This document shows, piece by piece, positions 1-64,000 of a DNA stretch of 64,000 nt. Numbering within the stretch: the stretch's first letter is position 1; each line of letters begins with the position of its first letter. A program made the translations under genes and the position numbers. The stretch is taken from the NCBI GenBank assembly GCA_014155875.1, contig JACEFZ010026832.1, forward strand, positions 248,001-312,000, in the 5' to 3' direction. Origin of the DNA: Cepaea nemoralis. Its lineage: Eukaryota > Mollusca > Gastropoda > Stylommatophora > Helicidae. Under the pieces are notes generated by a model. The model ran no database searches. It saw only the letters and a program-made list of their open reading frames with translations, and was not told the origin of the DNA.

Positions 1-1553
1 CCACTTGTGTGGGGGCATAAAGGATAACGTCACGTGGCCAACTTTGGTAGTTTGCCATATAAACCCGAGTTAGGGCCAACTAGGGGGACTTGGAAATGTG
101 GCTCTAGTCAGAGTGCAGGGCACTGCAGTGCCAGTGGAAATAATATCTACCGTGTGTTAATTAGTGACTTAATTTTACACGTGCCTATAATGGCAGATGT
201 AGATATGATTGATAGGACTGCAGTAGTGCCATTTAAGGTATAACCTATTATAATATTAGTTCTAATTAATATAGACTGTAGCCTTGTTAAAACTATAGTG
301 TGATGATTAGCACTGTTAGTGGAAAACTAGCTAGAGTAGAATAGTGATATTGGCTCTGCTAAGGTGAATAGAATACTGAGGTTGCACTCTGTATGGGTCT
401 TTCCTTGTCATAGCCTGATTCGGCCCTAGGTGGGTAGCTAATCTGCTCTGTGACATAGTTTAGTTAGCTAAAGATCATTAAGCAAGGCAATAGGCTTACA
501 CTCAGCCAATAGGATCAGTGACTAGTACTATCACCAGATGTGTTGTTTCTATCCTAGGTTCCCTACCAGATCCGAGGAAACTCAACAAGTTGTTAGGAAA
601 GGTTCAAATCCCATTCGGAAGAACACCAGTGGAACAGTCAATAAAGTTGCGTACAGAACGTAACTAAAGCTAGAAGGAAGATGATTCACCAAAGAGGGGT
701 GATGATTACTGATGCACCACACAGCAGTAACTAACTGAGAACATTAATGATAACTGATAACTGATAACTGATAACTGATTAATGATAATAGTTACCTAGT
801 GTGATATAATCTCGTGTAATAGAACACAAGACATGATACGTGAGGCTAGATAGACACGAGTGAGGATCAATTACATTAACAATTAACATTAATAACTGTG
901 TACACACTACAAAGGACTTGTGCATTTGTTTAGGAACGATAGGAACGGACATTGTGTAGGGTGCAACCGGTCCATGATTAACTGTTAATACCACCGGTGT
1001 CTACTTCGGATGATCAGGAAATGGGATTACCAGAGGTCTACAGAGACAAATCAGTATCCAGCAGGATGGTTTCGGCACTGGGTGAGATGTACATGTTCTG
1101 ACGTAACGTGCTGTGGTCTATCCTTGCTGGGATCAGCTGACTGGGTTGTTGTCTGAGAGTCCGATTCTACACACTTTATAGAACACGTCACACATTTTCT
1201 TCACATACACGTCTCATATACGTTACACTTTTCTTTTAATAAATTAATCTTTATTAATTTTTAGAAGCAAGAGTTGTTGAGTATGTTGCGTTGGGGAAGT
1301 ATGAGAGGGGGCATAGTACGACAGTGAGAGAGTGACAGGAGAAGGTGTCCACGGGCTGATGGAGTGTGTTGGACGGAAGCTGGTGGATTCTCCAGAATAT
1401 TAAAAAGGAGAAAAATATTATAATATGGGTGTCGGCTCTCTTCACTCCAGGGACGACACTGTAAAGGAGGACACGACACTAGGGGATAGATATAATTAAT
1501 AGGGTCATATTTATTAATTAATCAGGCTATTTATAATCTATTTTACACAAGAG
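1..1553. other. Unassigned non-coding stretch
   Basis: I recognise no gene or known element here. Open frames are short and start or stop at random. Small-scale structure includes a 14 bp palindrome (GGCACTGCAGTGCC, 119-132) and a short array of ATAACTGAT-type repeats at 748-780. The base composition matches the AT-rich repeats that follow. It may be the end of an element lying mostly outside the window. Confidence 0.5.
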
Positions 1554-2270
1554 ATATAGAAATGGATGGAGAATTAAATTATTATTAATATTAACCACAA
1601 AGTGGCTTTAGCAACGAACTGTTAAATAAAGAACTGGTGTAACACAATTCCTATCTGTATAAGGCAAATAAAAAGGCAAGATGGCCGCCGATTGTTTTTT
1701 ACTTGAGACTGGCTGATGTGACCCACTTCAAATAGCTACTGTAAATTCCACCAACCATTTCAGATACTGACATTTTAAACAAAGATATAAAAGTGGATGA
1801 AGAATTCAATTATTACTAATATTAATCCATTAATGACTTTAGCAATGAACTTTTAAATAAATAACGGGTTTAAACAATGGCTGCTGATTTTTTCACTTGA
1901 GACAGACTGGCGTGATCCACTTCAAGCAGCTACTATAAATCCCACCGATCGTTTCAAGTAATGAAATTTTAAACAAAGATATAAAAGTGGATAAAGAATT
2001 CAATTATCACTAATATTAATATATTGCTGACTTTAGCAACGAACTGTTCAATAAACAACCAGTGTAAACAATGACAAGTCCTATCTCAGAAAAGGCAAGA
2101 TGGCTGCCGATTTTTTCGCTTGAAATCGGCTGACGCGGTTCCACTTCAAACAGCTACTATAAACTGCACCGATCATTTCAAGTAATGAAATTTTAAACAA
2201 AGATATAAAAGTGGATAAAGAATTCAATTATTACTAATATTAATCAATTAATTACTTTAGAAACAATTTG
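1554..2270. repeat. Tandem repeat, about 4 units of ~190-230 bp
   Basis: A unit containing ATATAAAAGTGGAT then GAATTCAATTATTACTAATA recurs at about 1555, 1786, 1980 and 2203. Each unit also carries a copy of AAGGCAAGATGGC or its remnant and CCACTTCAAACAGCTACTAT. The spacing (231, 194, 223) shows internal indels. No protein is encoded. It looks like a local non-coding array, possibly internal to an unrecognised DNA transposon. Confidence 0.75.
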
Positions 2271-3160
2271 TACACACGTGAACTTACCTCAATACTTGAC
2301 AATACTCAGCAATGATAGTCACCAACGAATGTGCTTTCTGTGCACATGTGCTTGAAACTAGACCACATGGCTTCACAGTACTGGCCTATTTATAGCCATC
2401 AAAATCGTACTGTTTTCGGAATTTTAAAAAAAAATGACCACATTCGGAATTTGGCCGAAGTTTGGGAGCTAGCAACATGGCCGCCAGGTCATGTGATCTT
2501 GACCGCGAATGTCCGATCGCGACACCGAATCAAAGTAGCTACATGCCATCCATATTACTCTCCAGCTGTCTGTTTATCTTTCTGTATGCCTGTCAGTTTT
2601 AAATTTAAAGATCACAATGTGTTACCTCTGAATATTAATATGTTATAGCTAACAGCTGTCTGTATTCTTCTAGTCTTTATTGTCATTCCCCCATACACGC
2701 GTACTCGTGACCTCTACATCATGTCTGGATAAAAAATGACAACTTTTATTGGGACGCAGAGGTGCTTCCAAGGCACCAGGGCCAGGGATCTATACTGGTC
2801 AAGACCTACTGACACGTCCACGCTGTGCGTCCTGGTCAACAGGCCCCATCGGGGACCTGGCTACCATCAGTAGGATCGATGATTCCTCTGAAGCCGGAGA
2901 GTAAATGAGAGATTTTATTACCAAACGTTTGGTGCATCCGTGAATAATTATATGACCTGCTGTTTGGGAATAATGAGAGATTTTATTACCAAACGTTTGG
3001 TAATAATCACTTCGAAAATATTAATAGCTCCGCTTAGAATTAACGTACAGTCTTCATTGGGACACCGTTGGATTCGTCTTGTCAAGCTGTATCCTACTGT
3101 AATGATTTCACAAGTGAAAAACCTTATTTTTTAAATATTCTCTACATATGCTATTGTAAT
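2271..3160. other. Non-coding stretch with a 30 bp direct duplication and a 24 bp palindrome
   Basis: No gene is recognisable. A 30 bp sequence is repeated exactly at 2904-2933 and 2972-3001. The second copy continues into a perfect 24 bp palindrome (2983-3006) centred on CCAAACGTTTGG. The first copy holds only the centre of that palindrome. The ATG-started frame at 2940-3134 overlaps this repeat and is probably not a gene. Confidence 0.6.
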
Positions 3161-3171
3161 TGTTAGAATAA

Positions 3172-3400
3172 TGCATCGCCACGATATCATAAATAGCGTG
3201 TTCCATCGTGCCATTACCCGAAGTAAAAACAAAAGTCATGTACGGAGTCATCCCGCCATTGAAAATCTTGTCCCTGAAAACGCTGTCTAATTTACCATGC
3301 ATTCTTTCGACATCATTCATTCATTCAAATCTCACGTGACAAGAACACATGTCATCCTGGATTTTGAAAGGTTGGCCTAATATTCCGTGCACGGCGATTG
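3172..3400. repeat. Dispersed repeat block, copy 1
   Basis: About 220 bp starting near GCGTGTTCCATCGTGCCATT and ending near GCACGGCGATTGGTTGAAA, matched closely at 5045-5275. The two copies lie in the same orientation about 1.87 kb apart, with different sequence on each outer side. No coding potential is evident. They are probably pieces of one older repeat family broken up by later duplication. Confidence 0.7.
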
Positions 3401-3559
3401 GTTGAAAGCATGGAAAGTTTCATCTCAATATATGCTTAATTTTTTTTATTAAAACAAACTTTTCTGCGAGGATGTGTTTTTGTTCTTTGGGCATATCGAT
3501 CGGACGGACATGTACACTTTGTAACATTATTCGGGCACTGATAATAGACATACGTAAAT

Positions 3560-4990
3560 TTTGGATGGATTTTCAAACTTTCCATCCAAATTTACATACA
3601 TGTGGAAAGTGTCATCACAGTATATGTTTTATTTGTGGATGAAAAAGAACATTTTCGGCGAAGCGTGTTTTTGTGAATTTGTAAACTCATGGCCCTGTGC
3701 CATGGTGACTGTGCATGCGCATATCAATCAAATTGGCATTACACTTTCACTTTTCAACACTCAATTTGACCTACAACAGTTAAAGAGAACACAAGTTTAA
3801 AGACTATTAATAACTTATTTGTATACTCGTACTATCTTTTAATCATTTAATATGACGGAACATATTTTTGAAGTCAGTTTTCATAATCTACCTATGACCC
3901 GTTGGTTGAGACCATCCCCGCACGCGGAGAAAAATGAAAACAGCACATTGAACTGTAAATAATTTTTTTCTGGCGCTTTCAATAGAAAACCATCAATTAT
4001 AGATGGATCTTCGAATTCTGCATCAAATTTTTCGGAAATTTGGAAAGTTTCACACTAAACTTGCTTTAATTATGGTTGAAAAACAGGCAAACCTCTTACC
4101 ATCATGAAACCCAAAATGGCGGCTTGACTATATTATAAATATCTTTGTAGAACAAACATTGTGTTCTTGCTAGTGTAGTCGTAAGCAGTCCGCCTGTCAC
4201 GTGGGAGACCAGGGTTCTGTTCCCAGCTGGGCACCAATTTTATTTTTATTTTCACAAAATTATTAGGTGATACAATAGGAACTATTAAACATTACGAACT
4301 AAAATATTATATAGTACTAAGAAACTGAAAATTTGTGAAAAAAGTGTGCTCTATGGATATGTGCGAGCTGCCGACTGCCGGGGAGCGCTTCCCACAGAGG
4401 CATCGGAATCGATGGATCCAATAGGTGTCTTTGTTTAATGTAAATTTTAATTGCCATATAAAATATCGCCCCTGAATCAGCAAAGTTTCATCGCGTAAAC
4501 TTGCTTGAATTGTGCTTGAAAAACAGATTTTCTGCGAAGATGTAACTTTGTGAATTGGAAACCCACAGGTCATGATGTGACGGCCGCCACATAATGACAT
4601 ATCGATTGCGCTACACTTTTCAACACACAAAACATGCAATTTGAACTGTTAAAGAGAACACAAATTTAAAGATTATTAATAATTTTTTTTGTATACTTGT
4701 ACTATTTTGTAATCATTTAACATGACGGAACATATTTTTGAAGTCAGTTTTCATACGACCGCTTGAGACCATCTCGCATGCATACCCGCTTATGGAGGTA
4801 ATCAGACACACTGGAGAGTTCCACTTACGGGCGAACAGCATGAAAAATCACAACTCGTCTCACCTTCACAAAATTGTGAATATCTTCACTTATACGTGAC
4901 ATACAGGCATCATTGAGGTACCATTAGATTTTGAATTTCAAGGCCTATCTTCTGTGGCCGTCTCATTTGTAAATACTCAAAATTAAATTG
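3560..4990. repeat. 1.4 kb repeated block A with tRNA-like segment
   Basis: This block aligns along its length with 5925-7330. Shared landmarks are AACATTTTCGGCGAAGCGTG, the tRNA-Asp-like segment, GAGCTGCCGACTGCCGGGG and the end segment GGTACCATTAGATTTTGAAT. Indels are frequent and no shared long reading frame exists, so it is a non-coding repeat. The last ~130 bp resembles the terminal segment of the MITE-like element at 49.1-50.35 kb, so part of the block may derive from that family. Confidence 0.7.
4162..4234 (+). ncRNA. tRNA-Asp-like segment (pseudogene or SINE head)
   Basis: The stretch contains a degenerate A box around TAGTGTAGTCGTAAGCAG, an anticodon arm CCGCCTGTCACGTGGG with anticodon GTC in the expected loop position, a short variable region AGACC and a B box-like GGGTTCTGTTCCC. 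This order and wording match metazoan tRNA-Asp(GTC). The acceptor stem does not pair and the B box has lost the conserved GTTCGA core, so I read it as a tRNA-derived SINE head or pseudogene, not a working tRNA. Confidence 0.6.
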
Positions 4991-5044
4991 ATGATAGGGC
5001 TCACTACCCTATGACATAAATTTAAATTACCATCAATTATCAAT

Positions 5045-5280
5045 CATTAGCGTGTTCCATTGTGCCATTACCCGAAGTAAAAACAAAAGTCATGTACGGA
5101 GTCAGATCGCCATTGAAAATCTCGTCCCGGAAATCGCTGTCTAATTTACCATGCATTCTTTCGACGTCATTCATTCATTCAAATCTCACGTGACAATAAC
5201 ACACGTCATCCTGGGTTTTCCAGGAAAGGTAGGCTTAATATTCCGTGCACGGCGATTGGTTGAAAACATGGTGAACTTTT
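5045..5280. repeat. Dispersed repeat block, copy 2
   Basis: Second copy of the ~220 bp block at 3172-3400, with scattered substitutions and a short insertion before AGGCTTAATATTCCGTGCAC. It is followed to 5590 by two short related segments (around 5330-5420 and 5525-5590) sharing GATAGAATTGCATCAATT. No coding evidence. Confidence 0.7.
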
Positions 5281-5614
5281 ATATAAATACGAATATATTT
5301 CATACTTACCGTAATTAATTTTTTTTTGGTGTTGCTGATAGAATTGCATCAATTGTAGATGCATTTTTGAATTCTGCACACAATTTTAAATATATCTGGA
5401 AAGTTTCATCGCTGTACTAGCTGTAATTGTGGAGAAAAACAACATTTTCTGCGGAGGCGTGTTTTTGTTCTTTGTAAATATCGATCCTGACTGGCGTGTG
5501 CACTTTGTAACACTATTCTAGCATTGTTGATAGAATTGCATCAATTATAGATGTATTTTTGAACTTTGTCTACAATTTTAAATATTGTAGATTTTTGTAT
5601 TGTATTTTAAATAT

Positions 5615-5925
5615 TGTTCGGGTCCCATCGATTGACGGACGTCGGTCGCGGCGATTGGGCAATCTTGAGCATAGCCTACGATGGGTAGCGTTGTCATGTT
5701 CTGTTGTGATAATTTGGTGTGTCCAGTGTGTGCCGCGTGGTTACACACCCGCTTCACACGCGTGATCCGGGACTGTTTCCGGATCCGGTCAGGGATATGC
5801 ACTACTGACGAGCTCAAAACTCGAGTATAGTGCTTCCATATTGACGTGGATAGGCCTTAGGTTCATAACAGAATGCGATCGGCGTTGCCAGTAGTGGGTT
5901 GTGCTCAATATTTAAATTTTAAATA
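5615..5925 (+). repeat. Stray partial monomer of the ~406 bp satellite
   Basis: This segment matches the satellite at 34.0-35.0 and 39.8-40.2 kb, from GTTCGGGTCCC through GCTTCACACGC and TTTCCGGATCCGGTCAGGGA to GTTGTGCTCAATATTTAAAT. About 300 bp of the monomer is present, and it is more diverged than the clustered copies are from each other. Its lone position among unrelated repeats shows the satellite sequence also exists dispersed, perhaps because the satellite arose inside a mobile element. Confidence 0.8.
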
Positions 5926-7330
5926 TATCTGGAAAGTTTCATCGCAGTACTAGCTCTTTTGTGGATGTAAAAGAACATTTTCGGCGAAGCGTGTTTTTGT
6001 GAAGGGGTGCCATGTGATGTGCCATGGTGACTGCGCATGCGCGTATCGATCGGCATGGCATGTTACACTTTCACTTTTCAACACTCAAAACGTGCAATTT
6101 GACCTACAACAGTTAAAGAGAACACAAGTTTAAAGATTATTAATAATTTATTTGTATACTTGTACTATCTTTTAATCATTTAACATGTCGGAATACATTT
6201 TTGAAGTCAGTTTTCATAATCCGTCTATGACCCGTGTTGGTTGAGACCAACCTTGCGCGCGGAGAAAAATGAAAACGGCACGCCTAACCGTAAATAATGT
6301 TTTTCTGGCGCTTTAAATAGAAAACCATCAATTGTAGATGGTTTTTCGAATTCTGCATCAGATTTTTCAGAAATCTGGAAAGTTTAATCGCTAACTTGCT
6401 TTAATTGTGGTTGAAAAACAGGCGAAAATGTGTTACGATCATGAAACGCAAAACGGCGGCTTGTCTATATAAAAATCTTTTTGGAAAATTTATTGTGTTC
6501 TTGCTAGCGGAGTCATGAGCAGTTCGCCTGTCACGCGAGAGGCGCAGGAGACCGGGGTTCTCTTCCCGGTTGGACATTTTTTTTTTTTTAAATTGTTCAC
6601 AAAATTATTAGGTGATATAATAGAAACTATTAAACATTACGAACTAAAATATTATCTAGAACTAAGAAACTGGAAGTTTGTGAATAAAGTGTGCTCTATG
6701 GATCTGTGCGAGCTGCCGACTGCCGGGGAACGAATACCACGGAGGCAGCCGAATGATCGCGATCGGCATCGGTTTAATGTGAATTTTAATCCCAATATAA
6801 AATATTGCTCCTGAATAGTTTCATCGCTAAACTTGCTCAAACTGTGGTTGAAAAAACAGATTTTCTGCGAAGATGTGACTTTGTGAATGGGTCATGACGG
6901 CCGCACATATCGATTGCGCTACACTTTTCAACACACAAACGTGCGATTTGGCCTACTAAAGTTAAAGAGAACACAATTTTAAAGATCATTAATAATTTAT
7001 TTGTATACTTGTACTATTTTGTAATCATTTAACATGAAGGAACATATTTTTGAAGTCAGTTTTCATACGACCATTTGAGACAATCTCGCACGCATACCCG
7101 CTGGGGAGGAATAGGACACACTAGAGAGTTACACTTACGGGTGAATAGTATGAAAAAATCGCAACTCCTATCACCTTCACAAAAATTTGAATATCTTCAC
7201 TTATATTTTATAAGTTATAAGTTATAAGTGACATACAGGCATCATTGAGGTACCATTAGATTTTGAATTTCAAGGCCAATCTTCTGTGGCGGATTCATTA
7301 GTAAATTCTCAAATTTATAATCGTGATAGG
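5925..7330. repeat. 1.4 kb repeated block B with tRNA-like segment
   Basis: Diverged copy of 3560-4990 in the same orientation. It contains the second tRNA-Asp-like segment and the same terminal GGTACCATTAGATTTTGAAT. Short open frames here (for example 6515-6814) are open only because of local composition; the matching frame in block A is closed. Treated as non-coding. Confidence 0.7.
6496..6576 (+). ncRNA. Second tRNA-Asp-like segment (pseudogene or SINE head)
   Basis: Homologous to 4162-4234: degenerate A box near TAGCGGAGTCATGAGCAG, CGCCTGTCACGCGAGA anticodon arm (GTC) and a B box-like GGGGTTCTCTTCCC. An ~8 bp insertion (GGCGCAGG area) disrupts the variable region. A T run follows directly, as expected of a Pol III terminator or an old SINE body. 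Confidence 0.55.
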
Positions 7331-7451
7331 ACTTGACAATCATCAATCAATCTCTTCTCTTCAGCTTAGACTTAGAGGAAGTAAAGTTAGTAAGCAATAT
7401 AATATAATTAATAAATATAACGTAACAACAGCGTAGAAAAGAAATACAATA

Positions 7452-7535
<84 letters not shown>

Positions 7536-7872
7536 ATTTCAAACAATATAACGGATACATTAAGTACGTTAAAATAGTTCATAACACGCAAAAACAATAC
7601 AACAAACCTAATCTCTTCTGCCATGTTTTACAGTCGGAACCTCAGTACTGCTTCCGGTGGAAAACATCCGTTCATCATCATCATCATCATCACTGAATAT
7701 GCATTGCTATTGGTCTGTCGTGCAGGTGCAGGACGAGCTTGAGGGAGTCGCCAAGTCCAACTTATAAATGTTATCCCGTTCTCGGGTTTATATCTCGTTG
7801 TAATGCAAATTGTGTGTGTGTGTGTTTTTTTTTAAACGTAAGATCTTTCCAAGGTTTAAAAAAAAAGAGTGT

Positions 7873-7919
<47 letters not shown>

Positions 7920-7951
7920 GAAAGCAGAATCTCAAGCGATATCTATAACAT
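7331..7951. other. Non-coding stretch with TA, GT and poly-G microsatellites
   Basis: No gene seen. Simple repeats are (TA)n at about 7455-7523 running into GT repeats to 7534, a CAT repeat at about 7676-7693, GT repeats at 7811-7826 and 7869-7886, and an uninterrupted run of 32 G at 7887-7918. Glycine-rich open frames through the G run are artefacts of the repeat. Confidence 0.85.
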
Positions 7952-8322
7952 TAACAGTGTCCTGTTATGAGGTTGGTAGGGATGGTGCGCAAGCTAAAGA
8001 TGCATTAGCTAATAATGCACGCTTGAGCACCATAGCTAGGGGTAGCCATGGGGGTTGTTAGATGACAACAAAAACAGTGACAATCTGACCATAGACCGGT
8101 GAGGTCGCATGTATTATTGTGAATCCATCTGGCATGTAGTATATTGCGTTGAGTCGGAGTACCTTTTATAATCAACAACCTTGTATGCTGCCTTTTGTAC
8201 AAGCCAATAAACCTGAGCCTTTTGTTATCGCCGGCCTACATTGTTGATGTGAGAGAATGCGACCTCTGAGTTGTCGTCACCACTTGTCTGATCCGGCCTT
8301 CTTTAGATCGCCTACACTGTTT
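7952..8322 (+). repeat. Left direct repeat (LTR) of TE-A
   Basis: Matches 14033-14237 joined to 20370-20540 nearly base for base (for example GGATGGTGCGCAAGCTAAAG, CTTTTGTACAAGCCAATAAA). AATAAA within CCAATAAACCT at about 8204-8209 could be the LTR polyadenylation signal. The intact copy shows that the split in the right repeat is a clean insertion. Confidence 0.7.
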
Positions 8323-8419
8323 TATATAGGTGGGTCTAATGATCGTCGTGGCACTGGAAAAACATAACCGAAGCGCCACTTTGTTCTCGGGCTACTCCCT
8401 TGAGCCGTAACCTTGGTCG

Positions 8420-8600
8420 CCAAATTGTTCCAGGCTTGTCAGAAACCGCAGTCAATATTTTTCCAGGCTTGTCAGAAGCCGCAGTCAATCGTTTTGTCAG
8501 AAGCCGCAGTCAATTGTTTTCCAGGCCTTGTCAGAAGCCGCAATCAATCGTTTACAGAGCAGCTTGTCACACCCGCAATCCATCGTTTTCCTTGGGCTGC
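8420..8600. repeat. Short tandem repeat, ~33 bp unit
   Basis: Units of the form CTTGTCAGAAGCCGCAGTCA followed by ATCGTTTTCCAGG recur about five times with small deletions. They lie just inside TE-A and are followed by a second, different array. No reading frame is kept through all units. Confidence 0.75.
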
Positions 8601-8769
8601 TCGTCAGAGCTGCCATCGTTACCTTAGGCTGCTTGTCGGAGTTGCCATCATCGTGTCCTGGGCTGACCTAGCCGCTGTCCTTGGGCGTCACTATGCTGTA
8701 CTAACCAAGATGCCTGCCTTGAGGTTGCTGTGTTGTCGGGGCTGACCTAGCCGCTACCTTGAGGTCGCA

Positions 8770-9075
8770 GCGTTTAAAGAGCCGTCCAAGGGTGGCTGCA
8801 TTAATTGTTCCTCTCAGTGTTTCAAGAGCCGTCCAGGGGTGGCTGCATTAATCGTTCTTCTCAGTGTTTCAAGAGCCCGTCCAGGGGTGGCTGCATTAAT
8901 CGTTCTTCTCAGTGTTTCAAGAGCCCGTCCAAGGGTGGCTGCATTAATCGTTCCTCTCAGTGTTTCAAGAGCCCGTCCAAGGGTGGCTGCATTAATCGTT
9001 CCTCCTCTCAGTGTTTCAAGAGCCCGTCCAAGGGTGGCTGTTACTTTCAATTGTTACTCGCAGTGATTCAAAGGC
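8770..9075 (+). repeat. 48 bp tandem repeat, about 6 units, open in frame
   Basis: Units containing TTCAAGAGCCCGTCCAAGGG and TGGCTGCATTAATCGTTCCT repeat every 48 bp (one unit 51 bp). Because 48 and 51 are multiples of 3, a plus-strand frame stays open and would encode 16-residue repeats of the type SPSKGGCINRSSQCFK. The first two units lack one C and are out of frame with the rest. There is no in-frame ATG, so coding is doubtful. Confidence 0.7.
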
Positions 9076-9313
9076 CCGTCCAAGGGAAGGCTGGGAACAC
9101 TGTTCAAGCCGTCGTGCTGATTGTTAATTGCGAAACTAAACTTGCCTGGGATCATTTCTCGCCTGTTGATTGGACCTATCTCACTAGAGCAGCGGCCACC
9201 AGAGAACGCGAGGATTCAGATGACGTCTGGTTAAGTACACTTAATTAATTTATAAACTTATTACCATAATTATGTAACTAATTGTTGTAACAAATTGCAG
9301 GAAAAAGTATAAT

Positions 9314-10506
9314 ATGAGAGGGTTAAGAACAGATTTGGAAAGTTTGAAGGTGTGGCTTAAAGAATTGAAGGTGGCAGTCAGTGAGGTTGAACGTTTTGTT
9401 CATGGGTTACAGAGAGGAATGACTGAACGAAAGACCTATAAAACTAGTGTAAGAAATGATTGTGTAAAAAAGAATAACAGGGGACAGACAGTAGTTAATA
9501 ACTATATGTATAGAAGTGGTTATCCTGAACCAAGACCAGATGTGAAGAGGCACAATCAGAAAATGTTGGGGTTTGATAACCATCAAAGGTATGGAAAAAG
9601 CTCGAAAAGAAATATTCCCAATAAACAATGGCCCTCCTATAGTGCGACCGCTAGAAAGCTACGTGATGATTGGTTTGAACAAAGACAGAGACAATATTTA
9701 AATTTAGGGTTGCGAGTCAGAGAAGAACACGTAAATAAGGTCCCAAATGCTCCTAAGGTGGTTGCAAATGTTAAGTTAGACAAGAAAAGAAGATGTTATT
9801 GTGGAGAAAATAGACCAGGGGACACAGACGCAGATAGTTGAGGTAGTAGAAAAGAACACTCAGACACAAATAGATACAGTAGAAAAGAAAACCCAGGTAC
9901 AAACAGTTAACAAAATAGCAAGAGGATGTCAAACTAACGTAGTAGAAAATTTTAGAACCAGAAAAGCTTGCGCCAGTTAAAATTGAAGAGACTGTCCAGG
10001 CAGAGCATAAGCCGTTAAAGACGAGAAACACCAGAAAGAAAATTAGGAAAAGTGTTAAAGCCAGGTCTGAAACAAGTTTACTAGTAAATGTAGGGGATAG
10101 TTCGTCCGTTGAGACAGACTTGTCAGATGTCGAATATATCCCTGACCGGAGGGGTGGTTTTAGAAATAAGAAAAATGTCAGGTATGCTGGTTCCGACTAT
10201 AGGGATGTTACTTCCTCGTCTGCGGTAATATATGGTAAGCATGTTGAGGGAACTATAATTAGTGAATCTTCGGAGGACGAGATAGGAAGATATAAGACAT
10301 ATAAGACTTATACTGAAAATAGCGAGCAGACTGACGCAGTAAAGACACGAACAACAAATAGAGGTAACAGAAAGAAAACAAGTAAAAAGAAATGGGAGGT
10401 AGCAGGAATAGAAATTAACCCGACTTGTACAGCAGATGACGTGAGAAAGATCAAAGAATATATGAGTTTAAGACCTGAATACTTTACTGATAGTTACAGA
10501 TATTAA
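9314..10506 (+). pseudogene. Lys/Arg-rich protein of TE-A, frameshifted
   Basis: The function is unknown. The frame opens at ATG 9314 and runs 175 codons. The reading then changes frame near 9820 and again near 9955, and the last part (to 10506) ends in a TAA stop. All three parts are rich in Lys, Arg, Asn, Gln and Thr. The middle part repeats a TQTQ/TQVQT theme, and the first part has a CYCGE motif near its end. Composition and place (first ORF after the left LTR) suggest a nucleic-acid-binding, Gag-like protein, but I see no zinc knuckle or named domain. A possible 71 bp intron (donor GGTTAAGT at 9230, acceptor TTGCAG at 9300) lies just upstream. Alternatives are a captured host gene or a chance open frame. 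A long same-strand bias in charged codons argues for real past coding. Confidence 0.45.
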
Positions 10507-21639: not shown

Positions 21640-22250
21640 AAAGTTAAAAGAGCAAACCATATTCCCTTAACAATCAGAACTTGGAATGTACGCACCCTAC
21701 TTGACAGAGATAGCGCGTCGGGTCTAGAGAGACGAACATACTGATTGGGAGACAGTTGGGCAGGTACAACATCGACATTGCAGCCTTGAGAGAGACACGA
21801 CTTGCAGAAGGCCAAATCTGTGAAATATGTGCCGGCTACACATTTTTCTGGACTGGAAGGAAAAGCGAGGAAAGACGCCAATCCGGTGTGGGATTTGCCA
21901 TTAAGTCGGCCCTTGTCGGCAAACTAGCTGGATTTCCAAAGGCTATAAACGACAGGCTCATGACCATTAAATTGCCCCTGCTGAATGGAAGGAAGCATGC
22001 AACCATTGTGAGTGTCTACGCACCAACTATGACCAATGAAGATGATGTCAAGAACAAGTTCTATGAGGACCTGCACAATGTATTAACATCTGTTCCCAAA
22101 GGAGACAAACTTATACTCCTTGGGGATTTCAATGCCAGAGTAGGCACGGACACCACCTCTTGGAGTGGCATTATTGGAAACACGGAGTCGGAAATTGTAA
22201 CAGTAATGGACTCCTCCTTCTTCAGACATGTGCCGAACACGATCTCCTGA
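21640..22250 (+). pseudogene. LINE-1 endonuclease domain
   Basis: The APE-like endonuclease nicks target DNA to prime reverse transcription. Visible motifs are TWNVRTLLD (upstream frame, catalytic Asn), [11 protein letters not shown] (catalytic Glu), [17 protein letters not shown] and [12 protein letters not shown] (catalytic Asp and Asn). A stop separates the TWNVRTL segment from the rest. After 22250 the frame is lost, including the region of the expected SDH motif. Confidence 0.85.
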
Positions 22251-22372
22251 TTACCAACACAATTTTCAGTCTCCCCATGAGAAACAGGACATCGTGGATG
22301 CACCCTTGATCGAAACACTGGCACCTAATTGACTATGTCATCGTCAGGAGGTATGACAGACAAGACGTTCGG

Positions 22373-23697
22373 GTGACAAAATCCATGTGTGGTGCCGAAT
22401 GTTGGACAGACCATATCAAACCACCACGGCGTCCTCAAGAGGTGAAAATGCAAAAAAAAAAAAAAAAAAAACAACTTAATGTCACCCGCCTAAACAGCAA
22501 GAAAATGCAGCTGTCGTTTGAAAATATGCTGGAATACCGCCTCAAGCCCAATGCTGCAGCTCAACAGGATACAGAAACAGAGTGGAGAGCCCTAAAGGAC
22601 ATAATTTACAACACTGCTATGGAAATCCTTGGTCCAACCTCCCGAAAGCATAAAGACTGGTTTGATGAAAATTCCGAAGACATCAACCAATTGCTGGCCG
22701 AGAAACATTTTCTCCTCAAGGCACATTTGATTGACCTGAAGTCAACATAAAAAAGATGCCTTCAAGAACATTCAGAGAGTAGTGCAGCAGAAACTTCGGC
22801 ACATGCGGGACTCCTGGCTGAGCAGCAAAGGTGATGAAATTCAAGGCTTTGCTGACAGACATGATATGAAAAACTTCTATGACTCACTGAAAGCGGTCTA
22901 TGGTCCTGCATCACCAGGCATAGCTTCCCTCCTCAGTGCAGATAGGGGAACATTGGTCACCGATAAGAAAGAAATCCTTCAACGCTTGGCAGAACATTTC
23001 AGCAACATCCTCAATGCAACTTCCTTCTTCGATGATGAAACCATCAAGTGCCTTCCTCAAGTTCCCATCAATGATACACTTGATGACCTGCCAACCATAG
23101 TGGAAGTAAACAAAGCCATCCAGCAAATCTCCAGCGGCAAGGCACCTCGTCCTGACTCCATCCCGGCAGAGATATACAAGGCAGGTGGGCCGGTCCTAGC
23201 AGAGCAGCTTCACCAAGTCTTTACAAACATATGGGTGAATGAGACCATGCCACAAGATTTCAAGGACGCTCAATAGTCCACCTTTACAAACGTAAAGGAA
23301 ACCGCCAATCCTGTGACAACCACCGAGGCATCTCCTTGCTTTCAATTGCAGGGAAGATACTCGCCAGAATTCTTCTCAATCGCCTCACGACCCATCTCGA
23401 TCAAGGTCTTCTTCCTGAGAGTCAATGTGGCTTCAGAAAACAACGAGGAACTGTTGACATGATTTTCGCTGCAAGGCAGCTGCAAGAGAAATGTCAGAAA
23501 CAGAACTGCGACATGTTCTCTACTTTCATTGACCTTACAAAAGCTTTCGATACAGTCTGCAGAGAAGGACTGGAAGATTATGGCAAAATATGGCTGTCCA
23601 CGAAAGTTTGTCCAAATAGTGCGGCTATTTCATGATGGCATGCAGGCAAGAGTACAGGAAAATGGTGAACTGTCTGAGCCCTTTCATGTCACCAATA
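22373..23697 (+). pseudogene. LINE-1 linker and reverse transcriptase N-terminal half
   Basis: Frames 22373-22750, 22782-23276 and 23336-23635 carry the linker and RT motifs 0-3. These include KAIQQISSGKAPRPDSIPAE, LSIAGKILARILLNRL, LLPESQCGFRKQRGTVDMI and TFIDLTKAFDTVCREGL (catalytic Asp). A run of 20 A at 22452-22471 marks a slippage site near the first frame change. The last part continues in another frame to 23697, where Gypsy-2 interrupts it. Confidence 0.87.
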
Positions 23698-23700
23698 GAG

Positions 23701-23813
23701 TTTCACTTGTCGTCACTGGGGGTAAAGTAGAATCAACAAGCACACCTCAAAATTCCCATTTCTCAGTTTTGGTCTAGTGCCGGACCTTTGACTTACACCC
23801 CCCCCCCCTTTCC

Positions 23814-23904
<91 letters not shown>

Positions 23905-25774
23905 TACCACAAGACAATACCCCTCTACACATTCCTCCAGAACATACCCACACAACACTGTCCTCCAATAAATACTAAAATTATTTAATGAAGAAAAAAT
24001 GTCCGGTGTGTGTATAGTGTATCTATGGTGTATATGGTGTATAAGTGTATAGAAATCTATGGTGATGTCTACCGTGTATGTGAGACAGGACTATTCAGTC
24101 TAGGATCAGCATCACAGTTCTCATCATGCTACGGCCATTCTACTTCACAACAGCACAGAATTGGAAGGAACTCACCCGATGATGTTTCTCTCCGACTGAT
24201 TTTTTACTTCTTCTAGTTTATCCTGGAACAATGGCCAGACTGCGAGAGCAGCAAATTAAAAGAGGGGTGGCCAAACAAGACCACTACGCAGGAAGCCAAA
24301 GAAGATTGATAAACCAACACAGAACTGGCGTCGTTAGCCTCTACACGCTGCGGGATTTGCTGAGGAGGGGATCCGAGCACTTATGGACTGAATGGTCCGA
24401 TGTGCAACGAGGATGATCTGTCGACTAACTAACTAACTAACTAACTATCCTGGAACGTTTGAAAGTCTGTTCACCAATGAGTAATGTGGTTATGTATTGT
24501 CCTTGATTTTTACACAGACGATAAACCAGTATTAAACATAGTCCATTGATGACCGAATACAAACACTGTCCAAAACTTATATCGCCGACACACTGTTTGC
24601 TACTCAACGAAATGTTCATGTAAGCCGGGAAAATGTTAGTGTTTTATAATAGTCTTTCCCTTTATATAATTCCTAGAGCTAACCTTATGGTTTCCACTTC
24701 CTTGGTTGATAATTTAGATTGAGTCTCTCTTGATGATTCAGTTCTTATATTAAATCTAGCTCAGGAATGGTCTGACCTTCTTTGATAAACAGGGTTCAAA
24801 GCTTGAAGTCAGTTAGCACTGCACCAGAGTATGGCTATTTTCTTCTTCTCAGAGATATAGGTAATTGCACTTTCAATTGGAACCTGTCGAAGAGATAACA
24901 CCAGGTGATATCAACCCGACTCAGACTCATTATAGGTGAGTGTAGCATCAGGCCGTACTCAGACTGTAACATCTATATTTTATAGGACTAAACTCTGACA
25001 TAAGACAGAGGAGTTCATCACATTACCTTAAGCTAGGTAAAAGAAGGAAAAAGCCAAGGAAAAGCACAGAAACCCCAGTAGACACCCCTACTAGAATATC
25101 CTAGCATAGACCTATCCTTTATCCCCCCTTTCTCCATCTTGCTGACTATCTTCTCATGTCATTGATCTTACTCTACCGAGTGCAATGACACATCACTCGA
25201 CACAGCCTAAGTCACGCCTCAGCCTAATGCTGCCGACACTCTTATTCTACTGTCATACACGCAAGTTCACTATGCTCGATTACTAAGCTACAGTACTAAC
25301 TACCTTATGAAAACATTTCTGATCCTGAATTGTAAATACACATGTACAACCTATACAAATGTCCGGTGCCTTTAAACACCACTGGCCATCGTAATTCCTT
25401 TTCTTAATTAGACCAAGAATAGGTAAACACTTCCTCTCGTTGTAATCCTCGTCAGTACACTGAATGTAAAACGTTATTTTTAGACAGCTTAGAATGTTGT
25501 CTGTAGGACGTCACTGGTTTTTCCCCTACCTAGTAGCCCCTGCTCTTTTCTCGTCTTTTGATCCTTGTACAAAAACATGCCGACAATCTCCTTTGATATA
25601 GACAATTCTAGTTGAGATCGTTTTTCCGTTTCTCTCGGGACCTTCGTTCCCGGTATTTCAAAGACCTCCGATCGTGTTTGATCGGGACCCCGTTCTCACA
25701 ACAAAAAGTTGTAGCGGTATAGACCGCTGATCTCTGGCCTTTGAACATTCGGATCGACGACCTCCCGTATGACA
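23701..25774 (-). repeat. Gypsy-2 3' LTR (2.07 kb, with later insertions)
   Basis: Matches 29081-30720 throughout. It is longer because of an expanded (CT)n tract (about 23815-23902) and a 216 bp insertion (24230-24445). The outermost bases read TTTCACTTG where the other LTR has TGTCACTTG, a terminal mutation. The inner end is TATGACA at 25768-25774. Confidence 0.85.
24230..24445 (+). mobile_element. 216 bp retroposed insertion with AACT tail
   Basis: Flanked by an exact 11 bp duplication TATCCTGGAAC (24219-24229 and 24446-24456) and absent from the sister LTR. It ends in five or more AACT units. Its 5' part encodes a short frame ending in LRDLLRRGSEHLWTEW-type residues, like the C-terminal tail of a LINE protein. 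It is either a 5'-truncated LINE or a SINE sharing that LINE tail. Confidence 0.85.
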
Positions 25775-26440
25775 GTGTCGACTCTTGCTCCCTGGAGGTT
25801 CGATCCTGATGATCCACCACAATCCATGCATTAAGCTCATGATCAGTTTCCCGGAGATGGCTCCGCACACTCCATGTTGATGGTCTGCTGGTACCCTCAA
25901 ATGTATCACCTCTCCATCAATTAGGCGATCTCACTGACAGCCTATATCCTACTCATGACAGACACTAGTGTTGGCCCCTCGCTCCTGTACGTTCGGTCGG
26001 CCAACTTCCGACTTGCGTAAGCGACGTCTCACAATACAGACGGATCGTCCCATCCTGACTGTAACAGTGTCTCCATACCCGCTTAGTTTCCCCAAGCTTT
26101 GCATCCTGGGATTTGCAGTATCGTCCTCGTTGGACAGAATCGTCTTCCCCAAAACTCCTGGACTTTCTCTTCCAGAACCATCTCGGTTGATGTTGGATCT
26201 GGTCAGCCAATCTTCGGTTGGAGTCATGGGTATCTAGCGCCGTTCCCGACGTTACCTATCCCTTCTGAACTTTGTTACTAGAGAATTTCTCACTATGGGC
26301 CTCTCCCTGACGTGTGATTTCCCTCCTCTATTCAGCTGGAAAATCTGACCTACCTCGTACGTTCCCATAGGCCCTCCTATGTAGTACTTGGGATCTCTGG
26401 TCTTCGTCTGGACCTGTAACCTTTTTCTCAATGGCTGCCA
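25775..26440 (-). other. Gypsy-2 3' internal region, unassigned
   Basis: Lies where RT and RNase H would be expected, but none of their motifs appear. Minus-strand frames (26227-25949 and 26210-25965) overlap and are unrelated to each other. One has GDTVTVRMGRSVCI, which loosely recalls an Ig-like strand but is too weak to call. The stretch next to the LTR contains AGGGAGCAAGAG on the minus strand, a possible polypurine tract. Confidence 0.45.
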
Positions 26441-26812
26441 TCACCATAAGGTGAAAAGATTTGACCTGGATCTCCCCTCATATTTCTGAAGGAGATGTCT
26501 AGGAAGACTTTTCAGTTCTACCCCGATCCGGATCTCGTAGGTGTTCTTGGACACAACCTTTACCACAGGATAAGGTCCTTGCCATCCTACTTGAAGTATA
26601 TTGGTCTCTGCTGGACACCATACTATCACTCTTTCTCCTACCTTAAGAGCTACTTTACTCTCCGTCCGATTTTTGGGTGGTGCTTTCTGGCACTCTGAGC
26701 AAGACTTAACCCACAGGCGTACATCACCGTCATTCCTGGCCAGCAATAATGGCCGGAAATCTGCTGCAACGTCTCTCTGACCCTCATATACCGATTCCCG
26801 GATATTTGACAT
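26441..26812 (-). pseudogene. Gypsy-2 integrase remnant: zinc Cys pair fused to GPY-type C-terminus
   Basis: The 123-codon frame begins with the second half of the integrase zinc segment (VRLWVKSCSECQKAPPKNRT, the Cys pair). It then goes directly to ALKVGERVIVWCPAE and QVGWQGPYPVVKVVSKNTYE, the C-terminal GPY/F-type module. The whole DDE catalytic core, normally some 150-200 residues, is missing between them without loss of frame. This protein could bind but not integrate. Confidence 0.85.
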
Positions 26813-26826
26813 TCGGATATGGTGTG

Positions 26827-27783
26827 TCAGTTCTGAAGAATGTGAGGACGGTGGGCCTCTGGGACCATCAACTGCTCGTGCAGTTTGTCTCCTTTTCCGG
26901 CTCTCCTGTAAAGCAACCGATTCCTCAGAAAGTACTGTCCACGTTCTGGTGGGTCAGCACTTCTTTGCAGCTTCTTGTAGCACGGACGCAACGTAGTGTC
27001 CTTCCTCTGGGCAGTATGCAATTCCCCTAGCACTGGGTTGTTGCTTAGTGTGTCTGACTCTTCTTTCTTCCCTTGGGATCCAGTGGCTACTGCTCCTAGG
27101 TGGGTTGGTTGTTTTGGCACCGCCAAGAACACGTATTTTGTACCAATGATCACGGGAAACAGGGAGTCAGATAATACAGCTGCTGGAATAATGCCCGTGA
27201 CGTACCTGGACTTAATCTCCACCTTGGCTATTGGCAGCGTCATGGTAACAGCACTCCTCATTGCAGGCTGTATCTCAATGGTCTCCCCTGTAAGTTGGTC
27301 TGGGCGTACCAGGCTGGCATCAATTACGGCTTCCCCGTCCAAGCCAGTGTCATAGAGACAGGTAACCTGCTGGCCATTGACTTCAATCAGTTCGACCACA
27401 GGTGGCCTCTCTTGGTCCAGAGTTCCTTCAACGACCTCGACCTTTTCGGTGGCAACAACCCTTGGAGCCACGCGGCAGGCCGCGAAGTGAGAGCTTTTCA
27501 CTTTCGATTTGCAGTCTTTTGTGTTGTGAGAGGGCGACTTGCAGATCGAACACCACTTCTCAGACCACTGTCGTGTCGGTTGAGAAGTGAGTGGGCTCTG
27601 TCTTCCATCCTTTGTCTTCTCTGGACTCTTCTCTGGGTGCTCTGCATAAGGTTCCGCTATCTTTGTTTCTGAGCCTTTGAATTTCTTTCGGTCATATTTC
27701 TCCTGACCTTTGGGGTTTTGTGTACGGGTTTCTTCCACCTCCCCATGGACTTCAACAAATCTCTCCGCTAACTTATTCACCAC
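26827..27783 (-). pseudogene. Gypsy-2 nucleocapsid knuckle, retropepsin and integrase start
   Basis: A 318-codon frame. The CCHC knuckle CSICKSPSHNTKDC lies at about residues 78-91, the retropepsin active site CLYDTGLDG at about 147-155, and the flap/strand region MTLPIAKVEIKSRYVTG follows. Its end RNRLLYRRAGKGDKLHEQLM with VPEAHRP corresponds to the entry into the integrase zinc segment, continued in the next frame (26812-26441). This is the protease-integrase order of Gmr1 elements. The frame is intact over this part. Confidence 0.85.
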
Positions 27784-28674
27784 ATCAACCCTTGTTCTCC
27801 CAGGAATGTCTTGAGAGGTTCGGACATTTGCTGTCGCATCTGGTCGACTACCATGAGCTCTTCCAGACTCTCATAGTCCCGTGTGAACCCTGCCAAATCC
27901 ATCCATTTTTGGAGGTATGATTTCAGGCGCATACTGTAGGCGGCGAATAGCTCTCCTGGCTCTCGTTTCGCTGATCGAAACGTCTTCCGATACGTGTGTG
28001 AGGTAATCTCGTAGTGTTTCAGCAAAGCGGCTTTCAATTCTTCATAATTGTTCTCATGTCCTGGTGGTAGGCGGGAGTAAACCTCGTAACCAGTTCCGCG
28101 TAATCCCTGGGACAATTTAAGGCAATATTTGTCTCTATCCAGACCCATAGCGACAGACATGGCCTCGAAGCGTTGAAAACTGGTCTATCCTTTCTTTGTT
28201 TTCCTCATAGACCGCCAAAGGAAACTTCATGGCATGGTAACCATGCAAACTCATGTTGGGTGAGCCATGGGACGAGGATCCTCCTTCTGCCCCATCAGTT
28301 TCTCCCTTAGTTTGTTCCTTGAGCTCAAGTTCCCGCATCCGGTACTCGTGCTCTCTTTTCTGCACTTCTTGTTTAGCTTCCCATTTCCTAGCAGCTTGTT
28401 CAGCTTCAAGTCTCTTGGCAGCTTGTTCAGCTTCAAGTCTCTTGGCAGCCTGTTCAGCTTCCAGTTCCAGCTTTTTAGTGGCCTGCTCCGCCTCTATTCT
28501 TTTGGTCTCCAACTCCATCTTATTTAGCTCTAACTCTGCCTTTCGATCTTCTCTTTCTGCCTGGCGAAACTCTCTTTCCACCCCCTATACAAACTCTGAT
28601 AGTGCCTGACCCGACAAGCCCATTCCTACACCCCTTGCCCTCAATTCTGCCATATCTAGTTTAGGAGTGGCCAT
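27777..28674 (-). pseudogene. Gypsy-2 Gag: coiled coil and SCAN-like capsid
   Basis: An ATG at 28674 opens the minus-strand frame, with an in-frame TAG about 90 bp later. The next segment (28581-28135) is an Arg/Glu/Ala coiled coil with four near-identical repeats of the type AKRLEAEQA, encoded by ~30 bp DNA repeats (about 28390-28480). The following frame (28160-27777) holds a capsid domain with LLKHYEITSHTYRKTFRSAK, ELFAAYSMRLKSYLQKWMD and ELMVVDQMRQQMSEPLKTFL. This matches the Gag C-terminal domain from which vertebrate SCAN domains are thought to derive. Frame changes at the joins make it a pseudogene. Confidence 0.85.
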
Positions 28675-28745
28675 ATTTTAAGAAGGTGAGTCAGCAGGTT
28701 GAGTATAAAAACCCGAAAGCAATATGTAAATACACAATATCTAAA

Positions 28746-28843
<98 letters not shown>

Positions 28844-29080
28844 CACCACACAGTACACCACAAAACAATCTCTCAACGACAAGAGGAGATTTAGGAAGAA
28901 GACCTATGTTTACTTGTAAAATGTGAACAAGTATGTAATGTGTCTTAACACCTATCCACATTCACCCTAGCTGGATCTTTACTTTTCCGGCTACCTCTAT
29001 CACTGTAATGTCCCCAACATTAATGTAATGTCACCAACATTGATTTAATGTCACTGTCCCCTGCGACGTGCCCCCATAAA
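28675..29080 (-). other. Gypsy-2 leader with TA microsatellite and ~20 bp repeats
   Basis: A (TA)n tract of ~90 bp at about 28751-28841 and three TGTAATGTCACCAACATTGA-type repeats at about 29004-29056 lie between Gag and the 5' LTR. The minus strand next to the LTR reads TTTATGGGGGCACGTCG; the TGG a few bases in could start a primer binding site, unproven. Confidence 0.6.
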
Positions 29081-30720
29081 TGTCACTTGTCGTCCCTGGG
29101 GAGAAAGTAGAATCAACAAGCACACCTCAAAATTCTTTTTTCTCAGTTTTGGTCTACTGCCGGACTTTTGTCTACACCTCCCCCCTTCCGTCTTCTTATC
29201 ACTATCTCTCTCTCTCTCTTCTTACCACAAGACAATACCCCTCTTCACATTCCTCCAGAACATACCCACACAACACTGTCCTCCAATAAATACTAAAATT
29301 ATTTAATGAAGAAAAAATGTCCGGTGTGTGTATAGTGTATGTGTATAGAAATCTGTGGTGTAGTCTATCGTGTATGTGAGACAGGACTATTCAGTCTAGG
29401 ATCAGCATCACAGTTCTCATCATGCTACGGCCATTCTACTTCACAACAGCACAGAACTGGAAGGAGCTCACCCGATGATGTTTCTCTCCGACTGATTTTT
29501 GACTTCTTCTAGTTTATCCTGGAACGTTTGAAAGTCTGTTCACAATGAGTAATGTGGTTATGTATTGTCCTTGATTTTTACACAGACGATAAACCAGTAT
29601 TAAACATAGTCCATTGATGAACGAATACAAACACTGTCCAAAACTTATATCGCCGACACACTGTTGTCTGCTACTCAACGAAATGTTCATGTAAGCCGAG
29701 AAAATGTTAGTGTTTTATAATAGTCTTTCCCTTTATATAATTCTTAGAGCTAACCTTATGGTTTCCACTTCCTTGGTTGATTGTAATAATTTAGATTCTG
29801 AGTCTCTCTTCTAGTGATTCAGTTCTTATATTAAATCTAGCTCAGGAATGGTCTGACCTTCTTTGATAAACAGGGTTCAAAGCTTGAAGTCAGTTAGCAC
29901 TGCACCAGAGTATGGCTATTTTCTTCTTCTCAAAGTTGTAGGCAATTGCACTTTCAATTGGAACCTGTCGAAGAGATAACACCAGGTGATATCAACCCGA
30001 CTCAGACTCATTATAGGTGAGTGTAGGCCTAAGGTCATACTCAGACTGTAACATCTATATTTTATAGAACTAAACTCTGACATAAGACAAAGGAGTTCAT
30101 CACATTACCTTAAGTTAGGTAAAAGAAGGAAAAAGCCAAGGAAAAGCACATAAACCCCAGTAGACACCCCAACTAGAATATCCTAGCATAGACCTATTCT
30201 TTATCCCCCCCTTTCTCCATCTTGCTGACTATCTTCTCATGTCATTGATCTTACTCTACCGAGTGCAATGACACATCACTCGACACAGCATAAGTCACGC
30301 TTCAGCCTAATGCTACCGACACTCTCATTCTACGGTCACATACGCAAGTTCACTATGCTCGATTACTAAGCTACAGCACTAACTACCTTATGAAAACACT
30401 TCTGATCCTGAATTGTAAATACACATGTACATCCTGTACAAATGTCCGGTGCCTTTAAACACCACTGGACATCGTAATTCCTTTTCTTAATTAGACCAAG
30501 AATAGGTAAACACTTCCTCTCGTTGTAATCCTCGTCAGTACACTGAATTTAAAACGTTATTTTCAGACAGCTTAGAATGTTGTCACTGGTTTTTTCCCGT
30601 ATTTCAAAGAGCTCCGATCGTGTTTGATCGGGACCCCGTTCTCACAACACAAAGTTGTAGCGGTATAGACCGCCGATCTCTGGCCTTTGAACAATCGGAT
30701 CGACGACCTCCCGTATTTCG
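29081..30720 (-). repeat. Gypsy-2 5' LTR (1.64 kb)
   Basis: Starts TGTCACTTGTCGTC and ends near CTCCCGTAT. It is the ancestral-length copy, without the 216 bp insertion or expanded CT tract of its partner. The extreme right end is disturbed (TTCGTGAT in place of GACA) before the LINE-1 sequence resumes. Confidence 0.85.
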
Positions 30721-30724
30721 TGAT

Positions 30725-31808
30725 ATGGAGTGAAACAAGGATGTGTCCTGGCACCAACACTGTTCAGCCTCATGTTTTCAGCTACGTTGACGAATGCCTT
30801 CGAGAACAACGACATAGGAATAGACATCAACTACCGTATGGATGGAAAGTTATTCAATCTCAGAAGGCTGAAAGCTAAAACCAAAATTGACAGCGACACC
30901 ATCAGAGATCTACTGTTTGCTGATGATTGCGCTTTATACGCCAACTCAGAGGCTGACATGCAACATAATGTTTCAGCTTTCTCACATGCCTGTGCCAACT
31001 TTGGGCTCAACATCAATTTGGAGAAAACTGTAGTTATAGACCAGCCAGCTCCAGGGAATAATCACACTGTATCGAATATCAAAGTGAATGGTCATAGTCT
31101 ATGTGTTGTAGACAAATTCACCTATCTTGGCAGCACTGTGTCACAAGCTGCCACAATTGATGATGAAGTGAATGCAAGAATCTCCAAGGCCAGCTTTGGC
31201 AGACTGTACAAGAATGTATGGGACAGAAATGGAATAAGCCTGCAAACAAAGCTGAAAGTCTACAAAGCAGTTGTATTATCCACACTGATGCTTGTGAAAC
31301 ATGGACTGTTTATCAGCGACACGCTAGGAAATTAAACCACTTCCACACAGTCTGCCTTAGGACGTTACTGAAGATTAAATGGCAAGACAAGATCCCAGAC
31401 ACTGAAGTCCTAGAAAGAACGTCTATGCCCAGTATCCACACTCTACTAATGAAGAATCAGATTCGCTGGGCTGGTCACTTGACTCGCATGCCAGATCACA
31501 GGCTCCCTAAACGAATTTTTTACGGCGAGTTGCGTTGTGGTAAACGCTCCCAAGGCGGCCAGAGGAAACGCTTTAAAGACACTCTGAAAATCTCACTGAA
31601 TGCTTTTGGAATTCATCATGACACTTGGGAAACTGCAGCCAGATACCGAAATTCGTGGCGTGCATCATTACGCAAGGGTGCAGTCCCTTGTGAGGCAACC
31701 AGGACTGCAAGAGCTGTGAAGAAAAGACAGAACGGAAAAACCACTGCAGAAAATCCTCCTCCAGAAACGTCAAGCATCCTTTGTCCACATTTTCAAAGAA
31801 CATTTTGA
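30725..31808 (+). pseudogene. LINE-1 reverse transcriptase C-terminal half
   Basis: Resumes the RT at GVKQGCVLAPTLFSLMF. It includes LLFADDCALYANSEADMQ (the catalytic FADD box), LNINLEKTVV, VDKFTYLGSTVSQ and TKLKVYKAVVLSTLML. The reading then moves to the overlapping frame 31218-31808 with DACETWTVYQRH, IRWAGHLTRMPDHRLPKR and RSQGGQRKRFKDTLK. The rest to 31960 is 3' UTR. One frame change separates the two parts. Confidence 0.88.
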
Positions 31809-32131
31809 GCCAAAATAGGCCTTATCAGCCATCTTAGAACTCATGACTCCATACTTTCAACCCCACTGGATGAAATGAATGGTCATCTTTGTCATCTTCT
31901 AGATGGAGAAACAACACAACACCCCCACCCAAGGATTATGCCTTTGATAGGTTTAAAAGCACGTTGTATCATCGAAAGCGGCGACATGTCTTTGATGTTT
32001 TGCTGAAAAACTAGTGATTTCTCGCTAACAAATTTTTGTTTACAGTAATGAATGCCCCGCCAATTCAGATGACATACAAGGCGGATCCGGATTCGTATGG
32101 GAGTGGGTGCAATGAAAGAAGTAGCTTAAAG

Positions 32132-32355
32132 GTCGACAGGGTCGGCTGCATTGCACCGGGTTTTTATCCTATATGGCTCAGTTTCTTTCCTCAGCGCGGA
32201 AACGTCGCACAAAGCACGCACTCCGTACCTCCAGCGACGACCCTCGGGAGTCTCCGAAAAGATGCACTCGTGAAATGAAGGACGCGGCCAGGAATCGAAC
32301 ATACAACCTTCGGAGACCGAGTCAGACGGCTTGACCACTTCATCAAGGAGAATCC
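32132..32355 (-). mobile_element. tRNA-derived SINE (copy in mariner-like element 1)
   Basis: On the minus strand the head has an A box within GTGAAGTGGTCAAGC-like sequence and a B box TGTTCGATTCC, followed by a conserved body (GGTCGTCGCTGGAG, TTTGTGCGACGTTTCCGCGC) ending in GTCGAC. It is a diverged copy of 45351-45574 and of the insertion at 43256-43469. Confidence 0.75.
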
Positions 32356-33379
32356 CGAGAGGGGTGCAATGTTAGTAAAGACAGAGAATTTGCAGAGGCA
32401 TTTCGTAAATAATTTGTAAACTGACAGAAAAGTAGAAGGAATATATTTCTTACCTTATTTTTCATTTCCTTCTTGTTTCTTCAGCTGCTGGTTAATATTG
32501 TGTACACAAGTATTCATGTTAGCTTTTTATATTGAGTTCATGAAAGCTTCCAAATAGCTGTGCGTTAATGTGCGTATGGACTGACCAGAAATGATACCGC
32601 AATTTAGTCATCATGTTCCATTTTTAAGGACCTTTTCAGCTGTCTGTGTAGTTTGTTCACACGTACATATGGGTGACAGACCCGCATTTGAGTCTTCGTG
32701 AAAGATTGTCTACTCTGCTGTTTACCGTTCAGAGACGGAACATGATTACTTGTTTTGCACTATGAAAATAGTTGTCAGTGTCTCTGTAGTGGGCTTTCTT
32801 CTTAACGACCAAGATGTTGGTCCTCTTTTCATTGAAGTTTATAAATTGATTCGTATGCTAGTGTGTTGTCCCCTAATTTGACAACGTGTTTGCTGTCACG
32901 TTTCTTGTTGTGTTGTCAGTTTCCACAGCAATATTACTTTTCTGTTGGTATTCAATGCGTTTAGTGTCTTTGTTCTTTTTCAATACCAGTTGTTTGTCAC
33001 CGCTGAGGGCTTGCGGAATTGAAAATTCATCACTGTGGAATACAAACTGTTGCCATTGACATTATTCTGATGCTGTAATGTTTAGGGCCTGCAATTATTC
33101 TGAATATTTGTAGCAAAATATCCCAGTTGGTGTGCACGTGGATTAAGGACTGCGATCTGCTCAGACCTTAATCTGTGTCGGACGATTCCAGTAGGTTGAT
33201 GACTGCTCTCGGTTGCATAAAATTCAATCCATCCTTTCTCCAATAATCCTCTTCCTCTTTCAAGACATGGTCCTCACATTTTTCCAGTAAATTTTATCAA
33301 TATTTAATAGCGCTGACTGGGTTAGTATCTTGACATCAGGCAATTTGAATATAGTATTGTCAGCTGCCACCTGTCCTTT

Positions 33380-33970
33380 AATTTAAGCCCACACAAGTTC
33401 TATAGGGTTAAAATGAGAATGGTACGGCGGAAGTCTCAAGCACCCATGACGATGCTCTTCTATCAACTTGTCGATTTGATATTTCTTGCTTTTTGGCGTC
33501 TGTTTTACAAAGGAAAATAATCCTAGCTAGAAATACGTTTCTGGAAATGGTATGTTTTCCATTCGGAGTCATATCTTTATTGCTCCCTTTGTGCTCGATG
33601 CTGTAGGTATTTTGTCTTCTTGGGAAACAACATTGATATCATGCATTGTCCATAATTGGACACGGCGGTCTATCTAGGGATGGAAGCACCGTATTCTCAA
33701 GCCAATCTCTAAATACATTACCATTAATCTTATTATGATAATTCCTATTGTCTGTATGCTTTGATACGAACACGAGCCCAGCATTCTGTTGTAAGCCATT
33801 ATGCGAATTACCAGAATGGGCCATGACCAAAAGCTGTCCTATACTATTGGGCACATATCGCTTTATCTGTCCATCCACTGATTGCCATTCCTTATCACTT
33901 GTGTGGTGCGCATTGGTCCACATTTCATCCAAACACACTATGCCATAATTTTCTTTGCGCATTTCCGAGC
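33380..33970 (-). pseudogene. Mariner/Tc1-like transposase, C-terminal part (copy 1)
   Basis: The minus-strand frame 33962-33639 carries IVCLDEMWTNAHHTSDKEWQ (first catalytic Asp), GLVFVSKH, FRDWLENTVLPSLDRPPCP and IMDNA (second catalytic Asp). Beyond a frame change, LRLPPYHSHFNPIELVW with the third acidic residue follows. These are DDE_3-type transposase motifs. The DNA-binding N-terminus is absent. The closely related copy at 43.7 kb differs at scattered positions. Confidence 0.85.
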
Positions 33971-33997
33971 GGATGTGTAACTGAGATGTTTCTGAAC

Positions 33998-35000
33998 TTG
34001 CCAGTGATACGGGGCTTGCTTCCGGATCCGGTCAGGGATATGCACTACTGACGATCTCAAACGAGAGCGAAACTCGAGTATAGTGCTTCCATATTGACGT
34101 GGATAGGCGTTAGGTTCATACCAGAATACGATCAGCGTTGCCAGTAGTGGGTTGTGCTCAATATTTAAATTTCAAATCCCGAAACATCCAAATAATCAAT
34201 TTGATTATTGCTCGCTGGATTGTAGGAGGCCTGGTGTTCCTTGCCAGTGAGAAGTCCTGATCGTTCGGGTCCACATTGATTGAGGGACGTCAGTCGCGGC
34301 GATTAGGCAATCTTGAGCATAGCCTACAATGGGTAACGTTGTAATATTCTGTTATGATAATTTGGCATGTCCAGCGTGTGCCGCGTGGTTACACACCCGC
34401 TTCACACGCCAGTGATCCGGGGCTTGTTTCCGGATCCGGTCAGGGATATGCACTACTGACGAGCTCAAACGAGAGCGAAACTCGAGTATAGTGCTTCCAT
34501 ATTGACGTGGATAGGCCTTAGGTTCATACCAGAATACGATCAGCGTTGCCAGTAGTGGGTTGTGCTCAATATTTAAATTTCAAATCCCGAAACAACCAAA
34601 TAATCAATTTGATATTGCTCGCTGGATTTTAGGAGGCCTGGTATTCCTTGCCAGTGAGAAGTCCTGATCGTTCGGGTCCACATTGATTGACGGACGTCAG
34701 TCGCGGCGATTAGGCAATCTTGAGCATAGCCTACAATGGGTAACGTAATATTCTGTTATGATAATTTGGCATGTCCAGCGTGTGTCGCGTGGTTACACTC
34801 CCGCTTCACACGCCAGTGATCTGGGGCTTGTTTCCGGATCTGGTCAGGGATATGCACTACTGACGAGCTCAAACGAGAGCGAAACTCGAGTATAGTTCTT
34901 CCATATTGACGTGGATAGGCGTTAGGTTCATACCAGAATACGATCAGCGTTGTCAGTAGTGGGTTGTGCTCAATAATTAAATTTCAAATCCCGAAACACC
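33998..35000 (+). repeat. ~406 bp satellite, left part (about 2.5 monomers)
   Basis: Landmark TCCGGATC recurs at 34021, 34429 and 34833 (spacing 408 and 404). Monomers are very similar and contain GGGATATGCACTACTGACGA, ATTGACGTGGATAGGC and GTGGTTACACACCCGCTTCA. The array continues at 39791 after the LINE-2 insertion; subtracting the LINE, the next landmark (40046) falls about 408 bp on. No coding potential. Confidence 0.9.
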
Positions 35001-35270
35001 CTCTGCCGTGTGTCCACCTTGACGAGGTAGAGGGGCTTGTGTGTTCATATGACCCCAAGAGCTATGCCGACGGTAGCACAGCTACTGGTAGGGTCACCCA
35101 TGTCAGACAGGTCAAGGGAGAGGGACCAGACCAAGTGATACACAAACCTGCTGCCTTGTAGGTAGACTGAGGACAGTCAAAGGCTAGGGAAAGCACCCCG
35201 AACAAATGCTTGTCGAAATCGGATGTACTGAGCCATCGGCTTGACAAAGCAGTGCAACGTAACTTAATTC

Positions 35271-36128
35271 ATGATGTCACAAATTAAAATTAATCGTTAT
35301 GGTGCTAATCCCGCGAAGTCCCATCAGGCGGTGATAGTGCCGGGCCCCCTGCCTCGAGGGGGTCCACCCATGACTACTGGTGGTCACCTTCCCCTGTGCT
35401 GTGGAGTCAAGGCACAGAGGAGTAGGTTAAGAGCTATTGACCAAACACCCCGGACACTCAACATACTACAGTGGAATGCCGAAGGAGTTTATAACAAGAA
35501 AGTCTCCCTAACACAGCGTCTTCATAAAGATAGAATAGATGTGGCATGCATTCAAGAGACACACCTCAACGCCAATCGCAAATTCTCAGTCAAGGATATC
35601 AGGCCACACGTTTCGACCGCGAAGGACACAAAGGAGGAGTTCTAATACTTACACGAAATACAATACCTTGCAGCGAAGTATCTGTGATCTCTGACAACCA
35701 AACGGAAATTATAGGTGTTGATATAATGATAAAGGACGTGAAAATAAGAATTTACAATCTGTATAGCCCGGCAGATAAGGATCTTACACTCTCAAACATG
35801 AAAATAACTGACACAAATTGCATTATTGTCGCAGACTTGAATAGCCGTTCAGAAAGATGGGGATACTGATAAAAGAGGAGATGAAGTGGAGGACTGGGAA
35901 ATAGACTCAAATCTCCATCTACTCAACAAAGTGGATGACACACCGAGTTTCTACTCCAGAAGATGGATTACCACTTCTACTCCAGACTTAGCTTTCTGCA
36001 CAGGAGACATCCTCCACAAAATCGATCGCCATGTGCTTGACCAATTAGCAGGTAGTGACCACAGACCAATCAAGCTTGTAATGAATATGGAGTATGTTCC
36101 ACAGGAGCAAAAGCCTTTGCCCCGCTAG
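35271..36128 (+). pseudogene. LINE-2 endonuclease domain
   Basis: Frames 35271-35645, 35546-35869 and 35886-36128 overlap into one APE-like endonuclease. Motifs are LNILQWNAEGVYNKK (Asn), DVACIQETHLNANRK (Glu), IYNLYSPADKDL, CIIVADLNSRSERWGY (Asp/Asn), TPDLAFCTGD and AGSDHRPIKL (SDH). Three frame changes. This enzyme would nick genomic DNA for target-primed reverse transcription. Confidence 0.85.
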
Positions 36129-36145
36129 AATTACAAACGAGCAGA

Positions 36146-37602
36146 TTGGGACAGATTGGCATACTAACAGACAAATATTGTGAAAACAGAAATACACGAT
36201 ATGGCAACATGAAGCAAATGGTGGAAAGTCTAAACAGAGCAATAATACAGGCGGCCACTGAGTCTATTCCAAGAGGAGCGAGGAAAAATTACAAACCATA
36301 CTGGACTGAAGAACTACAAATTTTGGAGGACAAAGTTGAAGATGCCAGGAAGACCGCAGAGAGAGAACAAACAACTGAAGCGAACATCTCTCTCAAAGCC
36401 ATCTCAGCAAAATATAAAAGAACAGTAAATCAAACAACAAGAGATTGTTGGAGGGAAAAAACAGAAAACCTGAACTTTGACAGGGATGGAAACAAACTAT
36501 GGAAACTAGTGAAAGCCATGAACAATGAAGGACCTGGAAACAAACAAATAACAATTAAACAAGGAAATGCCTTGCTTACAGGAAAAAAAGGCTGCAAATG
36601 CACTAATGGAACACTATTCCACTGCAAACCACATTGATATTACAACTGAACAGAGGAAAGCAATCAAAGATAAACATATACATCATAATAATACATAGAC
36701 AGCAGCAGAATATATGATGGCAAATCTAACAATGGAAGAAATGGAACAGGCAATGAATACCCTAAAAAAGAAGAAATCACCAGGAAAGGATGGAATCACA
36801 AATGAAATGCTAATATGACTAGGCACTAAGGCAAAATAGAAACTACTAGCAGTCCTAAATTATAGCTGGAAGAGGGGAATAGTCCCACAGGCATGGAAGG
36901 AAGCTATACTAATACCAGTCCCAAAGAAAGGAAAAGACCTGGAAGAACCAAATGGCTATCGACCTATCAGTCTACTTAGCTGGGTAGGAAAATTAATGGA
37001 AAGCATTGTCAATGGCAGGCTAACATGGCATCTGGAAGAAAACCAACTCTTAACACCACACCAAGCAGGATTCAGAAAGTACAGATCAACTGAAGATCAA
37101 ATAACCTATATAGCTCAGGAAATAGAGGATGCCTTCCAAGAGAAAAAGTACACACTAGCGGTCTGGATAGATTTAGAAAAAGCATTTGATAAAGTATGGA
37201 AGGAAGGACTAAAAGTAAAATTGCAAATAAATGCATGTTTGTGGGAAAATGTACAAATGAATCAGCCACTACCCTGAGAACAGAGGAAGCCCTGAGGACC
37301 TGGAAACAAACAAATAACAATTAAACAAGGAAATGCCTGAGAACATTCCTGAGAACAGAACTGCCAGGACAAAAGTACAAGGACAAACCAGCAAAATGAT
37401 GCTGTTGGAGCAAGGTGTTCCCCAAGGTGGAGTTCTTTCACCAACATTATTCCTAGCATATATAAATGACATCACGGAAAATTTTCCAGCCAGAGTACAC
37501 ACATCATCCTTTGCAGATGACATAGCCATATGGACATCTGAAGAATATATTAGTAAAGCTAACAGCAGAATACAGCAAGCCCTATTAGCGCTAGAGGACT
37601 GA
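36146..37602 (+). pseudogene. LINE-2 reverse transcriptase, with internal 44 bp duplication
   Basis: After a linker frame (36146-36637) come the RT motifs: LEEPNGYRPISLLSWVGKLM (around 36945), HQAGFRKYRSTEDQITYIAQ, LAVWIDLEKAFDKVWKEGL (catalytic Asp), QGVPQGGVLSPTLFLAYIND and SSFADDIAIWTSE (FADD box). Between the AFD and QGVPQGG motifs the sequence is corrupted: 37295-37338 repeats 36529-36572 exactly. Stops near 36640-36840 break the linker. Confidence 0.87.
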
Positions 37603-37611
37603 TCAAAATCA

Positions 37612-38925
37612 TTGCTAGTGAAGATATCTGAGGAGAAAACAACATGTACAGTGTTATCCCTCTCAAATAAAACTCAGCAACCTAAGCTGGTATTGAATGG
37701 AAAAATATTGCGCCATGAAGAAAATCCAAACTATCTAGGAGTCAGCTTTGATCGTCGCCTGACATGGAAAACACAGGTTGAGAAAAATCGAACAAGAGCA
37801 AGGCAAAGAATGGCAATCATTAAAAAGCTTGCTGATACAACGTGGGGAGCAGATGAGAAAGTTCTCAAGAAGTTATGTACTGGACGGGTGAGACCAGTAC
37901 TGGAATATGGCATTGCAGCTTGGGCAACAGCAGCTAAGTCAAACTTTAACAAAATAAGTAGAGTCCAAAATCAAGGAATGCGAATCATAACTGGAAGCCT
38001 GAAGACAACGCCTATTAATGAACTAGAAAAGATCACTTGTTTACAACCAATGCAGGATAGAAGAGATAGCAGAGCCCAGCAACAAGCAGAAAAATTTAGA
38101 AGATTGACAGACCACCCTATGTATAACAGGTTTAATGGTTTTGGAAAGGGAAGACTGAAGCTTAGCAACTCTGTAGAAACTGCAAAACGAAAGATTAGGG
38201 CAGATCCTATACTTAACATATCAACAGTCAAACCCATTTACAATGCACACAAGTTCCCAGCTTGGAGACAGCAGCAACTGCCTGAGATGATAGAAAACAT
38301 TCCTGGTATTGAGAAAAAGAACACTCAGCATGAAACCGAAAGAAGAGAAATAACCCTAAACTACATAAAAGAACATTACCCAAGCAGCAATTGGACCCAT
38401 GCATATGGGTCAGCCAATGGATCAGCCAAAAATTCAATAGAGAATGGAGGAGGAGGAATTCTCCTAAATTTAAAAAATGGAGTGAAAAAAAAAACACATT
38501 CAATGGCAAATGGAAAATTTTCAAGTAACTTCAAAGCGGAGGTAGAGGCTCTGAAAACTGCAGCAGAAATGCTCTTGATGGAGGAAAATAAAGAGAAGCA
38601 AATAGCTATCTTCACAGATGCAAAGTCAGCTGTCTCAATACTGAAGAGCAATAACAGCACAGAACTAACTGACCTAAGAGCAGCACTCAATGGTCTATGC
38701 CAGAAATCCAAACAAGTTGTAATACAGTGGATCCCACCACGTTGCAGTATACCTGGAAATAAAGAGGCTGACAGACTGGTAAAAGAGGGCGGACGACTAC
38801 CACAGCCTGACATAGACATAACCTATAATGAGGCAAAGAGGTTGATAAAAAGCACTTATAGAACCAAATGGGAATCAGAGCATCCAGGCCACCAGAAGGA
38901 TGATGCATATTACAAACTCGACTGA
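37612..38925 (+). pseudogene. LINE-2 thumb, connection and RNase H domain
   Basis: A 437-codon frame. N-terminal third: NPNYLGVSFDRRLTWKTQVE, then RPVLEYGIAAWATAAKSN, the post-RT region. RNase H from about residue 265: AYGSANGSAKNS stands where the first catalytic Asp of a YTDGSA-type motif is expected, so that residue seems lost. Then FKAEVEALKTAAEM (Glu), IFTDAKSAVSIL (Asp) and PGNKEADRLVKEGG (final Asp). It continues after a TGA at 38923-38925. Confidence 0.87.
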
Positions 38926-39790
38926 AGAGAACAAGTAGCAATCTTCAGACTCCGCACAGGACATAACAGGCTGAAATACCACTTGTTCAATAAACTAAAG
39001 ATAGGAGATACCGATGAATGTAATTGTCGAACTGGTAAAATGACAGCAAAACATTTGCTGCAGGATTGCCCAACATATACTGAACAGAGAAAGATATTTT
39101 GGCCCACACCTGCTCCATTTGAGGACAAGCTCTATGGAGATATCAACAAGCTCAAGTTGACCGCAGCTTACTTTAACTACTTTAAGGTTGACATTTAAAG
39201 GTGCATGAAGAAGTATTCAGACTGCCACACTTCATTCCACAGGTATGTCCGTTACAAAAGCGACCCAGAGGCATGAAATGGAATATTGCTTGGATAGCAA
39301 ATCCATTACATGGAAAGTCCGAATCGAAAGCTCACTGTGTGCTGCATACATCTGCAGACTGCATTCTTCTGGTTTCCGGAAGAACAGCCTATGGTGAACG
39401 GAAGGCCCAATATACGGAAGTGAGACTAAGCAGCCATGTGCAGGACGTGACGATTCTTTGGGTGAGCCCAGTACCAGAGCGCTATGTGTTGGCTCTGCAA
39501 GTATGGAAGCCTCCTTGGATGGCGGGGAATGCCCATGGTCTGCCCCTGCTTTCCCTTGAGGGCTGACCAGGATGTCTTTGGCTGTTCTATATGGGCCAGC
39601 TGGGATGGGGGATAACACCATAACAGTGAGGATAAAACGTCCTAAGAAACCCTCGGGATGGTTAACCCGGTCAACAAATGTGCGCAGAAGTCGGATGTGT
39701 CGGCCTAAAGGCGCAAGAACGCAGCTTTGCTGTAAACAGGCACAACGCAATCACATCCGGAAAAAATACTCTGGAAGAACGAAGAAGAAG
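38926..39790 (+). pseudogene. LINE-2 C-terminus (zinc-finger-like) and 3' UTR
   Basis: The frame continues past the TGA with FRLRTGHNRLKYH-type residues, then CNCRTGKMTAKHLLQDC (a CX1CX9HX4C cluster) and FEDKLYGDINKLKLTAAYF, ending at 39198. The 3' UTR follows. Its last ~150 bp, with a GAA tail, is also found at 48602-48752 on the minus strand, and the FEDKL segment has a relative at about 63350-63405. Confidence 0.8.
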
Positions 39791-40223
39791 AAATCCAGAA
39801 ACAACCAAATAATCAGTTTGATTATTGCTCGCTGGATTTTAGGAGGCCTGGTGTTCCTTGCCAGTGAGAAGTCCTGATCGTTCGGGTCCACATCGATTGA
39901 CGGACGTCAGTCGCGGCGATTAGGCAATCTTGAGCATAGCCTACGATGGGTAACGTTGTAATATTCTGTTATGATAATTTGGCATGTCCAGCTTGTGCCG
40001 CGTGGTTACACACCCGCTTCACACGCCAGTGATCCGGGGCTTGTTTCCGGATCCGTTTAGGGATATGCACTACTGACGAGCTCAAACGAGAGCGAAACTC
40101 GAGTATAGTTCTTCCATATTGACGTGGATAGGCGTTAGGTTCATACCAGAATACGATCAGCGTTGCCAGTAGTGGGTTGTGCTCAATATTTAAATTTCAA
40201 ATCCCGAAACAACCAAATAATCA
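39791..40223 (+). repeat. ~406 bp satellite, right part
   Basis: Continuation of the satellite after LINE-2, about one monomer, ending in CAACCAAATAATCAAT where hAT-like coding sequence begins abruptly. The junction has no visible target duplication. Confidence 0.88.
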
Positions 40224-41590
40224 ATACCATAAATTCAAACTCCTCTATTTTATTCAAAATGTTTATGGCTTGATTTCTTGTTTCGCCTTTCTCTATAGTA
40301 TCAATATGCAGCTGATGCAATGCAGAAATTATTCCATCATAACTTTGACAAAGACTTTGGAACTTTTGAATCATCTTTGAAGAATGACAACAGTGCTGCC
40401 CATCTATGTGTAGATGATGAAAAGAAATTATATATTTTTTGAACAATTCCAAAAAAAGTTTGCTGCATCTAAACAACAGTCAACTGCTGCTCTACCAACA
40501 AGATTCAGGGAATGACCAGCACATGGAATATACATAGCATACTTGTTAATCTTCAATATTATTTCTCGCTAACCCTTGTATTTGCCAGACATATTGGCAG
40601 CATTATCATATGATTGGCCTCGATACTTACTAAAATCTATTTTGCACTCATTTGTAAGGTAGTTGTGCACCATCTTAGCCATACTTTCCCCTGTGTGGCT
40701 ACCCATCTCTAGGAAAGTTAGAAAACGTTCAATAGGGAGCCCATCATCTGGTGAAACATACCTCACAATAACAGTGAGTCTGGAGTGGAATCTACAGATA
40801 CACTGAAGTACCCTGCAGTTCTTAAATCATCCAAGATTGAGTCTCTTACTTTATGTGCCATAATTTGGATAAATTCATCACATATTGTTTTAGAAAGATA
40901 AGATGTGACAACTGATCCTTTATTCCTAAGTTTTTTTATATGTCTTGCTAGAAAAGGATCAAATTTTGCTATAAGTTCGAGTAATCCAAGGGAATTACCA
41001 TTGTGAGGAGAACCAAATATTTCCTTATCTCCCCTGTTTACTGCCATAGTAATTATGACTGCCACAACTCGTTCAAGAACATTTTTCCAGTACTGCCGTT
41101 TATTATTTATCTGTTCTGCTAGTTGGCACTCAATTGTTGAGCCACGTTTTCTTGCAAGATATGTTACCGAAGCTGTTCTATGGTCTACAGAGGTTTCATG
41201 ACTTTGAACTAAATAGGTGTTGCGCCAATCACAAAATCCATCGGATGATAATATCATCTTTAATTAAATCATGTCATACCCCAACATCATTATGTTTGTT
41301 TTTTGATGCTGAATCTTCTGTGCTTGTGCTACTCTCTGGTTTATTAATCTTAATATTTGTTGCTTCATTCGCTGAAGTAGATTCTATACAACTAGATGTA
41401 CCAGGCTCTGTATCAGGAATAGGGTGAATATCTTGTGACTGACTCACTGTGGTAGAGGCTTTTGGTTCATCAGGCCCCTTATCTATCGTTGTTAAGAAAC
41501 TATCTAATTTTGTTATCTTGCTAAGCTCTTCTTCAGCTCTCTGCTTCTTTTTCCTCTTGTGAGCTCACTTTTATAACTTCTGGTTGACAT
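40224..41590 (-). pseudogene. hAT-family (ZMYM1-like) transposase, C-terminally truncated
   Basis: Minus strand. An ATG at 41590 starts a frame soon shifted; the next stretch is Lys-rich (KRKKKQRAEEELSK) followed by KLDSFLTTIDKGP, the usual N-terminus of zinc finger MYM-type 1-like proteins. A stop follows. The frame 41257-40763 has ATVTYLAR-like and NSLGLLELIAKFDPFLARHI, CDEFIQIMAHKVRDSIL and YFSVSVDSTPD (catalytic-region Asp, DUF4371-type). The frame 40766-40569 has IDFSKYRGQSYDNAANMSGK, the hallmark CRGQ-DNAANM motif (Cys replaced by Tyr). The last frame ends at TRNQAINILNKIEEFEF, where satellite sequence replaces the C-terminal dimerisation region. It would have moved a hAT transposon; now dead. 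Confidence 0.87.
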
Positions 41591-42940
41591 CTTGCAAATT
41601 GTGGGCAGAATATTTAATATAACTATAAACATACATTTAAAAGTAATATAATGCATGACATGTTTTTTAATTGAAAATTTCCTGTGATATTACCACTACT
41701 TACAAGCAAGCGATATTTTTATAATAAATAAACATGCAAAGAGAAAATTAACAATATTCTCCCAAGTTGTAATATTAGTTTAATTAATTAAATTAAAGAA
41801 GAACAAAAAACAATTAACATATACATTAATACTTAATTTAATACAATCAAAAGAAAATAATACGTATTTTTTAATGTGCAGTTCTTTCAAATATATATTT
41901 AATAATATCAAATTGTAAGTTTATATATTAAACTTACAATTTGTTATTATACTGACCCAAAAAAAACGTTAAAAATATATGCTATAATTACAGCTACATG
42001 TGTCGCATAGGATCGACCTATCTATAAATTTTAAATATGGTATCTAATGTTTTATCACTTAAACCTGTTTAGGACAATATGTCATTAATTTGGATATGTT
42101 TTACCAATGTTTATTTACAAAAAATTGTTATCATGCAAAGACTATTGTTATTTTGACTTGAAAATATAGAAACTAGGTTCTCTATTTTCTATATTTTTTC
42201 AAGTAAAATATGATCGCAGAAAAATTATTGCATGCAACACCTGTACTAACCATGTTAATTATCCACAACTATCCAACAAAGTTTTTTTTAATGAAAATAT
42301 TGTAAAAAAAAATTAAATGCGGTAGAAAATATGCTTGCGTTAGTTAGGTTATGTGTGTACTTGTGTAAAATGCACTTACCTGAATTGTAACTCCAGTAAG
42401 GACACAAAAATACACACTGTTCAAAATAATGTCAACAATCAAATTATCAAAGAAACACACTGAAAATACTAAATAAAAGGTCAGACATATTGTATCGTCT
42501 GCCGGCTCACTCGAACTACAAAAGGTCAGCGCATGCTCGAGTGTAGCGGGGCAACACAGGGGAATCCGGGAATCCCCCCTAGGGTTTGCATAACCGGTTA
42601 TCGGTAATGCAAACCCTAGGCAAATAGCGCTTTGTTCTTCGAAAAGACGCGCTAAAAAAATGGGTGAAGAGTATGGGATGTCCCGGACGTGCAGCATTGG
42701 GACTAATAATTCTGCAGTATATTTAAATATACATATATGACAATTGCTCACTCGGACAATATTTTTTGGGTCCCCCACTTTCTTGGGGACCCCAAGCTAT
42801 AGCTTGTGTAGCTTATACGTAAATCCTGCACTGTCCCCGCGTTGAACTAGGACTGTTCAGAGGTGTCTCAAAATGTGGGTTATTTCATGAAACCTGATTT
42901 TTCAAAATCTTACCACTTATCGCTGACATTGAAATGGGTG
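41591..42940. other. AT-rich 5' flank of the hAT remnant, with two strong hairpins
   Basis: No gene called. A 15 bp perfect stem (CAAATTGTAAGTTTA / TAAACTTACAATTTG) lies at 41909-41943 with a 5 nt loop. A 14 bp perfect stem (CCTAGGGTTTGCAT / ATGCAAACCCTAGG) lies at 42578-42620, its loop containing AACCGGTT. The 144-codon minus frame at 42344-42778 crosses the second hairpin and shows no family features. I could not identify a hAT terminal inverted repeat. Confidence 0.55.
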
Positions 42941-42949
42941 AATATTTTT

Positions 42950-44290
42950 CAATGGGATTGAATACGAAATTGCGTATACACTTCAAAGAATCGATATGAA
43001 GTTGTACACATATTTTTGCCAAGAAGCTGATCGCAGGAAACTGTTTTATACTATTACAAATTCCGAAAAAAGAACAGTGCATGCATTGGGTTTGAGTAAA
43101 CGGTCATTTCGTCGATGGGTACAAGAATCTGGAATTAAATAACCACACAATAACCAAACGGTAGGTAGAAAGATTATTGTAGACAGCTTTGACAAAGATA
43201 TCATAAGGCGAGCTATTATAAAAATGTTTTTAAAAGTCGCTTAAAATTCGACATGGTCGACTTCATTGCACCGGGCTCTATCCCTTATGGCTCGGTCTCT
43301 TTCCGCAGCGCGGAAAGCATCGCACAAAGCACGAACTCCGAAGCTCTAGCGACGACCCACAGAAGTCTCCGAAAAATTTAACCCGTGAACCGAAGGATGC
43401 GGCCCGGAATCGAACCCACGACCTTTGGAGCCCGAGTCAAAAGGCTTGACCACTTCGCCACGGAGATCCTAAAATTATAAAAATTTTGGATCTTATATTT
43501 AGGATTATCCAGCATTATAAAAATGCTGGATGCCAAAGAAACAGTGACTGTAAGAAAACTTAGGGTTTGGTTCAGAAAGAACAATAACATAGAGCTATCC
43601 AAAACAACTTTGTGGAAAATTATAAGGACATTATCTTCACTTTTTGAAAGTACAAGGGCGGTAGAAATATTCTTCGCGAGCAACCGCATTTAGGAGCCAT
43701 GAGAAGCAGATACCTACGTGAAATAAGGGAAATGCGCAAAGAAAATTATGGCATAGTGTGTTTGGATGAAATGTGGACCAATGCGCACCACACAAGTGAT
43801 AAGGAATGGCAATCAGTGGATGGACAGATAAAGCGATTTGTCCCCAGTAGTATAGGACAGCTTTTGGTCATGGCCAATGCTGGTAATACGCATAATGGCT
43901 TACAACAGAATGCTGGGCTCGTGTTCGTATCAAAGCATACAGACAAAAGGGATTATAATGATAAGATGAATGGTAATGTATTTAGAGATTGGCTCGAGAA
44001 TAATGTGCTTCCATCCTTAGATAGACCATCGTGTCCAATTATGGACAATGCATGGTATCAATGTTGTTGCCCACGAAGACAAAATACCTACGGTATCGGG
44101 CACAAAGGAAGCAATAAAGATATGGCTCCGAAGGGAAAATATACCATTTCCAGAAACTTATTTCAAGCTACAAATGTTGTCTTTTATAAAACAGGCGCAA
44201 AAAAGCAAGAAAGCTTGAGACTTCCGCCGTATCACTCTCATTAAAACCCTATAGAACTTGTGTGAGTCTAAATTAAAGGACAAGTTTGCA
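42950..44290 (+). pseudogene. Mariner/Tc1-like transposase (copy 2), SINE-interrupted
   Basis: N-terminal DNA-binding region: KRTVHALGLSKRSFRRWVQE at about 43065-43130, with a stop soon after. The coding resumes after the SINE with KETVTVRKLRVWFRKNN and LSKTTLWKIIRTL. The catalytic frame 43699-44244 has IVCLDEMWTNAHHTSDKEWQ (Asp), GLVFVSKHTDKRDYNDKM, PCP/PSCPIMDNA (Asp) and LRLPPYHSH, with the third acidic residue beyond a stop (NPIELV). About 40 bp present in copy 1 is deleted before LRLPPYH. The DDE triad places it in the Tc1/mariner (DDE_3) group. Confidence 0.87.
43227..43513 (-). mobile_element. SINE insertion inside the transposase
   Basis: Flanked by an exact 12 bp duplication ATTATAAAAATG (43215-43226 and 43514-43525). 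SINE body 43256-43469, minus strand: A box region in GGCGAAGTGGTCAAGC, B box GGGTTCGATTCC (seen as GGAATCGAACCC), body ending in GTCGAC. About 44 bp of AT-rich sequence lies between the SINE head and the right duplication. The transposase frame reads on across the duplication, so the insertion site is exact. Confidence 0.87.
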
Positions 44291-44674
44291 GTTGCCAATA
44301 CTACATTCAAATTGTCTGACGTCAGGATACTAACCCAGACCGAGCTATTAAAAATAGAATAAAGTTACTGGAAAAAATGTGAGGACCATGTGTTGAAAGA
44401 GGAAGAGGACTATTGGAGAAAGGATGGATTGAATTTTATGCAACCGAGAGCAATCATCAACCTACTGGAATCGTCCGACACAGATTAAGGTCTGAGCAGA
44501 TCGCAGACCTTAATCTACGTACACACTTACTGGGATATTTTGCTCCAACTATTCAGACGAATTGCAGGCCCTAAACACTACAGCATCAGCATAATGTCAA
44601 TGGCAACAGTTTGTATTCCACATTAATGAATATTCAATTCCGCAAGCCCTCAGCGGTGACAAACAACTGTATTG

Positions 44675-44748
<74 letters not shown>

Positions 44749-45350
44749 GCATTGAATATCAACAGAAGAGTAATATTGCGGTGGAAACTGACATATTGTG
44801 GCATTAACACGAACCGTGAGAGCAAACACGTTGTCAAATTAGGGGACAACACACGTGCATACGAATCAATCTATAAACTTCAATGAAAAGAGGACCAAAA
44901 TCTTGGTCGTTAAGAAGAAAGCCCACTACAGAGACACTGACAACTATTTTCATAGTGCAAAACAGGTAATCATGTTCGGTCTCTGAACGGTAAACAGCAG
45001 AGTAGACTCAGAGCGGGTCTGTTACCCATGTGTACGTGTGAACAAACTACACAGACAACTGAACAGATCCTTAAAAGTGAAAACATGATGACTAAATTAC
45101 GGTATCATTTCTGGTCACTCTATACGCACATTAACGCACAGCTATTTGGAAGCTTTCACGAACTCAATATAAAAAGCTAACATGATTACTTGTGTACACA
45201 TTATTAACCAGCAGCTGAAGAAACAAGAAGGAAATGAAAAATAAGGTAAGAAATATATTCCTTCTACTTTCCTGTTAATTTACAAATTATTTAACCCATG
45301 CCTCTGTAAATTCTCTGTCTTTACTAATATTACACATTGCACCCCTCTCG
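44291..45350. other. Mariner-like element 3' tail with CA microsatellite
   Basis: Non-coding, reverse complement of about 32.36-33.35 kb. A (CA)n tract of ~68 bp at 44676-44743 is absent from copy 1, where only CAACA words occur. No other feature seen. Confidence 0.75.
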
Positions 45351-45574
45351 GGATTCTCCGTGGTGAAGTGGTCAAGCCGTCTGACTCGGGCTCCGAAGGT
45401 TGTATGTTCGATTCCGGGCCGCGTCCTTCATTTCACGAGTGCATTTTTTTGGAGACTCCCGAGGGTCGTCGCTGGAGCTACAGAGTTCGTGCTTTGTGCG
45501 ACGTTTCCGCGCTGAGGAAAGAAACGGAGCCATATGGGATAAAAACCCAGTGCAATGCAGCCGACCCTGTCGAC
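45351..45574 (+). mobile_element. tRNA-derived SINE
   Basis: Head 45351-45423: A box TGGTGAAGTGGTCAAGC, anticodon arm region GTCTGACTCGGGCTCCGA, B box TGTTCGATTCCGG. Body with GGGTCGTCGCTGGAG and TGTGCGACGTTTCCGCGC, ending GTCGAC. Pol III promoter boxes are well kept. The parent tRNA is unclear: reading CGG as the anticodon would suggest Pro, but the rest is not typical. Same family as 32132-32355 and 43256-43469. Confidence 0.8.
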
Positions 45575-45741
45575 ATTTAAGCTACTTCTTTTATTACACC
45601 CACTCCCATACGAATCCGGATACACCTTGTGTCGTCATATGAATTGGCGTGGCGTTCCTTACTGTAAAAACAAGTTTGTTAGCGAGAAATCACTAGTTTT
45701 TCAGCAAAACATCAAAGAAATGTCACCGCTTTCGATGATTT

Positions 45742-46260
45742 TCGAAGAGAGAGTGAGGAGGAGAAGACGAGGATATGGTGTGAGAAGAAGGCATAAAAAT
45801 AGGATGGCGGGCGCCAGGAGAACAAGACGAAAAGTGGAGAGACTAGGTTTCAATCACGTAAGAGTGGGATACTGGAACTGTCGTAGTGCCATGCAGAGAG
45901 GTCCTGTATTGGAGAGGCTAATATATGATTTTGATATTCTCATGCTTCAGGAGCTAAATATATAAACCCTACTGGGCAGAAGAGACATGGGCAAGGTCTG
46001 CTGGTGAAGGAAGGAGTGAAGCATGTGGTACTTGACTTGAGTCAGTGGAATCACATTGCAAGAGAGTTCCAGGGTATACAAATGGAGATTGGTGGCTTAA
46101 GTTGGAACATCATAAACGTATATGCCACTGTGGACTGTTTTGTCAGAAAGGAACATTGGGACTGGCTTAACTCTTTCACTACCAAGGGCCCATCTGGTGC
46201 CACATTGGATCCGCTGTGGTGGCAATTGGTACTTTTATTGTCACAAAATTATCAGTGGTT
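45742..46260 (+). pseudogene. LINE endonuclease fragment (third LINE family)
   Basis: A basic leader (RRRRRGYGVRRRHKNRM) precedes VGYWNCRSAMQRGPVLE (Asn) and FDILMLQELNI (Glu), followed after a stop and frame change by GIQMEIGGLSWNIINVYATV. This is the beginning of an APE-like endonuclease. The later SDH part and RT are absent, so it is 3'-truncated, unlike usual LINE debris. Confidence 0.7.
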
Positions 46261-46422
46261 TATTTGATTCATTTCTGCTCCATTTCGGAATTTTAAGTTA
46301 CAGTAAACTGAAAAGTCGCACAGCAGAAAGATAGCTACGTCATGATTGTGTCGTCAAACATTCGTTAACATTGGATTTTTGTGTATTTTCAGTTTTAAAG
46401 TTGTTTATTTTGGTTGTTCACA

Positions 46423-47354
46423 ATGGAAACGCCCACCAGTTTGCGTCCACGTAGTATGACTTGAGATCAAGCTAGATTATTGTTTATAACTGTTTTAAAC
46501 AATAGTGATTCCGATATTAGTGATTCAGACAGCAGTTTTATATGTGAATGTAAAGTTTTAGCACGTGGTGATAAAGATACTACTACTAGTGGAACTTCGT
46601 CTTCAGCTGAGGTGTCTGACAATCAATGTCCATCTGACAATGAATGTCAGGGTGTCAGAATCACTTCTCAGCGCAAAGGAAAGCAAACAGTACAAAATAA
46701 GAATAAAACTGGAGGAAAAAAACTTGAATTTACAAGCTTCTGTAGAGCGTGATGCACCTATCCCACCATCATCGACATGGCAAGATGTTCAGAAGGAGAA
46801 ACAAAACCGAAGTTTGAGTTTCGTCCTCGAAGATCTCAAGTCAACTCTAAACTTTATCAACTGCAAACACCTATGGCGATTCAAAGTATTTTTTGATGAT
46901 GACATAGTGGATTGTTTAATTAAAAATGTAAACACATATAAGAAAAAGATATTGATGCAGAACACTCCTAAAAGAAAACATTCTAGTCTGTTATCCTGGA
47001 CCCCACTCACGAAGCACGAATGGCTAAAGTTTACATCTGTCAATATTGCTATGGGACTTGATCCAACACCATCTATCAAAGACTACTGGTGTACACGTGC
47101 ACATTTATATACTCCTTGGTATGCCACTATGTTTCCCAGGAAACGATTTGAATCTATTTATCACACCATGTTTCACAGCAGGTGCAAAAAAAAAAAAAAA
47201 AAAAAAAAAAAAACTGTCATTGAAGGATTTCAAGCAAAGTTTACTTGAAAGTGCACATCGCGCAGCAGCTCAGATTATTCCTGAAATGTTGACACTCTGC
47301 GTGCCAAATAATTTCAAAAAGGTATCAACAGTAACAACACAGATCATTCATTAA
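46423..47354 (+). pseudogene. piggyBac-type transposase remnant, internally deleted
   Basis: An ATG at 46423 is followed by a TGA 13 codons on. The frame then continues with a Ser/Asp-rich acidic N-terminus (NNSDSDISDSDSSF). A second frame (46565-47248) has FKVFFDDDIVDCLIKNVNTY, TKHEWLKFTSVNIAMGLDPT, IKDYWCTRAHLYTPWYATMF and KRFESIYHTMFH, the N-terminal domain of PGBD-like transposases. A run of 26 A (47188-47213) marks a break, after which LKDFKQSLLES resembles the C-terminal end. The DDD catalytic core is missing. Confidence 0.8.
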
Positions 47355-47640
47355 TATATATATATAATTAGCGTGATCCATCAGTACTGACGCATACTTT
47401 AACCGGAAGTCATTTTTTCCGCACTTGCGCAGAAGGGTGTCGTCGTGTCTACATCATTGACTATTAACATACACTTTGTATATCTCACTGGATATATTTA
47501 AATCACTCGTGCCAATAACGAATTACCATCTCCGCTTCCGGTAAAATGGCCAGTCTAATCATTGCGCAAATAGCCGGTGGTTAGATTTGAAATTGTCTTT
47601 GAGATAATTTCACTATTTGGCATACCATAAATAATTATTA
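47355..47640. other. Unassigned AT-rich stretch
   Basis: No gene or repeat recognised apart from short TA runs near 47353. Confidence 0.5.
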
Positions 47641-48145
47641 TAATTTTAGTACAAGGCATAGATATTCGTTAAATTTAGCTGCATTTTCGAATTCTGCATG
47701 CAAAGATACATAAAGTTGGAAAGTTTCATTTAAAAATATTGGGTCCCTCTGGTAGAAAAAAATTCGTTTCGCGGGCATGATAAATTCCTCTTTGTGATTG
47801 TAAATCCACATTGTCGGCACGCAATAAACATTTTTTTTAGTACAAGGCATAGATATTCGTTAATTTTAGTTGCATTTTCGAATTGTGCATGCAAAGATAC
47901 ATAAATTTGGAAAGTTTCATTTAAAAATATTGGGTCCCTCTGGTAGAAAAAAATTCCGAAAATTCGTTTTGTTTGCGGACATGATAAATTCCTCTTTGTG
48001 ATTGTAAATCCACACTGTCGGCACGCAATAGAAATTATTTTTAGTACAAGGCATAGATATTTGTTAATTTTAGTTGCATTTTTGAATTGTGCATGCAAAG
48101 ATAAATTTGGAAAGTTTCATTTAAATATATGGGGACCTTCTGGTA
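47641..48145. repeat. Tandem repeat, 3 units of ~190-200 bp
   Basis: Units start at TTTTAGTACAAGGCATAGAT (about 47644, 47836, 48040) and include TTGGAAAGTTTCATTTAAA and TGGGTCCCTCTGGTAGAAAA. The motif GGAAAGTTTCAT after GAATTCTGCAT also occurs in the 3.5-6.4 kb blocks, so these share ancestry with that family. Minus-strand open frames here only reflect the repeat. Confidence 0.8.
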
Positions 48146-48590
48146 GAAAAAAATTAATGAATTAATAATTATTTTTGCGGACGTGATTAAATTCTCTTTG
48201 CGATTGGAAAAATAAATAAATCCTTTTAATAAAAATATATGTACTTTCTCATTATATAAAGATATCATCTTTTATTATTATATGATTGCATGTAATTATT
48301 AAATATTAATTTTACGTAAATTTATTTAGAATTTGACTGACTATCATGGCAAGGACTGCTGATGATCTCAGATCCCATCTATCTGCGTTCGGAGGATATC
48401 CTAAAGTACAGGATACATTGCCCGCCTGCTGGTTGTGGACAGTTGTTCTGTACCTGATGTGTTAGGAAAAGTCCAAACCATTGTGGCGACAAATGATCCA
48501 GGGAAAGACATATTTTTGCCGACATATTAAATCCCTCTTTGACTTTGCCTTTGGAAATCCAAAATGTCGGCATGCGTTTCACTTTTTAAA
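48146..48590. other. Unassigned stretch
   Basis: AT-rich, no gene recognised. Resembles the adjacent tandem units weakly (GCGGACGTGATTAAATTC). Confidence 0.5.
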
Positions 48591-48601
48591 ACGTGCAATT
48601 C

Positions 48602-48752
48602 TTAATCTTCTTCTTCTTCTTCTGCGTTCATCCGGAGTTTTTTTCGTATGTGATTGCGTTGTGCCCGTTTACAGCAGAGCTGCGTTCTTGCGCTGTTAGG
48701 CCGACACATCCGACTTCTGCGGGCATTTGTTGACCGGGTTAACCTTCCCAGA
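48602..48752 (-). mobile_element. LINE-2 3' tail, 5'-truncated insertion
   Basis: A 151 bp minus-strand copy of the LINE-2 3' end (compare 39640-39790) with a (GAA)n tail. Flanks AACGTGCAATTC (48590-48601) and AACATGCAATTC (48753-48764) are a 12 bp target duplication with one mismatch. It shows LINE-2 has retrotransposed into this neighbourhood more than once. Confidence 0.87.
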
Positions 48753-48889
48753 AACATGCAATTCGAACTACTACCTTGTGAGCCAATCTCTTTAATTAAT
48801 GACAAATGTTTAAATGTTTGCATAAAGGAGAAATCTTTTTTTAGAAAAATATAATTTCTCATATAAAAACTGTCATTTACTGCCAATAT

Positions 48890-49090
48890 AGTACCTTGCG
48901 GTGTATGGCAGAGAGGTCTTTGAGCCTGAGGAATAAAGTCCGCCTGGCTAGTGCAGTCGCCGCGAACTGTGCAGGTTAGGATTTTCTTTTTGCCCCCGAC
49001 AGAAAAAAATCTGACACCTTACCGAGGGATCGAACCCAGGCCTCCCGAATGAGAGTCCGGCATTCTAGCCTCTCGGCCAGCCGCTCCTCC
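48890..49090 (-). mobile_element. tRNA-Glu-like SINE
   Basis: On the minus strand the head (about 49018-49090) has A box TGGCCGAGAGGCTAGAATG, anticodon loop CTCTCAT with CTC as anticodon (Glu) and a perfect B box GGGTTCGATCCC. A ~130 bp body with a T-rich start follows. The acceptor stem does not pair, so this is a SINE and not a tRNA gene. It differs from the other SINE family in the window. Confidence 0.7.
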
Positions 49091-49117
49091 TCTCATTATA
49101 TAAAGATATCTATTTTA

Positions 49118-50354
49118 GCATGAACCATCAGATTTTAAATTTGAGTATTTACTAATGGGACCACCACCGAAAGATAGGCCTTGAGAAACCGAATCTAATG
49201 GTACCAAGATGTTGCATGTATGTCAATTAGAAGCGAAGATATGCAACTTTGAGTGTCGTGATCGTAAACACAGAAATTAATTAATATAACTACTAATTAG
49301 TGGCCATTTTTATACGCTAATTAGGTAACATTGCATTCTATCTAAACAGGATATAACACATATCATGCGTTGCACAATTCCGCAGAATACAAGATACAAC
49401 TTACCAGGGTTTAAAGCTAATATAAAGAATGCTCAGTGGTAATTAATGAATATAACTACTAATTAGCGGCCATTTTTATATGCTAATTAGGTAACATTGC
49501 ATACTATCTAAATAGGATATAACACATATCGTGCGTTGCACAATTCCGCAGAATACAAGATACAACTTACCAGGGTTTAAAGCTAATATAAAGAATGCTC
49601 ATGGTAATTAATGAATATAACTACTAATTAGCGGCCATTTTTATATGCTAATTAGGTAACATTGCATACTATCTAAACAGGATATAACACATATCGTGCG
49701 TTGCATAATTCCGCAGAATACAAGATACAACTTACCAGGGTTTAAAGCTAATATAAAGAATGCTCGTGGTAATTAATGAATATAACTACTAATTAGCGGC
49801 CATTTTTATATGCTAATTAGATAATGTTGCATACTATCTAAACAGGAATTAATCCATTATGTGCGTAGCATCATTCCGCATAATACAATATATTACGTGC
49901 CAGGGTTTAAACATAATATTAAGAATGCACTTGGTAATTAATTAATATAATAACTAATTGGCTGCCATTTTTATATGCTAATTAGATAATGTTACATCAT
50001 ATGTAAAAATAGATGACATGAGCGGTTAGGCTTCGCTACACCGATCGCAATGATGTATGGTTGCTAGGGTGTTCGTGTATGGTTGCTAGGATGTTCGTTT
50101 AAAAATAAACAAACTACTCTAGTTTTGATAACTTCTGCTATGACCTTGGTTCGGACACGAAAAAAAGATGTGCAGAAGAGATCTTTTGTGTCAATTTCTG
50201 CGTTAATGATCTCGACACTCAAAGTTGCATATCTTCGCTTCTAATTGACATACATGCATCATCTTGGTACCATTAGATTCGGTTTCTCAAGGCCTATCTT
50301 TTGGTGGTCGTCCCATTAGAAAATACTCAAATTTAAAAATCTGATGGTTCACCC
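49118..50354. mobile_element. MITE-like element with ~150 bp terminal inverted repeats
   Basis: Ends are inverted copies: TGAACCATCAGATTTTAAAT near 49121 against ATCTGATGGTTCA near 50339-50351, extending inward through GGTACCATTAGATTCGGTTT to CAAAGTTGCATATCTTCGCT. Both ends are flanked by TA (49116-49117 and 50355-50356), as for Tc1/mariner-type MITEs. No transposase. The interior is mostly a tandem array. Related termini occur at about 4860-4990 and 7190-7330. Confidence 0.82.
49270..50000. repeat. ~167 bp tandem array inside the MITE
   Basis: Units containing TAACTACTAATTAGCGGCCA and CAGGGTTTAAAGCTAATATA recur at about 49275, 49442, 49608, 49772 and 49937. The middle three units are almost identical; the outer ones diverge. 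No coding. Confidence 0.88.
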
Positions 50355-50356
50355 TA

Positions 50357-50783
50357 ATATAATAATACAACAAGTATTAAGTAATTATTGAATTAAATTA
50401 ATACTTACCTTTAGATTTGCGAAATTGACAAAACTTTCCAGAAAATACGGATGACTGCTTGAAGCTTGTAATTTAGCTCAAAACCGTGAAAGAAATGTGG
50501 CCGATACTTTAGTTGTGAAATACGTTTATAGTGGTTGGCTTCTCGAGAACAAAGTTAATTCAAAACAGTTGAAAACACACTGGTGCATAGGCCTTAACGG
50601 AAGTGACTGATAAACGTCAAAACTTATACCATTGGCTGGATTCAACCTTCGTAGTGCCTCGTTTTCGATTTTATCTGCGAACAGTCTTATTTTTCGATTT
50701 TCACCGCCGAATTTCTCGTTTCCGTTTTCCGCTAGTAAGAGTAGCGAGAATACAGGGGGGGGGGGGTGGGGGGGGGGGGGGAA
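50357..50783. other. Unassigned stretch ending in poly-G
   Basis: No gene recognised. G tracts at 50755-50766 and 50768-50781 are separated by a single T. The 61-85 residue frames here run into Gly codons of the G tract and are not credible genes. Confidence 0.5.
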
Positions 50784-51566
50784 CATAAAGCATAAAATAA
50801 CGCCTAGTCTAAAACATCAAAATAATAAATATATGCGAATATTCATACGAAAACAATATGCTTTATTCGTCCCCACTCTGTTTTAGGACAGTCCTAGAAA
50901 CACTCAAGCGTGACATCTTCACATCATGTGAGATGAGAAGCATAAGAGGCTCAGCTGGGGGGGGGGGGGGGGGGGGGGGGGGGGGAGGAAATAGCGAGAC
51001 AAATGAGAAACTAAGAACAGGTGTAAGAATTAAATGGTTCACAGATTTGGTTAGAATGGGAAAAGATCAACTAGCTGAAGCGTTCTTCTTATACGTGAAA
51101 ATATGAATAAAATTGGGTGGAACTGCGGTAAAGCTGTGAAAATGTAAAAAATATAAAATGACACACAGTATAACCACACAGTTATACACAGCTCGGAATT
51201 CTGAGGTGAGTATGAACATTTTTTTCAAATTTTCATTTTCTCTTCACTGCTTTCATTTTTTCATCTTTTTGTTCTTTTCGTCCTGTTTTGATGTAGTCAT
51301 AGGAGATCTCCTTGACTATATGTTGTGTTTTGTGCATGTGTTTGTTTGCTGATGAAGGCTAATCGCCGCAACGTCCTGTGTGTATCGTAAAAACATAAAG
51401 CATAAAATAACGCCTAGTCTGAAACATCAAAAAAAAATAAAAAAATGAATATTCATACGAAAACAATATGCTTGATTCGTCCCCACTCTGTTTTAGGACA
51501 GTCCTAGAAACACTCAATCGTGACATCTTCACATCATGTGAGATGAGAAGCATAAGAGGCTCAGCT

Positions 51567-51598
<32 letters not shown>

Positions 51599-52007
51599 AG
51601 GGGAGGAATAGCGAGACAAATGAGAAACTAAGAACAGGTGTAAGAATTAAATGGTTCACAGATTTGGTTAGAATGGGAAAAGATCAACTAGCTGAAGCGT
51701 TCTTCTTCTACGTGAAAATATGAATAAAATTGGGTGGAACTGCGGTAAAGCTGTGAAAATGTAAAAAATATAAAATGACACACAGTATAACCACACAGTT
51801 ATACACAGCTCGGAATTCTGAGGTGAGTATGAACATTTTTTTCAAATTTTCATTTTCTCTTCACTGCTTTCATTTTTTCATCTTTTTGTTCTTCTCGTCC
51901 TGTTTTGATGTAGTCATAGGAGATCTCCTTGACTATATGTTGTGTTTTGTGCATGTGTTTGTTTGCTGATGAAGGCTAATCGCCGCAACGTCCTGTGTGT
52001 GTCGTAA
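50784..52007 (+). repeat. Recent tandem duplication of ~0.61 kb with poly-G
   Basis: 50784-51390 and 51391-52007 are nearly identical, including a 64-codon frame that is the same in both. Each unit contains a long G run (about 50959-50985 and 51567-51597). Differences are mainly in G-run length, one short insertion (TAGGGGA) and a few substitutions. No protein family recognised. Confidence 0.9.
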
Positions 52008-52250
52008 TTCTGTTATGTAAAGCTGCACTACTTTGTGTCATTTTATATTTTTTACTTCTTCTACTTGAAAACATCTTGATACAAGGCGAGATAACGACGA
52101 AGAAAAAGAAGACTAGAAGGAATAAAAGAGATATTAGAGAAATTAATTTTGCCTTTAATACAAGCGAAACACAGAAAATAGCATCTGCCTCCTCCCTGTC
52201 ACGCTTCACGGCAAAAGCAATAGGGAAAATGGAGAAGAGGAAGAAGCGTT
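52008..52250 (+). other. Left flank of the palindromic element, ending in AGCGTT
   Basis: Contains an open frame ending in a Lys/Arg cluster (MEKRKKR) that is cut by the element. The last six bases AGCGTT (52245-52250) are repeated directly after the element at 63258-63263. No family recognised in the frame. Confidence 0.6.
52245..52250. repeat. Target-site duplication, left copy (AGCGTT)
   Basis: Exact 6 bp match to 63258-63263, directly abutting the palindrome end. Confidence 0.8.
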
Positions 52251-52283
52251 AGTAGTATGTCAGGTCCTAACTAATTATGAAAT

Positions 52284-52316
52284 ATGGAGCTGCTCCATAA
52301 TTTTTTACTATATAAA
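52284..52316 (+). promoter_or_regulatory. Subterminal hairpin and TATA box, left arm
   Basis: ATGGAGC-T-GCTCCAT (52284-52298) is a perfect 7 bp stem with a single-base loop, followed by TATATAAA at 52309-52316 pointing into the element. Both are conserved in the right arm, where only the hairpin loop base differs. They may serve as a promoter or as part of a replication or integration end. Confidence 0.5.
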
Positions 52317-52699
52317 AAGTCTAGCTCCACAAGCGAAACGTCACAAAAGCGGACCGCAAGTGACATTTGACCTGTCAAGGGATGCAACTCATGAATAAAT
52401 AAGCGAGTGGTCTTACACGATTACCTCTCTTTTTTGGGGAATATTTTTTTTTGAAACTTTAATAATTGCTGATAGTATTAGTTTAGTGAGCGAGACCACC
52501 AGCCAACGATTGATGCTGTGTTAGGGGTACAGTGCTCTTCCTCCTCTGTTTCTTCTTTTTGTCTTTTTTTAAAATCTGGATTTGGACAGAAACACTATCA
52601 TCATTCCATGGGTGATGTGTAAGGCATAGAGTTACAGTGCGTTTCCTCAGGGTGGTCAATGGGGTGTGCAGGTGGGGGTAGCAGCTCAATGGTGGGGCG

Positions 52700-54830
52700 T
52701 GGGTGTCAGCGTGTGGTATAGGACTAGGCAGTTAGAACCTTGGATCATGATGGGCGTCATATGACAAACCTATAAGTAAAAATGTAAATATGGCGGCTAT
52801 ATGATCTGTAGAGCGTCGTAGTGGTGTAAACACTATCATCACACAGGTTACAAATGAAAATCTTAAAAAGTAAAAAATGGCCGATAGTATTGATTTTAGC
52901 GGGTATAGCTTAGTAAAATTCGTTGGTAAGGGGTGGGTAGCGGTTGTTAGTGGTTTGTAGAGGGTCATAGTGGCTTATTCACTATCATCATACAGGGTAC
53001 AAATTAAAACCTTACAAACTAAAATATGGCCGATATTATTGATTTTAGCGAGTATAGCTTAGTAAAATTCGTTGGTAACGGGTGGGTAGTGGTTATTACT
53101 GATCTGTAGAGGTCGTAGTGGCTTGTTAACTATCATCTCACAGGTTACAAATTAAAACCTTAAAAAGTAAAAAATCGCCGATATTATTGATTTTAGCGGG
53201 TATAGCTTAGTAAAATTCGTTGGTAAGGGTTGGGTAGCGGCTGTTAGTGGTTTGTAGAGGGTCATAGTGGCTTATTCACTATCATCATACAGGGTACAAA
53301 TTAAAACCTTACAAACTAAAATATGGCCGATATTATTGATTTTAACGGTTATAGCTTTGTGAACGTCGATGGTAAGGGGTGGGTAGCGGTTATTACTGAT
53401 CTGTAGATTGTCGTAGTGGTGTAAACACTACCACCATAGGGTAACAAATTAAAACCTTAAAAAGGTAAAGATGGCCGATATTATTGATTTTAGCGGGTAT
53501 AGCTTAGTGACAGTCGATGGTTAAGGGTGGGTAGCGGTTATTAGTGATGTGTAGAGGGTCACAGTGGCTTGGTCACTGTCATCACACAGGTTACAAATGA
53601 AACCTTAAAAAGTAAAAGATAACCAATATTATTGATTTTAGCGGGTATAGCTTAGTGAAAGTAGATGGTTAGGGGTGGGTAGCGGTTATTAGTGGTCTGT
53701 AGGGGGTCACAGTGGCTTGGTCACAATCATAATACGGTTACAAATGAAAACCTTAAAAACTAAAAAATGACCGATATTATTGATTTTAGCGGGTATAGCT
53801 TAGTTAAATTCTTTGGTAAGCGGTGGGTAGCGGTTATTAGTGGTTCTTAGAAGTCGTATTGTAAACAATATTATCATACGTGTTACAAACGACAACCTTA
53901 AAAAGTGAAGATGGTCGGTGTTATTGATTGTAGGTGGTATAACTTAGTGAAAGTCGTTGGTAAGGTGTGGGTAGCGGCTATTAGTGCCCTGTAGTGTGTC
54001 GTAGTGACCTATACACTATCATCATACAGGTGACAAGTGAAAATCTTAAAAAGTGAAGATGGTCGTTGTTATTGCTTGTAGGTGGTATAACTTAGTGAAA
54101 TTTGATGGTAAGGGGTGGGTAGCAGTTATTATTGGTCCGTAGAGTGTCATAGTAGTGTAAACACTATCATCAATAGTTACAAATGAAAAGCTTAAAAAGT
54201 AAACATGACCGATAATATTTATTGCAATGAGTATAGCTTAGTGAAATTCGATGGTAAGGGGTGGGTAGCGGTTATTAGTGATCCGTAGAGTGTCATAGTG
54301 GTGTAAACACTATCATCACAAGGTTACAAATAAAAACCTTAAAAAGTAAAAATGACCGATAATATTGATTGCAGCGGGTATAGCTTAATGAAATTCATTG
54401 GTAAGGGTGGGTAGCAGTTATTAGTGGTATTAGAGTGTCTTAGTGGCCTATACACTATCATCACACAGGTTACAAATGAAACCCTTAAAAAGTAAAAAAA
54501 TGGCCGATATTATTGATGAAAGCGGGTATAGCTTAATGAAATTCATTGGTATGCGTGGGTAGCAGTTATTAGTGGTCTCTAGAGTGTCGTAGTGGCCTAT
54601 ACCCTATCAGCACATAGGCTTCAAATGAAAACATTAAAAAAGTAAATATGTCCGGTATTATCGGTTGTAGCGAGTATGTCTTAATGAAATTCATTGGTAA
54701 CGGGTCTGTGAGTGGTGGTAAGGTTAGATAGGTGCTTTTGATCATTGTTAAGGGTGGTCGAGTGGGGCGGTGGTAGATAAATATATGTCCGTTCCTTGAT
54801 AATAGCCAGATGGTAAGATTCATATTAAAG
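52700..54830. repeat. ~150 bp tandem array, left arm (about 14 units)
   Basis: GGTGGGTAGCGGTTATTAGT recurs about every 150 bp (52931, 53080, 53229 and onward). Units also carry ACACTATCATCACACAGGTT and AAAAAGTAAAAATGGCCGAT. Divergence between units is moderate. Minus-strand open frames here reflect the repeat. The equivalent right-arm array has fewer units. Confidence 0.9.
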
Positions 54831-55019
54831 TCTAAAGATTGAACTCATAGGTGGCTGATCTGACGGTGACCACCTGGGTGACTCATCACGGGGCTATGTC
54901 GGTGAGGGTGAACATAGTGAAAGTGTTCAGACATGTCTTTAGGGAAAACCGGAGGATGACTCAGAGCGTACTGACCGCATAACGATACACATGGGTAATG
55001 GTTACATCGGAGCAAGTAT

Positions 55020-55340
55020 GGAACTGCTTCCGGTCGCGTTGTAATGACTACAACCAGACCACGTGCTCACTGGCTAAAGCCGGTCAACGATGGCGTCGCA
55101 TCCGATCACACGTGGTAATGGCAAAACCAGACCACGTGGCTAAAGCTGCTTAAAGATGGAGCTGTATCCGTTACACATGGGTAATGGTCACATCCGATGA
55201 AATATTGCGCTGCTTCCGGTTGCATGTGTAATCACTACAATCAGACAGCGGGCTAACTGGCTACAAGTGATCAACGATGGCGTCGCATCCAACTACACGT
55301 GGTAATGGAGAAACCAGATCACGTTTCTAAAACCGATCAA
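55020..55340. promoter_or_regulatory. CACGTG-bearing repeats upstream of the gene block, left arm
   Basis: Imperfect repeats of GATGGCGTCGCATCCGATCA and ACGTGGTAATGGCAAAACCA place four CACGTG sites at about 55060-55300. CACGTG is the canonical bHLH E-box. They sit between the ~150 bp array and the ORFs, where a promoter is expected. Regulatory function is inference. Confidence 0.4.
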
Positions 55341-55350
55341 AGATGGCGCT

Positions 55351-55590
55351 GTGTCCGGTCTTGTGTCTTATGGGATACAACCGAAACACGTTACTAATGA
55401 CTCAACCGGTCAAAGATGGCTTTGCACCTGGTCACATGACCAGGCAGTGCATAATATTCTGCTGAGTCATTCTACGTCAGCAGATATCGTGTATATTGCG
55501 TCCACCATTCACCGTCTAGAAGTACCAGTCTCAGTGAATAGCAACCAGTTCACAATGTTACAAGTCGATAACGGTAAGTTGGCTTTTTGA
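55351..55590 (+). other. Open frame upstream of the gene block, left arm (79 codons)
   Basis: An open frame without ATG, ending VNSNQFTMLQVDNGKLAF. The right arm (60859-60620, minus) keeps the same 79-codon frame with few replacements. CGGTAAGT at about 55573 is a consensus splice donor in the left arm; the right arm has GGCAAGT there. It may be an exon or leader, or merely an open stretch of the repeat. No family recognised. Confidence 0.3.
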
Positions 55591-55755
55591 TAAATCTTTC
55601 ACATTTTCGTTGTATTTCTCCAAGTAGGCATACGGGTAACACCGGCAATGTCCCATAAGGAGCGCCCCGAGCTCTGAATTTTGCATTTGCTAATAGCAAC
55701 TAATGATACAGCCGAGACACGAGTGTAATGGCCCAGTAGTTCAAAAACAGCGGTA

Positions 55756-56012
55756 ATGGAAGAAACCAAAGTGGAAACTAACCCACAAAATAGCCCAGAG
55801 GGGGAAAGAAATTCGTTCTGGTGCACGTTTGGTCGGCGAGTGCCGCGACTAGAGAGGTTGTCTTCTTCTGTCATCTGGTTGCTCTATACACAGTCATTGG
55901 CGTATCACTACTCAATCTGTCTCGAGACAGCGTCGACGCAGTCGAGGGTAAGTTGTGGATCGCTCTTCCAAGCAGCAGTCTGGGTTACATGCTAACAAAC
56001 CCTGAAATATGA
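55756..56012 (+). pseudogene. Small one-span membrane protein, left arm (frameshifted)
   Basis: ATG at 55756, hydrophilic N-terminus (EETKVETNPQNSPEGE). Around 55800 the reading must change frame to enter the conserved part: TREVVFFCHLVALYTVIGVS (a membrane span), then LWIALPSSSLGYMLTNPEI and TGA at 56010-56012. The stop overlaps the next start as ATGA. I recall small proteins ending in a similar GYLLPNP-type motif next to the LPSN protein in invertebrate Polinton-like loci; this is memory, not a search. Both arms share the same frame break. Role unknown; perhaps a virion membrane or scaffold protein. Confidence 0.55.
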
Positions 56013-56736
56013 GCTTCTACCTGACATTACCGAGTAATGCTGCGCCGAACATGTTTCCCAAGAACACACCAGGTCACTATTTCGTCAAGTTACCGCAGAC
56101 TATTGAGGTGAGTCAACATTTCGAATTGGGTCTGGCCGAAATTCAATTGCCCAACTACTACTGCAATGTGCTAGAGAACGAAGTATGGCTAAGATACATC
56201 CCCCAAACGGTAGAGTGATAAGACAGGCGTGTCCCCTGGTCTGTACAGTTCACCAGACGCGTTTATATCTGCACTGAATCGTCTAATGAAAGATCGGAAG
56301 GTGGACGATCAGCTCTGTGTTCTATTCCATTTCGACAACACATCAAAGAAAGTCATCGTGAAAATACTCGAACCCGGGGGCCACTATTACATTTAGTGAG
56401 AAGTTGCAAGAGATACTAGATACAATTGAAGGTGAAGGGGCGATAGGCCTGACTAACGACCTGCAAAATGTGTACGTATACTGCGATTACATTGCGGCGA
56501 GGCCAGTCGGATACGTCATGGTCCCACTACTAAGGACGGTTCATATCATAAATCAGCGCTCAACCTCAGTGTTTCGCACCTAGGACAAACTTCACTACAT
56601 ACCGCTGAGTCGTTACTTCTTCGACACGGTGGAAATACTTCTAACCATTGATACGGGCACAAAGGTCGTATTCACTACCGAGACTTCAGTGCTAACGTTA
56701 CATGTTCGAGTTTGGAAGAGATCAGACCTAGAATAA
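56009..56736 (+). pseudogene. LPSN-motif protein (putative virion protein), left arm
   Basis: ATG at 56009. The start MSFYLTLPSNAAPNMFPKNT and the segment HFELGLAEIQLPNYY define a family I remember from Polinton/adintovirus-like elements of cnidarians and molluscs, about 240-300 residues and probably a structural protein. The full span here is ~242 codons. A frameshift after WLRYIPQ (about 56205) closes the frame early in this arm. The rest can be followed in other frames through DTVEILLTIDTGTKVVF to the stop TAA at 56734-56736. No enzyme motif. N-terminal beta-rich composition fits a capsid-associated protein, but function is not shown by the sequence. Confidence 0.6.
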
Positions 56737-56992
56737 TAGTGAAATACGGGGCAGTACATCAAAACCCCAGACTGTCCGAAGACATGATATGCCCGACACT
56801 CAGATGATTGATGCCTCGGTTATATTCAAGACTCAGATAACAGCCCACCAAGCAGGAGACAGTTTTATGATTACATGCTAAGTGACATGTACATACCAGG
56901 CTACCAACCGAAAAAACCAACCTACTGAGACAATGGTGTGAAGAAATCCAGAAACAACATGCAATGTGTATAGCTCTGTATGTGAAAATAAA
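56736..56992 (+). pseudogene. Third small ORF and AATAAA, left arm (start lost)
   Basis: Homologous to the right-arm ORF starting MVEYGAVHQ, but here the ATG is ATA (AATAATAGTG) and one extra A in CATCAAAACCCC shifts the frame. TAG at 56971-56973, AATAAA at 56987-56992. Confidence 0.45.
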
Positions 56993-57299
56993 ATGTTGTG
57001 ATGATACTATGTATATCACCTCATATCACATCATCCATTTCGTATAATGACATTATACATTTTTTATTCTTGAAAAATGTACTGAAATACTGTAAAATGT
57101 ACTGAAATACTGTAAAATAAACAGGCATACATTATAATTACGTCTTGGTTGTTGAATTTTTGTTAGTGTTTACACTGTGTATAGTTGTGATGTGATGAGA
57201 GAATGACGCATATTGGTGACAAATTAAAGAAATATTTCAACAAAACTAAGGAAACGAGTTAACTAAAGTAGGAAAAACTGTTGACCATAGTCTGAAATA

Positions 57300-58857
57300 G
57301 CTCAACCAAAATTATGAAAAGTAGGAAACTTTGCAAAACTTAGGAAAATCTGTTACCCAAAAAGGAAAAATATTTGACCACATTTTAATCAAATTTATGA
57401 AAAGTAGGAAAACTTGTTAACCAAATGGCAAACATCTTGGTCAAGTAAGAAAAAGTGTTCACCAAATGTGAAAATATTAGCCAAATTTCAAACCAAACTT
57501 ATAAAAATCTCAGTCAAACATATGAAAAGTAGAAAAATTTGTTAACCAAATGTGAAAAGTTTGGCCAACTTTCACCCAAACTTATGAAAAGTGGGAAAAA
57601 TTGTTGTCCAGATGTGAAAAGTTTGACCAAATGTCACCCAAACTTATGAAAAGTAAGAAATTTTTTTTAACCAAATGTGAAAAAGTTAGCCAAACCTCAA
57701 ATCAAACTTATAAACAATCTCAGTCAAACATATAAAAAGTAGGCAAATTTTATTAACCAAACGTGAAAAGTTTGGCCAGATTTCACCCAAACTTATGAAA
57801 AGTGGAAATTTTTGTTGTCCAGATGTAAAAAGTTTAACCAATTCTCACCCAAACTTATGTAAAGTAGGAAACTTTGCTAACCAAATGGCAAAAATCTTGG
57901 CCAAGTAAGAAAAAGTGTTCACCAAATGTGAAACGGTTAGCCAAATTTCAAACCAAACTTATAAAAATCTCAGTCAAGCATATGAAAAGTAGGAAAATTT
58001 GTTAACCAAACGTGAAAAGTTTGGCCAACTTTCACCCAAACTTATGAAAAGTGAGAAATGTTGTTGTCCAGATGTGAAAATTTTGACCAAATCTCACCCA
58101 AAACTTATGAAAAGTAGGAAACTTTGTTAACCAAATGTTAAAAGTTTGGCCAAATTTCATCCAAATTTATAAAAATCTCAGTCAAACTTATTAAATAACT
58201 AGGAAAATTTATTAACCAAAGTGCAAAATTTTGACCACATTTCAAACACACACAAAAAAAGTAGGAAACTTTGGTAACCAAAGGTGAAAAGTTTGGCCAA
58301 ATTTAAACCAAATCCATAAAAAGTAGGACATTTTGTTGACAAAATGTGAAAAAATTGTGGCCAAAGTTCAACCAATTTTATAAATCTCTCATCCATACTT
58401 ATGAAAAGTAGGAAATTTTGTTGTCCAGATGTGAAATGTTTGACCAAATTTCAAACAAACTCATAAAAGAGTAGGAAACTTTGTTAACCAAATGTGAAAC
58501 GTTTGGAAAAAGTTAATCGAAACTTATAAAAAGTAGGAAACTTTGTTAACCAAATGTGAAAATGTTTGGACAAGTGAAGAAATATTTCGTGCAAAACTGA
58601 TGAAAAGTAGGAAATTGTGTTAGCAAAATAAGAAAAATTTTAGCTACATTTTAGCAAAAATTATAAAAAAGTAGGAAAATTCCTTAACCAACAGGGAAAA
58701 AATATCTCACGTTGTCATTATACATCCCAACCTACTAGAGATATTCGCCTGACCCCTATGCAAACAACAGCTGCATTTCAGAAAATTAAATGTATCTTAT
58801 GTAATAAGTCACGATGGTTGAATGAAAACATAAAATTTCACCAATAAATTGTACAAA
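57300..58857. repeat. Central AT-rich repeat region
   Basis: Degenerate repeats of AAACTTATGAAAAGTAGGAA, TTTGTTAACCAAATGTGAAA and AGTTTGGCCAAATTTCACCC, each ~55-60 bp and often in pairs, run from about 57250 to 58700. They are in one orientation only, so the centre is not palindromic. The remaining ~150 bp is unique AT-rich sequence. No gene. Confidence 0.85.
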
Positions 58858-58924
58858 AAATTAACAATTAAATTTCTCTTTATGTTTCCAAGCTGTTTCC
58901 ATGTGGAAATTTAATTGTTAATTT
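58858..58924. other. 19 bp perfect hairpin at the inner edge of the right arm
   Basis: AAATTAACAATTAAATTTC (58858-58876) pairs with GAAATTTAATTGTTAATTT (58906-58924) around a 29 nt loop. The right half ends where the homology to the left arm begins (TTTCAGACTATGGTC). No equivalent hairpin is present at the left inner edge near 57300. Confidence 0.75.
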
Positions 58925-59219
58925 CAGACTATGGTCAACAGTTTTACCTACTTTGGTTAACTCGTTTCCTTAGTTTTGTTGAAATATTTCTTGAATTTGT
59001 CACCAATATGTGTCATTCTCTCATCACATGACAACTATATACACCGTAAACACTAACAAAATTCAACAACCAAGACGTAATTATAATATATGCCTGTTTA
59101 TTTACAGTATTTCAGTATATTTTACAGTATTTCAGTACATTTTTCAAGAATAAAAAATGTATAATGTCATTATACATATGATGTGATATGAGGTAGTATA
59201 CATAGTATCATCACAAAAT

Positions 59220-59475
59220 TTTATTTTCACATACAGAGCTATACACATTGTATGTTGTTTCTGGATTTCTTCACACCATTGTCTGAGTAGTTCGTTTTTT
59301 TTTTCGGTTGGTAGCCTGGTATGTACATGCCACTTAGCATGTAATCATAAAACTGGTCTCCTGCTTGGTGGGCTGATATCTGAGTCTTGTAGATAACCGA
59401 GGCATCAATCTGAGTGTCGGCACGTCATGTCTTCGGACAGTCTGGGGTTTGATGTACCGCCCCGTATTCCACCAT
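59220..59475 (-). pseudogene. Third small ORF (about 79 codons) and AATAAA, right arm
   Basis: The ATG at 59475 shares one base with the preceding stop (TAATG). It starts MVEYGAVHQTPDCPKT, has an in-frame TGA, then DTQIDASVIYKTQISAHQ and GDQFYDYMLSGMYIPGYQPK. An A run then shifts the frame before the TAG at 59241-59239. AATAAA follows at 59225-59220. The coding-like wording between two stop-start overlaps and a poly-A signal supports a real ancestral gene; its function is unknown. Confidence 0.45.
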
Positions 59476-60203
59476 TATTCTAGGTCTGATCTCTTCCGAA
59501 CTCGAAAATGTAACGTCAGCACTGAAGTCCCAGCAGTGAATGCGACCTTTGTGCCCGTATCAATGGTTATACGTATTTCCACCGTGTCGCAGGAGTAACG
59601 ACTCAGCGGTATGTAGTGAGGTTTGTCCTAGGTGCAAAACACTGAGGTTGAGCGCTGATTCATGATAGGAACCGTCCTTAGTAGTGGGATCATGACGTAT
59701 CCAATTGGCCTCGCCGCAATGTAATCGCAGTATATGTAGACATTTTGCAGGTCGATATTCAGGCCTATCGCCCCTTCACCTTCAATTGTATCTAATATCT
59801 CTTGCAACTTCTCACTAAATGTAATAGTGTCCTCCGGGTTCGAGTATTTTCACGATGACTTTGTTTGATGCGTTGTCGAAATGGAATAGAACACATAGCT
59901 GATCGTCCACCTTCCGATCTTCATTAGACGATTCAGTGCAGATATAAACGCGTCTGGTGTACTGTACAGACCCGGGGGACACGCCTTTCTTATCACTCTA
60001 CCGTTTGGTGGGATGTATCTTAGCCATACTTCGTTCTCTAGCACATTGCAGTAATAGTTGGGCAATTGAATTTCGACCAGACCCACTTCGAAATGTTGAC
60101 TCACCTCAATAGTCTGCGGTAACTTGACGAAATAGTGACCTGGTGTGTTCTTTGGAAACATGTTCGGCGAAGCATTACTCGGTAATGTCAGGTAGAAGCT
60201 CAT
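59475..60203 (-). pseudogene. LPSN-motif protein (putative virion protein), right arm
   Basis: Mirror copy, ATG at 60203, stop TAA at 59477-59475. The N-terminal 50 residues differ from the left arm at three places (for example HFEVGLVEIQLPNYY). This arm keeps the frame where the left arm breaks, but loses it later (about 59945, after LNRLMK) through loss of one A. Thus each arm has a different lesion. Confidence 0.6.
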
Positions 60204-60455
60204 ATTTTAGGATTTGGTATCATTAACCCAGACTGCTGCTTAGAAGAGCAATCCACAACTTACCCTCGACTGCGTCGACGCTGTCTCGAGACAGATTGAG
60301 TAGTGATACGCCAATGACTGTGTATATAGCAACCAGATGACAGAAGAAGACAACCTCTCTAGTCGCGGCACTCGCCGACCACACGTGCACCAGAACGAAT
60401 TTCTTTCCCCCTCTGGGCTATTTTGTGGGTTAGTTTCCACGTTGGTTTCTTCCAT
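60200..60455 (-). pseudogene. Small one-span membrane protein, right arm (frameshifted)
   Basis: Mirror copy starting at ATG 60455, with the same early frame break, the same hydrophobic span in the second frame and the same ATGA overlap with the next ORF. The C-terminal tail reads NPKI in place of NPEI. Confidence 0.55.
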
Positions 60456-60619
60456 TACCGCTGTTTTTGAACTACTGGGCCATTACACTCGTGTCTCGGC
60501 TATATCATTAGTTGCTATTGGCAAATGCAAAATTCAGTGCTCGATGCGATCCTTGTGGGACATTGCCGGTGTTACCCATATGCCTACTTGGAGAAATACA
60601 ACATAAATGTGAAAGATTA

Positions 60620-60859
60620 TCAAAAAGCCAACTTGCCTTTCGCGACTTGTAACATTGTGAACTGGTTGCTATCCACTGTGACCGGTACTTCTAGACGGTG
60701 AATGGTGGACGCTATATACACGATGTCTGCTGACGTAGAATGACTCAGCAGAATATTATGCACTGCCTGGTCATGTGACCGGGTGCAAAGCCATCTTTGA
60801 CCAGTTGAGTCATTAGTAACGTGTTTCGGTTGTATCCCATAAGACACGTGACCGGACAC
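60620..60859 (-). other. Open frame upstream of the gene block, right arm (79 codons)
   Basis: Mirror of 55351-55590, ending VDSNQFTMLQVAKGKLAF. Conservation of the open frame between arms is the only evidence for coding. Confidence 0.3.
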
Positions 60860-60879
60860 AGCGCCATCTTTGATCGGTT

Positions 60880-61215
60880 TTAGCGACGTGGTCTGGTTTC
60901 TCCATTACCACGTGTGATCGGATGCGACGCCATCGTTGACCACTTGTAGCCAGTGAGCCCGTGGTCTGGTTGTAGTGATTAAACATGCGACTGGAAGCAT
61001 AGCCATATTTCATCGGATGTGACCATTACCCATGTGTAACGGATACAGCTCCATCTTTGAGCAGCTTTAGCCACGTGGTCTGGTTTTGCCATTACCACGT
61101 GTGATCGGATGCGACGCCATCGTTGACCGGCTTTAGCCAGTGAGCACGTGGTCTGGTTGTAGTCATTACAATGCGACCGGAAGCAGAGCCATACTTGCTC
61201 CGATGTGACCATTAC
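60880..61215. promoter_or_regulatory. CACGTG-bearing repeats, right arm
   Basis: Mirror cluster with CCACGTGGTCTGG and TACCACGTGTGATCGG words; about five CACGTG sites. The repeat unit structure matches the left arm. Confidence 0.4.
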
Positions 61216-61379
61216 CCATGTGTATCGTTATGCGGTCAGTACGCTCTGAGTCATCCTCCGGTTTTCCCTAAAGACATGTCTGAACACGTTCACTATGTTC
61301 ACCCCCACCGACATAGCCCCGTGATGAGTCACCCAGGCGGTCACCGTCAGATCAGCCACCTATGAGTTCAATCTTTAGA

Positions 61380-62760
61380 CTTTAATATGAGTCTTACCCT
61401 CTGGCTATTATCAAGGAACGGACGTATTTATCTACCACCGCCCCACTCGACCACCCTTAACAATGATCAGAAGCACCTATCTAACCTTTCCTCCACTCAC
61501 AAACCCCTTACCAATGAATTTCATTAAGCCATACTCGCTACATCCGATAATACCGGCCATCTTTACCTTTTTAATGTTTTCATTTGAAGCCTATGTGATG
61601 ATAGTGTATAGGCCACTACGACACTCTACAGACCACTAATAACTGCTACCCACCCCTTACCAATGAATTTCACTAAGCTATACCCGCTGCAATCAATATT
61701 ATCGGTCATTTTTACATTTTTAAGGTGTTCATTTGTAACCTTGTTATGATAGTGTATTAGCACCACTATGACACTCTACGGACCACTAATAACTGCTACC
61801 CACCCTTACCAATCGAATTTCACTAAGCTATACCACTACAATCAATAATAGCGGCCATTTTACTTTTTAAGGTTTTCATTTGTCACCTGTATGATGATAG
61901 TGTATAGGTCACTACGACACACTACAGAGCACTAATATCCGCTACCCACCCCTTACCAACGACTTTCACTAAGTTATACCACCTACAATCAATAACACCG
62001 ACCATCTTCACTTTTAAGGTTTTCATTTGTAACCCGTATGTTGATAGTGTTTCCAATACTACGACTTCTACGAACCACTAATAACTGCTACCCACCCCTT
62101 ACCAACGAATTTCAGTAAGCTATACCCGCTAAAATCAATAATATCGGCCATTGTTTACTTTTTAAGGTTTTAATTTGTAACCCTATGATGATAGTGACCA
62201 AGCCACTGTGACCCTATACAGACCACTAATAACCGCCTACCCCCCCCCCCCCCCCCCCCTTAACCATCGACTGTCACTAAGCTATACCCGATAAAATCAA
62301 TAATATCGGCCATTTTTACTTTTTAAGGTTTTCATTTGTAACCTGTGTGATGATAGTGAATAAGCAGCTACGATCCTCAACAGATCAGTAATAACCGCTA
62401 CCCACCCCTTACCAACGAATTTTACTAAGCTATACCCGCTAAAATCAATACTATCGGCTATTTTTACTTTTTAATGTTTTCATTTGTAACCTGTGTGATG
62501 ATAGTGAATAAGCAGCTACGACCCTCAACAGATCAGTAATAACCGCTACCCACCCCTTACCAACGAATTTTACTAAGCTATACCCGCTAAAATCAATACT
62601 ATCGGCCATTTTTTACTTTTTAAGGTTTTCGTTTGTAACCTGTGTGATGGTAGTGTTTACACTACGACACTCTACAGATCATATAGCCGCCATATATACA
62701 TTTTTACTTATAGGTTTTTACATATGACGCCCGTCACGACCCAAGGTTCGAACCGCCTAG
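61380..62760. repeat. ~150 bp tandem array, right arm (about 9 units)
   Basis: Reverse complement of the left array: CTACCCACCCCTTACCAACG recurs about every 150 bp. One unit carries a run of ~19 C at 62241-62259 in place of the usual CCACCCC. The missing units relative to the left account for most of the arm-length difference. Confidence 0.9.
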
Positions 62761-62999
62761 TCCCAGCTGACACGCTGACACCCACGCCCCTCTTCTGAGC
62801 TCCCACCCCCACGCCCGTCCACCCCCTTGACCACCCTGAGGAAACGCACTGTAATCCTACGACTTACACATCACCCATGGAATGATGATAGTGTTTATGT
62901 CCAATGCAGATTTTAAAAAAAAGAAGACAAACAAAAAAGAAACCGAGGAGAAAGAGCACTGTACCCCTAACACAGCATCAATCGTTGGCTGATGGTCTC

Positions 63000-63085
63000 G
63001 CTCACTAAACTAATACTATCAGCAATTATTAAAATACAAACAAAAATCCCCCCCCCCCCCCCCCCCCAAAAAAAAAAGAGAGGTA
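63000..63085. other. Poly-C and A-rich variant near the right terminus
   Basis: A C run (about 63049-63067) followed by an A run replaces the TTTTTTGGGGAATATTTTTTTTTG stretch of the left arm (about 52430-52452). A local expansion, without coding. Confidence 0.6.
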
Positions 63086-63191
63086 ATAGTGTAAGACCAC
63101 TCGCTTATTTATTCATGAGTTGCATCCCTTGACATGTCAAAGGTCACTTGCGGTCCGCTTTTGTGACGTTTCGCTTGCGTAGCTAGACCTT

Positions 63192-63224
63192 TTTATATAG
63201 TAACAAATTATGGAGCGGCTCCAT
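63192..63224 (-). promoter_or_regulatory. Subterminal hairpin and TATA box, right arm
   Basis: Mirror of the left arm: TATATAAAAAGG on the minus strand (TTTATATA at 63192-63199) and the 7 bp stem ATGGAGC/GCTCCAT at about 63210-63224. Confidence 0.5.
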
Positions 63225-63257
63225 ATTTCATAATTAGTTAGGACCTGACATACTATT

Positions 63258-63263
63258 AGCGTT
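63258..63263. repeat. Target-site duplication, right copy (AGCGTT)
   Basis: Exact 6 bp match to 52245-52250. Its position is defined by where the arm homology stops. Confidence 0.8.
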
Positions 63264-63334
63264 CTCTCTTGTAATTTGTCCTGAACCAATAAATTGTGGC
63301 CTCTGTTATAGTTCATGTAATTTATCTTTTTATA

Positions 63335-63407
63335 TTGGCCTATATCTACTGCATTCGAGGACAAACTCAACAGAGATATCAGCGAGCTTAAGTTGACTGC
63401 TGCTTTC
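63335..63407 (+). pseudogene. LINE-2-related C-terminal fragment
   Basis: Encodes FEDKLNRDISELKLTAAF, matching FEDKLYGDINKLKLTAAYF at the LINE-2 C-terminus (39118-39180). About 70 bp only, embedded in unrelated sequence. Confidence 0.7.
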
Positions 63408-63739
63408 TCTGGATTAGTTCATATAATGAATGAAGGTGGGCGGAGACGAAGATTTCTTTTCATTATTATGATCGTCATCAGTATTATTATCACCATCATC
63501 ATAATGTGCAACCTAGGCAGTTATGGTTCATCATCTCATACAAGCGTATTTGGTCAGAATGTGTGTTCATGTCCCTGTTATGCCATGCTGTAACCCTTTC
63601 AGGTATTTATCACTTTGTCTTCACTTTCTATTATTCCATCAATTATTTTCCAGCTGTAATTGAGTTCTCAAGCTTATTTCTCCGCATAAGGTGCTCAAGA
63701 TCTGTCTTCTTTTGATTTCACTTATTCGTTTGCCGTTTT

Positions 63740-63895
63740 CATTTGTTTCTTGATGGTGTTGTTCCATTCGTTATTTTGTCCATCGTCTTGCATGTTCCTA
63801 AGAAACGGTATTTCTACCGCCATTAAACGCGACTCAGTTTGTGTGCACACTGTCCATATTTTACATGCACACAACAGTATGAGTTCCGTACACTG
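63740..63895 (-). pseudogene. LINE reverse transcriptase C-terminal fragment
   Basis: The minus-strand reading gives CACKIWTVCTQTESRLMAVE then IPFLRNMQD and NTIKKQMKT, the post-RT 'ACESWTLT...RLxAVEMRFLR' region of non-LTR elements. Short and decayed; a fourth LINE lineage in the window, or a relative of the one at 12.66 kb. Confidence 0.65.
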
Positions 63896-63900
63896 TCTTC

Positions 63901-64000
<100 letters not shown>

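Follow-up and report, generated by a model that had tools for sequence, protein, structure and literature searches.

The locus raises the question of how two head-to-head copies of one Polinton-like (Maverick-like) end came to occupy a snail chromosome. In the window, the 64,000-nt stretch of Cepaea nemoralis DNA analysed here, the initial annotation placed such a pair at 52251-63257, meeting at a ~1.6 kb centre. Self-alignment confirmed the two inverted arms and a repeat array common to both. The main inverted match paired 53580-57298 with 62649-58921 at 90.7% identity over 3,757 columns, with 44 gap openings, and an outer match paired 52242-53968 with 63265-61503 at 84.5%. Identity in the inner arm blocks (left 54722-57215) was 92-98%, and 86% in the last short block. 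The 148-bp array was present in both arms in unequal copy number, 12.9 on the left and 7.9 on the right.

A perfect 6-bp target duplication, AGCGTT, lies on both sides of the element (52245-52250 and 63258-63263), supporting insertion as a single unit. A further contig, C4783 (an allele or duplicate), carries this element at an identical insertion site, with matching flanks and target duplication, and the junctions are thus agreed on by two contigs. The palindrome at 52251-63257 is real. Its parts are listed below; module limits along the element are our own cuts and are approximate.

52245-52250, no strand: left target-site duplication AGCGTT (flank comparison)
52251-52800, plus strand: left terminus module T, tip AGTAGTATGTC (sequence comparison)
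52802-54705, plus strand: left 148-bp tandem array A, 12.9 copies (repeat analysis)
54706-55360, plus strand: left module S, with two 187-bp repeats inside (repeat analysis)
55361-56005, plus strand: left module G1, ORFs without a family match over the cut-off (ORFs, Pfam)
56006-56810, plus strand: left penton-like gene G2, broken frame (ORFs, homologues, structure model)
56811-57220, plus strand: left module G3 (comparison with other copies)
57340-58700, plus strand: satellite C (62-bp unit), part of the long left arm, right mirror missing (repeat analysis)
58701-58857, plus strand: module D, running up to the hairpin (hairpin analysis)
58858-58924, no strand: central hairpin, 19-bp stems 58858-58876 and 58906-58924, ~29-nt loop, the true symmetry centre
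58921-59061, minus strand: innermost 141 nt of the right arm, truncation junction just beyond the hairpin (94% complementary to 57158-57298)
59407-60206, minus strand: right penton-like gene G2', broken frame, intact piece 59850-60206
60207-60852, minus strand: right module G1' (arm alignment)
60853-61502, minus strand: right module S' (arm alignment)
61503-62690, minus strand: right 148-bp array A', 7.9 copies (repeat analysis)
62691-63257, minus strand: right terminus T', tip (reverse complement) AATAGTATGTC (sequence comparison)
63258-63263, no strand: right target-site duplication AGCGTT (flank comparison)

The segment between the arms, 57299-58920 (1,622 bp), consists of the 62-bp satellite and a ~200-bp segment ending in the hairpin. 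Read against the other copies, it is evidently left-arm sequence from the inner side, and its mirror copy has been lost on the right. What had been taken for a retained interior is instead an untrimmed piece of one arm, and the symmetry centre is the ~30-nt hairpin loop.

Other palindromes with their own duplications were found at separate loci, making up a multi-copy family. The window element is thus one member of a mobile family and not, as first proposed, one defective genome fixed once. Among 12 independent insertions, the 6-bp duplication was perfect at seven, matched at 5/6 positions at three and at 4/6 at two, whilst 0 of 132 cross-pairings reached 6. The tip AGTAGT was found at 12/12 left ends and 9/12 right ends, by a script that sought repeated AGT no more than 30 bp from where the alignment ended and so favours the motif. 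Vertebrate Mavericks, as described in PMC8097293, end in 5'-(AGT)2//(ACT)2-3' and make 6-bp duplications. The tips, the duplications and a penton gene support the proposed Polinton affinity.

Of the 22 independent loci examined, 13 contained the hairpin loop. Measured against the fuller arm, it lay one way in six of these, the other way in five and symmetrically in two. Pruning of either arm of a symmetric parent would give such a split. One symmetric copy, C26539, aligned end to end with its own reverse complement at 98.9% over the 5,415 bp compared, with the loop at its centre and no interior beyond that ~34-nt loop. No recognised arm module was found past the loop in three of nine one-sided copies compared (C22751, C25895, C15344), and C23318 had module S on one side only. 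In a separate penton search all 11 pairs less than 10 kb apart converged (p = 2.4e-7 if the four arrangements are equally likely); four of these were fetched and all four were palindromic. Scans of viral contigs confirmed no relatives there.

The two arms of a copy were mostly each other's closest kin. Both ends of one copy were sisters in 9/10 pairs in the tree of T and in 6/6 pairs in that of S, with support of 0.69-0.88 for five of the sister pairings. The ends of C10809 were not sisters. By raw identity, the right terminus of the window element was marginally more similar to C13298 (0.922) than to the left terminus of the same element (about 0.91), and the right end of C22751 was nearest to C15344 (0.938). 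Gene variants (X, PC4, zinc finger) were mirrored in copies having them in both arms, and the penton of C4542 was identical in both arms over 243 codons. A single locus offered two haplotypes, and it gave no sign of post-insertion arm-to-arm conversion (36 haplotype differences in the right arm, split 16 versus 18). The arms would, we infer, have been copied from each other before insertion.

The annotated three-ORF block stood in part. Of its ORFs, the penton-like G2 alone has identifiable relatives; the G2 frame is broken in both arms (longest intact piece 118 aa stop to stop), and the two ORFs upstream gave no Pfam match over the cut-off. The longest ATG ORF within the window element is 117 aa. 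Window pieces and the penton family gave no convincing match in Pfam, PHROGs or NCBIfam. In a homologue search the G2 frame of C11009 matched 131 sequences, and the structure model of one relative, P0005, has a predicted penton fold (pLDDT 94.2). Its best matches in the PDB were the mavirus penton (E = 2e-11) and then adenovirus penton bases, and a second structure comparison agreed. By this predicted fold G2 is a penton (minor capsid) gene, the sole recognised gene of the arms. Other copies carry PC4 (PF02229) and C2H2 domains. In line with the annotation, no replication gene was seen in the window element. It is classed as a non-autonomous derivative because neither PolB nor integrase was found in it.

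In the main comparison, penton dN/dS was 0.18-0.53 between copies and 0.92 within C26539; this left out the arms with a shifted 3' frame (L041 left, L043 right) and the shorter C11009 frame. Pairs involving those two arms gave 0.39-0.85 and 1.02, and 0.29 and 0.61 against C11009; pairs with the shorter C11009 frame gave 0.29-0.61. Earlier estimates on short, partly broken pieces had ranged from 0.20 to 1.01. Arm against arm, the PC4 frame of C13298 gave 0.24 (six synonymous and six non-synonymous changes) and a short window piece 0.25 (three and three), with another window piece at 1.01. The values of 0.24 and 0.25, from small counts, do not look like free drift after insertion. From these sequence comparisons the penton gene looks constrained between copies, at odds with the annotation's parasitised defective genome.

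Candidate helpers were sought in the same genome, where there were 95 PolB matches, including Polinton-type PolB places with long open frames; one was adjoined by integrase-like and ATPase-like frames, named by eye. None of the 95 matches lay on a fetched palindrome copy, judged by eye. Modules T, A, S, G, C and D found no match beside the PolB of C10418 (both sides), C215, C21949, C380, C25575 and C8982. For these six elements the search took in sequence on the PolB side, plus one piece downstream; its single match, on C380, was to a repeat that forms part of the zinc-finger query. The tip of the most-read PolB family, AGTAGATGTC, was similar but not identical to the palindrome tips. The expected full Polinton with an end matching the arms was thus not found among the PolB-side pieces of these six elements.

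We consider it probable, at roughly three in four, that the sequence at 52251-63257 represents one copy, now decayed, of a palindromic and non-autonomous Polinton derivative that arose by snap-back, was mobilised in trans and was pruned at its centre. The anatomy of the window palindrome and of the other loci supports the snap-back architecture. The proposed full form reads terminus, 148-bp array, S, G1, penton, G3, 62-bp array, D and ~30-nt loop, then the same reversed, with PC4-like and other ORFs between penton and G3 in some copies. On a linear, protein-primed genome, a polymerase that had started at one end would fold back and copy its own strand, leaving the same terminus at both ends. 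The displaced single strand could then form a complete duplex hairpin, re-primed from its one terminus, so that no separate complementary strand would be needed and the arms would be copied from each other. If so, the arms should match when inserted and a loop should lie at the centre, and both were seen. Polinton polymerase and integrase, presumably supplied in trans, would insert the palindrome, producing the observed 6-bp duplications. One arm appears to be pruned from the hairpin outwards, perhaps after or around insertion, and the arms would then decay independently. Snap-back replication, a helper and packaging are likewise presumed for the family; copy-back and snap-back are read from the anatomy, as no replication intermediate or extrachromosomal form was observed. 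Several exceptions given above also weigh against this reading: the non-sister ends of C10809, the closer outside matches of two right termini, the low arm-to-arm ratios of PC4 and one window piece, the one-sided module S of C23318 and the unrecognised sequence past the loop in three copies.

A Foldback-type origin, in which unequal exchange or gene conversion carried the terminal inverted repeats of a Polinton inward to their meeting point, would involve no copy-back. Inward growth is a model for Foldback-type repeats; the long inverted repeats with internal tandem arrays resemble Foldback and Galileo, and the unequal array copy number between arms also fits. We nevertheless think it improbable, since C26539 is symmetric with no interior beyond its loop and no post-insertion conversion was detected at the locus tested. 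Against it too is C208, which belongs to a second Polinton lineage with another penton class and is a palindrome of 99.65% identity over 3,958 bp with a ~20-nt centre inside an ORF. A turn within an ORF suggests one-step fold-back, not gradual growth. C208 also has a putatively capsid-like ORF, which gave no significant Pfam or PDB match. Very long inverted repeats may also be kept alike by other means.

Near-perfect palindromes are a known form of artefact, and C208 would fit fold-back chimeric reads in a library or assembly. Its palindrome is bounded, however, in that the mirrored flanks are unrelated at distances of 5 and 10 kb (0.23 and 0.27 identity without gaps); the arms at the loci compared differ by about 2-16%, and C4783 repeats the window junctions, making an artefact very unlikely. 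Adjacent insertion of two ordinary elements in opposite orientation, with loss of their inner ends, would also put arms head to head in one locus, and the initial annotation had named such a pair as its alternative. This we regard as scarcely credible: the centre holds no terminus, separate loci show the inverted pair with their own duplications (exact at 7/12 loci), the same loop recurs in 13 independent copies and all 11 close pairs converge. Outer duplications, shared loop and converging pairs contradict it. Beyond the snap-back origin, palindromes might be a regular, recurrent and selected Polinton form, resembling a multipartite or satellite virus in which they, in large numbers, give the capsid vertex protein and separate elements the polymerase and integrase; we offer this tentatively and think it rather unlikely.

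Judged by titles, the literature searched held no description of a palindromic Polinton. As far as we know, protein-primed Polinton replication is predicted from the polymerase rather than observed. Hairpin-centred palindromes whose arms match when inserted, together with a second fold-back that turns within an ORF, are the expected chromosomal trace of strand-displacement replication followed by snap-back. Through them the mode of replication becomes open to tests by sequence and by a simple rapid-renaturation assay. The family shares AGT-repeat tips, 6-bp duplications and a penton (PX) gene with Polintons/Mavericks. The window element differs in its body, a palindrome with a hairpin loop in which no polymerase, integrase, ATPase, protease or major capsid gene was seen; vertebrate Mavericks are about 17 kb long on average, and their terminal repeats enclose genes in single copy (PMC8097293). 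Foldback elements (Galileo, Tetris) share very long inverted repeats holding tandem arrays, whereas Galileo has a P-type transposase. We know of no capsid gene in Foldback elements. In symmetric defective adenovirus genomes one end of the linear, protein-primed genome is duplicated in inverted form, though they are by-products of virus growth and not, as here, a chromosomal family. Adeno-associated virus snap-back genomes, as described in PMC8235507, are self-complementary duplications of one end, symmetric or asymmetric and looped, and are said to replicate given helper functions. The palindrome family resembles them in its self-complementary duplicated end, symmetric or looped; those genomes are virion-borne and belong to a parvovirus, whereas this family is integrated, inherited and multi-copy with Polinton-type ends. 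It looks like a defective-genome type turned heritable transposon, with its capsid gene kept under constraint.

Self-comparison of the window confirmed that the inverted repeat at 52251-63257, described by the initial annotation as a giant palindromic Polinton-like element, is real. An exact copy of AGCGTT lies at each of its outer ends, and its modules, whose borders are our own cuts, run inwards as follows.

T: terminus, 550 bp; both arms, outermost
A: 148-bp tandem array; both arms, inward of T
S: segment with two 187-bp repeats; both arms, inward of A
G1: segment; both arms, inward of S
G2: penton-like gene; both arms, inward of G1
G3: segment; both arms, inward of G2
C, D and hairpin: 62-bp satellite, then segment D, then hairpin; left of centre

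The right arm picks up again directly past the hairpin. Immediately upstream of the element is a direct duplication of ~610 bp, about 97% identical (50782-52007), and a 172-bp inverted repeat surrounds 4.3 copies of a 165-bp tandem repeat at 49107-50364, a unit that may be a further small mobile element. Translations of 9278-47248, as we read them, include several frames of reverse-transcriptase, gag-like or transposase-like type, and other mobile elements appear to be plentiful in the window.

The 3.47-Gb assembly, in which the window is C24919:248001-312000, contains at least 103 matches to a 1-kb left-end query (40 of 4012 first-look candidates scored) and at least 42 to a 310-bp query (40 of 1109). 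Other copies of the palindrome with their own duplications, as sought by the initial annotation, were found, and flanks were compared for 12 independent insertions. Contig C4783 has the flanks and target duplication of the window's element and was counted as an allele or duplicate rather than a separate insertion. The 6-bp target duplication was exact in 7/12 insertions, matched at 5/6 positions in three (C6540, C22751, C9867) and at 4/6 in two (C10809, C26189). When unrelated ends were paired with each other in 132 combinations, no pair agreed at 6 positions, two agreed at 5 and three at 4. AGTAGT tips, located by a script seeking AGT repeats close to the aligned end, were present at 12/12 left and 9/12 right ends. 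The family is palindromic and inserts as a unit.

The family centre is a short asymmetric loop, present in 10 of 18 independent loci fetched via terminus searches and 3 of 4 fetched via the penton search. With the fuller arm as reference, the loop has one orientation in six copies (window, C13298, C5145, C22751, C9867, C15344) and the opposite in five (C11009, C6540, C25895, C4542, C21003), whilst two are symmetric around it (C23318, C26539). The mirrored stem on the short side, measured by eye in nine one-sided copies, is about 4-52 bp; in three of these (C22751, C25895, C15344) the sequence past the loop holds no recognised arm module. Truncation points were not the same among the copies compared, and the junctions of C18617 and C26189 are similar on the map but different in sequence. 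A symmetric parent from which either arm is pruned would account for the two loop orientations and the differing truncation points. The central loop and the one-sided pruning are themselves observed. C26539 shows the proposed symmetric form: from penton to penton, 5,415 bp align end-to-end with their own reverse complement at 98.9%, the loop lying mid-way.

The two ends of a copy are usually each other's nearest relatives. They were sisters in 9/10 pairs in T trees (the exception being C10809) and in 6/6 pairs in S trees, with support of 0.69-0.88 for five T/S sister pairings. Gene variants are also mirrored between arms: C13298 has X, PC4 and G3 on both sides, C22751 the zinc finger, and C23318 PC4 and G3, although S in C23318 is confined to one side. 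Other ORFs in family copies, including those at fetched loci L010 and L024, were:

L010, 1116-2018, + strand: PC4 (PF02229) transcription-coactivator-like ORF (Pfam)
L010, 4441-5097, - strand: PC4-like ORF
L024, 7278-8009, - strand: PC4 (PF02229) transcription-coactivator-like ORF (Pfam)
C5145 and C22751: C2H2 zinc-finger ORFs

The penton is under constraint between copies, with dN/dS of 0.18-0.53 in unshifted 243-codon frames only; all synonymous and non-synonymous counts here are small. Within copies, the C4542 penton arms are identical over 243 codons and those of C26539 show 2 synonymous and 6 non-synonymous differences (dN/dS 0.92). These data fit constraint before insertion and drift after. 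By contrast, the C13298 PC4 arm frames (6 + 6 changes, dN/dS 0.24) and two window pieces (0.25 and 1.01) run contrary to this reading. Of 36 right-arm haplotype differences between the window and C4783, the C4783 state agrees with both left arms at 16 and the window state at 18, a split giving no sign of conversion tracts between arms in this pair. Divergence between these two haplotypes is patchy, almost nil over most of the element and several percent at 60300-62000 and 53000-53500.

The penton protein query (150 of 3028 candidates scored) matched a 243-aa open frame with no internal stop in most cases. All 11 pairs of matches <10 kb apart on one contig converge, and the inter-penton region was palindromic in the four fetched. 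By eye, none of 95 PolB matches (91 of 296 candidates scored) lay within 20 kb of any of the 150 penton matches; on the two contigs common to both lists, matches are hundreds of kb apart.

A penton query of another class (147 of 2906 candidates scored) found frames of 252-327 aa at 88 listed places and two further converging pairs <10 kb apart, on C1514 (90876-99264, known from search matches alone) and C208. The stretch between the C208 pentons (67287-71244, L047) is a 3,958-bp palindrome of 99.65% identity. Its order is penton, 176-aa frame and capsid-like frame, which presumably resembles the F54H12.2-like Polinton capsid protein and contains the ~20-nt loop centre. Further out, at mirrored distances of 5 and 10 kb, the flanks show no relation to each other. 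Read between its pentons only, C208 looks like a young fold-back from a different Polinton lineage.

In the proposed mechanism, priming would occur by fold-back, displaced strands would anneal to themselves, and polymerase and integrase would be supplied in trans; the role of the penton, and when pruning happens relative to insertion, are likewise things we infer. As candidate helpers, PolB places with long open frames exist in the same genome, one adjoined by integrase-like and ATPase-like frames (named by eye). The most-read PolB family has the tip AGTAGATGTC, similar to that of the palindromic family, and in the pieces read shares no other module with it. Among the open-access titles listed in literature searches, none describes a palindromic or snap-back Polinton. 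The family's AGTAGT tips and 6-bp duplications match those of the Mavericks described in PMC8097293.
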